Below, one piece after another: positions 1-64,000 of a stretch of DNA of 64,000 bases. Where the stretch lies: contig JAFUBZ010000039.1 in assembly GCA_017459945.1 (NCBI GenBank), positions 1 through 64,000 on the forward strand. The letters run 5' to 3'. Position 1 is the stretch's first letter. Each line of letters begins with the position of its first letter. The notes under the pieces were generated by a model. The model searched no databases and was not told the DNA's origin. It worked only from the letters and a program-made list of their open reading frames with translations. The position numbers and the translations under genes are program-made. This DNA is from Eubacterium sp. (GTDB lineage Bacteria; Bacillota; Clostridia; Lachnospirales; Lachnospiraceae).

Positions 1-83
1 AGCTGGAGAACACAGGAAGAATCAAAGAAGTCAAGAGAAATATTGCCAGGATCCAGACTGTTATGACCGAGAAGGCGGAATAG
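1..83 (+). CDS. rpmC: 50S ribosomal protein L29, 3' end only
   Basis: The first 83 bases encode the C-terminal 26 residues of L29, reading LENTGRIKEVKRNIARIQTV and a few more residues to a TAG stop at 81-83. This is the usual L29 tail, and the position directly before rpsQ is the universal order. The start lies outside the window. L29 binds 23S rRNA near the peptide exit tunnel. Confidence 0.9.
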   Translation, partial: LENTGRIKEVKRNIARIQTVMTEKAE

Positions 84-114
84 TCACAGGAAAGATCCTT
101 GAAAGGAGACCATT

Positions 115-372
115 GTGGAAGAAAGAAATCTGAGAAAGACGCGTGTCGGAAAAGTGGTCAGCGACAAGATGGATAAGACGGTCGTGGTTGCTATTGAAGA
201 CAGTGTAAGACATCCACTTTACAATAAGATCGTAAAAAGAACGTACCGCCTGAAGGCACACGATGAGAACAACGAGTGCGGCATCGGCGACAGGGTACGT
301 GTGATGGAGACCAGACCGTTATCCAAAGACAAGAGATGGAGACTGGTCGAGATTATCGAGAAAGCAAGATAA
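115..372 (+). CDS. rpsQ: 30S ribosomal protein S17
   Basis: This 85-residue protein is a full-length S17, an OB-fold protein that binds 16S rRNA early in small-subunit assembly. Recognisable stretches are [20 protein letters not shown] near the N-terminus and [20 protein letters not shown] in the second half. The start is GTG at 115, 5-8 bases after an AAAGGAGA ribosome binding site. It lies 31 bases after rpmC and 13 before rplN, so it belongs to the same polycistronic message. Confidence 0.97.
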
Positions 373-385
373 GGAGGCTGTCAGT

Positions 386-754
386 ATGATTCAGCAGGAA
401 AGCAGACTGAAAGTAGCCGACAATACAGGAGCAAAAGAAATCCTTTGCATCCGTGTTATGGGCGGCTCGACCAGAAGATATGCACACATCGGTGACATTA
501 TTACTGCTACGGTTAAAGATGCAACACCAGGCGGCGTTGTTAAAAAAGGTGATATCGTAAAAGCAGTTGTCGTTCGTACAAAGAGAAGCACACGTCGTAA
601 AGACGGTTCTTACATCAGCTTCGATGAGAACGCAGCAGTCATCATCAAGGATGACAAGACACCGAGAGGAACCCGTATTTTCGGACCGGTAGCAAGAGAG
701 CTTCGTGAAAAACAGTTCATGAAGATCGTTTCTCTGGCTCCGGAAGTATTGTAG
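386..754 (+). CDS. rplN: 50S ribosomal protein L14
   Basis: This 122-residue protein is a standard-length L14, starting [20 protein letters not shown] and ending in the conserved [17 protein letters not shown]14 sits at the subunit interface and contacts 16S rRNA and L19. An AAGGAGG site precedes the ATG. The gene is the third of the S10/spc block here, 13 bases after rpsQ and 11 before rplX. Confidence 0.98.
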
Positions 755-765
755 GAGGTACGATC

Positions 766-1071
766 ATGCAGAAAATCAAAAAAGGTGATACCGTTCGCGT
801 GATCGCCGGAAAAGATCTCGGAAAAGAGGGAAAGGTTCTCTCTGTTGATCCGAAAAAAGACACCGTAATCGTTGAAGGTGTAAATCAGCGCACAAAGCAT
901 GTTAAGCCCGGCGCAGGCAACCCTGCAGGCGGCATTATCACAGAAGAAGGTCCGATCCATGTATCGAACGTAATGTATCTGCACAAAGGCGAAGCAACCA
1001 GAATCGGCTTCAAATTTGACGGAGACAAGAAAGTTCGTTACGCAAAGAAGACCGGCGATGTGATTGATTAG
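766..1071 (+). CDS. rplX: 50S ribosomal protein L24
   Basis: This 101-residue protein has the N-terminal KOW motif of L24 ([20 protein letters not shown], residues 5-24) followed by [14 protein letters not shown]24 is one of the two assembly initiators of the large subunit, binding the 5' domain of 23S rRNA. The ribosome binding site GGAGGTACGATC precedes the ATG. Length is normal for Firmicutes. Confidence 0.98.
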
Positions 1072-1088
1072 GAAAGGAGGGCTTAACA

Positions 1089-1628
1089 TTGAGCAGACTG
1101 AGAGAACAGTACGAAAATGAAATCGTTGATGCGATGATCAAAAAATTCGGCTACAAAAATGTTATGCAGGTTCCGAAGATTGACAAGATCGTAATCAACA
1201 TGGGTGTTGGTGAAGCAAAAGAAAATGCCAAGATCCTGGAGTCCGCTATGAAAGACCTGGAGATCATCTCCGGTCAGAAACCGGTCATCACAAAGGCAAA
1301 GAAGTCTGTTGCGAACTTTAAGATTCGTGAAGGCATGCCGATCGGATGTATGGTTACACTCAGAAGTGAGCGTATGTATGAATTCCTGGATCGCCTGGTT
1401 AACCTGGCACTTCCGCGTGTCCGCGACTTCCGCGGCGTAAATCCGAACTCCTTTGATGGACGTGGAAATTATTCCATGGGTATCAAAGAGCAGCTGATCT
1501 TCCCGGAAATCGAGTACGATAAGGTTGATAAGATCAGAGGTATGGATATTATCGTTGTTACCACAGCTCAGACAGACGAAGAAGGACGTGAGCTGCTGGC
1601 ACAGTTCGGAATGCCATTTGCACGTTAA
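1089..1628 (+). CDS. rplE: 50S ribosomal protein L5
   Basis: This 179-residue protein is a complete L5, which carries 5S rRNA into the central protuberance and contacts P-site tRNA. Typical segments are [38 protein letters not shown] and [20 protein letters not shown]. The start is TTG at 1089, with GGAAAGGAGG ending 8 bases upstream; the rare start codon is supported because the protein otherwise aligns from the first residue ([12 protein letters not shown]). Confidence 0.97.
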
Positions 1629-1643
1629 CAGGAGGATAGGATA

Positions 1644-1829
1644 GTGGCAAAGAAATCTATGAAAATCAAACAGCAGCGTAAGCAGAAATTCTCTACCAGA
1701 GAATACAATCGCTGCAAGATCTGCGGACGTCCGCATGCATACCTTAGAAAATACGGTATCTGCAGAGTATGTTTCCGTGAGTTGGCTTACAAGGGTGAGA
1801 TCCCGGGCGTAAAGAAGAGTAGTTGGTAA
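1644..1829 (+). CDS. rpsN: 30S ribosomal protein S14, zinc-binding type Z
   Basis: This 61-residue S14 keeps the four zinc-ligand cysteines in [20 protein letters not shown], so it is the short zinc-ribbon form rather than the 100-residue C-minus paralog. It assembles into the 3' (head) domain of the 30S subunit. It starts at GTG 1644 after AGGAGGATAGG. The essential C+ form in the spc operon is usual for Firmicutes. A zinc-independent paralog, if present, lies outside the window. Confidence 0.97.
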
Positions 1830-1842
1830 GGAGGAAATAATC

Positions 1843-2244
1843 ATGACAATGAGTGATCCGATTGCAGATATGCTTACAAGAATCCGTAATGCCAATACTG
1901 CAAAACATGACACAGTAGATATTCCTTCTTCAAAAATGAAAGTAGCCATTGCTGACATTCTGGAAAAAGAAGGCTATATCACAAAATACGAAATCGTTAA
2001 TGAAAGCGGCTTTGATGTGATCCATATCACACTGAAATATGGCGCAACAAAGAATGACAAGATCATCAGCGGCATTAAGAGAATTTCTAAGCCGGGTCTT
2101 CGTGTTTACGCAGGCAAAGATGAGATTCCGCGTGTGCTTGGCGGTCTGGGCGTAGCGATCCTTTCTACAAACCAGGGCGTGATCACAGACAAAGAAGCTA
2201 GAAAATTACAGGTTGGCGGCGAGGTACTGGCATTTGTTTGGTAA
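1843..2244 (+). CDS. rpsH: 30S ribosomal protein S8
   Basis: This 133-residue protein is S8, which binds the central domain of 16S rRNA and, in several bacteria, represses its own operon. Conserved stretches are [20 protein letters not shown] at the N-terminus and [20 protein letters not shown] near the end. Two in-frame ATGs exist (1843 and 1849). The AAGGAGG at 1828-1834 is better spaced for 1843, while homologs usually begin at the MSDP encoded from 1849. Confidence 0.97.
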
Positions 2245-2280
2245 GCCGGCAGCGACTAAGAAAAAATTGGAGGTACGGGC

Positions 2281-2817
2281 ATGTCACGTGTAGGAAGAAT
2301 GCCAATCGCGATCCCGGACGGTGTAACCGTTACGATCGCAGAAAATAATCTGGTGACAGTTAAAGGACCGAAGGGAACACTCGAGAGAGTGCTGCCGGAG
2401 GAAATGACCATTAAACAGGAAGGTGCGGAGATCATCGTTGAGCGTCCGAATGATCTGAAGAGAAACCGGGCACTCCATGGTCTGACCAGATCACTGATCA
2501 ATAACATGGTAGTAGGTGTACACACCGGCTATCAGAAAAATCTTGAGTTAAACGGTGTTGGTTACCGTGCGATCAAGCAGGGTAAAAAGCTGACACTTCA
2601 CCTTGGATTCTCTCATCCGGTTGAGATGGAAGATCCGGAAGGTGTAGAAGTAGAAGTTGACGGTAACAAAATCATCGTCAAAGGTATCGATAAGGAAAAA
2701 GTCGGCCAGTATGCGGCAGAGATCCGTGACAAGAAACGTCCGGAGCCGTATAAGGGCAAGGGCATTAAGTATGCAGATGAGCATATCAGACGCAAGGTTG
2801 GTAAGACCGGTAAGTAA
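2281..2817 (+). CDS. rplF: 50S ribosomal protein L6
   Basis: This 178-residue protein is a full L6, made of two repeated alpha/beta domains. It starts [19 protein letters not shown] and carries the conserved [19 protein letters not shown] near the C-terminus. L6 lies near the sarcin-ricin loop and the GTPase centre. GGAGGTACGGGC precedes the ATG. It continues the spc order S8-L6-L18. Confidence 0.98.
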
Positions 2818-2836
2818 TTAAAGGAGAGGCATAGAA

Positions 2837-3205
2837 ATGGTTAATAAAAAATCCAGAACTGCAAATCGTGTAAAAAAACACGCAAGAGTTCGTAAAAACT
2901 TAGCAGGTACTGCCGCAAGACCGCGTCTGGCTGTATTCAGAAGCAACAATCATATGTATGCTCAGATTATCGATGACGAGGCCGGCCGTACACTGGCAGC
3001 AGCTTCCACTCTTGAAAAAGAAATCAAAGAAGCCTGTGAAAAGACAAACAACGTAGATGCAGCCGCACAGGTTGGTACCGCAATCGCAAAGAAAGCGCTT
3101 GATGCCGGTATCACAACAGTCGTATTTGACCGTGGCGGATTCATCTATCAGGGTAAAGTACAGGCGCTGGCAGACGCAGCACGCGAAGCCGGATTAGACT
3201 TTTAA
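2837..3205 (+). CDS. rplR: 50S ribosomal protein L18
   Basis: This 122-residue protein is L18, the 5S rRNA-binding partner of L5. It has a basic N-terminus ([20 protein letters not shown]), then [20 protein letters not shown] and the terminal [20 protein letters not shown]. The length is typical, an AAAGGAGAGG site precedes the ATG, and the genes L6 and S5 flank it closely. Confidence 0.98.
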
Positions 3206-3222
3206 CAGGAGGGGAGTAACAC

Positions 3223-3732
3223 ATGAAACGTACAATCATTGATGTAAGCCAGCTTGAGCTGGAAGAAAAAGTTGTAACGATCAAGCGTGTCACCAAAGTA
3301 GTAAAGGGTGGACGTAACATGCGTTTTACAGCCCTTGTAGTTGTAGGTGACGGCAATGGTCATGTTGGCGCAGGCCTGGGCAAAGCAGCTGAAATTCCGG
3401 AAGCGATCCGCAAAGGAAAAGAAGATGCAACAAAGCGCCTGATCGAGGTTAAGCTGGATAAGAACAACAGTATCACACATGATATTGTCGGAAAGCATAC
3501 CGGCGCACACGTACTGCTTAAGAGAAGCCCGGAAGGTACCGGTGTTATCGCAGGTGGTCCGGCACGTAGCGTTTGCGAGCTTGCAGGTATCCGTAATATC
3601 CGTACAAAATCACTGGGCTCAAACAACAAGCAGAACGTTGTACTTGCAACGATCGATGCGCTTAGCCAGTTGAAATCTCCGGAAGAAGTTGCCAAAGCAC
3701 GCGGTAAGAGTATCGACGAGATCTTAGGTTAA
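3223..3732 (+). CDS. rpsE: 30S ribosomal protein S5
   Basis: This 169-residue protein is S5, with an N-terminal double-stranded RNA-binding-like domain ([20 protein letters not shown]) and the S5 C-terminal domain ([20 protein letters not shown]). S5 helps maintain decoding accuracy and mRNA entry-site helicase activity. Its loop around residues 20-40 is where spectinomycin resistance changes arise in other species. The sequence looks wild type there. Confidence 0.98.
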
Positions 3733-3747
3733 AACAGGAGGTTTACA

Positions 3748-3930
3748 ATGGCTGATACATTAAAGATCACATTGGTTAAGTCACCGATCGGTGCAAAACC
3801 AAAGCATAAAAAAACCATAGAAGCGCTTGGACTGCGTAAAATGCATGCAACTGTTGAGAAACCGGACAATCCGGCAATCCGCGGCATGGTATTCCAGGTG
3901 AAACATCTTGTAGAAGTAGAAGAAGTATAA
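3748..3930 (+). CDS. rpmD: 50S ribosomal protein L30
   Basis: This 60-residue protein is L30. Its sequence [20 protein letters not shown] followed by [20 protein letters not shown] is the family signature. It is preceded by AACAGGAGG and lies 15 bases after rpsE. The short bacterial form matches Firmicutes. Confidence 0.97.
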
Positions 3931-3949
3931 GATAGGAGGAGGTACCATA

Positions 3950-4393
3950 ATGGATTTATCAAATTTAAGTCCGGCGGAAGGCTCCAAGCACAGCAATAAT
4001 TTCAGAAGGGGCAGAGGCCATGGTTCCGGAAACGGCAAGACAGCCGGCAAAGGACACAAGGGTCAGAAAGCCCGCTCAGGCGGAGCACCGAGACCGGGAT
4101 TTGAAGGTGGACAGATGCCTTTATATCGCCGGATTCCGAAAAGAGGCTTTACAAATATTAATGCAAAAGAGATCATCCCGGTAAATGTAGCTGCTCTGGA
4201 GCGGTTCGAAGACGGCACGGTTGTTACAGTGGACATGCTTGTTGAGACCAGAATCGTACGCAATCCGAGAGATGGAGTTAAAATTCTGGGTAATGGCGAG
4301 CTGACCAAAAAGCTCACTGTACAGGCAAATGCATTTTCAGCATCCGCTAAGGAAAAAATCGAAGCTGCTGGGGGAAGTGCAGAGGTAATCTAA
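3950..4393 (+). CDS. rplO: 50S ribosomal protein L15
   Basis: This 147-residue protein is L15, starting [20 protein letters not shown] with the long glycine/arginine-rich N-terminal extension ([20 protein letters not shown]) that threads into 23S rRNA. The stop codon overlaps the secY start as TAATG at 4391-4395, so translation of secY is probably coupled to rplO. Confidence 0.98.
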
Positions 4394-5715
4394 TGCTGAC
4401 CAAAATCAAAAATGCTTTTAAAACACCGGAAATCCGCCAGCGTCTGATCTTCACGTTTCTGATGCTGGTGGTGATCCGAATCGGAAGTCAGATTCCGATG
4501 CCTGGGGTTAATGGCGAGTTTTTCAAACAGTGGATGGAAGCAAATCTTGGCGGCAGCGGCAATCTGGGATTCTTTGATGCGATCACCGGCGGATCTTTTG
4601 AGAACATGTCAATCTTTGCATTGAACATTACGCCATACATCACATCATCGATCATTATGCAGCTTCTGACCATTGCGATTCCGAAATTTGAGGAATGGCA
4701 TAAAGAAGGCGAAGAAGGACGGAAAAAGATGACGGCGATCACCCGTTATCTGACCGTTGCGCTTTCTCTTGGCGAGTCCATCGCAATGGCGGTTGGATTC
4801 GGCAGACAGGGATACCTGGTTCAGTACGATGCACTGCACATCATTATGGCAGTCGCAGCTTTGACAGCCGGCTCCACAACACTGATGTGGATCGGCGAGC
4901 GGATTACGGAAAAGGGCGTCGGAAACGGTATTTCCATCGTTTTGACGATCAACATCATTTCCCGTATCCCGTATGATCTGCGTGCGTTATGGCAGCAGTT
5001 CGTGATCGGCAAAAACATTCAGAATATGATCCTTGCAGGCGCGATCATCATTGCGATCATCCTGGCAGTTATCATTCTGGTTGTTATGCTGCAGGGTGCG
5101 GAGCGCCGGATTCCGGTTCAGTACTCCAGAAAAGTATTCGGAGGAAGAACACAGGTTGGAGGAAATTCCTCACATATTCCGCTTCGTGTCAATACAGCAG
5201 GTGTTATCCCGATCATCTTCGCACAGTCGATCATGATGTTCCCGGTAGTGATCACTCAGCTGCTCGGAAAGAATCCGGGCGGTGTCGGCGGATTCATCCT
5301 GAACATGCTGAGTCAGTCGAACTGGTGTGACCGTGCAAGACCGGTATATACGATTGGTCTGGCTGTATATGTCTTGCTGATCATCGCGTTTGCATACTTC
5401 TATACGACGATCACATTCAATCCGTTGGAAGTGGCAAACAACATGAAAAAATCCGGTGGATTTATTCCGGGTATCCGCCCGGGTAAGCCAACCAGTGATT
5501 ATCTGCAGACGATGCTCGGATACATCATCTTTATCGGAGCCTGCGGTCTGTCGATCGTTGCAATCATACCGATCTTCTTTGAAGGATTCTTTAACGCGAC
5601 GATCTCGTTCGGCGGCACCTCACTGATCATTATCGTCGGTGTTGTTATCGAGACCTTAAAGCAGATCGATTCACAGATGCTGGTTCGGAACTATTCAGGT
5701 TTCCTGAATTCATAA
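4393..5715 (+). CDS. secY: Protein translocase subunit SecY
   Basis: This 440-residue protein is the channel subunit of the Sec translocase in the cytoplasmic membrane. About ten hydrophobic segments are visible. Diagnostic stretches are RIGSQIPMPGVN (residues 29-40), ALNITPYITSSIIMQLLTIA and GERITEKGVGNGISIVLTIN. The cytoplasmic loop containing RRIPVQYSRK that contacts SecA and the ribosome is also intact. The start overlaps the rplO stop by one base, and a GAGGT site lies inside rplO. A stable hairpin follows the gene. Confidence 0.98.
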   Translation: MLTKIKNAFKTPEIRQRLIFTFLMLVVIRIGSQIPMPGVNGEFFKQWMEANLGGSGNLGFFDAITGGSFENMSIFALNITPYITSSIIMQLLTIAIPKFEEWHKEGEEGRKKMTAITRYLTVALSLGESIAMAVGFGRQGYLVQYDALHIIMAVAALTAGSTTLMWIGERITEKGVGNGISIVLTINIISRIPYDLRALWQQFVIGKNIQNMILAGAIIIAIILAVIILVVMLQGAERRIPVQYSRKVFGGRTQVGGNSSHIPLRVNTAGVIPIIFAQSIMMFPVVITQLLGKNPGGVGGFILNMLSQSNWCDRARPVYTIGLAVYVLLIIAFAYFYTTITFNPLEVANNMKKSGGFIPGIRPGKPTSDYLQTMLGYIIFIGACGLSIVAIIPIFFEGFFNATISFGGTSLIIIVGVVIETLKQIDSQMLVRNYSGFLNS

Positions 5716-5725
5716 CCAAAAATAA

Positions 5726-5754
5726 TAGGGAAGTACGCATCCCGTGCTTCCCTA
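5726..5754 (+). promoter_or_regulatory. Intercistronic hairpin between secY and adk
   Basis: The arms TAGGGAAGTACG (5726-5737) and CGTGCTTCCCTA (5743-5754) pair over 12 positions with one G-U wobble and a 5-base loop. There is no U-run after it, so it looks like an RNA processing or 3'-stabilising structure rather than a terminator. Confidence 0.6.
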
Positions 5755-5802
5755 AAGGTGTTTCATGCAGTACATTATTTTGCATTGACGGGAGGTAACC
5801 AT

Positions 5803-6444
5803 ATGAAAATCATCATGCTTGGCGCACCCGGCGCAGGAAAAGGCACACAGGCAAAGCAGATCGCAGATAAGTTCAGTATTCCGCATATCTCCACAGGAGA
5901 CATTTTCCGTGCGAATATCAAAGAAGGAACTGAGCTTGGCAAGAAGGCAAAAGGCTATATGGATGCCGGAGAGCTGGTACCGGATGAGCTTGTTTGTGAC
6001 CTCGTAGTAGATCGTATCCAGAAAGAAGACTGTGCAAATGGTTTTATCCTGGATGGTTTCCCGAGAACGATTCCGCAGGCAGAGGCTTTGACAGAAGCGC
6101 TGAATGCGATCGGTCAGAAGATGGATTACGCGATCGATATCGAAGTAGACGATGCACAGATCGTCGAGAGAATGGGCGGAAGACGCGCATGCTTAGGATG
6201 CGGAGCAACCTATCATATCATCAACATCCCGCCGAAAAAAGAAGGTATCTGTGACCGCTGCGGTTCTGAGATCATCCTTCGCGATGACGACAAACCGGAG
6301 ACCGTTCAGAACCGTCTGAATGTATATCATGAGCAGACACAGCCGTTGATCGATTACTACAAGAATGAGGGAATCCTTTCATCTGTAGACGGCACACAGC
6401 CGATGGATAAGGTGTTTGCCGATATTATCGGAATCGTAGGCTAA
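5803..6444 (+). CDS. adk: Adenylate kinase
   Basis: This 213-residue enzyme interconverts ATP, AMP and ADP. The P-loop [10 protein letters not shown] is at residues 7-16, the NMP-binding part reads [12 protein letters not shown], and [10 protein letters not shown] follows. The LID domain contains CLGCG and CDRCG, a four-cysteine zinc site found in Gram-positive enzymes. An upstream ATG at 5758 is in frame, but the GGGAGG at 5790-5795 and the family N-terminus [15 protein letters not shown] fix the start at 5803. The map gene expected next to it is missing. The stop overlaps the next start (TAATG). Confidence 0.97.
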
Positions 6445-6716
6445 TGAAAACATATGATACGGACCTTGGAGGGAAGCTTTGTGTTTCCCTCTGCGGTCAC
6501 GACAAAGGAAAGCTATATGTCATCATTGCAAGTGATGATGATCAGGTAGTTCTCGCGGATGGAGAAAAAAGGACGATCGATCGTCCGAAGAAAAAAAACA
6601 GACGGCATGTGCAGCCGGTCATCCATCTGCCGGAGAATGTAGAAGAAGCACTCAGCGAGTGCACGGATCTAACGATCAAAAGGGCATTGAGATTATATAA
6701 ACAAGCGGAGGTTTAG
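6444..6716 (+). CDS. KOW-domain RNA-binding protein (L14e/L27e-like)
   Basis: This 90-residue basic protein starts with an L14e-type KOW region (LGGKLCVSLCGHDKGKLYVI) and a lysine-rich stretch DRPKKKNRRHVQP near residues 48-60. Proteins of this kind (COG2163-like) are commonly encoded near infA in Clostridia and are presumed to bind ribosomal RNA, but their role is not established. It overlaps the adk stop by one base and sits 4 bases before infA, so it is co-translated with ribosomal genes. Confidence 0.8.
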   Translation: MKTYDTDLGGKLCVSLCGHDKGKLYVIIASDDDQVVLADGEKRTIDRPKKKNRRHVQPVIHLPENVEEALSECTDLTIKRALRLYKQAEV

Positions 6717-6720
6717 TTGA

Positions 6721-6939
6721 ATGTCAAAAGCGGATGTCATTGAAGTAGAGGGAATTGTAAAAGAAAAACTCCCGAATGCAATGTTTCAGGTAGAACTGGA
6801 AAACGGTCACGAGGTACTGGCACATATCAGCGGCAAGCTGCGTATGAACTTTATCCGGATCCTGCCGGGAGACAAAGTAACACTGGAGCTTTCCCCCTAT
6901 GATCTTTCAAAAGGACGCATTATCTGGCGTGCAAAATAA
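6721..6939 (+). CDS. infA: Translation initiation factor IF-1
   Basis: This 72-residue protein is a complete IF-1 with one S1-like OB fold. It reads [20 protein letters not shown], then [20 protein letters not shown] and ends [12 protein letters not shown]-1 occupies the ribosomal A site during initiation. GGAGG at the end of the preceding gene serves as its ribosome binding site. A new promoter begins just after its stop codon. Confidence 0.98.
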
Positions 6940-6942
6940 TAC

Positions 6943-6971
6943 TTGTATTCTGTTTGGCGTCATGCTATAAT
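6943..6971 (+). promoter_or_regulatory. Internal promoter before rpmJ
   Basis: TTGTAT (6943-6948) and TATAAT (6966-6971) are separated by exactly 17 bases, a near-consensus sigma-A promoter. It lies immediately after infA and would start a second transcript covering rpmJ, rpsM, rpsK, rpsD, rpoA and rplQ, with transcription beginning near 6978. Confidence 0.75.
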
Positions 6972-7044
6972 CTTTACCGACGCTTTAAAAGAACAAGGGA
7001 GTACTATGCGTATTTCCGGATGTTTGAGAAAGGAGGAAGATACT

Positions 7045-7158
7045 GTGAAAGTACGTTCATCAGTGAAGCCGATGTGCGAAAAGTGCAAAGTCATTAAGCG
7101 CAAAGGTCGTATCCGAATCATCTGCGAAAACCCGAAGCATAAACAGCGTCAGGGATGA
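7045..7158 (+). CDS. rpmJ: 50S ribosomal protein L36
   Basis: This 37-residue protein is L36, reading [20 protein letters not shown] and ending KHKQRQG, with the C-x2-C, later C and H zinc ligands of the zinc-binding form. It begins at GTG 7045, preceded by AAAGGAGG at 7029-7036. An upstream in-frame ATG at 7006 also has a GGGAG site and would add 13 residues ([13 protein letters not shown]). The family length favours 7045. It is the first gene after the internal promoter. Confidence 0.95.
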
Positions 7159-7397
7159 TTCTATCAAATCTTTTTTCTTATTTATTATGAAGGCGGCTGC
7201 AGCAGTCCAGACTGCTGTTATTCATAAAACAGTGGATTCCACTGGCTTTTTTGCGTTTTGATACCGAGGACGCGAAAAGCGAAAATACAGTGCTGGTGCA
7301 TGCACACATTTCAGGCCGGAGAGATCCGGAGCTGTATGAGGGCCGGCTGTATGGAGCAAAAAACCGAAACAAAGAATCAATGGAGGTATGAACACAC
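7159..7397 (+). promoter_or_regulatory. Hairpin-rich leader before rpsM with attenuator-like element
   Basis: This 239-base gap has no gene. It begins with a T-rich stretch, then a hairpin CAGCAGT/ACTGCTG (7200-7217). A short stem CAGTGG/CCACTG (7230-7244) followed by GC and six Ts (7247-7252) resembles a weak terminator. CTGTT at 7214-7218 can alternatively pair with AACAG near 7228, giving mutually exclusive folds. Downstream are a 10-base palindrome GTGCATGCAC (7296-7305) and a CCGGA-GAGA-TCCGG stem-loop (7316-7329). The layout resembles a ribosomal protein autoregulatory leader, but no known class is recognised. Confidence 0.5.
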
Positions 7398-7766
7398 ATG
7401 GCTCGTATTGCAGGTGTCGATTTACCAAGAGACAAACGTGTAGAGATCGGTCTTACTTATATCTATGGAATCGGTGTTTCCAGCGCGAAGCGCATCATCG
7501 CTGAAGCAGGCGTTGATCCGGATACCCGTTGCAAAGATCTGACGGCCGAAGAAGTAAAGCGTCTCAGTGATGTGATCGATCAGACTCAGGTCGTAGAAGG
7601 TGATCTGCGTCGTGAAGTTGCTATGAACATCAAGAGACTGCAGGAAATCGGATGCTATCGCGGAATCCGTCACAGAAAAGGTCTGCCGGTTCGCGGCCAG
7701 AAGACCAAGACGAATGCGCGGACAAGAAAAGGTCCGAGAAGAACCGTTGCAAACAAGAAAAAATAA
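7398..7766 (+). CDS. rpsM: 30S ribosomal protein S13
   Basis: This 122-residue protein is S13, starting [20 protein letters not shown] with the helix-hairpin-helix segment [20 protein letters not shown]. It ends with the basic tail containing [20 protein letters not shown] that reaches the decoding region. TGGAGG lies about 12 bases before the ATG. It heads the alpha-type cluster after a structured leader. Confidence 0.98.
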
Positions 7767-7793
7767 AAGTTAAGAAAGTAGGTTAGTTTTATT

Positions 7794-8189
7794 ATGGCGA
7801 AAAAAGTTGCGAGAAGATCAACTACAAGACGCGTAAAGAAAAACGTTGAACATGGACAGGCACATATCCAGGCTTCCTTCAACAATACAATCGTTACATT
7901 AACGGATGCACAGGGCAATGCTCTGTCATGGGCAAGTGCCGGTGGTCTTGGATTCAGAGGTTCAAGGAAATCTACTCCATATGCTGCACAGATGGCAGCA
8001 GAGACTGCGACAAAAGCGGCTCTGATCCATGGTCTGAAGACTGTGGACGTATTTGTAAAGGGTCCGGGTTCAGGAAGAGAAGCAGCAATCCGTGCACTGG
8101 GTGCAAACGGCCTGCAGGTATTAAGCATCACAGATGTTACCCCTGTACCGCATAACGGATGCCGCCCGCCAAAACGTCGTCGCGTATAG
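7794..8189 (+). CDS. rpsK: 30S ribosomal protein S11
   Basis: This 131-residue protein is S11 of the 30S platform, with [20 protein letters not shown], then [20 protein letters not shown] and the terminal [18 protein letters not shown]. The only nearby Shine-Dalgarno-like sequence is GTAGG, 11 bases before the ATG, which is weak compared with its neighbours. Coupling to rpsM, 27 bases upstream, may help. Confidence 0.97.
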
Positions 8190-8216
8190 TTTTCGATTTA
8201 TTAGGAGGTAGCCAAA

Positions 8217-8810
8217 ATGGCAGTAAATAGAGTACCTGTTCTGAAAAGATGCAGATCACTCGGCCTGGAGCCGGCTTATCTTGGCATCGATAAGAAATCC
8301 AATCGTACGCTGAAGCGTTCCAGCCGTAAGATTTCAGATTACGGTCTTCAGCTGCGTGAGAAGCAGAAAGCCAAATTCATTTATGGCGTTCTGGAAAAAC
8401 CTTTCCATAACTACTATGAGAAGGCAGACCGCATGAAAGGCATGACAGGTGAGAACCTGATGGCAATGCTTGAGTGCAGACTGGATAATGTTGTATTCCG
8501 TCTGGGATTTGCAAGAACCCGTAAAGAGGCAAGACAGATTGTTGACCACAGACATGTACTGGTAAACGGCAAGCGTGTACAGATTCCGTCTTATCAGGTA
8601 AAAGCAGGTGATGTGATCGAGATCAAAGAAAAATGCAAGACAATGCAGCGCTACAAAGACATCCTTGAAGTAACAGGCAGCCGTATCGTTCCGGAGTGGC
8701 TTGAGTCTGATCAGGAGAACTTAAGCGGCACTGTAAAGGAGATCCCGAAGCGCAGCATGATCGATGTTCCTGTTGATGAGATGCTGATCGTCGAGTTGTA
8801 TTCCAAATAG
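8217..8810 (+). CDS. rpsD: 30S ribosomal protein S4
   Basis: This 197-residue protein is S4, with the S4 RNA-binding domain around residues 90-150 (NVVFRLGFARTRKEARQIVD, then HRHVLVNGKRVQIPSYQVK). S4 nucleates assembly of the 30S body and in many bacteria represses ribosomal protein mRNAs. The zinc cysteines of some S4 proteins are absent. Here rpsD lies inside the alpha cluster, unlike in Bacillus where it is alone. A strongly structured gap follows. Confidence 0.97.
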   Translation: MAVNRVPVLKRCRSLGLEPAYLGIDKKSNRTLKRSSRKISDYGLQLREKQKAKFIYGVLEKPFHNYYEKADRMKGMTGENLMAMLECRLDNVVFRLGFARTRKEARQIVDHRHVLVNGKRVQIPSYQVKAGDVIEIKEKCKTMQRYKDILEVTGSRIVPEWLESDQENLSGTVKEIPKRSMIDVPVDEMLIVELYSK

Positions 8811-9002
8811 AAGTGCATAAACTCCTGCGGCGCGACAGAAAAAGCATGCTGGCATGTGATTTTTCTGGCATGGCGCAGGGTAACAGATCGCTGCAAGAAG
8901 CCTGTGAGGGCGTATTGCAGCTATCTGTAGGATTGCGGGAGCTGTTTGCAGCGGAGCAATCCAAAGTTTATGAACAACATAGAATCATAAGGAGGGCTTG
9001 CG
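8811..9002 (+). promoter_or_regulatory. Three tandem hairpins between rpsD and rpoA
   Basis: This 192-base gap has no convincing gene. Hairpin A spans 8824-8879: an outer stem CCTGCG/CGCAGG encloses an 8-base stem CAGAAAAA (8836-8843)/TTTTTCTG (8860-8867). Hairpin B spans 8883-8928: ACAGAT/ATCTGT plus GCTGCAA/TTGCAGC, 13 pairs with one mismatch. Hairpin C spans 8930-8962: GGATTGC/GCAATCC plus GCTG/CAGC around a TTTG loop. No U-run follows, so these are not terminators. The rpoA site GGAGGG follows at 8991. The function is unknown; regulation or mRNA processing is possible. Confidence 0.6.
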
Positions 9003-9965
9003 TTGTTCGATTTTGAAAAACCGAAAATTGAGATTGCTGAGATCTCAGAAGATAATAAATATGGAAAGTTTGTCGTTGAGCCCCTTGAAAGAGGTTATGG
9101 AACAACACTGGGCAACTCATTACGCAGAATCATGCTTTCCTCTCTGCCGGGTGCAGCTGTCAGTCAGGTAAAAATTGACGGTGTACAGCATGAGTTTTCA
9201 ACCATTCCGGGTGTAAAAGAGGATGTAACAGAGATCATTCTGAATATCAAGGAAATCGCGCTGAAGAATACCAGCTCTACCGATGAAGCAAAAGTTGCTT
9301 ACATTGAGTTTGAAGGAGAGGGCACTGTAACAGGTGCTGACATTCAGGCGGATTCTGATATCGAAGTGGTCAACAAAGACCTTGAGATCGCTCACTTAAA
9401 CGGCGGTTCAGACTGCAGATTGTTCATGGAACTGACGATCACAAAAGGCAGAGGTTATGTCAGTGCAGACCGTAACAAAACGGAAGACACACCGATTGGC
9501 GTTATCGCGATCGATTCGATCTACACACCGGTTGAGCGTGTAAATCTGAATGTAGAGAATACACGTGTCGGAAACGTAACCGACTATGACAAACTGACAT
9601 TAGAGGTATATACAGACGGAACACTGCGTCCGGACGATGCAGTCAGCCTTGCTGCTAAGGTTCTGAGTGAGCATCTGAGCCTGTTTGTAGACCTGTCTGA
9701 GAAAGGACAGGAAGCAGAGGTCATGATCGAGAACAATGAAACATCAAAAGAGAAAGTTCTTGAGATGAACATTGATGAGCTGGAGCTTTCCGTTCGTTCT
9801 TACAACTGCCTCAAGCGTGCCGGAATCAACACGGTAGAGGAGCTGACCAACAAGACACAGGACGACATGATGAAGGTTCGTAACCTGGGCCGGAAATCAT
9901 TAGAGGAAGTTCTTGCGAAGCTGAATGAGCTTGGCCTTTCCCTGAACCAGGGAGAAGAAGCTTAA
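9003..9965 (+). CDS. rpoA: DNA-directed RNA polymerase subunit alpha
   Basis: This 320-residue protein is the alpha subunit. The N-terminal dimerisation domain (residues 1-230) contains [20 protein letters not shown] and [14 protein letters not shown]. The C-terminal domain (about 250-315) contains [20 protein letters not shown] and [11 protein letters not shown], which contact UP elements and activators. It starts at TTG 9003 after GGAGGG at 8991-8996. Homologs begin with MFDFEKP or similar, which supports the rare start. Confidence 0.98.
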
Positions 9966-10139
9966 GAACAGATCGCCGAAAGGAAGATCTGTTTTGATAC
10001 GGCAAAAGGAGTAAGACCACAGGCATCCGATTTGTCGGCCAACCACAGGATCCGGTAACGGATCTGATAACAATCATGAGCATCAGTCATGTAAGAAAAC
10101 CAAAGTGCGATGACTGATGTACCTAAGGAGGAGGAAATC
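9966..10139 (+). promoter_or_regulatory. Structured gap between rpoA and rplQ
   Basis: This 174-base gap holds four stem-loops. AACAGATC/GATCTGTT (9967-9993) is followed by two further Ts and could be a weak terminator. CCGA/TCGG (10027-10038) is short. GATCCG/CGGATC closes a GTAA tetraloop (10049-10064). CATCAGTCAT/ATGACTGATG is a perfect 10-pair stem (10081-10119) that ends 5 bases before the AAGGAGGAGG site of rplQ. The last stem may influence access to that site. No gene is seen. Confidence 0.55.
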
Positions 10140-10664
10140 ATGGCAAAGTATCGTAAATTAGGTAAAACATCTGACCAGAGAAAAGCGCTTCTGCGCAACC
10201 AGACAACAGCACTGCTTTACAATGGTCGTATCATCACGACAGAAGCAAGAGCAAAAGAAGTTCGTAAGGTTGCTGAGCGTCTGATCGCAAAGGCTGTCAA
10301 AGAAAAAGACAACTTTGAAGAAGTTACCGTAAAAGCAAAAGTCGCTAAGAAAGATGCTGACGGAAAGCGGATCAAAGAGGTTGTTGACGGCAAGAAGCGT
10401 ACCGTATATGAAGAAGTGGACAAGACCATCAAAAAGGATCTTCCGTCCCGTCTGCATGCTAGACGTGAGATCATGAAGGTTCTGTATCCGGTAGTTGAGC
10501 CGGCTGAGAAGAAGAGAGACCGCAAAGAGGTTGATCTGGTGGATAAACTGTTCACAGAGATCGCTCCGAAGTATGAGAACCGCAACGGTGGTTATACCCG
10601 TATCATCAAGATCGGACCGCGTAAGGGTGACGGTGCGATGGAAGTTGTACTTGAGCTGGTATAA
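10140..10664 (+). CDS. rplQ: 50S ribosomal protein L17, long form
   Basis: This 174-residue protein begins with the L17 core ([20 protein letters not shown]) and ends [20 protein letters not shown] and a few more residues. Bacillus and E. coli L17 are about 120-127 residues. Here roughly 50 extra charged residues ([20 protein letters not shown] and onward) interrupt the middle. L17 lies near the exit tunnel. The ATG at 10140 follows AAGGAGGAGG; an in-frame ATG at 10110 lies in a hairpin arm without a site. A strong terminator follows. Confidence 0.95.
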
Positions 10665-10693
10665 GATCAGATTACAAAAGGTTTACGAAAAGA

Positions 10694-10726
10694 CAGCAGT
10701 TCCTGAAAATGGAACTGCTGTTTTTT
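10694..10726 (+). terminator. Intrinsic terminator after rplQ
   Basis: CAGCAGTTCC (10694-10703) and GGAACTGCTG (10711-10720) pair perfectly around a 7-base loop and are followed by six Ts. This ends the ribosomal transcript. Confidence 0.95.
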
Positions 10727-10730
10727 GGTG

Positions 10731-10770
10731 GGGGGAGACAGGAGACGCAGAACCGTCCCCTGTCTCCCCC
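10731..10770. repeat. REP-like palindromic repeat, copy 1
   Basis: GGGGGAGACAGG (10731-10742) and CCTGTCTCCCCC (10759-10770) form a 12-pair palindrome around AGACGCAGAACCGTCC. The core GGAGAC...GAACCGTCCCCTGTCTCC recurs at 46839-46865 and 46913-46939, with a partial half at 52935-52948. It lies directly behind a terminator, between two transcription units. It looks like an interspersed extragenic palindrome of the REP type. Confidence 0.75.
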
Positions 10771-10799
10771 TTGTGCCTTGAATTCCGACATGATAAAAT
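10771..10799 (+). promoter_or_regulatory. Promoter of mutS2
   Basis: TTGTGC (10771-10776) and TAAAAT (10794-10799) are 17 bases apart. Initiation about 7 bases after the -10 element would fall at or next to the mutS2 ATG at 10807, which has no ribosome binding site, so the message is probably leaderless. Confidence 0.55.
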
Positions 10800-10806
10800 T
10801 GTAGCG

Positions 10807-13212
10807 ATGAATAAGAAAGTTTACCATATATTAGAATATGACAAAATCATAGAAATGCTTGCCGAAAGGGCAACCTCTGAGGATGGCATTGCGCTGTGCC
10901 GGAAACTGGAACCGATGCGTGATCTGGGAGGGATTATGCGCGCACAGCAGGAGACATCTGATGCGCTCGCACGCATCCTTCGCAAGGGAAATGTTTCTTT
11001 TGCAGGGATGAAGAATCCGAATGTGATGACAAAGCGCCTCGAGATGGGCGGCGTATTGAATGCGGCAGAGCTGTTGCAGATCGGAAGGCTTTTGGAAGTG
11101 GCCAGACGGGCAAAGGCATACGGACGGGAAGACAGGGATGATTTGCCATCGGATTCGCTGCAGGGGTTGTTTGACGGGTTGGAGCCGTGTACGCCTCTGG
11201 CAGAGGAGATCAGAAGATGTATCATCGCAGAGGATGAGATCAGCGACGAAGCGTCTGTGACACTCAGACAGATCAGAAGATCCATTCGCGGGATCCATGA
11301 CAGGATCCGTACATCGCTGCAGCAGATCGTAAACAGCAATGCAGGGAGGACCTATCTGCAGGATCCGATCATTACGATGCGTCACGGCAGATACTGTCTG
11401 CCGGTTAAGGCGGAGCATAAAGGCGATGTGCCCGGTATGGTGCATGACCAGTCATCGAGCGGATCGACACTCTTTGTAGAACCAATGGCGGTCGTTAAGC
11501 TGAACAATGACCTGCGCGAGGCGTTTGGAAAAGAAGCAGAAGAGATCGACCGGATCCTGGCAGAGCTTTCCGAGCAGACAAATGAATATGCGACTTCACT
11601 GGAAGCAGATTTCCGCATTTTGAAAGATCTGGATTTTATCTTTGCAAAGGGTAAGCTGGCATTGGATCAGAATGCCATGCGTCCGGAATTCAATGATCAG
11701 GGAATCTTAAAGATCCGAAAGGGAAGACATCCCTTGCTGGATCAAAAAAAGGCCGTTCCGATCGATGTTTATATGGGAGAGGATTTCCATGTGCTTGTCG
11801 TGACAGGACCGAATACCGGCGGAAAGACGGTTTCTTTGAAAACGGTGGGCCTGTTCTCTTTGATGGGACAGGCAGGTTTGCATATTCCTGCAGGCGACCG
11901 GTCCATGCTTCCTGTTTTTCAGAAGATCTATGCGGATATCGGAGACGAGCAGAGCATCGAACAGAGCCTCAGTACGTTCTCTTCCCATATGACCAATATC
12001 GTCAACATCCTGAAAGGCGCAAATGCACAGTCGCTGGTATTGTTTGATGAGCTTTGTGCAGGAACTGACCCGGAAGAGGGTGCTGCATTGGCGGTGGCGA
12101 TCTTAGAGTCGCTGCGGGAACGCGGCAGCATGACGATGGCAACGACGCATTACAGTGAACTTAAGCTTTATGCACTGGGCACGGAAGGCGTCGAAAACGC
12201 ATGCTGTGAATTTGATGTCGAAACACTGTCGCCAACCTATCATCTTTTGATCGGTATCCCCGGGAAGAGTAATGCATTTGCGATTTCTGAAAAGATCGGG
12301 CTGCCAAAGCATCTGATCGAAGACGCAAAGGGAAGGATCTCTCAGGAAACCGAGAGCTTTGAGGATGTGATCGCAGATCTTGAAGACAGCAGAAGAAGAC
12401 TGGAAAAGGATCAGGAGCAGATCAGCGCTTACCGCGAGGAGATGGAGCGGTTAAAGAAGCAGCTTTCCGAGCAGAAAGACCGCCTCGAGGAGCGCAAGGC
12501 GAAGATCATCCGGGAAGCAAATGAAGAGGCGGCAGGCATCTTGCGTGAAGCCAAGGAAGTCGCTGATCAGACCATCCGGAATTTCCATAAATACGGCGCC
12601 GGAAATGCCAATATGGCTGCGATGGAACGGGAGCGGGAAGCAGTCCGTAAAAAGATGCAGGCAGCCAGCGGGAAAGCATCCTTACAAAAGAAACAGCCGG
12701 CAGAAAACCACAACAGTCCGAATCCGAACAAGCTTCGGATCGGCGATGATGTGAAGGTTCTTAGCATGAACCAGAAAGGTGTTGTTCACACACTGCCGGA
12801 TAAAAAAGGCGATCTGATGGTACAGATGGGCATCCTGCGCTATAAAGTCAACATCAGGGATCTGGTGCTGATCGAAGATGACAATCCATATGCGGTGAAG
12901 AAGAAAAAGAATACCGCCCGGAAAAGCGGCAGCGCCATGGGTGAACTGAAAATGAGCAAATCTGCCAATGTCAGCGCGGAGCTGAACCTGATCGGCAAAA
13001 CGGTCGACGAAGCCATTCCGCTGCTGGATAAGTACCTCGACGATGCATATCTGGCGCATTTAAACAGTGTCCGTATCGTGCACGGAAAAGGAACCGGTGC
13101 ATTGCGAAACGCGGTACATGTACATCTGAAGCGTCAGAAATATGTGGCGGATTATCATCTGGGGGCTTATGGAGAAGGCGATGTCGGTGTTACGATCGTA
13201 ACATTTGCATGA
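10807..13212 (+). CDS. mutS2: MutS2-family ATPase with Smr domain
   Basis: This 801-residue protein belongs to the MutS2 family, which acts on recombination intermediates or, in Bacillus, on collided ribosomes. The ATPase domain has Walker A GPNTGGKTVSLKT (near residue 335), Walker B SLVLFDELCAGTDPEEG and ATTHYSELK. A coiled coil follows (residues about 515-610). The C-terminal Smr domain has HGKGTGALR, but the usual LDLRG motif reads LNLIG and GEGG reads GEGD. The start at ATG 10807 matches family N-termini (NKKVYHILEYDKIIEML). No Shine-Dalgarno sequence is present. Confidence 0.94.
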   Translation: MNKKVYHILEYDKIIEMLAERATSEDGIALCRKLEPMRDLGGIMRAQQETSDALARILRKGNVSFAGMKNPNVMTKRLEMGGVLNAAELLQIGRLLEVARRAKAYGREDRDDLPSDSLQGLFDGLEPCTPLAEEIRRCIIAEDEISDEASVTLRQIRRSIRGIHDRIRTSLQQIVNSNAGRTYLQDPIITMRHGRYCLPVKAEHKGDVPGMVHDQSSSGSTLFVEPMAVVKLNNDLREAFGKEAEEIDRILAELSEQTNEYATSLEADFRILKDLDFIFAKGKLALDQNAMRPEFNDQGILKIRKGRHPLLDQKKAVPIDVYMGEDFHVLVVTGPNTGGKTVSLKTVGLFSLMGQAGLHIPAGDRSMLPVFQKIYADIGDEQSIEQSLSTFSSHMTNIVNILKGANAQSLVLFDELCAGTDPEEGAALAVAILESLRERGSMTMATTHYSELKLYALGTEGVENACCEFDVETLSPTYHLLIGIPGKSNAFAISEKIGLPKHLIEDAKGRISQETESFEDVIADLEDSRRRLEKDQEQISAYREEMERLKKQLSEQKDRLEERKAKIIREANEEAAGILREAKEVADQTIRNFHKYGAGNANMAAMEREREAVRKKMQAASGKASLQKKQPAENHNSPNPNKLRIGDDVKVLSMNQKGVVHTLPDKKGDLMVQMGILRYKVNIRDLVLIEDDNPYAVKKKKNTARKSGSAMGELKMSKSANVSAELNLIGKTVDEAIPLLDKYLDDAYLAHLNSVRIVHGKGTGALRNAVHVHLKRQKYVADYHLGAYGEGDVGVTIVTFA

Positions 13213-13225
13213 AAGGACAGGTTAT

Positions 13226-15001
13226 ATGTGGAAATTCGGTAAAAAGAAAAAAGAACAGGAAGAAATGTCCAAACAGGCAATGACACCTCAGGTTTCTTAT
13301 GAAGATGTTGCCGGAACGGAACTTGGAAAAACATATCTGAAACTGCAAAACGGCAGCGATATCCGCGGCATAGCCTGTGAAGGGCCGAACGGGGAAGCCG
13401 TGAACCTGACAGAAGCGGCAGTCCGCTACATCGGCATGGCATTTGCCGGATGGCTTTCTGATCAGACCGGGAAAAAGCCTGTCGAGATGAAGGTTGGCGT
13501 GGGTCGTGATTCCCGTATCACAGGACCGGATGTCATGGAAGTGTTCATGCAGGGAATCCGCTTAAGTGATGCCTGTGCGGTTGACTGCGGGATGGCATCT
13601 ACACCTGCGATGTTTATGTCCACGGTTTATCCTGAGACCAACTATGACGGTGGCTGCATGATCACGGCAAGCCATCTGCCGTTTCACAGAAACGGCATCA
13701 AGTTCTTCACAAAAGAGGGAGGTCTTGAAAAGGCGCAGATCAGAGAAATCCTGCTGCGTGCCGCAAAGCTCGAAGCAGAGGAAGTGCTGGCGACAGGGAC
13801 AGGCTTGTCACCCAGACCGAGAAGCTTTGATCTGATTACACTGTATGCGGCAAACCTGGCGAACGCGATCCGTAAGGAAACAGGATTTGAGCCGGCACCG
13901 CTTCCGGTTGTTGTGGAAGTGGAAGATGAAACAGCGCCGATCGCACGCTTGCCACAGGACGGATCAGACCTTTCAGATGACATGGCGCTTACTGAAGAAG
14001 TTGGCGAATCAGAAGAATCTGTTGCCAAAGAAGAGAACAGTAAGGCAGAAACAACAACCAAGCCGCTTGCAGGGCTGCACATCGTCGTAGACGCCGGAAA
14101 CGGCGCAGGCGGATTCTTCGTGACGAAGATTCTGGATGAACTCGGTGCAGATACCACAGGCAGCCAGTTCTTAGAGCCGGATGGCATGTTCCCGAACCAT
14201 GAACCGAATCCGGAAAACAAAGAAGCGATGGCAGCGATCGTTGCGGCAACATTAGAACACCAGGCAGACCTTGGTCTGATCTTTGATACGGATGTAGACC
14301 GGATGTCGGCGGTTTTATCTGACGGTACACCGTTGAACCGCGATGCGATCATTGCGATGATGGCAGCGATCCTCGCACCGGAGAATCCCGGAAGTACGAT
14401 CATCACGGATTCCGTGACATCTGACCGGCTAACCGATTTCCTGGAGAATGATCTTGGGTTAAAGCATCTTTGCTTTAAGCGCGGATATAAGAACGTGATC
14501 GACAAATGCAAGGAGCTGAATGCAGCAGGTACAAACAGCCCGCTTGCGATGGAGACGTCAGGACACGGTTGTCTGAAAGAAAACTATTATCTGGATGACG
14601 GCGCTTATCTTGCAGTCAAGCTGATCGCTGCAGTTGCAAAAGCAAGGGAAAAAGGCGAAACGATCGATCATCTGATCGCAAGTCTTGTCATGGAATGCGC
14701 AGACAGAGAAGTACGTTTTAAAATCCTCGAAGAAGATTTTGGCGCATACGGGACAGAAGTGCTTGCACGCTTCAGAGAAAACGCAAAAGAAAAGGGATAT
14801 ACATTGCCGATGGCTTATGAAGGGGTGCGGATCCGATTTGATGATGATCCGACCGGATGGCTGTTGCTGCGTGCATCGCTTCATGACCCGGTGATGGTTT
14901 TGAACATGGAAGGAAAAGATGAAGCAGATCTTGCAAAGATCACGGAGACTGTAAAAGAGCTGCTTGCAGGAGAAGAAGGACTGGATCTGTCTTCCTTATA
15001 A
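13226..15001 (+). CDS. Phosphohexomutase (phosphoglucomutase/phosphomannomutase family)
   Basis: This 591-residue protein belongs to the alpha-D-phosphohexomutases, which move phosphate between C1 and C6 of hexoses. The active-site serine loop reads ITASHLPFHRNGIKFF (usual TASHNP), the metal loop DTDVDR, and the sugar-binding loop ETSGHG. About 60 acidic, low-complexity residues (EVEDETAPIARLPQDGSDLS and onward, roughly residues 222-284) separate domains I and II. A charged N-terminal tail of about 25 residues is also extra. The start at 13226 follows GGACAGG; the in-frame ATG at 13205 overlaps mutS2. Substrate (glucose or mannose phosphate) is uncertain. Confidence 0.88.
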   Translation: MWKFGKKKKEQEEMSKQAMTPQVSYEDVAGTELGKTYLKLQNGSDIRGIACEGPNGEAVNLTEAAVRYIGMAFAGWLSDQTGKKPVEMKVGVGRDSRITGPDVMEVFMQGIRLSDACAVDCGMASTPAMFMSTVYPETNYDGGCMITASHLPFHRNGIKFFTKEGGLEKAQIREILLRAAKLEAEEVLATGTGLSPRPRSFDLITLYAANLANAIRKETGFEPAPLPVVVEVEDETAPIARLPQDGSDLSDDMALTEEVGESEESVAKEENSKAETTTKPLAGLHIVVDAGNGAGGFFVTKILDELGADTTGSQFLEPDGMFPNHEPNPENKEAMAAIVAATLEHQADLGLIFDTDVDRMSAVLSDGTPLNRDAIIAMMAAILAPENPGSTIITDSVTSDRLTDFLENDLGLKHLCFKRGYKNVIDKCKELNAAGTNSPLAMETSGHGCLKENYYLDDGAYLAVKLIAAVAKAREKGETIDHLIASLVMECADREVRFKILEEDFGAYGTEVLARFRENAKEKGYTLPMAYEGVRIRFDDDPTGWLLLRASLHDPVMVLNMEGKDEADLAKITETVKELLAGEEGLDLSSL

Positions 15002-15056
15002 GACGACAAGTGAATAAAGCACATGTAAAAACTGCCTGTTAAGGCTTAGAAAGGAA

Positions 15057-15073
15057 TCCGGAACCGTTCCGGA
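15057..15073 (+). promoter_or_regulatory. Hairpin over the ribosome binding site of the YhaM-type gene
   Basis: TCCGGAA (15057-15063) and TTCCGGA (15067-15073) pair perfectly with a CCG loop. The best Shine-Dalgarno sequence for the ATG at 15083, GGAAAG, begins inside the 3' arm. Pairing would hide it, so translation may be throttled or depend on the upstream gene. Confidence 0.45.
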
Positions 15074-15082
15074 AAGAAACGA

Positions 15083-16030
15083 ATGAAATACATAGAAACA
15101 CTGCGTGAGGGAGACCGAGTTGGCGAGGTATACCTCTGCAAGAAAAAACAGAATGCACTGACCAAAGCAGGAAAGCCATATGACAATGTGACATTGCAGG
15201 ATAAGACAGGAACACTTTCCGCCAAAATCTGGGATGTCAATTCGGCGGGCATCGAGGACTTTGACTCGCTTGATTATGTTTATGTTGTTGGAGATGTGAC
15301 GATGTTCCAGGGTGCGCCGCAGCTGAATATCAAGCGGATCCGCAAGGTTGGAGAAGGCGAATATGATCCGTCGGATTATCTGCCGGTGAGCAGCAAAGAC
15401 ATTGAACAGATGTACCAGGAGCTGCTGAAATTTGTGAAAAATCTGCAGAATCCGCATTTAAAGGCGTTGGCGGAACTGTTTTTTGAGAATGAGAGTTTTG
15501 CTGTAAGATTTAAAAATCATTCGGCAGCTAAGTCTGTGCATCATGGATTTGTCGGCGGATTGTTAGAGCATACATTATCCGTAACGCAGAACTGTGATTT
15601 CATCAGCATGCAGTATCCGTTTTTAAACAGAGATCTTTTGCTGACGGCGGCGATGCTGCATGACATCGGAAAGCTCGACGAGCTTTCCACATTCCCGGAA
15701 AATGATTATACCGATGCGGGACAGCTTTTAGGACACATCACGATCGGCGCAATGCAGATCAGAAACCAGATTTCCAGAATACCGGATTTTCCGGTACGTC
15801 TGGCAAATGAATTGATTCACTGCATTCTCGCACATCACGGAGAGTTTGAATTCGGATCGCCAAAAAAACCGGCGCTGGTGGAAGCGTTGGCGCTTTCCAT
15901 GATGGATAATCTGGATGCGAAGATGGAAACGTTCAAGGAAGCATTTTCTGCGATTCCTGAGAATAATCTGGAGTGGCAGGGCTTTAATCGTCTGCTGGAT
16001 TCCAATATTCGCAGAACCGGACGGGACTAA
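15083..16030 (+). CDS. 3'-5' exoribonuclease, YhaM family (OB fold plus HD domain)
   Basis: This 315-residue protein has an N-terminal OB-fold nucleic-acid-binding domain (GDRVGEVYLCKKKQNALTKA, residues 9-95). It is followed by an HD metal-dependent phosphohydrolase domain with H-H (VHHGFVGGLLEHTLSV), the HD pair (MLHDIGKLDEL) and a later HH in ILAHHGEFEFG. This is the architecture and length of YhaM, a Mg/Mn-dependent exoribonuclease and DNase of Firmicutes. All HD metal ligands appear present. It follows the mutase by about 80 bases and precedes rlmD by 13 bases. Confidence 0.9.
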   Translation: MKYIETLREGDRVGEVYLCKKKQNALTKAGKPYDNVTLQDKTGTLSAKIWDVNSAGIEDFDSLDYVYVVGDVTMFQGAPQLNIKRIRKVGEGEYDPSDYLPVSSKDIEQMYQELLKFVKNLQNPHLKALAELFFENESFAVRFKNHSAAKSVHHGFVGGLLEHTLSVTQNCDFISMQYPFLNRDLLLTAAMLHDIGKLDELSTFPENDYTDAGQLLGHITIGAMQIRNQISRIPDFPVRLANELIHCILAHHGEFEFGSPKKPALVEALALSMMDNLDAKMETFKEAFSAIPENNLEWQGFNRLLDSNIRRTGRD

Positions 16031-16043
16031 AACGGAGAGAGTC

Positions 16044-17426
16044 ATGCTGTCGTTAAAAAAGAATGATGAGATCGAAGTAACAATTGAAGATATCGGAACA
16101 AGCGGGGAGGGCATCGGCCGTGCGGACGGTGCCGTTCTTTTTGTGCGTGACGCTGTGCCGGGCGATCATATCCTGGCGGGCATTACCAAAGTAAAAAAGA
16201 CCTATGCATATGCGCGTCTGATCAGGATCATAACACCGTCGCCTGACCGTGTGGATCCCAGATGTGATTATGCCGGGCCGTGCGGCGGATGTCAGCTGCA
16301 GACACTTTCCTATGAGAAGCAGCTGGAATATAAAATACGCAAGGTGAAAGATGTACTGGAACGGATCGGAGGATTCTCGCAGATTCCAATGGAGCCGATC
16401 ATCGGATCAGAAGAACCGTATCATTACCGCAATAAGGCGCAGTTCCCGATCGGTACGTCGAAGGACGGCAGGATCATCACAGGATTCTATGCAGGCCGCA
16501 GCCATCGGATCATCGAAAACAGAGACTGTGCACTAGGCGCACCTGTCAACCGGCAGATTTTGGATGTCGTCATCGCCCATATGGAGCGAAACGGTATACC
16601 GGCATACGATGAAGCAAGCGGAAAGGGACTGGTCCGCCATGTGCTGATCCGCAAAGGCTTTGCGACCGGACAGATCCTGGTCTGCCTGATCCTCAATGGA
16701 AAAACGGTTCCGCATGAGGAACAGCTGGCAGACGATCTGTTTGCAATCCCGGGCATGCATTCGTTTTCTGTTAATGTCAACACAGAACAAACCAATGTCA
16801 TCCTGGGGGATGAAGTACGTCTGATCCGGGGAGAGGCATTTATTACAGAAAAGCTTCAGAATATTACATATCGAATCTCGCCGAAATCCTTTTTTCAGGT
16901 CAATACCAAACAGACGGAAAAGCTGTATGCGACGGCACTTGAATATGCCGGTCTGACCGGGGATGAGACAGTATGGGATCTCTACTGCGGTGCAGGAACG
17001 ATCTCGCTTTTTCTGGCGCGGCAGGCAAAGCACGTATACGGTGTTGAGATCGTACCGGAGGCGATCGAAGACGCAAAAGAGAATGCGAAGCTTAACGGCA
17101 TTGAAAATGTAACATTCTATACAGGAAAGGCAGAAGAAATCGTCCCTGCCTTTTATGAAGCACAAAAGGAATCGGATGAACAAGCAGTTCATCCGGATGT
17201 GATCGTCGTCGATCCGCCGAGAAAAGGCTGTGACGCATCGATTTTGCAGACGATGCTTGAGATGGCACCTGACAGGATCGTCTATGTCAGCTGCGATCCG
17301 GCAACGCTCGCGAGAGACCTTCGGATTCTTAGTGATGGCGGATATCAGGTGCAGCGTGTGCGACCTGTGGATCAGTTTTCGCAGACGGTGCATGTTGAAA
17401 CTGTTGTCTTACTGCAGAAAAAATAG
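16044..17426 (+). CDS. rlmD: 23S rRNA (uracil-C5)-methyltransferase, RlmD/RlmCD type
   Basis: This 460-residue SAM-dependent enzyme methylates uracils in 23S rRNA. An N-terminal TRAM domain (IEVTIEDIGTSGEGIGRADG) is followed by a 4Fe-4S motif CDYAGPCGGCQLQ. The SAM-binding loop is VWDLYCGAGTISLFLARQ, then VDPPRKGCD, and the catalytic cysteine/base motif is YVSCDPATLARDL. All motifs are intact. Homologs in Firmicutes can modify two sites (U747 and U1939), which cannot be decided here. Translation starts at ATG 16044; longer in-frame readings overlap the preceding gene. Confidence 0.92.
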   Translation: MLSLKKNDEIEVTIEDIGTSGEGIGRADGAVLFVRDAVPGDHILAGITKVKKTYAYARLIRIITPSPDRVDPRCDYAGPCGGCQLQTLSYEKQLEYKIRKVKDVLERIGGFSQIPMEPIIGSEEPYHYRNKAQFPIGTSKDGRIITGFYAGRSHRIIENRDCALGAPVNRQILDVVIAHMERNGIPAYDEASGKGLVRHVLIRKGFATGQILVCLILNGKTVPHEEQLADDLFAIPGMHSFSVNVNTEQTNVILGDEVRLIRGEAFITEKLQNITYRISPKSFFQVNTKQTEKLYATALEYAGLTGDETVWDLYCGAGTISLFLARQAKHVYGVEIVPEAIEDAKENAKLNGIENVTFYTGKAEEIVPAFYEAQKESDEQAVHPDVIVVDPPRKGCDASILQTMLEMAPDRIVYVSCDPATLARDLRILSDGGYQVQRVRPVDQFSQTVHVETVVLLQKK

Positions 17427-17445
17427 GAAAGAAAAGATATTTTTT

Positions 17446-18783
17446 ATGAGTGAAATGATTTCAAAACTGATAGGAACCGTAGCTGTCATTTTGCTGATCT
17501 CGGCCTTTTTTGGCAGCAGTGATTTCATACAAAAATTATTCAAATCAAAGAAGCACTGGATGTATTCCATTTTCGCAGGTGTTGTCGGCGGCGTTTTCGG
17601 TATTTACGGCAATATTTCCGGATTCGAACTGAACGGTGCGATCATCTCCGTTCGCGATATCGGGCCGATGCTTGCCGGCTTTATCGGTGGACCGATCGGC
17701 GGTGTGATCGCAGGATTGATCGCGGGGCTCCACAGACTGATGCTTGGAGGCGTCACGGCACAGGCGTGTGTTGTCGCGACCTGCTGTATCGGTTTGATCT
17801 GCGGTATTATTTCAAAAAAATGGCATGGCTTCATGGAAAAACCGTACGATGCCCTGTTGCTTGCGGCATGTATGGAAGCATTCCATTTATGCATCGTCCT
17901 GATCATGGTAAAACCGTTTGAAACTGCGCTGGATATCGTCAGACAGATCGCACTGCCGTTTATTGCGATCAATGCCTTAGGATTTATGATCATGATCGGG
18001 ATCATCAACTATACGGAAAAGCATCGGATCCTTGCCCTGGAAAGAAGCCGTCTCCAGTCAGAACTGGAAGTGGCAAATGTCATCCAGCATTCGCTCCTGC
18101 CTTCGATCACCACGGATTATCCGGGTGTAAAGGAGCTTGATATCAGCGCGTCCATGGAAGCCGCAAAAGAGGTCGGCGGAGATTTTTATGATCTATATTA
18201 TGTGGATCCCACGCACCTGGTATTTTCGATCGGTGATGTTTCGGGAAAGGGCGTTCCGGCTGCGTTGTTTATGGCATCGGCCAAAACCATCCTGCAAAAC
18301 TGTATCAGGGACATTCACGATCTTCCCAAAGCCTTGGAAATGGCGAACAACTCGCTCTGTGCCAGAAACGAAGCCGAAATGTTTCTTACATTATGGGTAG
18401 GAGTCCTTGATCTGACCGATGGGACACTAAATTACATCAGTGCAGGGCACAATCCGCCTGTTTGGATTCACAACGGGAAGCCAGAGTTTCTGAAGATCAA
18501 AAACGATTTTGTCCTTGCCGGTATGGAAGGGATCCAATATCACGAACACAGCATTCAGCTTTCTAAGGGGGACGTCATATGTTTGTATACAGACGGTGTG
18601 GTCGAGGCAGAAGATGATGCCCACAATCTGTTCGGCGAGGAGCGGTTAATTGACTGCTTTGAAGGAATCTGCGCAGGCAATTCGGCAGACATTATTGCGG
18701 GGATAAAAGATTCCGTAGAAGCATTTATTGACGGAAACAGTCAGTTTGATGACATGACGATGCTTTGTGTGAAAAAGAATTAG
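17446..18783 (+). CDS. Membrane protein with 5TM-LYT domain and SpoIIE-type PP2C phosphatase
   Basis: This 445-residue protein has five to six hydrophobic helices (residues 1-190) of the 5TM-5TMR_LYT type, with IYGNISGFELNGAIISVRDI and GGPIGGVIAGLIAGLHRL. A linker helix and a SpoIIE/RsbU-like PP2C domain (residues about 205-445) follow. The metal-binding aspartates are in KEVGGDFYDLYYV, IGDVSGKGVPAALFMA and the terminal DDMTMLCVK. It probably reads a small-molecule or cell-wall signal and dephosphorylates an anti-sigma antagonist or similar partner. No partner kinase gene is nearby. Confidence 0.85.
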   Translation: MSEMISKLIGTVAVILLISAFFGSSDFIQKLFKSKKHWMYSIFAGVVGGVFGIYGNISGFELNGAIISVRDIGPMLAGFIGGPIGGVIAGLIAGLHRLMLGGVTAQACVVATCCIGLICGIISKKWHGFMEKPYDALLLAACMEAFHLCIVLIMVKPFETALDIVRQIALPFIAINALGFMIMIGIINYTEKHRILALERSRLQSELEVANVIQHSLLPSITTDYPGVKELDISASMEAAKEVGGDFYDLYYVDPTHLVFSIGDVSGKGVPAALFMASAKTILQNCIRDIHDLPKALEMANNSLCARNEAEMFLTLWVGVLDLTDGTLNYISAGHNPPVWIHNGKPEFLKIKNDFVLAGMEGIQYHEHSIQLSKGDVICLYTDGVVEAEDDAHNLFGEERLIDCFEGICAGNSADIIAGIKDSVEAFIDGNSQFDDMTMLCVKKN

Positions 18784-18809
18784 AACGTTGCATGGGAGAA
18801 GACGAAGGA

Positions 18810-19547
18810 ATGGGACCGTTTTCCAGAACACAATTATTATATGGCGAAGAAGCGATGAAGCGCTTTGCGTCTGCACGGGTTGCAGTCTTTGGAATCGGCG
18901 GAGTGGGCGGATATGTCGTTGAGGCGCTGGCACGGTCCGGCATCGGTGCACTTGATCTGATTGATCATGATACGGTGTCTTTGACCAATCTGAACCGTCA
19001 GATCATTGCCACGATGGACACCATCGGGGAAATGAAAGTGGACGTTGCGGCAAGGCGTGTGGCATCCATCTCTCCGGATTGTAAAGTCAGAATGTATCCA
19101 GTCTTTTATCTGCCGGAGACACAGGATCAGTTTGATTTTACGCAGTATGATTATGTAGTCGATGCCATCGATACTGTGACCGGAAAGCTTGCGATCATTG
19201 AGAATGCGAAGAAAGCAGGTGTGCCTGTCATCTCCTCGATGGGAGCGGGGAACAAAGTGCATCCTGCGATGTTCGAAGTGGCAGATATTTATCAGACATC
19301 TGTGTGTCCGCTGGCAAAAGTCATGCGCAGAGAGTGTAAAAAACGTGGGATCGATTCCTTGAAAGTCGTATATTCCAAAGAACAGGCACTGACGCCAAGT
19401 GGAGAGACAAAAGAGGAAGTTTCCGGGAAAAAAGTGATTCCCGGATCGACGGCATTTGTGCCGTCGGTCGCAGGACTGATCATTGCAGGTGAGATCATAA
19501 ACGATCTCTCATGTCAGACCGGGAATGCGGAAAGCAGTCACGCTTAA
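18810..19547 (+). CDS. tcdA: tRNA threonylcarbamoyladenosine dehydratase (ThiF/E1-like)
   Basis: This 245-residue protein is an E1-like adenylating enzyme. It has the Rossmann nucleotide motif VFGIGGVGGYVVEALARSGI, DLIDHDTVSLTNLNRQ, and DYVVDAIDTVTGK. TcdA cyclises t6A37 of tRNA to ct6A using ATP. Family members start XXFSRTXLLXG, which matches MGPFSRTQLLYG from the ATG at 18810. Earlier in-frame starts overlap the preceding gene. The stop overlaps the convergent crp-type gene by four bases. Confidence 0.88.
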   Translation: MGPFSRTQLLYGEEAMKRFASARVAVFGIGGVGGYVVEALARSGIGALDLIDHDTVSLTNLNRQIIATMDTIGEMKVDVAARRVASISPDCKVRMYPVFYLPETQDQFDFTQYDYVVDAIDTVTGKLAIIENAKKAGVPVISSMGAGNKVHPAMFEVADIYQTSVCPLAKVMRRECKKRGIDSLKVVYSKEQALTPSGETKEEVSGKKVIPGSTAFVPSVAGLIIAGEIINDLSCQTGNAESSHA

Positions 19548-20206
19548 AGTTCCGGTCGGATCAGTAGGAAGTGGTTTTTGTGAAATCTGAGAATGCCTTC
19601 TTTTTGCATTTTTCCCAACTCTTTTGACATATTTGTCCGCTCCAGATTCAGATAATCTGCCATTTGCTGGCGGTTGAACGGAATATCAAATTCGTTGGAC
19701 TGTTTCTGGAGTGAAACGGTATTCAAATAAGAAAGGATCCGGCTTCTGGCGCTTTTCGGAGAAGTATGAAAGCTTCTTTTGGAAAGTGTCAGATTTTTTT
19801 GTGCCGAGATCATCAAAAGATTGCGGATCATTTTATCCTTCCAGGTAGAAGCAGGCATATTGCCAAGGACTGTACCGATATGAAGGAAAAGGATGTGACA
19901 GTCTTCGTTGGCACGTACGTCGACAAGCATGACTTCTTTCGGCAGCATGGCATAGGTTTCTGCAAAAAACTGCCCAGCACCGACATGGCTTAAGATCGTA
20001 ACATTTCCCCAGACATCGTTGTTTTCAATCGTCACGCTGCCGGAGAGGACAAGGCCCATGCGGTCTGTCTGACTCCCGGCATGCAGAATCAGGGAATCTT
20101 TTTCATACTTTTTTTCCTGTGCCCGCAGACCGGACAGGCATTGGCTGATCTCATCTGCAGTCATGCCGCGAAACAGAATGATATGCTCAAGCGTTTTTGG
20201 GTTCAT
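19544..20206 (-). CDS. Crp/Fnr-family transcriptional regulator
   Basis: This 220-residue protein has an N-terminal cyclic-nucleotide-binding-like fold (HIILFRGMTADEISQCLSGL and onward). It is followed by a winged helix (residues about 150-215) with RQQMADYLNLERTNMSKELG as recognition region. No cysteine cluster for an iron-sulfur sensor is present, so redox sensing is not evident. It is divergent from a ferredoxin-domain gene across a 99-base gap containing an inverted repeat, and is likely its regulator. This pairing is common in Clostridia, but the ligand is unknown. Confidence 0.88.
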   Translation of the reverse strand: MNPKTLEHIILFRGMTADEISQCLSGLRAQEKKYEKDSLILHAGSQTDRMGLVLSGSVTIENNDVWGNVTILSHVGAGQFFAETYAMLPKEVMLVDVRANEDCHILFLHIGTVLGNMPASTWKDKMIRNLLMISAQKNLTLSKRSFHTSPKSARSRILSYLNTVSLQKQSNEFDIPFNRQQMADYLNLERTNMSKELGKMQKEGILRFHKNHFLLIRPEL

Positions 20207-20224
20207 TCTCTGCTCCTTAAAAAA

Positions 20225-20245
20225 GTTTTAAAATGTGGCTAAAAC
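20225..20245. promoter_or_regulatory. Inverted repeat in the regulator/ferredoxin divergent gap
   Basis: GTTTTA (20225-20230) and TAAAAC (20240-20245) form an inverted repeat with 9 bases between. A -10-like TATACT lies at 20271-20276 toward the ferredoxin gene, with no good -35, so activation by the Crp/Fnr protein from this site is plausible. Confidence 0.4.
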
Positions 20246-20305
20246 AACATATTTTGCTATTTCAGTATATTATACTCATTTCAGAAAAACAAGGAGGGGT
20301 ACAAC

Positions 20306-21073
20306 ATGATCAGAAAGATTATTCATATTGATGAAGATAAATGCAATGGCTGCGGGATTTGCGCAGAGGCATGCCATGAAGGTGCGATCGATATCGTTGA
20401 CGGAAAGGCGAAGCTTGTCAGAGAGCATTTTTGTGACGGGTTCGGAGACTGTCTGCCGAACTGCCCGACGGGGGCGATCACATTTGAAGAGCGGGAAGCA
20501 CCGGCATATGATGAGGCAGCGGTGATTGAGAGTCAGAGAAAGAAAGCGGAGGAAAAAGAGATGAAAGAACAGGAGCAGAAGATGATGGCAGAGATGGCAC
20601 AGCATGCAGCCGGACATGGATGTCCGGGAAGCAGGTTTATGCAGTTTGACAGAAAAGAAGAAACAGCATCAGAAGAGACACAGCAGACGATGGCAAGCGG
20701 CAGGCCGGTGTCCAGACTGAATCAGTGGCCCTGTCAGATCAAGCTCTTGCCGACGCAGGCACCGTTCTATGATGGTGCGAAGCTTCTGATCGCAGCAGAC
20801 TGTACGGCATACGCATATGCCAATATGCACGAAGACTTTATGAAGGGAAAGATCACACTGATCGGCTGTCCGAAGCTTGATGCTGTAGATTATACGGAAA
20901 AGCTTACCGAGATCATTGCAAACAATGATATCAAAAGTGTGACGGTCGTCAGAATGGAAGTGCCATGCTGCGGCGGACTGCAGAGAGCAGCAGAAAATGC
21001 GCTTCGTAACAGCGGAAAGTTCATTCCGTGGCAGATCGTTACGATCTCACGGGACGGACGGATCCTGGATTAA
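20306..21073 (+). CDS. 4Fe-4S ferredoxin-domain protein
   Basis: This 255-residue protein begins with a dicluster ferredoxin domain: CNGCGICAEACHEG and FCDGFGDCLPNCPTG (residues 12-60). A charged helical linker (residues 70-105) follows. The C-terminal half contains CPGSR, then CTAYAYANMHEDF, GCPKLD and VPCCGGLQRAAENAL, extra cysteines that could hold another cluster. Proteins of this layout are usually annotated as ATP-binding or iron-sulfur electron carriers of unknown partner. GGAGGGG precedes the ATG. Regulation by the divergent Crp/Fnr protein is inferred. Confidence 0.82.
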   Translation: MIRKIIHIDEDKCNGCGICAEACHEGAIDIVDGKAKLVREHFCDGFGDCLPNCPTGAITFEEREAPAYDEAAVIESQRKKAEEKEMKEQEQKMMAEMAQHAAGHGCPGSRFMQFDRKEETASEETQQTMASGRPVSRLNQWPCQIKLLPTQAPFYDGAKLLIAADCTAYAYANMHEDFMKGKITLIGCPKLDAVDYTEKLTEIIANNDIKSVTVVRMEVPCCGGLQRAAENALRNSGKFIPWQIVTISRDGRILD

Positions 21074-21125
21074 AAACAGATAAGCGAGCTATAGAAAAAC
21101 CTTACAGGATGTACATTATAAAGTG

Positions 21126-21162
21126 AAGGGGCCGCCACAATGAAGCATTGTGACAGCCCCTT
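21126..21162 (-). terminator. Hairpin at the 3' end of the minus-strand small gene
   Basis: Two 17-base arms (21126-21142 and 21146-21162) pair around an AAG loop. Read on the minus strand, every position pairs, two as G-U wobbles. Read on the plus strand the same two positions are C/A mismatches. This suggests the functional RNA is the minus-strand transcript of the gene ending at 21184. The following sequence CACTTTAT is only moderately T-rich. Confidence 0.55.
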
Positions 21163-21183
21163 AAACATTATAAAAATACGTGT

Positions 21184-21555
21184 CTATTCAAGACATTTCT
21201 CAATGATCGCATCGCCTGCCTCGCGTGTGCCGTTTTTGATCAGCACCATGATGGACGCATATTCGTTCATCAAAACAACAAGGGAGTCGATCGCACGGTT
21301 ACCGATCGCACGATTCTCTGCTGCGTCAAATTCTGCCAACTCATCGGCAAATCTTCTGTGCGTGCCGGTTCTGGCATCTTCGATGATCTTAGAAGCCTCA
21401 TCCCGGTCTTCTGCATCCCGAATGTTGCGAAGCGTGCCGACAAAGTCCGCGGTCATCATCTGCTCATGCATGATGATATTTTTCCTGGTCTCGTCGTCCG
21501 GCGCATCCATGATACGATAAAAAACATCTTGAAATTTATGAAATACATTAGCCAT
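21184..21555 (-). CDS. Small helical protein of unknown function
   Basis: This 123-residue protein is predicted to be almost entirely helical and charged (VFHKFQDVFYRIMDAPDDET, then RNIRDAEDRDEASKIIEDAR). I do not recognise the family. An AGAAGGAGGGC site sits 9 bases before its ATG, and a hairpin follows its stop, so it is likely a real monocistronic gene. An open frame on the other strand (21140-21520) lacks such a site. No cysteines beyond one near the C-terminus, no signal peptide and no membrane segment are seen. Confidence 0.7.
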   Translation of the reverse strand: MANVFHKFQDVFYRIMDAPDDETRKNIIMHEQMMTADFVGTLRNIRDAEDRDEASKIIEDARTGTHRRFADELAEFDAAENRAIGNRAIDSLVVLMNEYASIMVLIKNGTREAGDAIIEKCLE

Positions 21556-21629
21556 AGAAAATGCCCTCCTTCTGCTTCTTAGTATAGCATCATTTATAGG
21601 AATCAGCCACTCATCATCGATAGAATGAA

Positions 21630-21658
21630 TTGCAAAAATAGCATAAATCGATTAGGAT
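21630..21658 (+). promoter_or_regulatory. Promoter of the lysozyme-like gene
   Basis: TTGCAA (21630-21635) and TAGGAT (21653-21658) are 17 bases apart and lie 44 bases before the TTG start at 21702. The resulting transcript could extend into the AraC-GH39 gene 18 bases further on. Confidence 0.55.
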
Positions 21659-21701
21659 ATGTAAATGAAACAAAATAAAGTTGTAGTAGAGGGAACGCTG
21701 C

Positions 21702-22493
21702 TTGGGTAATTCTAGGAAAAGAAAAACTTCAGCATACAAAGGATCTAATCGCCGGAAGCAACCGACACAAAGAAGAACACAACGGAAACAACCGGTGCAG
21801 AGAAGAACGCAAGGATCCCATTATCGCAAAAAAACAACATACAGGAAACCTGTCAGCCGTAGCAAACGGATCCGGCAGCACAGCAGAACGATCGCACTGC
21901 TGTTTGTGATCATTGTGATCATTCTGACGATCGTCATCAGTGCGTCCGTCAGTCATAAACGGAAGATGTCAGCATTAAATGATGATGCGATTGAAGTGTC
22001 ACAGATTGTCATGGAGTATGAGGATCTGGTTGATCACTATGCCCAAAAGTATGAGATTGAGGAGTACAAGGAATACCTTCTTGCCATCATAGAAGTGGAG
22101 TCCGGCGGATATGGGTCGAGTGATGTCATGCACTCGAGTGAATCAGCAGGCCTGCCGATAGATACGCTTGGAGAAGAAGCATCAATCGACCAGGGCTGCG
22201 CACATTTCGCAGAATGCCTGAAAGAGGCAAGCGAACAGGGCTGTGATCTTAAGACGGCAATCCAGGCATATAATTACGGGAAAGGGTTCATCCCCTATGT
22301 AGCAGAAAACGGCGGGGCCTATACCTTTGATCTGGCGCAAGCCTTTGCCAAAGAGAAATCCGGAGGAGCGACAAAAGAATACAAAAACAGGATTGCCATA
22401 GAGAGAAACGGTGGCTGGCGGTATTCTTACGGGAATATGTTCTATGTGCCGCTCGTGGAACAGTACGTGACGATCATTCGGGAACTGGAATAA
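21702..22493 (+). CDS. Membrane-anchored lysozyme-like muramidase
   Basis: This 263-residue protein has a very basic cytoplasmic N-terminus (residues 1-60, rich in K/R/Q and repeats of the type RKQPTQRRTQRKQPVQRRTQ). One membrane helix (IALLFVIIVIILTIVISASV, about 64-83) follows. The extracellular lysozyme-like domain has the catalytic glutamate in LLAIIEVESGGYG. Downstream SIDQGCAHFAECL and AIQAYNYGKGF match the bacterial lysozyme-like family seen in conjugative elements and CwlT. The start is TTG 21702 after GAGGGAACG. A role in cell-wall remodelling is inferred. No conjugation genes are near. Confidence 0.85.
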   Translation: MGNSRKRKTSAYKGSNRRKQPTQRRTQRKQPVQRRTQGSHYRKKTTYRKPVSRSKRIRQHSRTIALLFVIIVIILTIVISASVSHKRKMSALNDDAIEVSQIVMEYEDLVDHYAQKYEIEEYKEYLLAIIEVESGGYGSSDVMHSSESAGLPIDTLGEEASIDQGCAHFAECLKEASEQGCDLKTAIQAYNYGKGFIPYVAENGGAYTFDLAQAFAKEKSGGATKEYKNRIAIERNGGWRYSYGNMFYVPLVEQYVTIIRELE

Positions 22494-22511
22494 CTGCAGG
22501 AGAAGGAACAT

Positions 22512-24914
22512 ATGCAGAAAGGAAATGACTTTTCATTTGTAATTGAAAAAATAATAGGTGACAGAGAGAGCCTGTGTATGGATCCGGAAGTGTGGTTCGT
22601 ATTAGAAGGGGATCTTCATGTTCGGATGAATGATGCAAGCTTTATCCTGCATCCGGAGGATGTGATGCTTCTTAGCGAGGGAAGTGGTTATACCTTTCGG
22701 GCGGATGAAGACGTGATCGTCTGCAAAGCGATCTATTCCGGCCGGTATATCTATCACAAGCTTTCGGGTGAGATCCCTGTTTTTATCTGTAACAGCGCGC
22801 TGGATCACAGCCGGTCATATCAGACGCTGCGCGATGTGTTTTTTGAACTGACGGAAAACCGGATGCATGACAGACGGCAGTCCGCCTGTATGGAAGAAAG
22901 CCTTTTGCTGAAGCTTTTGCACTATCTGCTTTTGGATTATCAGGCAGCAAGCGGAGCGAGACTGCAGACCCAAAGTGATGCCGAAGACAGCATGCGGTTT
23001 CAGAAGATCATTCAGTATATCCATGCAAACTATCAGAATGACATCAGTCTTTCGGAGCTGGCAGAGAGCATGTATGTATCGACATCCACATTGTCGCGGC
23101 TGTTTAAAAAATACGCAGGCGTTTACTATGCGGATTTCTTAAGCAGGATCCGTCTGCAGCATGCGGTGGAGGAACTGGTCTTTTCAAAGAAAAATCTGAC
23201 GCGGATTGCGGTGGACAATGGTTTCTCAGGGTCCTCAACCTTTAATCGGATCTTCAAAAAACAATATGGTATGTCTCCTTCGGAATACCGGGTGCAGGAA
23301 CAGAAAGCAATGGAAGACGAATCCGGCATTTTACAGACAGAGGAAGAAGACATCCTTTCAGAGATCCGGGAAAAGAATCTGCTCAAAAAAGATTTGTTAA
23401 GAGAGCAGTCTGTAGCCATCTCTGACCAGACGAAAGGGAAAGCTCTGAAAAAGACCTGGGGACAGTGCATCAATTTCGGAACCATGTATGACATGACACT
23501 GGCCAATATTCAGTACCACATCTTATATCTGCAGGAGCATCTGAAGATTCAGTATGTAAGGATCTGGAACGTGTTTTCCGAGCGGCTGATGATCACAGAC
23601 GGAAAGACAAAGGGCAGCTATAATTTCGATATGCTCGATCAGGTTTTTGATTTTCTTGTAAAAAACAGACTGAAACCATATCTGGATCTGGGCAGAAAGC
23701 CGAATGTGATCATTCGTTCCGATCATAATGTCGTACACTATGAGGAAGAGCAGATTCCGTTTGCCTCACGGGAAATCTGGGAAGACTTCCTGAAACGGTT
23801 CATCAGACATCTGACGGACCGTTACGGCAGAGAGGAAGTCTCTGAATGGATTTTTGAGCTGTCAAGAGACGGCAGCCATCCGGACAAAGGATATTACCAG
23901 GCAGAGCAGTTTGACTATTTCAGTGCGTACCGGTATGCATATCGGCTGATCAAAAAGATGATCCCGGGCGCAAGGGTAGGTGGACTGTCCGGTATTATAC
24001 TAAGTGACTGGGCATATCTTGCAGACTTCTATGGGAAATGTGTGGAAGAGAATTGCATTCCGGATTTTGCATCGTTTCTTCTGTATCCGTATATTCCATA
24101 TGAAGACGAGCGCGGGGAACGGCGCAAACGTGTTTCGCCGGACATCACCACGGAGAGCAGTCAGATACACCAGATGAAAAAGCTGTTAAAGCAGACCGGA
24201 CTGGAAGGGTGCCGGTTGTACATTTCAGAGTTTAACAATTCGGTCTCAAACCGGAATCTGTTAAATGACGGGTGCTTCAGGGGGGCTTATCTTTGCCGGA
24301 AGTTATCCGAGATCAGTCAGGAGGCAGATCTGATCTGTCTGATGGCAGGGTCTGACTGGATCAACAGCTATTTTGATTTTAACGGTGTGGCGAATGGCGG
24401 CGTCGGTCTTTTGACCAAAGATACGATCTGCAAGCCGGCCTATTATGCGATGTTTTTTATGAACATGCTTGGGAACCATGTAATCGGTCGGGGCGATGAT
24501 TATATTGCGACAAAGGATGATGCAGGAGACTATTACATCCTTTGCTACAATTTCAAATGGTTCCATAAAAAGTATTATCTCGGAGATGAGGATGTGGATC
24601 TTAGAAAGGATCCGGATACCTATTTTTCCGACAGCAATCCGCTGCAGCTGGATTTTGAGATCAGGGACTTGCCGGACGATGAGGTCTATTGCATCAAAAC
24701 AAGAAAAATGGACCGGCGGGAAGGCAGCCTGATCGCGGAATGGTCCAATCTGCAGTTTGGTACAGATCTGACGAGGCAGGATATCCGGTATTTGCGTAAT
24801 GCAAGCTTTCCGAAACTGCGTCTGGAAAAGGAGCAGATTGCTGACGGACGTCTGACGTTTTCAGCGGTGCTCGAGGAACATGAAGTCAGACTGATCCACA
24901 TTTATATGGCATAA
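22512..24914 (+). CDS. AraC-type regulator fused to a GH39-like domain
   Basis: This 800-residue protein has a cupin-like N-terminus (residues 1-140), an AraC helix-turn-helix pair (165-265: LSELAESMYVSTSTLSRLFK and GFSGSSTFNRIFKKQYGMSP) and a C-terminal domain resembling GH39 beta-xylosidases (about 310-800). The nucleophile motif is kept (YISEFNN, E573). Where GH39 enzymes have the acid/base motif WNEPN, this protein has FELSRDG (449-454), so hydrolysis is unlikely. It probably senses a sugar or glycoside and controls the downstream transporter operon. A terminator follows. Confidence 0.85.
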   Translation: MQKGNDFSFVIEKIIGDRESLCMDPEVWFVLEGDLHVRMNDASFILHPEDVMLLSEGSGYTFRADEDVIVCKAIYSGRYIYHKLSGEIPVFICNSALDHSRSYQTLRDVFFELTENRMHDRRQSACMEESLLLKLLHYLLLDYQAASGARLQTQSDAEDSMRFQKIIQYIHANYQNDISLSELAESMYVSTSTLSRLFKKYAGVYYADFLSRIRLQHAVEELVFSKKNLTRIAVDNGFSGSSTFNRIFKKQYGMSPSEYRVQEQKAMEDESGILQTEEEDILSEIREKNLLKKDLLREQSVAISDQTKGKALKKTWGQCINFGTMYDMTLANIQYHILYLQEHLKIQYVRIWNVFSERLMITDGKTKGSYNFDMLDQVFDFLVKNRLKPYLDLGRKPNVIIRSDHNVVHYEEEQIPFASREIWEDFLKRFIRHLTDRYGREEVSEWIFELSRDGSHPDKGYYQAEQFDYFSAYRYAYRLIKKMIPGARVGGLSGIILSDWAYLADFYGKCVEENCIPDFASFLLYPYIPYEDERGERRKRVSPDITTESSQIHQMKKLLKQTGLEGCRLYISEFNNSVSNRNLLNDGCFRGAYLCRKLSEISQEADLICLMAGSDWINSYFDFNGVANGGVGLLTKDTICKPAYYAMFFMNMLGNHVIGRGDDYIATKDDAGDYYILCYNFKWFHKKYYLGDEDVDLRKDPDTYFSDSNPLQLDFEIRDLPDDEVYCIKTRKMDRREGSLIAEWSNLQFGTDLTRQDIRYLRNASFPKLRLEKEQIADGRLTFSAVLEEHEVRLIHIYMA

Positions 24915-24933
24915 AACAAAATTGTCTGAAGAT

Positions 24934-24992
24934 AACGGGAGACATGCAACAGATGTTTGTCATTTGTTGCACGGACTCCCGTTTCGTTTTTT
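24934..24992 (+). terminator. Intrinsic terminator after the AraC-GH39 gene
   Basis: AACGGGAG (24934-24941) and CTCCCGTT (24976-24983) pair, with an inner TGCAACA/TGTTGCA stem, and six Ts follow at 24987-24992. It separates the regulator from the transporter operon. Confidence 0.9.
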
Positions 24993-25071
24993 CCGGCTGC
25001 AACATTTGCATCATAAACGGAAATCAGAATAAAGTCAGAAATTAGCTCTTTTTATAAGATATGTGTAAGGA

Positions 25072-25106
25072 GATGACCCGTCATCTTTGATACGTACCGG
25101 ACGTAT
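25072..25106. promoter_or_regulatory. Two adjacent inverted repeats before the glycoside operon
   Basis: GATGA-CCCG-TCATC (25072-25085) and ATACGT-ACCGG-ACGTAT (25090-25106) are perfect inverted repeats, 36-70 bases before the symporter ATG. A -10-like TATAAG lies at 25052-25057. They are good candidates for operators of the AraC-GH39 protein or another regulator. Confidence 0.45.
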
Positions 25107-25141
25107 TGCAGCACGAAAACACGAAAAACAGGAGAATGAAA

Positions 25142-26623
25142 ATGGATAACCTTAAAAGAGCTACAAAACCGGCAGTTATCTGCTACGGATTAGGTGATCT
25201 GGCTTCACAGTTTGTATGGACCTTTGTCGGCTCCTATTTGACAATCTTCTATACAGATATCGTAGGCCTGGCACCGATTGCTGTATCCGCGATCATGGTC
25301 ATCGCAAGAATCTGGGATGCATTCAACGACCCGATGATGGGCGCGATCGCTGAACGTACCCGCACCAAATTCGGACGCTTCCGTCCCTTTATCGCATTCG
25401 GATGTCCGTTCCTTGCTATCTTTGGCGTACTGACATTCACAAGTCCTTTTGCCCAGGGATCACATGCAGCAGTTATTTGGGCAGCTGTTACCTACATCAT
25501 CGCAGGTATGCTTTATACACTGGTTAACATCCCGTACGGCGCAATGGCAGCTGTTATGTCAGAAGATGCAAACCAGAGAAACACGATCAACTCTTCCAGA
25601 AACATCGGTATGAACCTTGGTATGGTCATCGTTAACGCGGCTTCCGCAGGTCTTGCACTGAAGTTCTCAGGCGCAGGCGCACAGGTAGCAAACGGACACG
25701 GATATATGATGACAGCTGTTGTATACGGTATCATTTCCATCCCGCTGTTCCTGATCGTATTCTTCACATCAAAAGAGGTCGTACAGCCGGTTGAAAATCC
25801 AGCGAAGTTCTCTTTTAAAGATACAATTCTGAACCTTGCAAAAAATAAATACCTGATGATCATCACTCTGATCATGATCATCCAGATGACAGCATTCATG
25901 GGACGTATCGCAGTAACAGCCTTCTATGTTATCTACTGCCTCGGTTCCTTTACCATGATCGCACTGATCATGACGATTCCGTCGATCGGCGGTATCATCG
26001 GCTCCTTCTTCGTTCCGGCGATCGCGAAAAAGATCGGCAAACGAAATGTACTGATGTTCTCTATGATCATTCAGGCAATCGGTCTGATCATCATGTTCCT
26101 TGCACCGTTTGATAATATTAAGATGGTACTGGTCGGATGCTGGATCTTCGGTCTCTTCAACGTAGGATTCCCGATGTCCCTGTCCATGGTTGCTGACTCA
26201 GTTGATTACATGGAGTTAAAGAGCGGCGTTCGTACAGACGGTACGGCATATGCGACATATGGCCTGGCAACCAAGATCGGTAATGCGATCGGTGCAGCAG
26301 CAGGTGTCCTGATCCTTGGCGCATTCGGATACGTTGCAAATGCACAGCAGACGCCGGCGGCAATGCGTGGTATCAACATCACAGTAAACCTGATTCCGGC
26401 GATTCTGTTCCTCGTAGCAGCAGCATGCTGCCTGCTCTGGAGAATGAGTGATAAGGATGCGGATGATATCCGTGCAAAACTGGCAGCCCGCCGCGGTGAG
26501 ACAAGCGGTGCGAATCCAGCAGAAGCAGTTGTGGCAGGTGCAGGCCCGGCATCAGAAGTGATCGCAGAAAAGGAAGTTGAACTGGCTGGTGAAACAGCAG
26601 ATGAGAATAATATCATTCAGTAA
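25142..26623 (+). CDS. GPH-family glycoside/sugar:cation symporter
   Basis: This 493-residue membrane protein has about twelve hydrophobic segments and resembles MelB/XynP-type symporters (glycoside-pentoside-hexuronide family). Typical segments are YGLGDLASQFVWTFVGSYLT, then ARIWDAFNDPMMGAIAERTR and FNVGFPMSLSMVADSVDYME. The C-terminal 45 residues are a soluble alanine/glutamate-rich tail. The ATG at 25142 follows GGAG with proper spacing; in-frame TTG and ATG codons upstream lack this. As first gene of the C-glycoside block it is the likely importer of the intact glycoside or of its sugar. Confidence 0.88.
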   Translation: MDNLKRATKPAVICYGLGDLASQFVWTFVGSYLTIFYTDIVGLAPIAVSAIMVIARIWDAFNDPMMGAIAERTRTKFGRFRPFIAFGCPFLAIFGVLTFTSPFAQGSHAAVIWAAVTYIIAGMLYTLVNIPYGAMAAVMSEDANQRNTINSSRNIGMNLGMVIVNAASAGLALKFSGAGAQVANGHGYMMTAVVYGIISIPLFLIVFFTSKEVVQPVENPAKFSFKDTILNLAKNKYLMIITLIMIIQMTAFMGRIAVTAFYVIYCLGSFTMIALIMTIPSIGGIIGSFFVPAIAKKIGKRNVLMFSMIIQAIGLIIMFLAPFDNIKMVLVGCWIFGLFNVGFPMSLSMVADSVDYMELKSGVRTDGTAYATYGLATKIGNAIGAAAGVLILGAFGYVANAQQTPAAMRGINITVNLIPAILFLVAAACCLLWRMSDKDADDIRAKLAARRGETSGANPAEAVVAGAGPASEVIAEKEVELAGETADENNIIQ

Positions 26624-26661
26624 TGGTTCGTAAATACGAAAAACAATAGGAGGAAAACACC

Positions 26662-27780
26662 ATGAAAAACGGAAAGCTTCAGGTAGCAGTAATCGGATGT
26701 GGCGGAATCGCAAACCAGAAACATCTGCCGGCATTAAAATCCCAGAGTGATAAATGTGAGATCGTAGCATTCTGCGACATCATTTTAGAGAGAGCTGAGA
26801 AAGCAGCGAAAGAATACGGCACAGCGGATGCAAAAGTATATGAAGATTACAATGAACTGTTAAAAGATGCTGATATCGATGTGGTACATGTCTGCACACC
26901 GAACGTAGCACATTGCCCGATCACCGTTGCTTCCTTTGAAGCCGGCAAGCATGTTCTCTGTGAGAAGCCGATGGCAGCAACCACAGAAGATGCACAGAAG
27001 ATGATGGATGCATGGAAGAAGTCCGGCAAGAAATTTACGATCGGTTACCAGAACCGTTTCCGTACGGATGCACAGATGTTAAAGCGTGCCTGCGACGAAG
27101 GAAAGCTTGGCGACATCTATTTCGCAAAAGCACATGCGATCCGCAGAAGAGCGGTTCCGACATGGGGTGTTTTCCCGGATAAATCCAAACAGGGTGGCGG
27201 TCCGCTGATCGACATCGGAACACATGCACTTGACATCACACTCTGGTGCATGGACAACTACAAACCGGTTTCCGTTATGGGATCTGTTTTCGAAAAACTC
27301 GGTCATCTGCCGGAAGCAGCAGAAGGCAATATGTTCGGACCGTGGGATCCGGAAACCTATGAAGTAGAAGATTCCGCATTCGGTTTTATAAAAATGGAAG
27401 ATGGTTCCACGATTTTCCTGGAGTCCTCATGGGCACTGAACGTAAAAGATTCCAGAGAAGCAGCAACCACTCTTTGCGGTACAAAAGCAGGCGCAGAGAT
27501 GATCGGCGGCATGAGCCAGGAAGGTTATGATCTGATCTTCAACCAGACCACAGGCGGTGTTCTGACAGAAGAGCATATCTCTGACGCAGGTGCGATCGCA
27601 TTCTTTGAAGGCAGCACAGGCGGCACACCGGAAGTGAAGGAATGCGAGCAGTGGCTGAATGCGATCCTGAATGATACTGAGCCGCTCGTAAAACCGGAGC
27701 AGGCATTTACCGTAACACAGATCCTGGATGCAATCTATCAGTCTGCAAGAGAAGGAAAAGAGATCAAACTGAATCAGTAA
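26662..27780 (+). CDS. Gfo/Idh/MocA oxidoreductase, candidate C-glycoside 3-oxidase (DgpA-like)
   Basis: This 372-residue NAD(P)-dependent oxidoreductase has the Rossmann motif VIGCGGIANQKHLPAL, the catalytic lysine motif CEKPMAA, and GGGPLIDIGTHALDI with the conserved histidine. In the C-glycoside pathway of gut strain PUE and relatives, an enzyme of this family oxidises the glucose C3 hydroxyl so that a partner complex can cleave the C-C bond. The direct neighbours here encode both subunits of such a complex, which is the main reason for this assignment. AATAGGAGG precedes the ATG. The family alone would also fit inositol or other sugar dehydrogenases. Confidence 0.8.
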   Translation: MKNGKLQVAVIGCGGIANQKHLPALKSQSDKCEIVAFCDIILERAEKAAKEYGTADAKVYEDYNELLKDADIDVVHVCTPNVAHCPITVASFEAGKHVLCEKPMAATTEDAQKMMDAWKKSGKKFTIGYQNRFRTDAQMLKRACDEGKLGDIYFAKAHAIRRRAVPTWGVFPDKSKQGGGPLIDIGTHALDITLWCMDNYKPVSVMGSVFEKLGHLPEAAEGNMFGPWDPETYEVEDSAFGFIKMEDGSTIFLESSWALNVKDSREAATTLCGTKAGAEMIGGMSQEGYDLIFNQTTGGVLTEEHISDAGAIAFFEGSTGGTPEVKECEQWLNAILNDTEPLVKPEQAFTVTQILDAIYQSAREGKEIKLNQ

Positions 27781-27813
27781 TCTGAGCATAGAAGAATAAG
27801 ACAGGAGGAAGCC

Positions 27814-28824
27814 ATGTCAGATATCAAAACTTGTGTCAGCCTGTACAGCTTACAGGATGAGTATTTGAACAAACGCATGAGTCTGTCAGACATCATGCAC
27901 TACGTAAAAGAGCAGGGCGCGCAGGGTGTGGAAATCCTGCCGGATCAGATGATCAAGGGCGCACCGTATGCAAGCGATGAGGAAATCGCAAACTGGAATA
28001 AACTCGTAGAAGAGACAGGGCTTACTCCGGTCATCGCAGATGTTTTCCTGAACACAAACCTTTACAAAAACCGTACCCTTACGAAGAAGGAATGCATCGA
28101 GCTGCTGACAGCAGAGATCATTCAGGCACATAAGATGGGTATCCATCTGATCCGCCTGGTATCCATGGTACCGTATTGGGTACTGGAGCCGTTGATGCCG
28201 GTATGCGAAAAATATGATGTGGCACTGGCAATCGAAGTCCATGCAGCAATGGCATTCGATGTACAGGCGACCAAAGAGTTCCTGGATGAAGTTAAGCGTC
28301 TGGATTCCAAATACGCAGGCATCGTCATCGATACAGGAATCTTCTGCCGCCGCTTCCCGCGTGTGGTAAGAGCATATGAGACCAACAACGGTACCAGCCC
28401 GCAGGTATTTGATTACATCGATACCCTGTTTGAAAAGGGAACCGATCTGCATGCAGTACTGCTTGAGAATCATTTCCAGTATCCGCCGGAACTGGAAGCA
28501 GCATGCCAGTCTGAACATGACAGAATGTTCGTGCCGCTTTGCGACGGTTATGAGAATCTTCCGTTCGAAGTACTGGATGAGTATATGCCGTATATCTATC
28601 ATTTCCATTTCAAACTGTTTGAAATGACAGAGGAAGGACCGGAATACTCCATGGATTACAAAGCACTGCTTGAGTACCTGCATGAGCATGATTATCATGG
28701 CTATGTATCTACAGAGTATGAAGGAAACCGCTTCACGCTGCCGGGCACACCGATGCAGGAGAAGAAGCAGGTGGCAATGCAGCAGGCATACATTCAGAAA
28801 TGTCTGAAAGAGATCTACGGATAG
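27814..28824 (+). CDS. TIM-barrel isomerase-like protein, candidate C-glycoside deglycosidase alpha subunit
   Basis: This 336-residue protein has the sugar phosphate isomerase/epimerase (AP-endonuclease 2) TIM barrel. Likely metal ligands are E141 in AIEVHA, D173 in IVIDTGIF, H220 in LENHFQY and E301 in STEYEG. C-glycoside deglycosidases (DgpC/DfgB/CarB type) use this fold with a metal to remove a proton from the 3-oxo sugar and release the aglycone. They require a small beta subunit, which is encoded 10 bases downstream. AGGAGG precedes the ATG. Confidence 0.8.
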   Translation: MSDIKTCVSLYSLQDEYLNKRMSLSDIMHYVKEQGAQGVEILPDQMIKGAPYASDEEIANWNKLVEETGLTPVIADVFLNTNLYKNRTLTKKECIELLTAEIIQAHKMGIHLIRLVSMVPYWVLEPLMPVCEKYDVALAIEVHAAMAFDVQATKEFLDEVKRLDSKYAGIVIDTGIFCRRFPRVVRAYETNNGTSPQVFDYIDTLFEKGTDLHAVLLENHFQYPPELEAACQSEHDRMFVPLCDGYENLPFEVLDEYMPYIYHFHFKLFEMTEEGPEYSMDYKALLEYLHEHDYHGYVSTEYEGNRFTLPGTPMQEKKQVAMQQAYIQKCLKEIYG

Positions 28825-28834
28825 GAGGGACGTC

Positions 28835-29227
28835 ATGTTTGATAATAATGTATTTTTGGCAGACAGCTGCAAAAATGTTGAAGAGAACGGTACTGTCATC
28901 GGATATGAGATGAAGACAAACATTACCTATTACAGAGGCATCCCGCTTTCCATGGTGGAGTATGTGAAGGTTGCTGCAGACGGTGAGGAAGTACCGGCAG
29001 AAGATATCCGCATCTCTCTGGATCAGGAAGACTGGTTTACACTCAAAGAAGCAGAAACCGTTACCACATACAAATGGGAATATGGTGAGCCTTTGTATGT
29101 CCGGGTATTAAAAGAAGGCGGACTTTCCAAAGGCACACATAAGGTAAAGCTTACGGTTGCGACCAGAACCGCATACATCCCGGTGCCGCTTGAGGGAATC
29201 AAAGAGCGGGAAGTAGAGATCGCTTAA
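28835..29227 (+). CDS. Candidate C-glycoside deglycosidase beta subunit (DUF6379-like)
   Basis: This 130-residue protein looks like a compact beta sandwich. It starts MFDNNVFLADSCKNVEENGT, then has TNITYYRGIPLSMVEYVKVA and ends AYIPVPLEGIKEREVEIA. This length and pattern, with the YYRGIPLS segment, match my memory of beta subunits of C-glycoside deglycosidases (DgpB/DfgA/CarC; DUF6379). It follows the alpha subunit by 10 bases with its own GGAGGG site. In known complexes the beta subunit forms part of the active site. It has no other recognised role, so it is the most specific marker of the pathway. Confidence 0.78.
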   Translation: MFDNNVFLADSCKNVEENGTVIGYEMKTNITYYRGIPLSMVEYVKVAADGEEVPAEDIRISLDQEDWFTLKEAETVTTYKWEYGEPLYVRVLKEGGLSKGTHKVKLTVATRTAYIPVPLEGIKEREVEIA

Positions 29228-29290
29228 GAAATCACCGAAGTACCGAAATCACGAAAAATATCGGTTTCATAAATATGAGGATATAGTATA

Positions 29291-30253
29291 ATGGAAAAGA
29301 AAAAAGTACTGGGTCTGTCATTCGGCAGAAAAAACAGCAATAGCGATGTCATGGTGAAAACCGTACTGATGGATTGTGAAAAGCAGGGACATGAGGTACA
29401 GTTCTTACATGTGGACAGCATGGACATCAAACCGTGCACCGGCTGCATTTCCTGTGTCATCGGCATGACGACAGGCCGTGGCAAAGGCGGCTGCCCGATC
29501 AAGGATGATTTCCATATCCTGGATGAAGCACTGATGGAATGCGATGCACTGGTTGTCGGCTGCCCGGCGTATGAAACAAGTCCTACAGGCCGGTTTAAGA
29601 CAGTTTGCGACCGGATCGGACCGTCGCATGATATCACATTCCGTAAGGCAACTTATGAGGAAGGCCTGGCAGCAGGAAAAGATCCTTCACAGCTGCCGGA
29701 TGTCAGAAGCTTTAAAAAGCGTGTCGGCGCCCTGATCTCTGTTGGCGGGGCGATGACAAAGAACTGGATGGCATTTATGCTTCCTGTCATGTATGAGATC
29801 ACGATGTCTATGGGAATCGATGTCATCGATATGCATGAGTACTACGGCGCGATGGCACATGAGCATGTACTTGGCAATGAGCCGGAAATGGAACGTATGC
29901 ATCTGATGGGAGAAAATGTGGCTGCGGCGCTGGCTGCTGAGACAGAGGAAGAGCGGACAAAATGGCGCGGAACAGAGCAGGGTATCTGCCCGGTTTGCCA
30001 TTGCAACTTCCTTTCCTTCTCAGAGGATCGGTCCGTTGTAGAATGCCCGGTTTGCGGAATCGAAGCAAGCATCAAGATCGTTGACGGAAAGATCCAGGCA
30101 GACTTCTCTGAAGCACAGCAGAATCGTTCCCGTCTTCGCTGGGCAGGGAAGCTGGAACATTCCACAGAGATCAAGACCCAGGCAGTCGGACCGGGACAGA
30201 TCCCGAACTTAAAGGAGCTGCTTGAACCGTATAAGAACTATCCGGCAAAATAA
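29291..30253 (+). CDS. Flavodoxin-fold FMN reductase with cysteine motif and zinc ribbon
   Basis: This 320-residue protein has a flavodoxin-like NAD(P)H-dependent FMN reductase domain (residues 1-220; LGLSFGRKNSNSDVMVKTVL and GCPAYETSPTGRFKTVCDR). CTGCISC followed by GGCPIKDDF resembles the cluster motif of iron-sulfur flavoproteins. Near residues 235-265 a rubredoxin-like or zinc-ribbon module (CPVCHCN...CPVCG) is added. GAGG lies 10 bases before the ATG. Its place in the operon suggests a redox step on the released aromatic aglycone or electron supply, but the substrate is unknown. Confidence 0.75.
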   Translation: MEKKKVLGLSFGRKNSNSDVMVKTVLMDCEKQGHEVQFLHVDSMDIKPCTGCISCVIGMTTGRGKGGCPIKDDFHILDEALMECDALVVGCPAYETSPTGRFKTVCDRIGPSHDITFRKATYEEGLAAGKDPSQLPDVRSFKKRVGALISVGGAMTKNWMAFMLPVMYEITMSMGIDVIDMHEYYGAMAHEHVLGNEPEMERMHLMGENVAAALAAETEEERTKWRGTEQGICPVCHCNFLSFSEDRSVVECPVCGIEASIKIVDGKIQADFSEAQQNRSRLRWAGKLEHSTEIKTQAVGPGQIPNLKELLEPYKNYPAK

Positions 30254-30302
30254 TCAACCGGAATGAAAATAGTGTCACTGCAAAAATGAGAGGTGAAAGA
30301 CG

Positions 30303-31217
30303 ATGAAATTAGGACTGATCACAGCGATCTGTGAAGGAATGACATTTGAAGAGACCGTGGACTTCGCGGCAGAGACCGGTATCGAATGCCTGGAAGTAGC
30401 CTGCTGGCCAAACTTCGGGGCGAAGAGAAGATATGCCGGCGTCAGCCATATCGATGCAGCGGCACTGACAGAAGAAAAAGCAAAAGAGATCCTGGCATAC
30501 TGTAAAGACAAAGGCGTTGAGATCTCATCCCTTGCTTACTACCCGAACACGCTCGATCCGGATCTTGAGAAACGCCAGCTATACATCGATCATATCCATA
30601 AGCTGATCGACGCATCCGCGATGCTTGGCGTCAACATGGTAACGACCTTCCTTGGCCGCGTACCGGACAAGACCGTAGAGGAAAACCTTGAGATCGTAAA
30701 AGAGGTATGGCCGCCGATCTTAGACCACGCAAAAGAAAAAGGCGTTAAGATCGCGATCGAGAACTGCCCGATGCTGTTCACCAAAGACGAATGGCCGGGC
30801 GGACAGAACCTCATGACCACACCGTCAAACTGGCGGAAGATCTTTGAGATATTGCCTTATGACAACTTCGGCATCAATTATGATCCTTCCCATTTCGTAT
30901 GGCAGCAGATCGATTACATCAAGCCGCTGTACGAGTTCAAAGACAAGATCTTCCACGTGCATTACAAAGACATCAAAGTCTATGCAGACAGGCTGGCGGA
31001 TGTGGGCGTGATGGCATACCCGCTCGAGTACATGAGCCCGAAGCTTCCGGGCCTCGGCGATGTGGACTGGGGAAAATACGTATCGGCGCTGACCGACATC
31101 GGTTACACAGGCTATACCTGTATCGAGGTAGAGGACAAGGCATTTGAAGGCAGCATAGAGGATGCGAAGAATGCAGTCAGACTCAGCGTGAAATACTTGA
31201 GAAACTTTGTCATTTAA
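30303..31217 (+). CDS. Sugar phosphate isomerase/epimerase family protein
   Basis: This 304-residue TIM-barrel protein belongs to the same broad fold as the alpha subunit at 27814 but to another branch. It has GIECLEVACWPNFGAKRRYA, then IAIENCPMLF (metal glutamate), NYDPSHFVWQQID (aspartate and histidine), HVHYKDIKVY and CIEVEDKAFEG. The full metal set suggests a working isomerase or epimerase, close to xylose-isomerase-like proteins that act on keto sugars. In this cluster it could process the 3-keto sugar released by C-glycoside cleavage. AGAGGTG precedes the ATG. Confidence 0.78.
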   Translation: MKLGLITAICEGMTFEETVDFAAETGIECLEVACWPNFGAKRRYAGVSHIDAAALTEEKAKEILAYCKDKGVEISSLAYYPNTLDPDLEKRQLYIDHIHKLIDASAMLGVNMVTTFLGRVPDKTVEENLEIVKEVWPPILDHAKEKGVKIAIENCPMLFTKDEWPGGQNLMTTPSNWRKIFEILPYDNFGINYDPSHFVWQQIDYIKPLYEFKDKIFHVHYKDIKVYADRLADVGVMAYPLEYMSPKLPGLGDVDWGKYVSALTDIGYTGYTCIEVEDKAFEGSIEDAKNAVRLSVKYLRNFVI

Positions 31218-31244
31218 TAGTACAGTGCCGAAAGGAGAGGCAAC

Positions 31245-32315
31245 ATGAAAGAGATCGGAATCGGAATCATCGGCCATGGATTTATGGGCCATGAACATGA
31301 AAAAATGCTGTCACAGTTAGAAGGCTTCCGCGTGGTCGGTATCTCAGATATCGATCCGGCACAGTTAGAGGATGTATTCGAGGGCGAGAAGCGCTATGCA
31401 TCCAATGAAGAGCTGATGAACGATCCGGAAGTGGATGTGGTATTGATCGTGGCAAACAACAACCAGCACCATGATCTTGTATGCCAGGCAGCAAGAGCTG
31501 GAAAAGACATCATCTGCGAGAAACCGGTCGCGATGAGCTTAGAAGAGCTTGACGATATGGTAAAGGTAACGGATGAGTGCGGTGTAAAATTCACAGTACA
31601 TCATCAGAGAAGATATGATCTGGACTTCCGTACGATGAAGGAAGTCTTTGACCAGGGAACACTCGGCAATGTTTATTCCATCAAGAACCAGCTCTACGGT
31701 TATAACGGAAACATGCATGACTGGCATGTGCTGGTAAGCGAAGGCGGCGGCATGCTGTATGACTGGGGCGTACATCTTCTGGATCAGGTTCTGTGGATGA
31801 TGCCGGGCGCAAAGATCAAGAGCGTATTCGCGGACATCAGAAACGTCATCAATGAAGAAGTAGATGATTACTTCAACATCATGCTGCGGTTTGATAACAA
31901 CATCACGGCAGTGGTAGAGCTGGGAACCTATTATCTGGCAGACAAACCGCAGGATAAGTGGTTTGAGCGTCACTGGCATATCGCAGGCGATAAGGGAAGC
32001 GCATATGTAGACGGCTTCTTCCCGGAAGGCAAGATCGTAAGAACATCCTCTCTGCTCAAGAACGTCGGCGGAAAGCGCACGATGACGGCTGCAGGCCCGA
32101 CAAGATCGTTTGGACCGCCGCAGGAAGGCAAGATCCTGACAGAAGAGCTGCCGAAGGTCGATACAAAGCATGAGGATTACTTCAAGAACTATTACAACGC
32201 ATACTTCGGAAACGAAGAGTTCTTAGTCAAGATCCCGGAGACCAGACGTGTGCTGGCACTGATGAATGCAGTCAGAGAATCCGGCCGGACCGGAAAGTCG
32301 GTTGACTTTGAATAA
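31245..32315 (+). CDS. Gfo/Idh/MocA oxidoreductase 2
   Basis: This 356-residue NAD(P)-dependent oxidoreductase has GIIGHGFMGHEHEKML as dinucleotide motif, CEKPVAMS and GGGMLYDWGVHLLDQVLWM with the catalytic histidine. It lies 27 bases after the isomerase gene with AAAGGAGAGG before the ATG. Within a C-glycoside pathway a second enzyme of this family could reduce a 3-keto intermediate back to the sugar alcohol level. This is inference from position only. A hairpin separates it from the kinase gene. Confidence 0.8.
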   Translation: MKEIGIGIIGHGFMGHEHEKMLSQLEGFRVVGISDIDPAQLEDVFEGEKRYASNEELMNDPEVDVVLIVANNNQHHDLVCQAARAGKDIICEKPVAMSLEELDDMVKVTDECGVKFTVHHQRRYDLDFRTMKEVFDQGTLGNVYSIKNQLYGYNGNMHDWHVLVSEGGGMLYDWGVHLLDQVLWMMPGAKIKSVFADIRNVINEEVDDYFNIMLRFDNNITAVVELGTYYLADKPQDKWFERHWHIAGDKGSAYVDGFFPEGKIVRTSSLLKNVGGKRTMTAAGPTRSFGPPQEGKILTEELPKVDTKHEDYFKNYYNAYFGNEEFLVKIPETRRVLALMNAVRESGRTGKSVDFE

Positions 32316-32329
32316 ATGATGGTTACGAT

Positions 32330-32362
32330 AATATGGGGGCGAATCGTGTTTGCCCCCATATT
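32330..32362 (+). promoter_or_regulatory. Intercistronic hairpin before the ROK kinase gene
   Basis: AATATGGGGGC (32330-32340) and GCCCCCATATT (32352-32362) pair perfectly over 11 positions with an 11-base loop. No U-run follows, so it probably stabilises the upstream mRNA or sets relative expression rather than ending transcription. Confidence 0.6.
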
Positions 32363-32400
32363 GTGATATCCCGGAATGATAGCCGGAGATGGAGGATAAG

Positions 32401-33339
32401 ATGAAAAAATATGCATTCGGAATCGATATTGGCGGGACAACCGTTAAGATCGGCTTCTTTGAGACAGAAGGGACCCTCCTGAAGAAATGGGAGATCCCGA
32501 CGAGAACAGAAAACGGCGGGAGCCAGATTCTGTCAGACATTGCGGAGGCCGTGAAGGCAGAACTTGCAGAACGTGGCCTTGCGGCAGATACCATAGAAGG
32601 GATCGGCATGGGAATCCCGGGACCGGTTCTTGGTGAAAAGGTCGTTAACAAATGTGTCAATCTCGGCTGGGGTGTGTTCAATGTCGCGGAAGAGATGGCT
32701 GGGCTGACGGGCATTGAGAATGTTAAGGCCGGAAACGATGCAAATGTCGCAGCGCTTGGTGAGATGTGGCAGGGCGGCGGCAAAGGCCATAAGAATGTCG
32801 TCATGGTCACACTCGGCACGGGTGTCGGCGGCGGGATCATCGTAGACGGAAAGATCGTTGCGGGATCGTTCGGCGCAGGCGGCGAGATCGGCCACATCAA
32901 GGTCTCAAAGACGGAGACGGCAGTCTGTGGCTGCGGCAAGACAGGGTGTCTGGAACAGTATGCTTCGGCGACCGGAATCGTGCGCATGGCACAGAAGATG
33001 CTCTCTGAAGACGAGCGTCCTTCCGCGCTGCGTAATGTACAGTATCTCTCTTCGAAAGAGATCTTTGATGCGGCAAGACAGGGTGATGCACTTGCGTGTG
33101 AAGTCGTAGAGATGGCAGGAGATCTTTTGGGGATGGCACTTTCCTATATCTCCTGTGTCGTGGATCCGGAAGTTTATGTCATCGGCGGCGGTGTATCAAA
33201 GGCAGGCCAGATCCTGTTGGATACGATCTCAAAACACTTTGTTGAAAATGCGTTCCACGCATCAAGGCAGGCAGGCTTTACGCTTGCACAGCTTGGAAAC
33301 GATGCCGGCATGTACGGTGCCGTGAAGCTGGTGCTGTAA
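32401..33339 (+). CDS. ROK-family sugar kinase, glucokinase-like
   Basis: This 312-residue protein has the ROK phosphate loop FGIDIGGTTVKIGFF, the GIGMGIPGPV segment, NDANVAALGE with the catalytic aspartate, and the ROK zinc signature CGCGKTGCLEQYAS preceded by GEIGHIKV. These match bacterial glucokinases. It lacks the DNA-binding domain of ROK repressors. Its ATG at 32401 follows GGAGG. Phosphorylating glucose released in the pathway is the simplest role. Confidence 0.88.
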   Translation: MKKYAFGIDIGGTTVKIGFFETEGTLLKKWEIPTRTENGGSQILSDIAEAVKAELAERGLAADTIEGIGMGIPGPVLGEKVVNKCVNLGWGVFNVAEEMAGLTGIENVKAGNDANVAALGEMWQGGGKGHKNVVMVTLGTGVGGGIIVDGKIVAGSFGAGGEIGHIKVSKTETAVCGCGKTGCLEQYASATGIVRMAQKMLSEDERPSALRNVQYLSSKEIFDAARQGDALACEVVEMAGDLLGMALSYISCVVDPEVYVIGGGVSKAGQILLDTISKHFVENAFHASRQAGFTLAQLGNDAGMYGAVKLVL

Positions 33340-33505
33340 AAGAAAAATATTTTTGATATAATAGATGGAACCGATCATGGAGAATATGGTCGGTTCCATT
33401 TGTGCGATAAGGCCGAACGCGCATGCTGTGCTTGTACAGGCATGCATGTGAAGCCAACGTACAGTGAGAGGCTTGGCCTCGAATTTGTGCGATAAGGGGT
33501 AACAT
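33340..33505 (+). promoter_or_regulatory. Promoter and structured leader with a direct repeat
   Basis: An extended -10 element TGATATAAT (33354-33362) predicts initiation near 33369. The leader then folds into three stems: TGGAACCGA/TCGGTTCCA (within 33365-33399), GCATGC-TGT/ACA-GGCATGC around a GCTTGT loop (near 33421-33445), and GAGGC/GCCTC near the end. The 15-base sequence ATTTGTGCGATAAGG occurs twice, at 33398-33412 and 33483-33497. The second copy contains the Shine-Dalgarno sequence for the gene at 33506. It does not match a riboswitch class I recognise. Confidence 0.5.
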
Positions 33506-34510
33506 ATGACTGGAACAGATAGCATTCAAAAGTTAAAGATCGGCATCATCGGGGCCGGCGCGATCATTCCGCAAAGCATTCAGGCGATGCGGGAGGACGG
33601 AAGTCTGATCCCTGTCGGGATCTGCAGCAGACCGGATAGCTTTGCGCGTGTAAAGGAGCTGGCGGATCGGCTTGCAATCCCGCAGGCGTATCCGGATGCG
33701 GAAACACTTCTTTCGGAAGCGGACATGGATGCGGTGTATATTGCAGTGTCTAATGTTGCGCATTATGAAGTGGCAAAAAAGGCTCTGGAAGCAGGAAAGC
33801 ATGTCCTGATGGAGAAGCCGTTTTGCGCAAACAGAGAGCAGTCAGCGGAACTGTTTGCATTGGCCAAAAAGAAGAAGCTGTTCTGCATGGAAGCAGCACC
33901 GGTTCGGTTTGCACCTGTGATAAGACAGGTAAAAGAATGGCTTCCGCAGATCGGCAGGATCCGGATGGTGCAGACCAATTATTCCCAGTATTCCAGCAGA
34001 TATGACAGATTTTTGGCGGGCGAATGCCCTGCGGTGTTTGATCCCGCAAAGGCGGGCGGAAGCCTGATGGATCTTGGGATCTATCAGGTACATTTTTTGC
34101 TGACTTTGTTCGGCATGCCGGATTCATGGCACTATACTGCAAACATCGTTCGCGGAATCGATACATCGGGCGTCCTTGAAATGCGGTATCCGGATTTTAT
34201 CTGCAGTTCGGTCACGACAAAGGATTGCGACGGTGTCTCCGGCTTTCAGATTCAGGGAGAAGCAGGGTACATCTCATCAGATTGTCGCGCAAATGATATT
34301 ACCAGAGCAACGCTGCACCTGCGAAACGGACAGGTCGAACGATTTGATGAAGCCAGAAACGGACACCGTTTTATCCATGAAATGGGCGTGTTTTCGAAAC
34401 TTGTGGCGGAAAATGATCTTGCTGCATGTCAGGCGTTGGCAGAGGGGACGCTGGATTCGTTAACAATCCTTGATGAAGCACGCAGACAGGCGGATATTGT
34501 AATTGTCTGA
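33506..34510 (+). CDS. Gfo/Idh/MocA oxidoreductase 3
   Basis: This 334-residue protein has GIIGAGAIIPQSIQAM, MEKPFCAN and GGSLMDLGIYQVHFL. In the last motif the usual GxH is GIY, as in the dimeric dihydrodiol dehydrogenase-like branch of the family, so its chemistry may differ from the two upstream paralogs. It has its own promoter and structured leader, and AAGGGG 7 bases before the ATG. It may act on keto sugars or aromatic diols; the substrate cannot be told. Confidence 0.8.
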   Translation: MTGTDSIQKLKIGIIGAGAIIPQSIQAMREDGSLIPVGICSRPDSFARVKELADRLAIPQAYPDAETLLSEADMDAVYIAVSNVAHYEVAKKALEAGKHVLMEKPFCANREQSAELFALAKKKKLFCMEAAPVRFAPVIRQVKEWLPQIGRIRMVQTNYSQYSSRYDRFLAGECPAVFDPAKAGGSLMDLGIYQVHFLLTLFGMPDSWHYTANIVRGIDTSGVLEMRYPDFICSSVTTKDCDGVSGFQIQGEAGYISSDCRANDITRATLHLRNGQVERFDEARNGHRFIHEMGVFSKLVAENDLAACQALAEGTLDSLTILDEARRQADIVIV

Positions 34511-34524
34511 GTTTATGTTATGAT
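34497..34524 (+). promoter_or_regulatory. Promoter before the small membrane protein and YesN-type gene
   Basis: TTGTAA (34497-34502) and TATGAT (34519-34524) are 16 bases apart, overlapping the end of the preceding gene. An inverted repeat AATGA-CAACTA-TCATT follows at 34539-34554. Confidence 0.5.
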
Positions 34525-34581
34525 ATATCTGTTCGAAAAATGACAACTATCATTTATTATTAATTGGTTGGAGGAAAAGGT

Positions 34582-34944
34582 ATGGTACTGGCCTTTGGAG
34601 AAAATGTAAGCGTGATCTCACTGATCCGGTTTCTGATCATCATATATGGAGCCTATTCACTGGTCACGGTGGGGAGGATGAAAAGGAACGGAGAGATCTC
34701 ACAATGGCTGTTATCCGCAAGTGAATTGCCACGCGTGCGGGATAAGGAAGGCTTTTGCGAAATGATGAGCCGGCCGACATTTGTGTTTGGCTTATCCTGT
34801 ATCGGATTCGGTCTGATCAGTCTGGTGAATTCACATTATATTGGAAATGAAGTGCTCCATTTTGTTCTGCTGGCTGCCTTTTTTGTCTGCATTGTGTGGT
34901 ATGTTTCCGCCCTGCGCCGGGCAAAGAAGAGGTTCATTTATTAA
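34582..34944 (+). CDS. Small integral membrane protein of unknown function
   Basis: This 120-residue protein has about three hydrophobic segments (VISLIRFLIIIYGAYSLVTV, then FGLSCIGFGLISLVNSHYIG and LHFVLLAAFFVCIVWYVSAL) and a basic C-terminus (LRRAKKRFIY). It resembles small DUF3784-type membrane proteins, but I cannot name the family. The ATG at 34582 follows GGAGGAAAAGG. The next gene, a response regulator, starts 12 bases later, so the two are co-transcribed. Confidence 0.7.
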   Translation: MVLAFGENVSVISLIRFLIIIYGAYSLVTVGRMKRNGEISQWLLSASELPRVRDKEGFCEMMSRPTFVFGLSCIGFGLISLVNSHYIGNEVLHFVLLAAFFVCIVWYVSALRRAKKRFIY

Positions 34945-34956
34945 AGAGAAAGGCAT

Positions 34957-36564
34957 ATGATGTATAAAGTTGTACTCGTAGATGATGAAAAAATCGTTCT
35001 GGAAGGAATACAAAAAGTATATCATTTGGAAGAGTACGGATTTCAGGTTGTCGGCGCTTTTGCGGATGCCGCAGAGGCTTTGGAACATCTCGCGGATCTT
35101 GCACCGGAGCTGATCATCACGGACATGAAGATGCCGAAGATGACAGGTCTGGAGTTTATTGATCATGCAAAAGAAATCCTGCCGAATGCGGAATTTGTCG
35201 TTTTATCAGGACACGATGATTTTGTGTTTGCACAGGAATCCTTAAAGCTCGGCGTGGCGGATTATCTGTTAAAGCCTGTGAAAAAGGATGCATTTACCCA
35301 GATGCTCACAAAGCTTCATGAAAAGATTCATGCAAAGCTTGCAGACCAGGATTATTACAGCAGGGTGGAGAGCTGGCTGAATGACAATGTCGGTGACCTG
35401 ACTTCAAAGTTTTTTGAAGATCTCTCTGAAAATGACAGATTTGATCAGACCCTGTATCAGCTGCTGGAAAAACAGCATAATGAAGACATTCTGAATAAAC
35501 GTTTTCTTTTGGTGCGGGTCGATATCGGTAACCTTTCCGGTGAGGAAGACTATATTTCTTCTGTTGAGAAGCTGGGTGAAACCGTTTTTTCGATCCTTTC
35601 TGAATACGGAAAGGCACATCGGTTTCAGACAGATGACGCGATCTCATATTATGTTTGTGGTGATCAGAATGAGAACCGTCAGATATCTGAGGAAGTCAGA
35701 ACGCAGATCATAGAGGAGATGAGAGCGTTCATTCAAGAGGAAAATGAGCAGGGCAATACGCTAAGCGCAGGGGTCAGCAGGATCCATGACGGATTAAAAG
35801 AGCTTTTCCAGGCACGAAATGAATGTGTGCGCTATATCTTTATGACCAATGCGGAGTTGAATATCCAGAAGGATGAACATGAGCTCGGCCGGGTAGAAGT
35901 CGATGCGAAGCTTCCGTATCTTGAGATCGAGCATCTGTTTCAGGAGATCTCAGCCGGTAATACAGAGGCCATCCCGGATGAGATCAGGACAGTATATGAA
36001 CCGGCAAAGGCCTATATTGCAGCTGATGTAAAGGATTATGCAAGTCTGATCACGTTTTTGATCATTTTGCGAATCTATCAGATGCAGGCAAAAGTCGATC
36101 CGGAGTTAGAAGTCATCCGTCACAATCAGCTGGATATCAGAAGAATCGAACGCGAGTATCCGACGTTGGAAAGTCAGATGAGACTCTCAACGGCATCAGC
36201 AGAAAAGCTTGCCGAAGCAGTGGCAAAGCAGGGTGTCGGATCCGGGAAGAAGATCATTCAGGAGGCACTCGATTATATCGAGCAGCATTTTTGTGAGAAT
36301 ATTTCCCTCGCGGATGTCGCAGATGCGATCAGCATCAGTAAGAATTATCTGGCCAATCTGTTTAAGAAGGAGCTGGATATCACCCTGATCAACTATGTGA
36401 CAAACCTGCGTATTGAAGAAGCGAAGCGCTTATTGCGCCAGGGAAATCTAAAGATGTATGAAGTCGCGGGAGCGGTCGGATATAATGATTATGCATACTT
36501 CTCCCAGCTCTTTAAAAAACATACCGGTGTGACATTATCGGCATACAAAAGCAGCGCGATCTGA
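34957..36564 (+). CDS. Response regulator with AraC-type output, YesN-like
   Basis: This 535-residue protein has a receiver domain (residues 1-125) with VVLVDDEKIVLEGI, the phosphorylation aspartate in LIITDMKMPKMTG, the threonine/serine in VVLSGHDDFVFA and lysine in LLKPVKKD. A long middle domain and a C-terminal AraC domain (about 430-530; ISLADVADAISISKNYLANL and EVAGAVGYNDYAYFSQLFKK) follow. This is the YesN architecture. Its cognate YesM-type kinase is encoded convergently. A terminator overlaps its stop codon. Confidence 0.9.
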   Translation: MMYKVVLVDDEKIVLEGIQKVYHLEEYGFQVVGAFADAAEALEHLADLAPELIITDMKMPKMTGLEFIDHAKEILPNAEFVVLSGHDDFVFAQESLKLGVADYLLKPVKKDAFTQMLTKLHEKIHAKLADQDYYSRVESWLNDNVGDLTSKFFEDLSENDRFDQTLYQLLEKQHNEDILNKRFLLVRVDIGNLSGEEDYISSVEKLGETVFSILSEYGKAHRFQTDDAISYYVCGDQNENRQISEEVRTQIIEEMRAFIQEENEQGNTLSAGVSRIHDGLKELFQARNECVRYIFMTNAELNIQKDEHELGRVEVDAKLPYLEIEHLFQEISAGNTEAIPDEIRTVYEPAKAYIAADVKDYASLITFLIILRIYQMQAKVDPELEVIRHNQLDIRRIEREYPTLESQMRLSTASAEKLAEAVAKQGVGSGKKIIQEALDYIEQHFCENISLADVADAISISKNYLANLFKKELDITLINYVTNLRIEEAKRLLRQGNLKMYEVAGAVGYNDYAYFSQLFKKHTGVTLSAYKSSAI

Positions 36565-36585
36565 AAAGATCGGCGCTGCTTTTTC
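36550..36585 (+). terminator. Terminator at the convergent response regulator/kinase junction
   Basis: AGCAGCGCGATC and GATCGGCGCTGCT pair around TGAAAA with one bulged base, followed by TTTTC. The left arm lies in the last codons of the response regulator gene. It probably ends that transcript. Confidence 0.8.
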
Positions 36586-36597
36586 TTATGCTCTGTT

Positions 36598-38469
36598 TTA
36601 CTGTTTGGCTTCATCTGACGAGCCCGATGAGCTGTCATCCGTTTCTTTGATCGGCAGTGTGATCCGGCAAACGGTACGCGCGCGTTCTACGGAATAAGAA
36701 AGCCCGTATTCTTCACCGCAGATCACTTTGATCCGGCGGAATATATTCTGTACGCCATATCCTTCCGGTTTAAAGGATAAAAGCTCGGATTCGGATGGAT
36801 GATACACAAGGATATCACCCATTTTTTCCAAATCGATGTCGGAACCGTCGTTTTTTACCAGAATGATCAGGTTCTCTTCAACAGAGATCTCAATATCAAT
36901 CTTTCCTCCGTTGGGCAGCTTGCTGATGCCGTGCTTTAAGGCATTTTCTACAAGCGGCTGCAGGATAAAGCGCGGAATATAGAGCTTCTCTGCTTCGGGC
37001 GGAACGGTCACGGTATAGTTCAGCTTGTCTCCGTAACGGAATTTCTGCAGCATCAGATAGCTGCTGACATATTCGGCTTCCGCAGACATCTCTACAAAAT
37101 AGCTGTTGCTCTTCATCAGACTCAACCGGAATGTGTCAGAAAGCGCAGTGATCATATTACTGATCTCTTCTTCGTCATGCATCAGTGCAAGCCAGTTGAT
37201 CGAGTCGAGCGTATTATAGAGGAAATGCGGATTGATCTGGCTTTGCAAGAGTGCAAGCTCCGCATCCTTTTTCTCAAGGTTCTTGACATAGATCTCCTGG
37301 ATCAGATTCTGGATACGTTCCTGCAGCTGTGCATAAGAACGGTAGATGTCGCCGATCTCATCTGTTCGGTCCTCATATGGTTTTACCAGCTCCGGATCCG
37401 GAACCGTATCAGAGCCGTGATAGGAATCCATGATGTGAGACAGGACTGCGATCGGACGTGCCATATGATAGGAGCTTCTGTTTGACATCAGGAAAATGAT
37501 GAATACTAAAGCTGCAATCAGGATCAGCAGGATAATCACAATATTTGACATCGGACGGTTCAACTCGTTGTACGGCGTGATCATGACGGTCCGCCATCCG
37601 TTGATACCAAGATCCGCACATGAATACAGGTAGGGTGATCCCTCATATCGGACAAATCCATTTTGGTCAGAGATGCCATATTCACTGATCAGATTACTGT
37701 AGTCCCGCATCGGCCGGTTGGAATCGATTACATTACCATCCCGGTCGATCAGATACAGATTGGTCGTAGATCCCCAGTCGAGACTTCGCCAGAGATTCTG
37801 CATGTAGTCATTATCGGTATAGATCATCAGATAGCCAAGGCGCATCCCCGGAGTGTCAACGCTGTAGATCGGGCGCGCAAGCATCTGCGTATTGATCTGA
37901 TCCGGGATTTCGCCGTTTTGCTGTGCCTTCATCCTTTGCGTAGAAAGGGTTGCATAGGAATACCAGACCGCTGACCGATCCTGCAGCAGCAGATCACGAT
38001 ACCACCATTTCTCCCGAATCCCGTTGAAAGATGCCTTATCCGTATAGGCAGCGGTGGTGGAAAACAGGGTATAGGTGTTTCCTGTGATTACGATGCTGTC
38101 AATGAAATCCCTGTCGGTCATTAGCGCAGAGATGGTATAGGAAACTGCACTGTCGTCAGGATAAGAGCGGTTCGTTCCGGCATCCCTCATGTAATCCTGA
38201 ATGTCAGAAGATAAGATGATGTCGCGTGAAATGGATTCAATATTGGAGTATACAGAAAGAAGTCGGGCATTTAAGTGACCGACCTGCGTCTCCTGTGCCT
38301 GGATCAGTGTCTGCTTCGTACTATTGCTTGTAAGGGCATAGGAAAAGATTGCCATCGCCGCCAAAACCGGGATCGCAATCACTAGAAACGATATGAAAAG
38401 CCTTTGCCGGAAGCTGGTATTCCGGGGCAGACCGCTGAAAATATGAAAGAAAAGATCAGGCTTTTTCAT
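36598..38469 (-). CDS. Sensor histidine kinase, YesM-like
   Basis: This 623-residue protein has an N-terminal membrane helix (residues 22-47), an extracellular sensor region (about 48-300) and a second membrane helix (MSNIVIILLILIAALVFIIF). A HAMP-like segment follows, then the His_kinase domain with the phospho-accepting histidine in SQINPHFLYNTLDSINWL, and an ATPase domain (FILQPLVENALKHG, later GVQNIFRRI). This is a YesM/LytS-type kinase that partners with YesN regulators. It lies tail to tail with its likely partner and head to head with a lipoprotein gene, which may bind the signal sugar. Confidence 0.9.
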   Translation of the reverse strand: MKKPDLFFHIFSGLPRNTSFRQRLFISFLVIAIPVLAAMAIFSYALTSNSTKQTLIQAQETQVGHLNARLLSVYSNIESISRDIILSSDIQDYMRDAGTNRSYPDDSAVSYTISALMTDRDFIDSIVITGNTYTLFSTTAAYTDKASFNGIREKWWYRDLLLQDRSAVWYSYATLSTQRMKAQQNGEIPDQINTQMLARPIYSVDTPGMRLGYLMIYTDNDYMQNLWRSLDWGSTTNLYLIDRDGNVIDSNRPMRDYSNLISEYGISDQNGFVRYEGSPYLYSCADLGINGWRTVMITPYNELNRPMSNIVIILLILIAALVFIIFLMSNRSSYHMARPIAVLSHIMDSYHGSDTVPDPELVKPYEDRTDEIGDIYRSYAQLQERIQNLIQEIYVKNLEKKDAELALLQSQINPHFLYNTLDSINWLALMHDEEEISNMITALSDTFRLSLMKSNSYFVEMSAEAEYVSSYLMLQKFRYGDKLNYTVTVPPEAEKLYIPRFILQPLVENALKHGISKLPNGGKIDIEISVEENLIILVKNDGSDIDLEKMGDILVYHPSESELLSFKPEGYGVQNIFRRIKVICGEEYGLSYSVERARTVCRITLPIKETDDSSSGSSDEAKQ

Positions 38470-38487
38470 TTGTCACCTCTTATGCTG

Positions 38488-38516
38488 ATGGTACAACGAT
38501 AACCGTTTTGTTGCAA
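38488..38516 (-). promoter_or_regulatory. Promoter of the kinase gene
   Basis: On the minus strand TTGCAA (38516-38511) and TACCAT (38493-38488) are 17 bases apart. TTGCAA is a palindrome and is also the -35 of the divergent promoter. Confidence 0.55.
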
Positions 38517-38540
38517 GCGTGACTTGCGTTATGTTAAGAT
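38511..38540 (+). promoter_or_regulatory. Promoter of the solute-binding lipoprotein gene
   Basis: TTGCAA (38511-38516) and TAAGAT (38535-38540) are 18 bases apart. The inverted repeat GCAAG-CGTGA-CTTGC (38513-38527) overlaps the -35 and is a candidate operator for the response regulator. Confidence 0.5.
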
Positions 38541-38578
38541 GGTTTTGTTTCATGAGAAAAGAAAATGGTTACAGTATA

Positions 38579-39880
38579 ATGAAAAAGATTTTTCGAATCA
38601 TACTTATGATGCTCCTCGTCGGGGTAGTCGGGATCGGCGTTGTGGCTTGCAGTACGCCTGAATCTCCCGAAACAGAAAAAGTGCCGGAATCACAGGAAGC
38701 GGATCTGGAAATCTGGACATTCTATGACAGAAATGTACCGGGCTATTACTATATGTTCCTTTGGGATGACATTGCAAAAGCCAAAGGGGTTACTTTGGAT
38801 GTCAAAAACTATGCTTCGGATGAGATGGAAGATAAGCTGGAGCTTGCACTTGTTACAGGAGAGCTTCCGGATATCTTTCTGACACCGGGCGGATCGTTTC
38901 TTGATGAATTCATTGAGACCGGCGTATGTGCACCGGTAGATGAATATGTCGAGGAGCTGAATCTGACAGAAGAGTACAGTACCCCATATCAGGATGGCCG
39001 GTATTATGAGATCCCCTGCATGCAGACGGATTATGGTGTCGTCTACTATGATGCCACGCTTTTGTCAGAGATGGGACTTGAGATCCCGAAAACCTGGGAT
39101 GATCTGGAGCAGATGATCGCGGATGTGAATGTGTATAATGAAAAGAACGGAACCTCTTATTCTGCGATCTCATTTGGGGACAAAGACGGATATGAAGGGA
39201 ATCTTCTGTTGGATATGATCTCAGTCAGTGAGCAGGCCAATCAGAATCCGCAAAAAGCAGAGGACCCTTTGATGATTGATTCTGAGATTCTGCAGTCTTC
39301 GGTGGAAAAGCTCGTCAGATTAAATGAACTGGGCGCGTTTTCTGAGGATTATATGGAAACGGGAGATGAAGAGGCTGTCACAAACTTCATCCATCATAAA
39401 TCGGTCATGCTGGTGAATCATTCCGCGATCCTTTCCCATCTGATCTGGAACATGAAGGAAGATTTTTATACCGGTCTGTTTCCGGGAATGTACGGGACAG
39501 ACGGAACGTACAGAATGGTCAGACTCGATGGGGATATCAGACCGGGGCTTTGCATCAATGCTTCCTGTGACAACAAAAAACTAGCCGGGACACTTTGTAC
39601 AGAATATGTCCGCCGCCTTAATGAGGAAAACTTAAAGACCGGATGCAGAACGATGATCGAAGACGCAGATACCAAGGCAGAGCGCCTTTTGGAACGCCAT
39701 ATTGAGATGAACAGTCTTTTGGACAATGCAGCAGGAACCGTAACGGCGCCAAGCGCTACACAGGATTCGGAGATCAGGAATATGATCCGATCGCTGACAA
39801 AGGACCTGTACAGCGGTCAGTCTGATGCAGAAGCATTTATGAAGGCGATGGAAGAGGCTTTCCGGCCGTCAGAAGACTAA
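38579..39880 (+). CDS. Extracellular sugar-type solute-binding lipoprotein
   Basis: This 433-residue protein has a lipoprotein signal peptide with lipobox VVAC (mature cysteine near residue 25). The rest is an ABC transporter type-1 binding protein (bacterial extracellular solute-binding family 1), with ALVTGELPDIFLTPG and DDLEQMIADVNVYNEKNGTS. Starting at ATG 38579 places the signal peptide at the N-terminus; earlier in-frame starts would bury it. No permease genes are adjacent. It is divergent from a sensor kinase, so it may deliver sugar to a distant permease or act as a sensing partner. Confidence 0.82.
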   Translation: MKKIFRIILMMLLVGVVGIGVVACSTPESPETEKVPESQEADLEIWTFYDRNVPGYYYMFLWDDIAKAKGVTLDVKNYASDEMEDKLELALVTGELPDIFLTPGGSFLDEFIETGVCAPVDEYVEELNLTEEYSTPYQDGRYYEIPCMQTDYGVVYYDATLLSEMGLEIPKTWDDLEQMIADVNVYNEKNGTSYSAISFGDKDGYEGNLLLDMISVSEQANQNPQKAEDPLMIDSEILQSSVEKLVRLNELGAFSEDYMETGDEEAVTNFIHHKSVMLVNHSAILSHLIWNMKEDFYTGLFPGMYGTDGTYRMVRLDGDIRPGLCINASCDNKKLAGTLCTEYVRRLNEENLKTGCRTMIEDADTKAERLLERHIEMNSLLDNAAGTVTAPSATQDSEIRNMIRSLTKDLYSGQSDAEAFMKAMEEAFRPSED

Positions 39881-39910
39881 ACTGTTGCAATTGTATGAAA
39901 CTATTAGTAA

Positions 39911-39948
39911 AGTAGCACAAAAACGAAAATCGTTTTTGTGCTACTTTT
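39911..39948 (+). terminator. Intrinsic terminator after the lipoprotein gene
   Basis: AGTAGCACAAAAACGA (39911-39926) and TCGTTTTTGTGCTACT (39930-39945) pair perfectly over 16 positions around AAA, ending in TTTT. Confidence 0.95.
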
Positions 39949-40085
39949 ATTCATTCAATTCAAAAAAGTAAAATTCTAAATAAAATCTTAACTTTACCCA
40001 ATATTTATTTTTTTCGAAATCGAATACCATAAGAGTACCAAAGACGAACTTGTAAAGTCTTTTTTCATGAAGGAGGAAAATGAAT

Positions 40086-41366
40086 ATGAAAAAGAGATTC
40101 GCAAGAATTGCAGCAATTGCAGTAGCAGCTGTTATGGTTGGCTCACTTGCAGCTTGCGGCAGCAACGGCGGCGGCTCCGGCAGCGCAGCTCCGGAAAGCG
40201 GCAAAAAGGCATCTGGTGACACGATCACAGTCGGTGTTGTTTATCCGCAGACTGGTGCTCTGGCAGCATTCGGTGCCGGCACAGAGGAAATGTACGGATA
40301 CGCAGTTGACGAGATCAACCAGGCGGGCGGTATCGAGGTTGACGGTTCTGCTAAGCAGATCGAGCTGGTTTACGCTGACTCCGAGTCAGATCCGACAAAG
40401 GCTTCTGAAGCGGCGAACAACCTGATCTCCAGCAAGAACGTTGACATCATGCTGACAGCTAAGACAGCTGATACTACCGTTCCGGTAGCAGCAGCTTGCG
40501 AGCGTGCAGGCGTTGTATGTCTGTCCGTTGATACACCGGATGAAGCTTGGGCTACATCTGATTATCAGTACAGCTTCCATGCAGGATTCAACACAGAGAA
40601 CGAGCTGAACTCTTTCAAGGATGCTTGGGACAAAGCTGGTATCTCCGGCGGTAAAGTTGGTGTTATGCACGCAACCGATACAGAAGGTCAGACAATGATC
40701 GGCGCGATCAGCGCATTCTGTGAAGCAAACGGTTACGAAGCATATGATCCGGGCGCTTACACATCCGGTTCTACAGATTACACATCCATCATCAACAACC
40801 TGAAGAAGGAAGGCTGCGACGCAGTAGTAGGCGTTATGCTGACATCTGACTTCGGTACATTCTTCTCACAGCTGAAATCTTCCGGTTACATGCCGAAAGT
40901 TACCACTGTTGCAAAAGCTACTCTGTTCAAAGAGGACGTAGATGCAGCAGGTGCTAACGGTCTGGCAGACGGCCTTTGCTCTGAAGTATGGTGGACACCG
41001 TCTCATCCGTATGTATCTTCCATCACAGGCGAGACCTGCGAAGATATCGGAAACAAATGGATGGAGCTGACAGGTGCTGAGTATGCACCGGCTACAGCTG
41101 GTTATGACTATGCAAACGTAGAGATCCTGTACAACGTTCTGAAGAACGCTGGCACACTGGATACAGACGCTTTAGTAAAAGCAGCTGACGAACTTGCAGT
41201 TGATACAGTAATCGGACCGGTTGACTTCAACGAGCAGCATTACTCCGTACAGCCGCTTGTAACAGGACAGTGGATCTACAATGAGGATGGTTCCTGGACT
41301 CAGGAAATCATCGCTAACACTCAGGTTCCGGATTGCCCGACAACAGCTGACCTGAAAGTAAACTAA
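40086..41366 (+). CDS. Liv-type ABC transporter substrate-binding lipoprotein
   Basis: This 426-residue protein has a lipoprotein signal peptide with lipobox LAAC. A periplasmic-binding-protein type 6 fold follows (GVVYPQTGALAAFGAGTEEM, then ADSESDPTKASEAANNLI and GCDAVVGVMLTSDFGTFFSQ). It starts the Liv operon; ligands of this family range from branched-chain amino acids to amides, urea and aromatic acids, so the substrate is not certain. The ATG at 40086 is 9 bases from AGGAGG, better spaced than the ATG at 40080. Heavy use of preferred codons suggests high expression. Confidence 0.85.
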   Translation: MKKRFARIAAIAVAAVMVGSLAACGSNGGGSGSAAPESGKKASGDTITVGVVYPQTGALAAFGAGTEEMYGYAVDEINQAGGIEVDGSAKQIELVYADSESDPTKASEAANNLISSKNVDIMLTAKTADTTVPVAAACERAGVVCLSVDTPDEAWATSDYQYSFHAGFNTENELNSFKDAWDKAGISGGKVGVMHATDTEGQTMIGAISAFCEANGYEAYDPGAYTSGSTDYTSIINNLKKEGCDAVVGVMLTSDFGTFFSQLKSSGYMPKVTTVAKATLFKEDVDAAGANGLADGLCSEVWWTPSHPYVSSITGETCEDIGNKWMELTGAEYAPATAGYDYANVEILYNVLKNAGTLDTDALVKAADELAVDTVIGPVDFNEQHYSVQPLVTGQWIYNEDGSWTQEIIANTQVPDCPTTADLKVN

Positions 41367-41409
41367 TCTTTACGATTATGTAACTCCTCATTTAATTAAA
41401 AAACTGGCG

Positions 41410-41438
41410 AGAGGCCGCCGCTTATAGTGGCGGCCTCT
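41410..41438 (+). promoter_or_regulatory. Hairpin between binding-protein and ATPase genes
   Basis: AGAGGCCGCC (41410-41419) and GGCGGCCTCT (41429-41438) pair perfectly over 10 positions. No U-run follows. Such structures after binding-protein genes stabilise the upstream mRNA and reduce downstream expression. Confidence 0.65.
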
Positions 41439-41475
41439 TATCAGGTAAATGGCAAAAAGTAAAGGAGGTAGGGGA

Positions 41476-42204
41476 TTGAGTGCTATATTAAAGGTACATG
41501 ATCTTGGTATATCATTCGGAAGCAACCATGTCTTAAAGAGCATCAACTTTGAGCTCGGTGAAGGCGAGGTTTTGGGTGTAATCGGCCCGAACGGTGCCGG
41601 CAAGACCGTTATGCTGAACATCCTGACTGGTATTCTGAAGCCTACCAAGGGTACCATCGAATTCGATGGAAAAGAAATCGGACACGAAGGCGTGACCGAG
41701 CGTTGCCGCAGTGGTATCGGAAGAACATTCCAGGTTCCGCGTCCGTTCGAGCAGATGACCGTATTTGAGAACATCATGGTCGGCGGCGTATTTGGTGCAG
41801 GCATGAGCGAAGCACAGGCAAAAGAAAAAGCGCTGGAAGTTGCAAGCCTGATCAAACTGGAAGATAAGCTTGATCTTTTCGCAGGTAAGCTTGGACTTCT
41901 TGACAGAAAACGTCTTGAGATCGGCCGTGCACTTGCTACAGAGCCGAAGATCGTCCTTCTGGATGAGGTTGGCGGTGGTCTGACAGAGTCTGAAGTAGGT
42001 CTGATCATCAACCTCGTAAAAGATATCCAGAAACAGGGCGTAAGCGTTATCTGGATCGAGCATATCATCAGAACCATGCTCGAAGGAACCAACCGCGTAA
42101 TGCTTCTGGCTGACGGTGTCGACGTTATTACCGGCCCGCCACTTGAAGTTATGAATTCAGCTGAGGTTAAGAAGGTTTATATGGGAGGAGGCGACGACGA
42201 GTAA
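41476..42204 (+). CDS. livG: Liv-type ABC transporter ATPase LivG
   Basis: This 242-residue protein is the first ATPase of the operon. It has Walker A GPNGAGKT, and IVLLDEVGGGLTESE as Walker B plus D-loop. The usual LSGGQ-type signature is replaced by LGLLDRKRLEIGRAL, a variant I have seen in some LivG-like proteins. The start is TTG 41476, 7 bases after AAAGGAGG (41461-41468); an in-frame ATG at 41449 lies before that site. The stop overlaps livF (TAATG). Confidence 0.87.
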   Translation: MSAILKVHDLGISFGSNHVLKSINFELGEGEVLGVIGPNGAGKTVMLNILTGILKPTKGTIEFDGKEIGHEGVTERCRSGIGRTFQVPRPFEQMTVFENIMVGGVFGAGMSEAQAKEKALEVASLIKLEDKLDLFAGKLGLLDRKRLEIGRALATEPKIVLLDEVGGGLTESEVGLIINLVKDIQKQGVSVIWIEHIIRTMLEGTNRVMLLADGVDVITGPPLEVMNSAEVKKVYMGGGDDE

Positions 42205-42923
42205 TGAGTTTATTGGAAGTAAAAAACATTGACGTTCATTACGGCGATTTCCTCGCCATTCAGGATGTGTCGCTTAACGTAGAACCGGGTACGATCGTTT
42301 CTCTGATCGGTGCAAACGGTGCCGGCAAATCCACCATTATGAATACAATTTGCGGCCTGAACAAACCGACCAAAGGTGAGATCATCTTTAACGGCGGTAA
42401 TATTGCAGGCAAAAAAGCAAACCAGATTGCAAGACTTGGTCTGACCATGTCTCCGGAAGGCAGCCACTGCTTTGAAAAGATGACGGTTCAGGACAACCTT
42501 CTGATGGGTGCATATCTGGAAAAAGGACCGGAGCGTATGAAACGTCTGGAAGACGTTTATCGTCTGTTCCCGATTCTGAATGAAAAGAAAAACCAGCAGG
42601 CCACTTACCTTTCCGGTGGTCAGAGACAGATGCTTGCCATCGGCCGTGGTATCATGTCACAGCCGAAGATCCTGCTGCTGGACGAGATCTCACTCGGTCT
42701 GGCACCGGTTGTCATCAATGATATCTATGACAAACTGCAGGAGATCGCAGAAACAGGCCTTACGATGCTGATCGTAGAGCAGAACGTAACAAGATCTCTG
42801 TCAGTTTCTGATTATTCATACGTTATCCTTGAAGGCAAGGTAGTCATGGAAGGCAAGTCAAAAGAACTCAATGAATCTGAAGTAAACGATGCTTACTTTG
42901 GTATCGGCGATTTCGCGCACTAG
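42204..42923 (+). CDS. livF: Liv-type ABC transporter ATPase LivF
   Basis: This 239-residue protein is the second ATPase, with Walker A GANGAGKST, the signature YLSGGQRQMLAIGRG and Walker B ILLLDEISLGLAP. It matches LivF in length and in the MSPEGSHCFEKMTVQDNLLM segment. Its start overlaps the livG stop, so both subunits are made in equal amounts, as expected for a heterodimer. Confidence 0.92.
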   Translation: MSLLEVKNIDVHYGDFLAIQDVSLNVEPGTIVSLIGANGAGKSTIMNTICGLNKPTKGEIIFNGGNIAGKKANQIARLGLTMSPEGSHCFEKMTVQDNLLMGAYLEKGPERMKRLEDVYRLFPILNEKKNQQATYLSGGQRQMLAIGRGIMSQPKILLLDEISLGLAPVVINDIYDKLQEIAETGLTMLIVEQNVTRSLSVSDYSYVILEGKVVMEGKSKELNESEVNDAYFGIGDFAH

Positions 42924-42941
42924 GGAAAGGAGGACGTGTAA

Positions 42942-43808
42942 ATGTTACAATGTATTATTACCGGTATCCTTCTGGGTGGTCTGTACTCCATGATCGGCAT
43001 TGGTATGTCACTTGTTTTCGGTATCATGAAGCTGACAAACCTGGCGCATGGTGATCTGATGATCCTGGGTACCTATATTACAATGGTTGTATCCAATGCA
43101 CTTGGATTTAACCTGGTCATCTCAACGATTATCTCTGTAATCGTAATGTGTGTGATCGGCTTTATCGTTCAGCAGTTCCTGGTTAACCGCGTTATGGATA
43201 AGGGTGAGGCACCGGCTCTTCTGGTTACCTTCGGTCTTTCCATTTTCCTGGCAAACCTGATGCTGAAGATCTTCAGCGCTGACAACCAGCTGCTGACAAA
43301 CAAGATGGCTTCTGTAAACGTGATCACCACTCCGGTCTTATCCGTTTCAGCAAGCTACCTGATCAGCTTTATCGTAGCAGTTATCATCATCGTTGGCCTT
43401 GCACTGGTAATGCAGAAGACAAACTTCGGCCGTTCCATCCGTGCAACCTCTGATGACCCGATGGCAGCAGAGCTGATGGGTGTTAATACAAAGATGGCAT
43501 TCGCAGCTGCAATGGTTATCTGCATGGGTATCACAGCAGTAGCGGGCACACTGGTAGGTTCTACCTTTACATTCTATCCGTCATCCGGTACACAGTACCT
43601 GATCATCGCATTCGGTGTTGTTGTAATCGGTGGTATGGGAAGTCTGTTCGGTACCCTGATCGGTGGTATCGTTTTAGGTGTAGCACAGCTTCTTGGTGGA
43701 TTCGCATTCGGATCCGGTGTTCAGATGCTGATCGCTTACATCGTGTTACTCGTAATTCTGGCTCTCCGGCCAAACGGATTGTTCGCAACATCTGCGGTGC
43801 GGAAATAA
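42942..43808 (+). CDS. livH: Liv-type ABC transporter permease LivH
   Basis: This 288-residue membrane protein has about eight hydrophobic helices. The sequence GILLGGLYSMIGIGMSLVFG followed by IMKLTNLAHGDLMILGTYIT is the LivH signature, and the EAA-like loop contains RATSDDPMAAELMGVN. It forms the membrane channel with LivM. AAAGGAGG precedes the ATG. Confidence 0.93.
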   Translation: MLQCIITGILLGGLYSMIGIGMSLVFGIMKLTNLAHGDLMILGTYITMVVSNALGFNLVISTIISVIVMCVIGFIVQQFLVNRVMDKGEAPALLVTFGLSIFLANLMLKIFSADNQLLTNKMASVNVITTPVLSVSASYLISFIVAVIIIVGLALVMQKTNFGRSIRATSDDPMAAELMGVNTKMAFAAAMVICMGITAVAGTLVGSTFTFYPSSGTQYLIIAFGVVVIGGMGSLFGTLIGGIVLGVAQLLGGFAFGSGVQMLIAYIVLLVILALRPNGLFATSAVRK

Positions 43809-43823
43809 GGAGGGACGGATATT

Positions 43824-44798
43824 ATGAAAATGAAAAAACAGAATTTAATCATCTTAATCATCGCAATCGTAGTGTTATTTGGAATTCTGCCGGCAGCAGG
43901 TTCAAACAACCTCCTTCAGATGGTAACGCTTATGTGCTTATACCTTGCAATGAGCCAGATGTGGAATCTTCTTGGCGGATATGCAGGTATGCTCTCCCTC
44001 GGTATGCAGGCGTTCATCGGAATCGGCGGCTATACGCTGACCATCCTTTCGGTACAGTTTGGTGTTAACATCTATCTCTCCATCATCATCGGAGCAGTGA
44101 TCTGTGCCCTGTTTGGACTTGCTGTTTCACCGGCAATCTTTAAGATGAGCGGTGTATACTTCGCAATCGGTACCTGGATCGTTGCAGAAGCTCTGAACGT
44201 ATTCTTCTCAAACTGGAAGTTTGTCGGATACGCAAAAGACTGGAGTATCAACTCTGTATTCGGTATGAGCACAAGACAGCTGTATTATACAGCACTTGTA
44301 GTAGCTGTAATCGCTACACTCATCGTATTCCTTCTGCTTCGTACGAAGACTGGACTTGCTCTGATGGCAATCCGTGACAGTGCTTCCGCAGCTGAGACCA
44401 TGGGTGTTGAGATCTACAAGACCAAGCTGAAATGCTATGTTATCGCATGCTTCATGATGGGTCTCATCGGTGGCGCACAGTACATGCAGACAGCTTATAT
44501 CAACCCGTCAACAGGATTCTCCATCAACTGGACCATCGCTATGACATTCGCAGTTATCATCGGTGGACTCGGAACGATGGAAGGCCCGATCGTAGGTGCT
44601 GTACTCTACGTTATCATTACGCAGATCATGTACAACTTCCCGGGTATGTCAAACATCGTACTTGGTATCATCGCGATCGTTGTTATCCTGCTTGCTCCGG
44701 ACGGAATCATGGGAACTCTTTACAAGAAGACCGGATTCCAGATTCTCTCGCCACGAAGGAGTATTCCGAAAGTGGGAGAATCAAAAGCAGCAGAATAA
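43824..44798 (+). CDS. livM: Liv-type ABC transporter permease LivM
   Basis: This 324-residue membrane protein has about nine hydrophobic segments. Characteristic stretches are GGYAGMLSLGMQAFIGIGGY and the cytoplasmic loop LMAIRDSASAAETMGVE that docks on the ATPases. It completes the K-G-F-H-M operon. The gene lies 15 bases after livH and is followed by a terminator. Confidence 0.92.
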   Translation: MKMKKQNLIILIIAIVVLFGILPAAGSNNLLQMVTLMCLYLAMSQMWNLLGGYAGMLSLGMQAFIGIGGYTLTILSVQFGVNIYLSIIIGAVICALFGLAVSPAIFKMSGVYFAIGTWIVAEALNVFFSNWKFVGYAKDWSINSVFGMSTRQLYYTALVVAVIATLIVFLLLRTKTGLALMAIRDSASAAETMGVEIYKTKLKCYVIACFMMGLIGGAQYMQTAYINPSTGFSINWTIAMTFAVIIGGLGTMEGPIVGAVLYVIITQIMYNFPGMSNIVLGIIAIVVILLAPDGIMGTLYKKTGFQILSPRRSIPKVGESKAAE

Positions 44799-44843
44799 TC
44801 TGTTTTGCGAAGGTTCTACTACTCAATAGACCATTCAATACGA

Positions 44844-44878
44844 AAGAAGAAGCTGTTTTTGCAGCTTCTTCTTTTTTT
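44844..44878 (+). terminator. Intrinsic terminator after livM
   Basis: AAGAAGAAGCTG (44844-44855) and CAGCTTCTTCTT (44862-44873) pair perfectly, followed by more Ts. It ends the Liv operon. Confidence 0.95.
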
Positions 44879-44889
44879 GGAAAGAGACA

Positions 44890-44918
44890 TTCCTTTTTTC
44901 GTAAAATTCATGTACAAT
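44890..44918 (+). promoter_or_regulatory. Promoter of the desulfoferrodoxin gene
   Basis: TTCCTT (44890-44895) and TACAAT (44913-44918) are 17 bases apart. The -35 element is weak. The start codon lies 65 bases downstream. Confidence 0.45.
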
Positions 44919-44982
44919 AGGGGCAGATACTATATGGTAACTACATGGCGTTTCATGAATTTAGGAATAGGAGGGGTTCATT

Positions 44983-45357
44983 ATGAAATTATACAAATGC
45001 GAAAAATGCGGCAATATTGCAGCGATGGTTCACGATGCGGGTCCCACACCGGTTTGCTGTGGCGATCAGATGACAGAGATGGTTCCGAATACAACTGATG
45101 CGGCGCAGGAAAAGCATGTTCCGGTGATCGCGGTTGACGGGCAGAAGGTTACCGTAACGGTTGGTTCCGTAGAGCATCCGATGATGGAAGAGCACTACAT
45201 CACATTCATCATGCTCGAGACCAAGCAGGGCAGACAGCGCAAGGTTCTGAACCCGGGAGATGCACCGAAGGCAGAGTTTATGATCTGCGCGGATGATGAA
45301 GTTGTAGCAGCATACGAATACTGCAACCTGCACGGATTCTGGAAGGGAACCGTGTAA
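44983..45357 (+). CDS. Desulfoferrodoxin (superoxide reductase)
   Basis: This 124-residue protein reduces superoxide to hydrogen peroxide without making oxygen, a defence typical of anaerobes. The N-terminal desulforedoxin domain has CEKCG and CC (residues 6-9 and 25-26) for the rubredoxin-like centre. The catalytic iron site has the conserved histidines in KHVPV, VEHPMMEEHYI and the CNLHG motif. All ligands are present, so it is the two-centre form. GGAGGGG precedes the ATG. A terminator follows. Confidence 0.93.
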   Translation: MKLYKCEKCGNIAAMVHDAGPTPVCCGDQMTEMVPNTTDAAQEKHVPVIAVDGQKVTVTVGSVEHPMMEEHYITFIMLETKQGRQRKVLNPGDAPKAEFMICADDEVVAAYEYCNLHGFWKGTV

Positions 45358-45391
45358 GCATCCTATTAAAGTATCCTATGCAGACTTTGAA

Positions 45392-45434
45392 ACAGGAAAA
45401 ACGTAACCGGGACTGATTTCGGTTACTTGCCTGT
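45392..45434 (+). promoter_or_regulatory. Stem-loop after the desulfoferrodoxin gene
   Basis: ACAGG/CCTGT encloses GTAACCG/CGGTTAC with a 10-base loop. It is not followed by a U-run. It lies in the 3' untranslated region before the terminator and may protect the mRNA end. Confidence 0.45.
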
Positions 45435-45455
45435 GACTGTATACGATGAAGAACG

Positions 45456-45504
45456 AAAAGGGGGATTTTTCATCACTGGTGTATGAAGAAATCCTCCTTT
45501 TTTT
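45456..45504 (+). terminator. Intrinsic terminator after the desulfoferrodoxin gene
   Basis: AAAGGGGGATTTTTC and GAAGAAATCCTCCTTT pair with one wobble or mismatch and one bulge, followed by seven Ts. Confidence 0.8.
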
Positions 45505-45515
45505 GGTTTATACTG

Positions 45516-45544
45516 TTGAAACAGATTGGGAAACCGTCTATAAT
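45516..45544 (+). promoter_or_regulatory. Promoter of the OFA transporter gene
   Basis: TTGAAA (45516-45521) and TATAAT (45539-45544) are 17 bases apart, a near-consensus sigma-A promoter. Confidence 0.8.
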
Positions 45545-45600
45545 TAATTAGTTATATATGATACATAATATTGAGCTAGTCATTTAGGGGGGAATTGTTT

Positions 45601-46815
45601 ATGAAAAAATTGAATCGCTGGGTGTACGCGATCATCGGCGTCATCGTAATGCTGCTTGCCGGCCTCGTTTATGCGTGGTCCGTTATGGCAAAGAGCATCG
45701 GTGCAACTTATCCTGATTGGAGTCAGGGACAGCTGTCGATGACATTTACACTTGTCATGGCATTTTTCTGCATCGGCGCACTGATCGGCGGAATCATGTC
45801 CAAAAAAATCAGTCCGAAAATTTTTATCATCTGTGCGGGCGTCCTGTTCCTGATCGGATTTTTGATTGCAGGTGCTACAGGCGCGACACCGGTTCTTCTG
45901 TATCTTGGATTCGGTGTGATCGCCGGCCTTGGCGCAGGATTTGCATATACGACTGTGATGGGTACGATCTCCGCTTGGTTCCCGGATAAACAGGGTCTGA
46001 TTTCCGGTATCCTGCTGATGGGATTCGGTTTGAGTGCATTTATCATCGGTAAAGTGTTTGCCGCTGTCGCACCTCCAGGAGATGATGCGTGGAGAGGAAC
46101 CTTCCGCATTCTTGGTATCGTCATCTGTGTTGTGTTCATCATCTGCAGCTTCTTCTTTACCAAACCGGGCGAGGACTTTACTCCGCCGGCACCGAAAAAG
46201 CAGAAAGTTGTCAGAGAGCCGGCAACCGAGATCAATCTCGGACAGATGGTCAGACGTCCTACATTCTGGATGTACTATATCTGGGCGATCCTGGTTTCTG
46301 CAGCAGGTCTGGTACTGGTATCACAGGCAAGTGGTATTGCAACACAGGTCGGCACATCGATCTCACCGGGAACAGTTGCAACGGTCGTTGGTCTGATCTC
46401 CATCTTAAACGGTGTTGGTCGTGTTATCTTCGGCGGACTGTTTGACAAAGCAGGCTTCCGTCTGACCATTACATTAGACATGATCGTATTTGTCATCGCA
46501 GGCGCGATCCTGATCATGGCACTTAAGAGCGGTGCATTCCCGCTGATCATCTTAGGCTTCGTTGTTGGCGGTTTTGCATATGGTGGTGTTACACCGACCA
46601 ACTCTGCGATCATTAGTGATTTCTTCGGCAGAAAGAATTATGCGATGAACTTCTCGCTGATCAACACAAACCTTTTGATCGCTTCCTTCGCATCTACCAT
46701 TGCAGGAAAGCTGTATGACAACAGTGGTTCCTACATGAGCTGCATCATCATGATGATCGGTGCGGTTATCCTTGGCGCGATCGTATCGGTTGCGATCAGA
46801 CGGCCGAAGGCATAG
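45601..46815 (+). CDS. OFA-family MFS transporter
   Basis: This 404-residue membrane protein has about twelve hydrophobic helices and the OFA (oxalate/formate antiporter) hallmarks YAWSVMAKSIGATYPDWSQG, then TLVMAFFCIGALIGGIMSKK and GFGLSAFIIGKV. The family exchanges small carboxylates such as oxalate and formate, lactate or pyruvate. Neither oxalyl-CoA decarboxylase nor formyl-CoA transferase genes are in the window, so the substrate stays open. It starts at ATG 45601 after GGGGGG; an in-frame alternative lies 6 bases upstream. Confidence 0.85.
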   Translation: MKKLNRWVYAIIGVIVMLLAGLVYAWSVMAKSIGATYPDWSQGQLSMTFTLVMAFFCIGALIGGIMSKKISPKIFIICAGVLFLIGFLIAGATGATPVLLYLGFGVIAGLGAGFAYTTVMGTISAWFPDKQGLISGILLMGFGLSAFIIGKVFAAVAPPGDDAWRGTFRILGIVICVVFIICSFFFTKPGEDFTPPAPKKQKVVREPATEINLGQMVRRPTFWMYYIWAILVSAAGLVLVSQASGIATQVGTSISPGTVATVVGLISILNGVGRVIFGGLFDKAGFRLTITLDMIVFVIAGAILIMALKSGAFPLIILGFVVGGFAYGGVTPTNSAIISDFFGRKNYAMNFSLINTNLLIASFASTIAGKLYDNSGSYMSCIIMMIGAVILGAIVSVAIRRPKA

Positions 46816-46838
46816 AATAAAGAGACATTGACGCTCGA

Positions 46839-46865
46839 GGAGACAGGGGACGGTTCTCTGTCTCC
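46839..46865 (+). repeat. REP-like palindromic repeat, copy 2, acting as terminator
   Basis: GGAGACAG (46839-46846) and CTGTCTCC (46858-46865) pair and are followed by TTTTC, so this copy can terminate the OFA transcript. Its core GGGGACGGTTCT is the reverse complement of the core in copies 1 and 3. Confidence 0.75.
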
Positions 46866-46912
46866 TTTTCTATTTCCGTTTCCTTCATGAAGATGGCAGG
46901 AACACAAAAAAA

Positions 46913-46939
46913 GGAGACAAAGAACTGTCCCCTGTCTCC
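46913..46939 (-). repeat. REP-like palindromic repeat, copy 3, inverted relative to copy 2
   Basis: GGAGACA (46913-46919) and TGTCTCC (46933-46939) form the stem around AAGAACTGTCCCC. It lies 47 bases from copy 2 in the opposite orientation. On the minus strand it is followed by CTTTTTTT, so it can terminate the aldo/keto reductase transcript. Confidence 0.75.
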
Positions 46940-46940
46940 C

Positions 46941-48176
46941 TTATCGCCGCATCAGCTTCTTGATCAGCGGCTCTACAGCACGCAGATAGAATGGCCGAAG
47001 CTCATGATCGGCTTCTTTTAAAAGCGTCCGGATCGGCAGCTTTTGCGGGCAGATCTTTTCACACTTTCCGCAGCCGACACATTTGCTTGGCGGAACAGTG
47101 TTGGTCGCCATCGCACTTGTCCTCAAATACTCCGCCCGTGCGGTCTTTTTCCCTTCGCTTGCCAATGTATTCCAGCTAAAGAATGTCGCCGGGATATCGA
47201 TGCCTGCAGGACATGGCATGCAATACCGGCAGCCGGTGCATCCGACGCGGGTGTTTTTCTGGATAATGGCTTTGACCTGTTCCACCAGTGCCCGCTCGTC
47301 ATCTGACATGCATCCGGGCAGAGATTCTGCAGCAGTCTTCACATTTTCCTGCACCATTTCAAGCGAGTTCATACCGGATAAGACAACCGTTACGCCCGGC
47401 TGGTCATAGAGCCAGCGCAGTCCCATTTTTGCAGCGGTATAAGTGCCGGAAGACATGGCTTCCTCTTGATTGGACGTATCTGCTGCAGGGACATGGCTGA
47501 GTTTGTTCGCATAGTCCCCGATCATCCGCTTTGCTTCTTCCGGTACATCTGCAAGCTTACCGCCTCGCAAGGGTTCCATGATGATCACGGGGATCCCCTT
47601 TTTTTGTGCTGCCTCAAGACCGATCCTTCCTGCCTGAGAGATTTCATCGATGTAATTATATTGGATCTGGCAGAAGTCCCAGTCATAGGCGTCCAGGATC
47701 TTCAGGAACGCATCGGTGTTCCCGTGGAACGAAAAGCCGATATTGCGGATCACGCCTTCTGCTTTTTTCTCCTCAAGGAAATCTTTCACGCCATTTTCTT
47801 CAAGATGCTTCCAGGTATCCACATCTGTCAGCATGTGCATCAGATAGTTGTCAATGTAATCCGTACGAAGGCGCTTTAATTGTGTCTGCAGCATTTCTTC
47901 TGCTTTTTTCCGGTCTTTTAGCAGATAATGCGGCAGTTTGGTCGCAATACAGATCTGATCGCGGATTCCGTTTTTTTCCAGAATCTTACCGAGTGCTTCC
48001 TCGCTTCCCTGGTAGATATATGCCGTATCATAATAATTGACACCCAGCCGATAGGCTTCCATGAGTTCCTGCTCGGCTTTATCGAGATCTATGGATGTCC
48101 CGCTCTTTGTAAAGCGCATGCAGCCGTATCCAAGTACCGACCAGTTGTCCCCGTTTTTATTTTTTCGATATTGCAT
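46941..48176 (-). CDS. Aldo/keto reductase with C-terminal 4Fe-4S domain
   Basis: This 411-residue protein has an aldo/keto reductase TIM barrel (residues 1-290; VLGYGCMRF, YDTAYIYQGSEEALG with catalytic D and Y, IATKLP with lysine). A ferredoxin-like tail has CTGCRYCMPCPAGIDIP and CVGCGKCEKICPQ, two 4Fe-4S motifs. Such proteins are widespread in anaerobes and may take electrons from ferredoxin. The ATG at 48176 follows GGAG with 9-base spacing; a GTG nine bases earlier is less likely. It is 47 bases behind a MATE gene on the same strand. Confidence 0.9.
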   Translation of the reverse strand: MQYRKNKNGDNWSVLGYGCMRFTKSGTSIDLDKAEQELMEAYRLGVNYYDTAYIYQGSEEALGKILEKNGIRDQICIATKLPHYLLKDRKKAEEMLQTQLKRLRTDYIDNYLMHMLTDVDTWKHLEENGVKDFLEEKKAEGVIRNIGFSFHGNTDAFLKILDAYDWDFCQIQYNYIDEISQAGRIGLEAAQKKGIPVIIMEPLRGGKLADVPEEAKRMIGDYANKLSHVPAADTSNQEEAMSSGTYTAAKMGLRWLYDQPGVTVVLSGMNSLEMVQENVKTAAESLPGCMSDDERALVEQVKAIIQKNTRVGCTGCRYCMPCPAGIDIPATFFSWNTLASEGKKTARAEYLRTSAMATNTVPPSKCVGCGKCEKICPQKLPIRTLLKEADHELRPFYLRAVEPLIKKLMRR

Positions 48177-48223
48177 GTTTATCACTCCTCATAATGCACA
48201 TGATAAAACGTTTCATTCATTCC

Positions 48224-49600
48224 TTATGCTGCGTTTCCTCTTGCCTGCATTTTGGCAAATACGCGTTTTCGAAGTATGAAATACACGATCAGCATTGCGA
48301 TGCTGGTCACGACCCAGGAGATTGGATAGATATAGACAAGCATGGCATAAGTATGGTGCACCCGGAAAATCGTAAACATCCATACCAGCCGGAATACGCA
48401 GGAACCGAGCAGAGTGATCACGGTCGGCAGGATGGAATATCCCATTCCGCGCAATGTTGACCCGGTTATCTCAAATATACCACTGATATAGTGAACGGAA
48501 AAGGCTCGCATCATTCTGTAGATCGCATAGGAGATAACGAGTGCGTCCGTCGTATAAAGTCCGACAAAAAAGTTGCGCCCCAGCATGATCACAGCCACCA
48601 GAATTGCTGATCCAAGGAGACCAAGTCCCAGGCAGATTCGATAGACCTTCTTGCAGCGTTCCACATCACCTGCACCAAAGTTCTGACTCGTAAACGTGAC
48701 CGAGGTCTGACTGAATGCGTTGATCATAAAGAAGCTGAAAATATCAAAGCTGACTGCAGCGGAAAAGCCGGCCATGACAGCAGAGCCGAAGCTGTTGATA
48801 CCACTCTGGATCACGATATTGGAAATCGAAAAGACGACCCCCTGAAGTCCTGTCGGGATCCCGACTTTGAGGATCTGGCGCATACATTCCCTGTTGATAT
48901 GCAGATTGCGCAGGGAAAGGTGAATCTCGCTTTCCTCGTGTGTCAGGAAAAACAGTACCATGCCGGCACTGATCCCATTTGAGATCAGGGTCGCCAGAGC
49001 AACGCCTGCTACGCTCATCTGGAACACGATGACAAACAAAAGATTCAGTGCTACGTTTATGACGCCGGAGAGCAGCAGGCAGTAGAGTGGTCTTCTGGTA
49101 TCGCCAACGCTCCTTAGGATGGAGGCGCCGAAGTTATAGATCATAAAGAACGGCATACCAAGGAAATAGATCCGCAGGTACAATGCCGCCAGATCGATCA
49201 CATCATCCGGTGCACCCATCAGGATCAGGATCGGTTTTGCAAACACATTTCCGATCACGAGCAGCAGAAAACCGCAGACGATCGCCAGTGTCATAGCGGT
49301 ATGGACCGCATCCGGAATGCCCTTTCTCCTGCCTTCTCCGATCATGCGGGCGATCAGGACATTCGATCCGATCGAAACACCGACAAACAGGTTGATCAGC
49401 AAGGTGATCAGAGAACTGTTGCTCCCAACCGCTGCCAGTGCCGCACTGCCGGCAAATCTGCCTACGATCGCCTGATCGGCCGTGTTAAACAACTGCTGTA
49501 ACAAACTCGTCGCTGCAAGCGGCAGTGCAAACAATAGTATTTTCTTAAAAAGAGGCCCGTGCAGCATATCGATCTGTCGGGACTTTTGGGCCTTCGCCAA
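48224..49600 (-). CDS. MATE-family efflux transporter
   Basis: This 458-residue membrane protein has twelve hydrophobic segments and MATE hallmarks: LFALPLAATSLLQQLFNTAD, then AIVGRFAGSAALAAVGSNSS and GIFEITGSTLRGMGYSILPT. These pumps export drugs or metabolites in exchange for sodium or protons. It starts with TTG at 49600 after AAAGGAAG. It is the first gene of a two-gene minus-strand unit. Confidence 0.9.
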   Translation of the reverse strand: MAKAQKSRQIDMLHGPLFKKILLFALPLAATSLLQQLFNTADQAIVGRFAGSAALAAVGSNSSLITLLINLFVGVSIGSNVLIARMIGEGRRKGIPDAVHTAMTLAIVCGFLLLVIGNVFAKPILILMGAPDDVIDLAALYLRIYFLGMPFFMIYNFGASILRSVGDTRRPLYCLLLSGVINVALNLLFVIVFQMSVAGVALATLISNGISAGMVLFFLTHEESEIHLSLRNLHINRECMRQILKVGIPTGLQGVVFSISNIVIQSGINSFGSAVMAGFSAAVSFDIFSFFMINAFSQTSVTFTSQNFGAGDVERCKKVYRICLGLGLLGSAILVAVIMLGRNFFVGLYTTDALVISYAIYRMMRAFSVHYISGIFEITGSTLRGMGYSILPTVITLLGSCVFRLVWMFTIFRVHHTYAMLVYIYPISWVVTSIAMLIVYFILRKRVFAKMQARGNAA

Positions 49601-49636
49601 GAGAATCGCTTCCTTTCATTGAAAAAGTATCTTTAC

Positions 49637-49666
49637 ACTATACACGAAACCGGTGTGGAAAAGCAA
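49637..49666 (-). promoter_or_regulatory. Promoter of the minus-strand MATE gene
   Basis: On the minus strand TTGCTT (49666-49661) and TATAGT (49642-49637) are 18 bases apart, 37 bases before the TTG start codon. Confidence 0.65.
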
Positions 49667-49756
49667 TCATTTACGTACAGCTTCTTCCTTTTCCTACAGA
49701 AAAAGTGTAAAATATAAGTGACTTTAACAACGAATGATCTAGCGGAGGAGAAAGCC

Positions 49757-50398
49757 ATGAAATATGATTGGATTATTACTGTGGGACGTGAATTTTGTAC
49801 CGGCGGCGCAGATGCCGCAAAAGAACTTGCAAAACGGCTGAACTACCGCTACCTGGATAAGGTGCTGGTTGATGAAACTGCAGAAGTGATGGAAGTCAGC
49901 CGGGAAATGGTTGAAAAGAGTGACGAGAAGCCGGAGGGATACTGGGATATTCCGCCACACTGGTATATGGATGAGGATGATCCGACCGTGCTTTTGACAG
50001 ACGCTGCAAGAGTGGTCAATGCACAGACAGAAGTCATCATGAAATATGCAAAAGAAAGAAACTGTGTCATCGTTGGGCGTTGTGCGGATTATATCCTGCG
50101 GGATGAGCCGCATCTTTTGAGAATCTTCTTCTATGCAGATTTCAACGAGCGGGTTAAGATCGCAATGGAGCGCTACGGCTTGACAGATGCGAAGGCAAGA
50201 CGTCTGATCAGAAAGACAGACAAACAGCGTGCCACCTACTATAACCGTAATACCAGAAAACGGCAGTGGGGACATCCGGCAAGCTATGATCTGTATCTGA
50301 ATCTGGTGGATCTGGGCGTTGATGGCGCGATCGATGCAATCATGGAGCGGATCGACCTTGAGGAACGGATCCACGGGCATCAGAATGAGAATGCATAA
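49757..50398 (+). CDS. Cytidylate kinase-like family protein
   Basis: This 213-residue P-loop protein belongs to the cytidylate-kinase-like group. The loop reads VGREFCTGGADAAKELAKRL and, as in much of this group, lacks the Walker lysine. It is followed by YRYLDKVLVDE. CVIVGRCADYILRD and YFNRNTRK-like segments (here YYNRNTRKRQWG) are present. Function is unproven; it is not the main cmk. The ATG at 49757 follows GCGGAGGAG. It lies 58 bases before a patatin gene. Confidence 0.8.
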   Translation: MKYDWIITVGREFCTGGADAAKELAKRLNYRYLDKVLVDETAEVMEVSREMVEKSDEKPEGYWDIPPHWYMDEDDPTVLLTDAARVVNAQTEVIMKYAKERNCVIVGRCADYILRDEPHLLRIFFYADFNERVKIAMERYGLTDAKARRLIRKTDKQRATYYNRNTRKRQWGHPASYDLYLNLVDLGVDGAIDAIMERIDLEERIHGHQNENA

Positions 50399-50456
50399 TA
50401 GCAGACGATAGCAGATGGTATCAAGCGGCAAGAAATACAAGACAAAAGGAGCAGCA

Positions 50457-51326
50457 GTGAAAACAGGATTGATCATGGAAGGCGGCGCGATGCGCGGCAT
50501 GTTTACAGCAGGTGTGATCGATGTCATGATGGAACATGACATCCGGTACGATGGCGCGATCGGTGTATCCGCCGGCGCAAGCTTTGGCTGTAATTACCAG
50601 TCATGGCAGATCGGACGCGTGATTCGGTATAATGAACGGTTTGCAAAGGATCCGCGGTTTGGAAGTATGCGTTCGCTTCTGCTGACCGGTGATTATTACG
50701 GCGCGGAGTTTTGTTATCACAGGCTTCCGACAGAGCTTGACTATTTTGATGTGGAGACTTTTGAGAGCAATCCGATGGAGTTTTATTGTGTCTGCACGGA
50801 TGTGGATACCGGCAAAGCGGTTTACCATAAATGCAAAGATGGAAAATACGAAGATCTGGAATGGATCCGGGCATCTGCTTCGATGCCGATCTTTTCTGAG
50901 CCGGTAGAGATCGGCGGACGCCGCTTATTGGATGGCGGTATCTCGGATTCAATTCCGCTCAAATACTTCCAGTATAAGGGTTTTGACCGAAATGTTGTGA
51001 TCCTGACGCAGCCGAAAGGATATGTTAAGAAAAAAAGTAAGGCAGCGCCGTTGATCCCGATCGCGCTGCGGAAATATCCGATGGTTGCAAAGCGGCTGGC
51101 GAACAGGGCAGAGGCATACAACAGACAGGTGGCCTATGTAGAAGAGCAGGCGGCGCTGGGGAATACGCTGGTGATCTACCCGCCTTGTGAGCTGGAAGTC
51201 GGAAAGACAGAGCACGATCCAAACAAGCTGCGTCTGGTCTATGAGATCGGCAGGGAAGAAGGCGAGCGGGTGCTGGACGAGGTTGTCGAGTTTTTGAAGG
51301 GTACCCCTGCGCCTGCAGAAACGTAA
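50457..51326 (+). CDS. Patatin-like phospholipase family protein
   Basis: This 289-residue protein has the patatin oxyanion motif LIMEGGAMRGMF, the nucleophile elbow GVSAGASFG and the catalytic aspartate in LLDGGISDSIP. It is probably a lipid acyl hydrolase like the YjjU/RssA group of bacteria. The GTG at 50457 lies 5 bases after AAAAGGAG; an in-frame ATG at 50415 has no such site. A terminator follows. Confidence 0.87.
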   Translation: MKTGLIMEGGAMRGMFTAGVIDVMMEHDIRYDGAIGVSAGASFGCNYQSWQIGRVIRYNERFAKDPRFGSMRSLLLTGDYYGAEFCYHRLPTELDYFDVETFESNPMEFYCVCTDVDTGKAVYHKCKDGKYEDLEWIRASASMPIFSEPVEIGGRRLLDGGISDSIPLKYFQYKGFDRNVVILTQPKGYVKKKSKAAPLIPIALRKYPMVAKRLANRAEAYNRQVAYVEEQAALGNTLVIYPPCELEVGKTEHDPNKLRLVYEIGREEGERVLDEVVEFLKGTPAPAET

Positions 51327-51356
51327 AGAATAACAATTACATGAATCATAGAATAC

Positions 51357-51392
51357 AATCCGTCGACGAAATATGTTTCGCCGGCGGATTTT
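51357..51392 (+). terminator. Intrinsic terminator after the patatin gene
   Basis: AATCCGTCGACGAAA and TTTCGCCGGCGGATT pair around TATG with one wobble and one mismatch, followed by TT. Confidence 0.75.
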
Positions 51393-51406
51393 CATGCAGG
51401 CAGAGC

Positions 51407-51435
51407 TTGCACATATATCGTGCATGATATATGAT
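51407..51435 (+). promoter_or_regulatory. Promoter of the GlcD-type oxidase gene
   Basis: TTGCAC (51407-51412) and TATGAT (51430-51435) are 17 bases apart. The inverted repeat GCAC-ATATATC-GTGC (51409-51423) overlaps the -35. Confidence 0.7.
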
Positions 51436-51508
51436 ATGTATAGTTATTTTAGTTATCTATGGGAGCAGAGATCATGTATTCTGTCATATGGCAGAGAAAG
51501 GACGAGAG

Positions 51509-52927
51509 ATGGGATTCAATAAACCGACTGAGGAGATGCTTGAAAAGTTAAAAGCTGCTGTTCCGGGAAGAGTGTATCTCGGGGAAGACATCAGTGAAGA
51601 TTTTACACACGATGAGTATGATGTGCACGGTCATTTCATGCCGGATGCGGTTGTTTCCTGTAAGACGACAGAAGAAGTATCCGCAGTCTGCAAGCTGTGC
51701 TATGAATATGAAGTGCCGATCGTACCGCGCGGTGCCGGCACCGGCCTTTCCGGTGGCTGCGTACCGACTTCCGGCGGCGTTGTGATCGATCTGCAGAAGA
51801 TGAATCAGATTCATGAGATCGATCTGGATAACCTGGTGATCCGCGCGCAGGCAGGCGCACTGATCGATGATGTGCAGAAGGCCTGCCAGGACAAGGGCAT
51901 GCTGTATCCGCCGGATCCGGGCGAAAAGTTTGCGACACTTGGCGGAAACGTGGCAACAAACGCAGGCGGCATGCGTGCCTGCAAATACGGCTGCACCAGA
52001 GACTGGGTGCTGGCAATGACCGTTGTTATGCCAAATGGCGACATCATGCGGTTTGGTGCTGAGGTCAGCAAGAACTGCTCCGGCTACAGCCTGATGAACC
52101 TGATGTGCGGATCGGAAGGAACGCTTGGCATCATCACTGAGCTTTCCATGCGCATTGCGCCGAACCCGACCGGAACCATCAGCTTCCTGGCACCGTTCAC
52201 TGACGTTGAGACCTGTATCGCGTGTGTCAGCAAGGTAAAACTGGCAAACTTGAATCCGCAGGCGCTGGAGTTCATGGATCGTGAGAATGTAGCATCTGTC
52301 GAAAAATTCCTGGATAAAAAAGTTTATCCGGACAAGATCGACGGAGAAGAAGTCGGCGCATATCTTCTGGTGAACTTTGAAGTCTTCAGCGACGATGAGA
52401 TCGATGATCTGCTGGAAAAAGCAGCAGAGCTGTTTGTGGAAAACGGTGCGCTGGATGTCATGGTTTATGACACACCGGCAGCACTTGCGAATGCATGGCT
52501 CGTAAGAGGCTCTGCACTTGAAGCGATCTTAGAGCAGTTTGAACTCACAGACGAATGTGATGTGGTCGTTCCAATCAGCCATCTGGCAGAACTGATCAAT
52601 TACTGTTCCGCACTGCAGGAGGAGACCGGTGTTGCGATCCGCCTGACCGGACATGCGGGAGACGGAAACGTGCATGTCAGCCTCTGCGTCAACGATATGA
52701 GTCAGGAAGAATTCGAAGCGATCTGTAAAGAATGCTTTGATAAGATCTATGCAAAAGGAAAGGAACTCGAAGGTGCTGTCAGCGGTGAGCACGGCATCGG
52801 CAACTGCAGGATTGACCGTCTGGAGGAATATCTTGGCAAAGAGCAGATGGATCTGATGGTAGCAATCAAAAAAGCATGCGATCCGAAGATGCTCTTAAAT
52901 CCGGGCAAGGTCTGCTATTCACTTTGA
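51509..52927 (+). CDS. FAD-binding oxidase, GlcD family (glycolate/D-lactate dehydrogenase type)
   Basis: This 472-residue flavoprotein has an FAD-binding domain (PRGAGTGLSGGCVPTSGG and GGNVATNAGGMRACKYG). The C-terminal FAD-oxidase domain has the substrate/metal motifs GHAGDGNVHVSL and SGEHGIG. The family oxidises D-2-hydroxy acids such as lactate or glycolate, often with an Etf partner. No EtfAB or GlcE/F genes are adjacent. The ATG at 51509 follows AAAGGACGAGAG. Two longer in-frame starts exist, at 51488 and 51431. Confidence 0.88.
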   Translation: MGFNKPTEEMLEKLKAAVPGRVYLGEDISEDFTHDEYDVHGHFMPDAVVSCKTTEEVSAVCKLCYEYEVPIVPRGAGTGLSGGCVPTSGGVVIDLQKMNQIHEIDLDNLVIRAQAGALIDDVQKACQDKGMLYPPDPGEKFATLGGNVATNAGGMRACKYGCTRDWVLAMTVVMPNGDIMRFGAEVSKNCSGYSLMNLMCGSEGTLGIITELSMRIAPNPTGTISFLAPFTDVETCIACVSKVKLANLNPQALEFMDRENVASVEKFLDKKVYPDKIDGEEVGAYLLVNFEVFSDDEIDDLLEKAAELFVENGALDVMVYDTPAALANAWLVRGSALEAILEQFELTDECDVVVPISHLAELINYCSALQEETGVAIRLTGHAGDGNVHVSLCVNDMSQEEFEAICKECFDKIYAKGKELEGAVSGEHGIGNCRIDRLEEYLGKEQMDLMVAIKKACDPKMLLNPGKVCYSL

Positions 52928-52958
52928 TAAACGGAGGTCCCTGTCTCCCCGAAACCGG

Positions 52959-52987
52959 TTGACGAAACCAAATAAGAATTATATAAT
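52959..52987 (+). promoter_or_regulatory. Promoter upstream of the AAA/VWA operon
   Basis: TTGACG (52959-52964) and TATAAT (52982-52987) are 17 bases apart, one of the best promoters in the window. It is followed at once by a complete terminator. A partial REP-like half (GTCCCTGTCTCC) lies just upstream at 52937-52948. Confidence 0.8.
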
Positions 52988-52990
52988 GAG

Positions 52991-53050
52991 GAAGCCGTAA
53001 ATAACTTTGATTAGAAGAGACTATCGAAGTTGCGATACGGCTTCTTTTTT
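52991..53050 (+). terminator. Terminator-like hairpin in the AAA/VWA leader
   Basis: GAAGCCGTA (52991-52999) and TACGGCTTC (53036-53044) pair perfectly and are followed by six Ts. Inside, AACTTTGA/TCGAAGTT and TAG/CTA extend the stem. Predicted initiation near 52994 lies at the left arm. The element is either an attenuator, the end of a roughly 55-base small RNA, or the terminator of the upstream oxidase gene. Confidence 0.75.
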
Positions 53051-53173
53051 AAATATGGGTTAGTTGATGCTGACTATTATTTGTGGCATATAACAAACCG
53101 GTCAGAGGATTCGAAATCAACAAGATCGTATACGGAACAGAGGAGAAGCAACAAAAACCGGAGGGAGAAAAAC

Positions 53174-54760
53174 ATGAGATCAGGTTTTCTGAATTCAAAA
53201 TATGCAGATTTGAACAGGCTGCCGGAGCCATATTGCCATATGGAACCGCGGACAATCAATAAGGAATATATGTCCGTTTATAATGAGGGACAGAGGCTGG
53301 CAGAGGCAAACGGAATCGTCATCCGTGCAGCACTGGAGTATCTGGGAGGAAGCCAGGCACGGACTGCACTTGTGAAGGTGAGTGAGACCAGCTATGCCAC
53401 AGAAGCGATGACGGATCAGGGCATTCTGATCACAAGCGTGCATACTAACGGACGTGTCCGCAGTGCGCTTCGGAAAGACGATGGCAGCTATGTAGCAGTT
53501 CCGGCATTTGATGCAGAGGAACCGATCGATACGATGCCGGTTTTGCTCGGATTTTTCCCGATGTTAAGAGAGCAGTTTGAGGAAGTGTCCCGGATCCTGG
53601 ATCATATGCAGGAGGACAGCCAGAACCTGCGGGATTATGCGGCAGGGGATCTGTATAAACTGTCAGACTCTATTTACCGGATCTTTACGGAGAAAAGGAT
53701 CGAGACGGACTTAAAGAGCAACGGGATTGCTTATCTGGATCCGGAAGCGGTCACAATCGGCGGGCTTCGTTCCAACAGAGTCCTTTGCGGAGCACCGTCT
53801 GTTCTGGCAGAGGAACCGGGCGAAAAGAAGAAAACAGAAGGGATGACAGTGGCAGAGGCGAAAGAAGAGTTTGCCGCCTTTGCCGCTGAAAATGAATGGA
53901 CCAAAGAAGAAGAGCAGTTTATTCCGGTATTTGAGGAAGACTTCCTTGTGCCGGAAGAAACATTGAAAATGGCTCGCCGTTATGTAGCATCCAGAGGAGA
54001 GCGCAGACCGATGGTCAATTTCATGTGGCGCGGTATTACTGCGTACGGCAAATCGACCGGTGTCGAGATCATGGCCTGCATCCTTCATATGCCGCTTCTG
54101 CGCGTGACCTGCAACAGCAATATGGAAACGCAGGATTTCTTAAGTGATTTTGTCCCGAATACCAATACAGAGGGCAAGTCGGATGCGCCGCGTTTCATGC
54201 ATGTGGAATCCAACTATGTAAAAGCACTTGAACGAGGATATATCGTGGAAGTACAGGAGATTTCCAGAATCAAGGACAGCGGTGTGCTGGTCGGCTTAAA
54301 TGAGTACGACAGAGCAGGTGCGATGATCCCGCTGGTTGACGGAACCTATACAAGACGGCATAAGAGAGCACTGGTCGTTTATACGGATAACGTCGGATAC
54401 AATTCCTGTCGCCCGATCGATGCATCTGTCATCCGTCGTATGTCATTCATCATTGATAGCTACGATCTGCCCAAAGAAAAAACCATGGCGCGGCTTGAAC
54501 TCAATACCGGCGTGCATAATCAGGGTGTTTTGGAAAAATGCTATCAGGTATGGCGGAAAATCCGCGACTTCTGTTACACAAGAGGCATGACGGATGGCAG
54601 CATTTCCCTGTCAGAACTGGAAATGTGGGTGCTTGCAGTGAAACTTGACGGATACAGCAATTTCCGTGAAAACTGCATCGAATGTGTCGTATCAAAAGCA
54701 ACCAATGACATCGAAGAACAGGAGGAGATCATTTCTTCTGTTCTGGACCTGTATCTGTAG
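53174..54760 (+). CDS. MoxR-like AAA ATPase
   Basis: This 528-residue protein has a unique N-terminal half (residues 1-270) and an AAA+ module with Walker A RGITAYGKSTG (near 287). A Walker-B-like EVQEISRI lies near 358, and a sensor region VVYTDNVGYNS follows. In MoxR-type proteins such ATPases pair with VWA-domain proteins as metal or cofactor-loading chaperones. The VWA partner lies 27 bases downstream. The ATG at 53174 follows GGAGGGAG; 48 additional in-frame codons upstream start at a TTG inside the leader hairpin. Its client protein is unknown. Confidence 0.8.
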   Translation: MRSGFLNSKYADLNRLPEPYCHMEPRTINKEYMSVYNEGQRLAEANGIVIRAALEYLGGSQARTALVKVSETSYATEAMTDQGILITSVHTNGRVRSALRKDDGSYVAVPAFDAEEPIDTMPVLLGFFPMLREQFEEVSRILDHMQEDSQNLRDYAAGDLYKLSDSIYRIFTEKRIETDLKSNGIAYLDPEAVTIGGLRSNRVLCGAPSVLAEEPGEKKKTEGMTVAEAKEEFAAFAAENEWTKEEEQFIPVFEEDFLVPEETLKMARRYVASRGERRPMVNFMWRGITAYGKSTGVEIMACILHMPLLRVTCNSNMETQDFLSDFVPNTNTEGKSDAPRFMHVESNYVKALERGYIVEVQEISRIKDSGVLVGLNEYDRAGAMIPLVDGTYTRRHKRALVVYTDNVGYNSCRPIDASVIRRMSFIIDSYDLPKEKTMARLELNTGVHNQGVLEKCYQVWRKIRDFCYTRGMTDGSISLSELEMWVLAVKLDGYSNFRENCIECVVSKATNDIEEQEEIISSVLDLYL

Positions 54761-54787
54761 ATTTCGTGCGCGAGGAGAAGCTGTTTT

Positions 54788-57211
54788 ATGAGCAGTATTT
54801 TTTCGGAAAAAGTAAAAGAACGGCAACAGGATCTGTCGGCAGAGGAAATCCCGTTTTCGGCGATCGCGCAGTCTTCTTATTTCAGACAGTATCTGCAGGG
54901 CTTTTTAACTTCTCTTACGAGTGATCTGGATCTTCCGATGATCGTAAAGATCGTATATCAGCCGATCGCACGCCGGACAAGCAGCATGCAGGGAGCCGGT
55001 GTGGCACGCATTGAGGAAAAGAAGCAGAACGACTGGGCAAGTCTGGCACAACCAGCATCCGCAGCCGGTAACGGAAGCGGATGTGCATCCTGTGGTGGGT
55101 GCGGCAATGAAGAAGAGAGCCGGTTACCTGCTGCGTTGCGGAAGCAGGAGACGATTCATGCGGATTCCACAGAGGAAATGCTTGATGATGGGGAAGAACG
55201 GATCCGTCTGTCCCGCCTGAACGGAAAGGAGATCGTGATCAATGCGGCCCATCCGCTGATTACATCGTATGAGACCCTGGAAAACAAGATGTTTTGTATT
55301 CTGGGCCTTCTCTTCCATGAGACAGGCCATCTGATGTTTATGGATCTGAAAGGCGAGAATGCCTGCATTCAGGAAGTCCTTGAGGGACGTCTGCCGTTTG
55401 AAGAGGAATTTTTGGCGGAGCATCTGGTATCAAAGTTTTTCCTGCGGGCTGTGCGGTTTGATCTGTTCCGTCCGTTATTTGCGAAGATCTACCATGATCT
55501 GGCAAGCGTGATCAGTGATCACCACGATGAGGAGCGGATCTGTCAGACCGGAGGCGTGCTGCTTCGAAAAGGGATTCAGACATTACGGGAAGCGCAGTAT
55601 GCGACCGTCCGTTCATTGGATGAAATGGAGGCGGATGAGTCCTGCGGGCCGTTTGCAACGGTACTGGCTATGGTGTATCAGTATCTTCGCTATGGCAGCA
55701 TTTTTGTGATCGATGAAGAGACCAAGGCCAGCCGTTCGAGGCTTGGATTTATGAAGCGGATCAAACCGGATCTGGACGCTGCGCTGGCAGCAGACTCGGT
55801 CAAAGAAAAGTACCTGTGCATTAACAATATCGTCCTGAAAATGTGGCCGCTGATGCATTTAGAACCACCGGAGCACGGCTCCGAATTCGGCATGGTGTCT
55901 CAGGAGTCCGATACAGAGTTTTCCTATGAATATGATGAGGAAAATGCCGTGTTTGAGGGCGACGGCGACGGAGATCGTCAGGAGCTTGAGAAAAAGGAAG
56001 ATGAGAATGCCGAGGAGCAGGAAGGCTCCGGGTCAAAGGTGCATGATACAGAGGAGTATGACGAGGACGGCTCCCGGTCCGGCTCCGGCAGCGATGAGAC
56101 GATGGAAGAGGCCGTCGAGGAAGATGCCATGGCGCAGATCGCACAGGGGATGGATGAAGCGGGCGGCATGAGCTTTTCCGAGCAGCCTTCGTTCATTCCG
56201 GAAGGATCACCTTCCGGTCATAGCGGAGCGGGCAGTATGACAACCGCAGCAGAGGCGGATATTTCCGGCGGTTCGGATCCGGTTGAAATGATCGAACCGG
56301 GGATTCGCAAGATCAAGGAATCCATGATCGAAGACATGGCCGAAGAGCAGGTGGCACAGGAAGCGGTGAACGGCTCTCTGATCATGATCAATAACGGTAA
56401 TGCATTTACATCTCACAAAGGTATTCTGCCAAATCTTGTTAAGGCAAAGCCGACAGAAGCGGATCGGATCGAATACGAAACGGTCGCAAAGGAATATATG
56501 TCCTTTATCAGAAAAACTGAGCGCGAGATCCGTAAGATCATGCAGGAAGAGACGATCGCAAAACAGCGGCGCCGGATCATGGGACGTGAGATCGATACGA
56601 GAAATCTGTATAAGCTCGATCAGCGCTATTTCATGAAAAAGAAGAATCCGGAAAAGCAGCTCGATATGGCAATTGCGATCCTGGTAGACAACAGTGGTTC
56701 GATGCGCGGAGAACGGCTGGAGTCCGCAAAAGAAGCAGCGATCCTGTTGAATGAAGTTCTGGAGCGGCTGGAGATCCCGTTTATGATCGCGGGACATAAC
56801 TGTCAGGATGTGCCGCAGATCTGTTTTTATAAAATGTTTGAAGACCATCGCTCGGCAAAGTATTCGGTCAACCGGATGCAGCCGGCCGGAGACAACAGAG
56901 ACGGCCTGGCGATTGATGTGGTGAGCCGCTTTTTGCTGGAGCGGGATGAGAAGGACAAACTGTTTCTGATCATATCTGACGGCCAGCCGAATGCGAGTGG
57001 ATATACCGGGGAACCTGCCAGACAGGATATTCGCCAGATCGTACGACGGCTTAGAGCGGAGGAAGTTAAGACGATCGCGTTTGCGATCGGGGATGACAAA
57101 CCGCAGATCCGCAGTATCTACGGAGAGTCATTTGTGGACATCACAGACCACGACCAGTTCCCGAAGCGGTTATCGAAGATGATCGAGAAAGAGATCGTGG
57201 CGCGGCTGTAG
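54788..57211 (+). CDS. VWA-domain protein with HExxH motif, partner of the AAA ATPase
   Basis: This 807-residue protein has a CASCGGC cysteine cluster (residues 99-105) and an HETGH sequence at 177-181 like a zinc peptidase. A long acidic low-complexity stretch (about 375-480) and a C-terminal VWA domain (about 628-805) follow. The MIDAS reads DNSGSMRG (D634), and ISDGQPNASG lies further on. CobT and NorD-like proteins share the acidic middle and VWA end, but I do not know a named family with this HExxH half. The gene lies 27 bases after the ATPase and 15 before a DUF4116 gene. Confidence 0.75.
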   Translation: MSSIFSEKVKERQQDLSAEEIPFSAIAQSSYFRQYLQGFLTSLTSDLDLPMIVKIVYQPIARRTSSMQGAGVARIEEKKQNDWASLAQPASAAGNGSGCASCGGCGNEEESRLPAALRKQETIHADSTEEMLDDGEERIRLSRLNGKEIVINAAHPLITSYETLENKMFCILGLLFHETGHLMFMDLKGENACIQEVLEGRLPFEEEFLAEHLVSKFFLRAVRFDLFRPLFAKIYHDLASVISDHHDEERICQTGGVLLRKGIQTLREAQYATVRSLDEMEADESCGPFATVLAMVYQYLRYGSIFVIDEETKASRSRLGFMKRIKPDLDAALAADSVKEKYLCINNIVLKMWPLMHLEPPEHGSEFGMVSQESDTEFSYEYDEENAVFEGDGDGDRQELEKKEDENAEEQEGSGSKVHDTEEYDEDGSRSGSGSDETMEEAVEEDAMAQIAQGMDEAGGMSFSEQPSFIPEGSPSGHSGAGSMTTAAEADISGGSDPVEMIEPGIRKIKESMIEDMAEEQVAQEAVNGSLIMINNGNAFTSHKGILPNLVKAKPTEADRIEYETVAKEYMSFIRKTEREIRKIMQEETIAKQRRRIMGREIDTRNLYKLDQRYFMKKKNPEKQLDMAIAILVDNSGSMRGERLESAKEAAILLNEVLERLEIPFMIAGHNCQDVPQICFYKMFEDHRSAKYSVNRMQPAGDNRDGLAIDVVSRFLLERDEKDKLFLIISDGQPNASGYTGEPARQDIRQIVRRLRAEEVKTIAFAIGDDKPQIRSIYGESFVDITDHDQFPKRLSKMIEKEIVARL

Positions 57212-57226
57212 ATTAGAGGAATCATT

Positions 57227-57991
57227 ATGACACAACAAGAACAGGAATTCTGGCTCGAAAAGGTCAGCAATAACGGCATGGAGCTGGCGAATGTGCCGGA
57301 GCAGACGGAAGAACTTTGTAAGGCGGCAGTGGCAAGAAGTCCATGGGCACTGCGCTTTGTGAAAGAACAGACAGAGGAGATCTGTCTGGCCGCTGTGAAC
57401 AGTCTTGGATTGGTGCTTTCCCTTGTGAAGGAAAAGACACCTTCGGTTATCCATGCGGCGATCGAGCAAAACGGCATGTCAATCCAGCATGTGCCGGAAG
57501 AACTGCGGACAGAAGAGATCTGTGCACAGGCAATTGGTCAAAAACCGGAAGCAATCCGTTTTTTGAACAACCCTTTTGAAGATCTTTGCCGGCTGGCAGT
57601 AGAGCAAGATGGAATGGCATTGAAATACATCGGAGACCCGACAGAAGAGATCTGTGAGCTTGCGGTCATGCAGAATCCAAAAGCGATCGCATATGTGAAG
57701 AATAAAAGTGAGCGGCTGCAGCAGATTGAAAAGATCGCGAACGATCCGTTTTCAATCCTGGATATGAAAAGTCCATCAGAGGAAGCGTGCCTGCTGGCGG
57801 TTCGTTCAGACTGGAGTGTGTTTGAATACCTGCCGCTGCAGACAGAGGAAATCTGTCTGGAAGCGGTGCAGCAGAAAGGGGAGCTGCTGGCGTATGTGGA
57901 TGAGCAGACACTTCCGGTCTGCCGGGCGGCTGTAGCCCAAAGCCCAAAGGCGATTCGATTTGTAGAAGAATGGTATAAAGAAGATTTGTAA
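57227..57991 (+). CDS. DUF4116-like repeat protein
   Basis: This 254-residue protein consists of about nine repeats of 23-25 residues with the pattern EQTEExCxxAVxxxPxALxFV. Examples are EQTEELCKAAVARSPWALRF and EQTEEICLAAVNSLGLVLSL. This resembles DUF4116 helical repeats, whose role is unknown but could be protein binding. It starts 15 bases after the VWA gene and ends the operon at a perfect terminator. Confidence 0.78.
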   Translation: MTQQEQEFWLEKVSNNGMELANVPEQTEELCKAAVARSPWALRFVKEQTEEICLAAVNSLGLVLSLVKEKTPSVIHAAIEQNGMSIQHVPEELRTEEICAQAIGQKPEAIRFLNNPFEDLCRLAVEQDGMALKYIGDPTEEICELAVMQNPKAIAYVKNKSERLQQIEKIANDPFSILDMKSPSEEACLLAVRSDWSVFEYLPLQTEEICLEAVQQKGELLAYVDEQTLPVCRAAVAQSPKAIRFVEEWYKEDL

Positions 57992-57996
57992 ATGAT

Positions 57997-58038
57997 CAGG
58001 ACTGCGGTTTTCATCAGAAATCGCAGTCCTGTTTTTTT
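57997..58038 (+). terminator. Intrinsic terminator after the DUF4116 gene
   Basis: CAGGACTGCG (57997-58006) and CGCAGTCCTG (58022-58031) pair perfectly, followed by seven Ts. Confidence 0.95.
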
Positions 58039-58072
58039 GAAATCATGAGCATTTTGATGTTCTGGAAAGGGA

Positions 58073-58909
58073 TCAGTCTTTCAATTCAGGGAAATAATCG
58101 ATCAGGTCATGATAGATCTCTCCAAAGTCCACCTGGAACTTTCCTTCGCTGATGTGTACCGGAATCGTATCTTCCATTCCGTAGATCCGATGGATGATAT
58201 CTTCTTCGAATACGCTGACCATGATCCGTTTTTCTTTCAGATCGACGATCCAGTATTCTTTGACGCCAGCATTGGCATATTTTGCGCCTTTGATCACAAT
58301 ATCCTTTTTCCTGGTGGACGGAGAGAGTACTTCGATGATCAGATCCGGCGCACCATAATACCGGCCGTCTCTAAACCGGGAGGAATCGCAGGTCCCAAAT
58401 ACATCCGGCTGGACGATCGTCTTATCATCACAATCAAGCTGCACATCGAGCGGAGAGATAAACGGTCTGCAATCTGTCTGCTGGCTCTTTGCCTGAGAAA
58501 GCAGGGTGTGATAAATCTCTCCTGCCAAGAACTGATGGTATCCGGTCGGAGCAGCCATATCATAAAAGACACCGTCGATCAGCTCAACACGGCGCTCCTC
58601 TGGCAGCGCCAGATAATCTTCCAATGTATATTCTCCCGGCTTCTTTTCACCGGGGGATTTCTTTTGTGCGCCGTACGATGTGGCAGCTTCGGAAACGAGC
58701 GCATCGCGCGAGCCATATTCTGCCTCCGGCAGCGGAGACAACCGGAACAGTGCTTCTTCGAGTGCACGTATGGTCTCATATCGAGGGGAAGCTGTCGCTC
58801 CGCTTAAAACCTTTTGAATGGTAGACAGCGGTACACCTGAAATTTCTGAGAGCTTCTTATATGATAATCCTAAGTCCTTTGCCTGCTGTTTGATCTTTTC
58901 GATTCTCAT
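58073..58909 (-). CDS. HTH-Uma2 protein (XRE-like DNA binding plus PD-(D/E)XK nuclease-like domain)
   Basis: This 278-residue protein begins with a lambda-repressor-type helix-turn-helix (residues 1-55; LGLSYKKLSEISGVPLSTIQ). After a linker comes a Uma2-type PD-(D/E)XK domain (about 98-270), with ELIDGVFYDMAAP, the VQPDV aspartate and PDLIIEVLSPST. The Uma2 core residues look intact, but the family has no proven substrate. The ATG at 58909 follows AGGAGGGACG; 19 in-frame codons upstream overlap its promoter. Repeated ATGGAAAC sites in the divergent promoter region suggest autoregulation. Confidence 0.85.
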   Translation of the reverse strand: MRIEKIKQQAKDLGLSYKKLSEISGVPLSTIQKVLSGATASPRYETIRALEEALFRLSPLPEAEYGSRDALVSEAATSYGAQKKSPGEKKPGEYTLEDYLALPEERRVELIDGVFYDMAAPTGYHQFLAGEIYHTLLSQAKSQQTDCRPFISPLDVQLDCDDKTIVQPDVFGTCDSSRFRDGRYYGAPDLIIEVLSPSTRKKDIVIKGAKYANAGVKEYWIVDLKEKRIMVSVFEEDIIHRIYGMEDTIPVHISEGKFQVDFGEIYHDLIDYFPELKD

Positions 58910-58964
58910 GGGCGTCCCTCCTTCTACCTGTGCTTTTCCAAGCAATCGTCTTAAGACTAATGCC

Positions 58965-58993
58965 ATTATAAATCCGATTTAATTCCATGTCAA
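58965..58993 (-). promoter_or_regulatory. Consensus promoter of the HTH-Uma2 gene
   Basis: On the minus strand TTGACA (58993-58988) and TATAAT (58970-58965) are 17 bases apart, a perfect consensus sigma-A promoter. Such strength is usually held down by a repressor; ATGGAAAC repeats lie just upstream. Confidence 0.85.
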
Positions 58994-59001
58994 CACCATA
59001 A

Positions 59002-59038
59002 ATGGAAACGCATGATAACAGTTTCCATAAATGGAAAC
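59002..59038. promoter_or_regulatory. Operator-like ATGGAAAC repeats
   Basis: ATGGAAAC occurs at 59002-59009, inverted (GTTTCCAT) at 59021-59028, and again at 59031-59038. A shorter TTCCAT lies at 58983-58988, in the spacer and against the -35 of the HTH-Uma2 promoter. The cluster sits between divergent promoters and is a likely binding site for the HTH-Uma2 protein. Confidence 0.65.
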
Positions 59039-59046
59039 ATTTGCGC

Positions 59047-59075
59047 TTGATTTCATAACAAAACTAAGTTATGAT
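59047..59075 (+). promoter_or_regulatory. Promoter of the rhomboid gene
   Basis: TTGATT (59047-59052) and TATGAT (59070-59075) are 17 bases apart. The last ATGGAAAC repeat ends 8 bases before the -35, so the divergent regulator may act here too. Confidence 0.7.
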
Positions 59076-59112
59076 GTGAGCAATAAGAACCATACATTTC
59101 ACAGGAGCAGTC

Positions 59113-59703
59113 ATGAAGGAAAAGAAAGCAGTTATTACAATTGCATTGATCGTAATTAACATCGCAGTCTTTGCGGTGGAGACCATCGCAGGCGGCAGTG
59201 AGAATACGCAGGTTGCGCTGAAGTTTGGCGTGGCATATGCGCCGTTGGTTTTTTCAGGAGAATACTATCGTCTGTTCACGGCGATGTTTTTACATTTCGG
59301 TGCTTTTCATCTGCTGGCAAATATGGTTTCACTGGGGGTGTTGGGACCGGCAGTAGAGAAGCTGTTTGGCAAGATCCGTTTCCTGATCATCTATCTGATC
59401 GGCGGAATCGCAGGAAATGTGCTGAGCATGTATATGGATGTTTGGCTTGACCGGAATGCACTTTCAGCCGGAGCCAGCGGTGCGATCTTTGCATTGTTTG
59501 GTGCATATCTTGTTATGGCACTTTCTAAGAAATTTTCAGGATTGTCTGTTCCGCGCGTGCTGATCGCGATCGTGATATCATTGGTACCTGGATTTGAGAT
59601 GCAGTCGATCAATATGACGGCGCATCTGGGCGGCTTGATCGGAGGGTTTATTGTTTCATTGATCTTGCTTCCCACGGTTGTAAAACCACGCAGGTGGAAG
59701 TAG
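59113..59703 (+). CDS. Rhomboid-family intramembrane serine protease
   Basis: This 196-residue membrane protein has about six hydrophobic helices. The rhomboid catalytic serine is in SAGASGAIFALFG and the histidine in MTAHLGGLIGGF, and the second-helix motif reads MFLHFGAFHLLANM. These proteases cleave membrane proteins inside the bilayer. The serine-histidine dyad is complete, so it should be active. AGGAGC precedes the ATG. The divergent neighbour is an HTH-Uma2 regulator. Confidence 0.9.
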   Translation: MKEKKAVITIALIVINIAVFAVETIAGGSENTQVALKFGVAYAPLVFSGEYYRLFTAMFLHFGAFHLLANMVSLGVLGPAVEKLFGKIRFLIIYLIGGIAGNVLSMYMDVWLDRNALSAGASGAIFALFGAYLVMALSKKFSGLSVPRVLIAIVISLVPGFEMQSINMTAHLGGLIGGFIVSLILLPTVVKPRRWK

Positions 59704-59746
59704 CCTAAGTTTAAAACAAAACATTTGAGACATGAGGAGGGGGCGT

Positions 59747-61132
59747 ATGTCCATACAGGCAGCATTTATGGTCCCGCATCCGCCGATGATCATTCCGGCG
59801 GTCGGCAGGGGGAGCGAAGCACAGATCAAAGCAACCATTCATGCCTATGAGCAGGTCGCGGATGAGATTGCGGCATTACAGCCGGAGACGATCATCATCA
59901 CGAGCCCGCATACGACGATGTATATGGACTATTTTCATATCTCACCGGGAGATGCGGCCGATGGTTCATTTGCATCTTTTCGGGCGTCGTCTGTCCGTTT
60001 TCATGAACGATACGATGAGGACCTGACTGCGCAGATCGAATGTCTTGCAGACGCAAACGATCTTCCGGCGGGGACGTTGGGAGAACGTGAGCCTGCGCTC
60101 GATCACGGGACGATGGTGCCCCTTTGGTTTATCCGCCAGAAATATACGGATTTTAAGATCGTCAGAATCGGACTTTCCGGGCTGCTGTTGACAGAGCATT
60201 ACAGACTCGGTCAGTTGATCCGTCAGGCAGTCGAAGAGCTTGGCAGAAAAGCTGTCTTTATTGCAAGTGGTGACCTGTCACACAAACTGCAGGATTACGG
60301 TCCTTACGGATTTGCCGAGGAAGGACCGCAGTATGATGAGCGGATCATGGATGTCTGCAGGCGGGCTGCATTTGATGAGCTGTTTGATTTCTCTGACGGA
60401 TTCTGTGAAAAGGCAGCAGAATGTGGCCACAGGTCCTTTACCATTATGGCAGGCGCTTTGGATGGTTATGCAGTAAAAGCGACACCACTTTCGCATGAAG
60501 ATGTGACAGGCGTCGGATACGGAATCTGTACATTTTATCCGTTGGAAAAGGATGAAAAGCGGCATTTTTTAAAACAGTATCTGGAGGCACAGGAAGCAGA
60601 GCTGAACGAACAGAGAGCGCAGTCGGATGCATACGTCAGGCTGGCACGCGCATCTTTAGAGAGCTATATCCGGACAGGGAGAACGATCGATGTACCGGAG
60701 GATCTTCCGGAAGAGATGCAGCATACAAAAGCCGGCGCATTTGTCTCGATCCATAAGCAGGGAAAGCTTCGCGGATGTATTGGAACGATTTTACCGACCA
60801 CGGGATCAGTGGCGGAAGAGATCATTCAGAATGCGATCAGTGCATCGACAAAGGATCCGCGGTTTGACGCGATCACAGAAGATGAGCTGAAGTGGCTTGA
60901 GATCAATGTCGATGTGCTCGGGGAGCCGGAGGACATAGATTCGCCTGACCAGCTTGACGTTAAGAGATATGGTGTGATCGTCAGCAAAGGATTCAAGAGA
61001 GGGCTGCTTTTGCCGGATCTTGAAGGCGTTGATACAGTAGAGGATCAGATCGCGATCGCAATGCAGAAAGCAGGCATCGCACCGGGGACGAAGGTCAACT
61101 TGCAGCGGTTTGAAGTGATCCGGCATACATAG
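59747..61132 (+). CDS. Memo-AMMECR1 fusion (AmmeMemoRadiSam proteins B and A)
   Basis: This 461-residue protein joins two domains. Residues 1-270 are Memo/LigB-like ([32 protein letters not shown]), a non-haem dioxygenase fold. Residues about 285-461 are AMMECR1 ([20 protein letters not shown], then [17 protein letters not shown]). In other genomes the two are often separate genes beside a radical SAM gene, which follows here at 61180. The system is conserved from bacteria to humans without a settled biochemical role. The ATG at 59747 follows GAGGAGGGGG. Confidence 0.9.
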
Positions 61133-61179
61133 TTTATCAAAATTATTATAAACAGCTGATCTGACAGGAGTGGAAAGAT

Positions 61180-62040
61180 ATGGCGGTTTGTACTGTTTGC
61201 TTCAGGCATTGTGACTTAAAGAAAGACCAGACGGGCTTCTGCAAAGGACGCATCTGCAGGGATGGAATCGTGCAGGCGAAAAACTATGGGCTGGTCACAT
61301 CGCTGGCACTTGACCCGATCGAGAAAAAGCCGCTTGCCAGATTCTATCCCGGAACCAGGATCCTTTCTGTGGGGAGCTTTGGATGCAATCTGCGCTGTCC
61401 GTTTTGTCAGAATCACGAGATATCCTGGTCCGATGAAGCAGAGCGTTTTTATGAAACAGCGGAATACATTTCTCCGGAAGAACTTACGGCGACGGCGCAG
61501 TATTACGAACGAAAAAAGAACATCGGTGTTGCATTTACCTATAATGAACCGATGATCGGCTATGAATATGTCAGAGACACGGCAAAGCTGGTTCACGAAG
61601 CCGGTATGAAGAACGTGATCGTAACAAACGGAACAGCTGAGCTTTCGGTACTGGAAGAGCTGCTGCCTTATATCGATGCGATGAACATTGATCTAAAGGG
61701 ATTTACCGACCGTTATTATAAAGATGTATTGGACGGTGACCGGCAGATGGTACTCTCATTTATCGCACGTGCGGTACAGGTATGCCATGTGGAGCTGACG
61801 ACACTGGTCATTCCCGGGGAAAATGATTCGGTTGATGAGATGCGGCAGATGTGCCAGTGGATCGCATCCTTAAAAGATGCAAACGGAGAGACGATCGGCC
61901 GGAATGTCCCGTTGCACATTTCCAGATTTTTCCCGCGATTCCACATGATGGACCGTCAGGCAACGGATGTAATGCATATTTATCATCTGGCAGATGTCGC
62001 TAGGAAATCTCTGAAGTACGTATATACCGGTAACTGCTGA
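61180..62040 (+). CDS. amrS: AmmeMemoRadiSam system radical SAM enzyme
   Basis: This 286-residue enzyme carries the radical SAM motif CNLRCPFC (GCNLRCPFCQNHEISWSD) in the PflA-like subgroup. An N-terminal cysteine segment CTVCFRHCDLKKDQTGFC could bind another metal. GVAFTYNEPMIGYEY and AMNIDLKGF are typical of the family. It should generate a 5'-deoxyadenosyl radical for a protein or small-molecule substrate not yet known. It lies 47 bases after the Memo-AMMECR1 fusion with GGAGTGG before the ATG. Confidence 0.9.
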   Translation: MAVCTVCFRHCDLKKDQTGFCKGRICRDGIVQAKNYGLVTSLALDPIEKKPLARFYPGTRILSVGSFGCNLRCPFCQNHEISWSDEAERFYETAEYISPEELTATAQYYERKKNIGVAFTYNEPMIGYEYVRDTAKLVHEAGMKNVIVTNGTAELSVLEELLPYIDAMNIDLKGFTDRYYKDVLDGDRQMVLSFIARAVQVCHVELTTLVIPGENDSVDEMRQMCQWIASLKDANGETIGRNVPLHISRFFPRFHMMDRQATDVMHIYHLADVARKSLKYVYTGNC

Positions 62041-62142
62041 TCCAAAGCGGACTTTCCAGATAGGATCGGAAATTGAATTGTTAAAAGCATGATGCGCTTC
62101 GTCAGAATTGCGAAATGCGTCATCAGAAATAAGGAAATCATT

Positions 62143-62589
62143 ATGTCAGAAAACAAAGAAGTCAACAATCAGGCAACTCCTTTGAGCAAGGAAGAGATCC
62201 AGGTGTTTCGCACCAAGCTTGGCAAAAGCCATAAGAACCAGAAGGACTGGGATCTTCTGGAGCATGTTCTGGAAGGGAAAATGCTGTATACGGCAAAGCC
62301 GACCCAGATCCGCATGCAGCGAAAATATTCTACCGAGGGGATCTTGACACACGGCAATGCGCTTTTGGTATTCACGAGTCAGGAATGCTGTGCAAGATAT
62401 TTGGCAAAAGTGGGAATCGCGAATGATAAATATATGTCGCTTCGCGAGATCTCATATGCTTCCGTGCGGGAAATCGCAGGAAAGCATCAGAAGATGGCAT
62501 ACATTGACTTAAACGAACCGGTGTCACAAAAGATTGCCGGGATCGATGGAAATGCAGACGCCTTTCGCGTGTTTGCGGTTTCAAAATAG
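62143..62589 (+). CDS. Hypothetical protein, SseB-like possibility
   Basis: This 148-residue soluble protein has a lysine-rich N-terminal helix region (SKEEIQVFRTKLGKSHKNQK). The following part contains LLVFTSQECCARYLAKVGIA, which faintly recalls the SseB family of enhanced-serine-sensitivity proteins. I cannot assign a function. The ATG at 62143 follows AAGGAAA; a longer in-frame reading from 62089 lacks a site. It lies 102 bases after amrS. Confidence 0.65.
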   Translation: MSENKEVNNQATPLSKEEIQVFRTKLGKSHKNQKDWDLLEHVLEGKMLYTAKPTQIRMQRKYSTEGILTHGNALLVFTSQECCARYLAKVGIANDKYMSLREISYASVREIAGKHQKMAYIDLNEPVSQKIAGIDGNADAFRVFAVSK

Positions 62590-62596
62590 AAACTTC

Positions 62597-62626
62597 TTGA
62601 CTTTTTTTAAAAATTTCATGTAGAAT
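62597..62626 (+). promoter_or_regulatory. Promoter of the terminal MATE gene
   Basis: TTGACT (62597-62602) and TAGAAT (62621-62626) are 18 bases apart, giving initiation near 62633, just before a terminator hairpin. Confidence 0.65.
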
Positions 62627-62645
62627 AAACGACGATCGAGCAGCG

Positions 62646-62688
62646 AATGCGTAAGTCCAGATTATGGACTTGCGCATTTTCTTTTTTT
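62646..62688 (+). terminator. Terminator in the leader of the terminal MATE gene
   Basis: AATGCGTAAGTCCA (62646-62659) and TGGACTTGCGCATT (62665-62678) pair over 14 positions with one wobble, followed by TTCTTTTTTT. The Shine-Dalgarno sequence GGAGGA (62689-62694) starts directly after the last T, leaving no room for another promoter before the gene. Confidence 0.88.
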
Positions 62689-62698
62689 GGAGGAAAAC

Positions 62699-64000
62699 AT
62701 GAAACAGAAATCAGAAAGCAAACTGGGAACCGTCCCGGTAAACAAATTATTATTGGGCATGGGCATCCCGATGATCTTATCGATGATGCTGCAGGCAGTC
62801 TACAATATCGTTGACAGTGCATTTGTATCGAATATGCCGCAAAACGGAGAAGCAGCATTGAATGCCCTGACGCTGGCATTCCCGATCCAGATGCTGATGG
62901 TGGCAGTGGCGATCGGAACAGGCGTAGGTGCAAATGCACTGCTCTCGAAAAGCCTGGGACAGGGAGATCCCCAAAAAGCCAGCAGAGTAGCAGGAAATGC
63001 ACTTTTCCTTGGTATAGTGATCTATGCTGCCTGTCTGGCCTTCGGTCTGTTTGGCGCCAGAGCCTACATTGCGACGCAGACGTCGAATCCGTTGATTCTT
63101 GAGATGGGAACCAGCTATCTTTCCATATGCTGCTGTGTGTCCATTGGAATCATCTTTTTTGCGATGTTTGAAAAACTCCTGCAGGCAACCGGCAGATCCG
63201 TGTATTCAACCATTGCGCAAATTGTGGGTGCAGCAGTGAATATCGTGCTGGATCCGATCATGATCTATGGATTGCTTGGTATGCCGGCGCTTGGCGTACA
63301 GGGAGCGGCATATGCGACGATCATCGGTCAGATCGCTTCTGCAGTGACAGGACTCATTTTCCACCTGCGTTTCAACGTAGAGCTGAAGAAATCCGTTCGA
63401 TATATGAAGCCGGATACTGCATTGATCAAAGGAATCTATGCGATCGGACTTCCGGCGATCATCGCACAGGCGCTGATGTCTGTGATGACTTACGGAATGA
63501 ATATTATTCTGGGTCGGATCGATGAATCGGTCGTGACTGCATACGGGCTGTATTACAAAATTCAGCAGTTCCTGCTGTTTGCAGCATTCGGGCTGCGCGA
63601 CGCGATCACACCCGTGGTATCTTTCAATCATGGGAAACAGGACAAGGAGCGGATCAATGCAGGCATCAAATATGGCATGCGGTATACGCTGATCATTATG
63701 GCAATCGGTATGATCGTAATAGAGCTCTTTGCAAAACCGTTCTCTTCCATCTTCGGACTTTCGGGACAGACACAGCTGCTTACTGTAAGCGCAATGCATT
63801 TCATTACGTTAAGCTTTCTGTTTGCCGGTGCCAATGTGGCATTCCAGGGCATCTTCCAGGCACTGGATGCCGGAGTGGAGTCACTGATCATCTCAGTCTG
63901 CAGACAGTTCCTTTTTGTTCTGCCGGTCGCATTTGTGTTTTCCGTGATAGTCGGAAATGATCTGCAGAGAGTTTGGATCGTGTGGCTGACATTTTTGATC
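62699..64000 (+). CDS. MATE-family efflux transporter, 3' end beyond window
   Basis: The reading frame from ATG 62699 stays open to the window end (434 codons). It encodes a MATE transporter: LLLGMGIPMILSMMLQAVYN, then IVDSAFVSNM and VGAAVNIVLDPIMIYG are typical, and at least ten hydrophobic segments are visible. It resembles the DinF/NorM-like pumps and is only distantly similar to the minus-strand MATE protein at 48224. GGAGGA precedes the ATG. Its expression appears to depend on read-through of the leader terminator. Confidence 0.88.
   Translation, partial: MKQKSESKLGTVPVNKLLLGMGIPMILSMMLQAVYNIVDSAFVSNMPQNGEAALNALTLAFPIQMLMVAVAIGTGVGANALLSKSLGQGDPQKASRVAGNALFLGIVIYAACLAFGLFGARAYIATQTSNPLILEMGTSYLSICCCVSIGIIFFAMFEKLLQATGRSVYSTIAQIVGAAVNIVLDPIMIYGLLGMPALGVQGAAYATIIGQIASAVTGLIFHLRFNVELKKSVRYMKPDTALIKGIYAIGLPAIIAQALMSVMTYGMNIILGRIDESVVTAYGLYYKIQQFLLFAAFGLRDAITPVVSFNHGKQDKERINAGIKYGMRYTLIIMAIGMIVIELFAKPFSSIFGLSGQTQLLTVSAMHFITLSFLFAGANVAFQGIFQALDAGVESLIISVCRQFLFVLPVAFVFSVIVGNDLQRVWIVWLTFLI

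Follow-up and report, generated by a model that had tools for sequence, protein, structure and literature searches.

The locus raises the question of what an AAA+ ATPase, a VWA protein with an HExxH motif and a DUF4116 repeat protein may do together when their genes lie back to back. In the window, which is the whole stretch of 64,000 nucleotides that was analyzed, the three genes lie on one strand in the order AAA+, VWA protein and DUF4116 protein, with intergenic gaps of 27 and 15 bases. The coordinates, order, strand and gaps agree with those given in a preliminary description of the locus, and a hairpin with a T7 tail lies 3' of the trio, where the shared terminator had been claimed. The main features of the operon are as follows.

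53174..54760, + strand: MoxR/CobS-like AAA+ ATPase, 528 aa (weak AAA_5 match in Pfam; conserved in alignment A2)
54788..57211, + strand: CobT-like VWA protein with N-terminal HExxH domain, 807 aa (CobT_C 2.4e-14, VWA 7.1e-10)
57227..57991, + strand: DUF4116 repeat protein, 254 aa, about ten 22-residue repeats (PF13475 2.3e-30)
57997..58031, + strand: intrinsic terminator, a 15-pair hairpin with T7 tail, 3' of the DUF4116 gene

Located 5' of the operon are a TTGACG-17-TATAAT site (52959-52987) and a second terminator-like site (53026-53044), both found by consensus match only. Judged from the sequence, the three genes are likely to form one transcription unit. At the start of the window are genes of the ribosomal, secY and adk types (where Pfam gave no result, names were read from translations). 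Directly 5' of the operon are a cytidylate-kinase-like gene, a patatin and an FAD-linked oxidase, and 3' of it are Uma2, rhomboid and AMMECR1-type genes, with names partly read from translations in both groups. The context is chromosomal and housekeeping, not phage, in the window, in the sister species G230, in the third congeneric species G250 and in G103. The gene at 58073-58966 (- strand), which is convergent with the operon, encodes a putative Uma2-type nuclease with a fused HTH.

The AAA+ protein is closest in the PDB to CbbQ/NirQ/NorQ (5c3c, 5.8e-8, phmmer). Its Walker motifs are located as follows.

54032..54058, + strand: Walker A GITAYGKST, residues 287-295 (G287, G292 and K293 invariant in A2)
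54242..54265, + strand: Walker B region IVEVQEIS, Glu362 kept (A2 alignment)

In nearly the whole AAA family of alignment A2, the Walker B Asp is replaced by Gln (IQEP/VQEI) and the Glu is retained.

The second gene encodes a protein in which an acidic low-complexity linker connects an N-terminal HExxH...D domain to a VWA domain of the MIDAS type.

55082..55102, + strand: CxxCxxC (C99, C102, C105), genus-specific insertion (window and G230 only; absent from the 45% relative)
55130..55879, + strand: N-terminal metallopeptidase-like domain, residues 115-364 (model pLDDT 81, pTM 0.77)
55316..55330, + strand: HETGH (H177, E178, H181), invariant in A1, A3 and A5
55514..55531, + strand: SDHHDE (243-248) with D244 as candidate third metal ligand; D244 invariant in A1, A3 and A5
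56687..56704, + strand: MIDAS DNSGSM of the VWA domain (D634, S636 and S638 invariant in A1 and A3)

The preliminary description had called it unusual that the N-terminal half of the VWA protein holds both HETGH and CxxCxxC. Both motifs are indeed present, but an HExxH is normal for the CobT-like family. The CxxCxxC cluster did not hold up as a conserved part, and it was rejected as a working part because the insertion is confined to the genus.

Pfam and NCBIfam both returned CobT_C/VWA for the second gene. The VWA domain is of the CobT type (CobT_C, 54 bits against a Pfam cut-off of 21), and the profile of the VWA family (alignment A1) matches CobT 9uka at 1.7e-15. Its fold is nearest to NorD, and the top matches are NorD in NorQD complexes. 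A cobaltochelatase was rejected, since CobN is absent and the cut-off of the CobT equivalog TIGR01651 was missed (23.9 bits against 759). CobN (PF02514) was absent from G230, G103 and G729, genomes that are 92-98% complete, while control genomes gave matches. The CobS/CobT proteins of phages and archaeal viruses have been read as cobaltochelatase helpers of host CobN, and the cobT of HHTV-2 is split (PMC8651126). The present protein is like them in its CobT-type VWA, and an HHTV-2 protein is the best fold match of its N-terminal domain; unlike them, it occurs where CobN is absent. Because the catalytic glutamate is conserved and CobN is absent from G230, G103 and G729, the chelatase reading is disfavored here. 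For the phage and ICE "CobT" proteins of the HExxH type, this argues for peptidase-like machines, not cobalamin enzymes.

We then consider the HExxH domain itself. Conservation was read from three alignments, A1 with 11 cellular proteins, and A3 and A5 with 24 and 27 members, respectively, including viral proteins. The preliminary description had staked its reading beforehand on the conservation of HETGH among homologs, and we found that H177, E178, H181 and also D244 are invariant in all three alignments despite an identity to the window protein of often only 10-25%. The HExxH...D family is large, occurs in phages, ICEs and plasmids, and is paired with the same AAA. In the relatives, HExxH is followed ~25-70 residues on by N-x-x-E-D-x-x-I-E. 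The branch linked to DUF4116 (window, G230, G103 and G729) carries the signature SDxHDE in place of the relatives' EDxxIE, and the Glu conserved in the relatives is Ser at 243. The motif table, which was made by regular expression, placed a few relatives at the wrong ED, and the alignments show the right one. D244 is our preferred candidate for the third metal ligand, because D244 and E248 form a strongly conserved pair, four residues apart on one helix.

The fold of the HExxH domain, which had been left to prediction, was modeled with confidence, but Foldseek returned no PDB match for the model at E<=0.001, which does not in itself indicate a new fold. The model matches predicted phage VWFA/CobT proteins. 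The top row of VIA-align was Caldithrix DPP III (6eom, Z 4.3), which is within noise and a lead only; that protein is an HEISH peptidase with the ligand motif EECKAD. Homology of the domain to DUF2201_N was rejected, as only the VWA core aligned. We are not aware that proteolytic activity has been measured for any relative.

What might choose a client for such a domain? PF13475 scores 104.3 bits on the third gene against a cut-off of 24.9 and is the only Pfam family above cut-off there. In a published model, the DUF4116 family is an alpha-solenoid. When the window was compared with G230, the identity was 98.7% for the AAA, 98.1% for the VWA protein and 80.6% for the DUF4116 protein, and nearly all the DUF4116 differences fell within one segment.

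57350..57634, + strand: variable cassette of DUF4116, residues 42-136 (sister-species comparison, window against G230)

In the same comparison, the cassette has an identity of 0.53 with a dN of 0.42 and a dS of 1.97, whereas the flanks have identities of 0.95 (residues 1-41, dS 0.37) and 0.97 (residues 137-254, dS 0.60). Since the high cassette dS lies between low-dS flanks, the pattern in this one species pair points to replacement by recombination, not fast point mutation, and because the repeat period is 22 residues, the exchange would be of about four repeats. We infer, from the same pair, that the cassette swap could represent diversification of specificity in a recognition segment. The proposal in the preliminary description that DUF4116 could read the client gains independent support from the swapped central cassette. 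All three genes are under purifying selection between the window and G230, with dN/dS of 0.03 (AAA), 0.02 (VWA) and 0.17 (DUF4116).

As a tentative answer, the likeliest of those considered but held with somewhat less than even confidence, the operon may encode an ATP-driven, client-selective metallopeptidase or remodeling machine. In this proposal, the AAA+ protein would assemble into a ring of six subunits and bind the VWA domain in the manner of NorQD and CobST, and the predicted DUF4116 alpha-solenoid would pick the client, with its specificity changed where central repeats are exchanged between lineages. ATP hydrolysis would move the VWA domain and the linker, as in NorQD (PMC13036017), and this movement could open the client or feed it to the HExxH domain, which would cut the client or, if enzymatically inactive, only grip it. 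Among the points against the proposal are the Walker B without Asp, the change of E to S at 243, and the N-terminal domain without a significant PDB fold match. MoxR-VWA machines are widespread and few of their clients are known; the branch, with its conserved peptidase-like site, a repeat subunit of its own and a recognition segment that has visibly been swapped, offers a concrete way to approach client choice.

On the other hand, the operon may encode a non-proteolytic MoxR-VWA chaperone for metal insertion or the assembly of a client complex, comparable to NorQD or CbbQO, in which the HExxH domain would bind a metal for delivery or sensing and DUF4116 would be a docking adaptor. The NorD-like VWA fold, the CbbQ/NorQ-like AAA and the loss of E243 in the branch favor such a chaperone, as do the iscU/iscS-type genes that adjoin the operon in G103. 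However, the HExxH glutamate, which serves catalysis and not metal binding, is invariant, the window and G103 have no conserved metalloenzyme neighbor in common, and a recognition cassette that varies would be expected for numerous or shifting clients rather than for a single dedicated enzyme. We consider the chaperone possible but doubtful. Compared with NorQ-NorD (PMC13036017), the window pair would likewise combine a MoxR-class ring with a VWA partner made of an N-domain, a linker and a VWA domain; NorD is a component of a metal-insertion chaperone, whereas the operon here includes an HExxH domain and, as a further subunit, DUF4116.

To place the trio among genomes, we analyzed the distribution of its AAA gene. 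The DUF4116-linked AAA branch is monophyletic with a support of 100/100 and rare. The co-occurrence suggested in the preliminary description holds within the branch, in that DUF4116 lies directly 3' of the AAA-VWA pair in the window, G230 and G103 (3/3 members where the contig reaches far enough), but not across the family, where only 3/397 genomes have the trio. The gene order is the same across two genera at 45-64% identity. One more branch member, G729, which has the AAA and VWA genes of the branch, belongs to another family of the same class; its VWA gene runs off the contig, and a different contig carries two DUF4116 genes with a relaxase and a primase-like gene as neighbors. A sample of the phylum gave no further branch member at E<=1e-40.

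In G250, both flanks of the operon are syntenic with the window at 77-82% identity, and all between AAA codon ~108 and DUF4116 codon ~152 is lost. In the scar on contig C128 (L073:8066-8681), the first ~108 AAA codons are fused to the final 40% of DUF4116 in a different reading frame. Because the deletion is internal and the flanks are syntenic, the operon is dispensable, unless the G250 MAG is misassembled.

The patchy presence of the operon and its deletion in a sister species, together with the cassette swap and the mobile-element relatives of all three parts, would suit a defense or anti-mobile-element system, in which the swappable DUF4116 repeats would recognize an invader protein and the machine would destroy that protein or bring about cell arrest. 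MoxR-vWA ternary conflict systems do exist (Kaur et al. 2020, PMC7159879), and the operon shares their three-gene logic of MoxR, vWA and a third component. In those systems, however, VMAP, iSTAND or other proteins take the third place and the effectors are C-terminal to the vWA, whereas here the third gene encodes DUF4116 and not VMAP, and the HExxH domain is N-terminal. A PADLOC search matched no family and gave only a weak Cas8b match, and the neighbors are housekeeping genes with no defense island; we regard a defense role as unlikely. A known defense system was rejected, since the PADLOC match had no weight.

Most relatives of the AAA-VWA pair lack DUF4116. AAA and HExxH-VWA genes are adjacent on ICEs, on phage contigs and on plasmids, and an SSB or primase gene is often close by. 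For the AAA branch linked to DUF4116, IMG/VR gave no phage homologs, and the phage and plasmid collections gave no close ones. The pair itself is already described. Group 2.2 jumbo phages encode a MoxR and a vWA fused to an N-terminal metallopeptidase, proposed to function in virion assembly (Iyer et al. 2021, PMC7824862). As in the phages, the AAA gene here is directly 5' of the VWA gene with the N-terminal HExxH; unlike the phage pair, the operon is chromosomal, has SDxHDE and carries a third gene, and no DUF4116 is mentioned for the phages. The word "undescribed" in the preliminary description therefore applies to the trio, for which no paper was found, and not to the pair of MoxR and HExxH-VWA, which is known (PMC7824862) along with the phage CobST (PMC8651126). 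What is new is the diversifying third subunit, DUF4116. No paper was found that describes a function for DUF4116 either, and the trio gives the first functional context for the family.

The probable source of the operon is an AAA-VWA pair of a mobile element that turned chromosomal, and its role would be accessory and dispensable, and possibly conflict-related. It might also be a remnant or domesticated module for the maturation of mobile-element proteins, such as virion or conjugation proteins, with no current specific role and an incidental DUF4116 adjacency, given how common the pair is in ICEs and phages and how common DUF4116 also is on MGEs. Against such a remnant stand the strong purifying selection on the AAA and VWA genes (dN/dS 0.02-0.03), the order kept across two genera and the recurrence of DUF4116 beside an unrelated AAA-HExxH-vWA pair, and we find it improbable.

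That recurrence is in G144, another Lachnospiraceae genome, where DUF4116, AAA and DUF2201_N/DUF2201 HExxH-vWA genes are back to back (L179:4149-7510). DUF2201 and AAA_5 pairs resemble the window pair in the N-terminal HExxH, the C-terminal VWA and the AAA partner. Their N-domains have no detectable homology to the window VWA family. Among the other DUF4116 loci examined in Clostridia, the DUF4116 gene of G428 and an AAA gene overlap at the edge of a contig. In G052, AAA, DUF2201 metallopeptidase-vWA, RtcB and an RF-1-domain (PrfH-like) release-factor gene are in a row (L174:5194-13499), and a many-repeat DUF4116 gene is ~3 kb from the AAA/DUF2201 genes. Most other DUF4116 loci, phage loci included, lack a partner of this type, and no AAA-VWA partner was near DUF4116 in the phage contigs and other plasmids that were analyzed. 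Chance adjacency was roughly estimated at ~0.4% per locus, assuming ~5 MoxR-VWA pairs in ~2,700 genes, and by this estimate three independent adjacencies in ~27 loci would be unexpected. Few independent lineages have DUF4116 beside such a pair, and the linkage statistics rest on few events. It is conceivable, though we are inclined to doubt it, that DUF4116 solenoids are swappable client readers recruited repeatedly to MoxR metallopeptidase-vWA machines, which would then form a bacterial class of targeted AAA-metalloproteases in MGE conflict.

A plasmid of Bacteroides fragilis (L086:3931-7215) carries DUF4116 directly 3' of an ArdC/MPTase-PolyVal zincin metallopeptidase gene. Finally, AAA and a CobT-like VWA without HExxH are found in one polypeptide on the Enterococcus faecium plasmid p114-2 (L088:6501-8729) and in G099 (L050:6992-9109).
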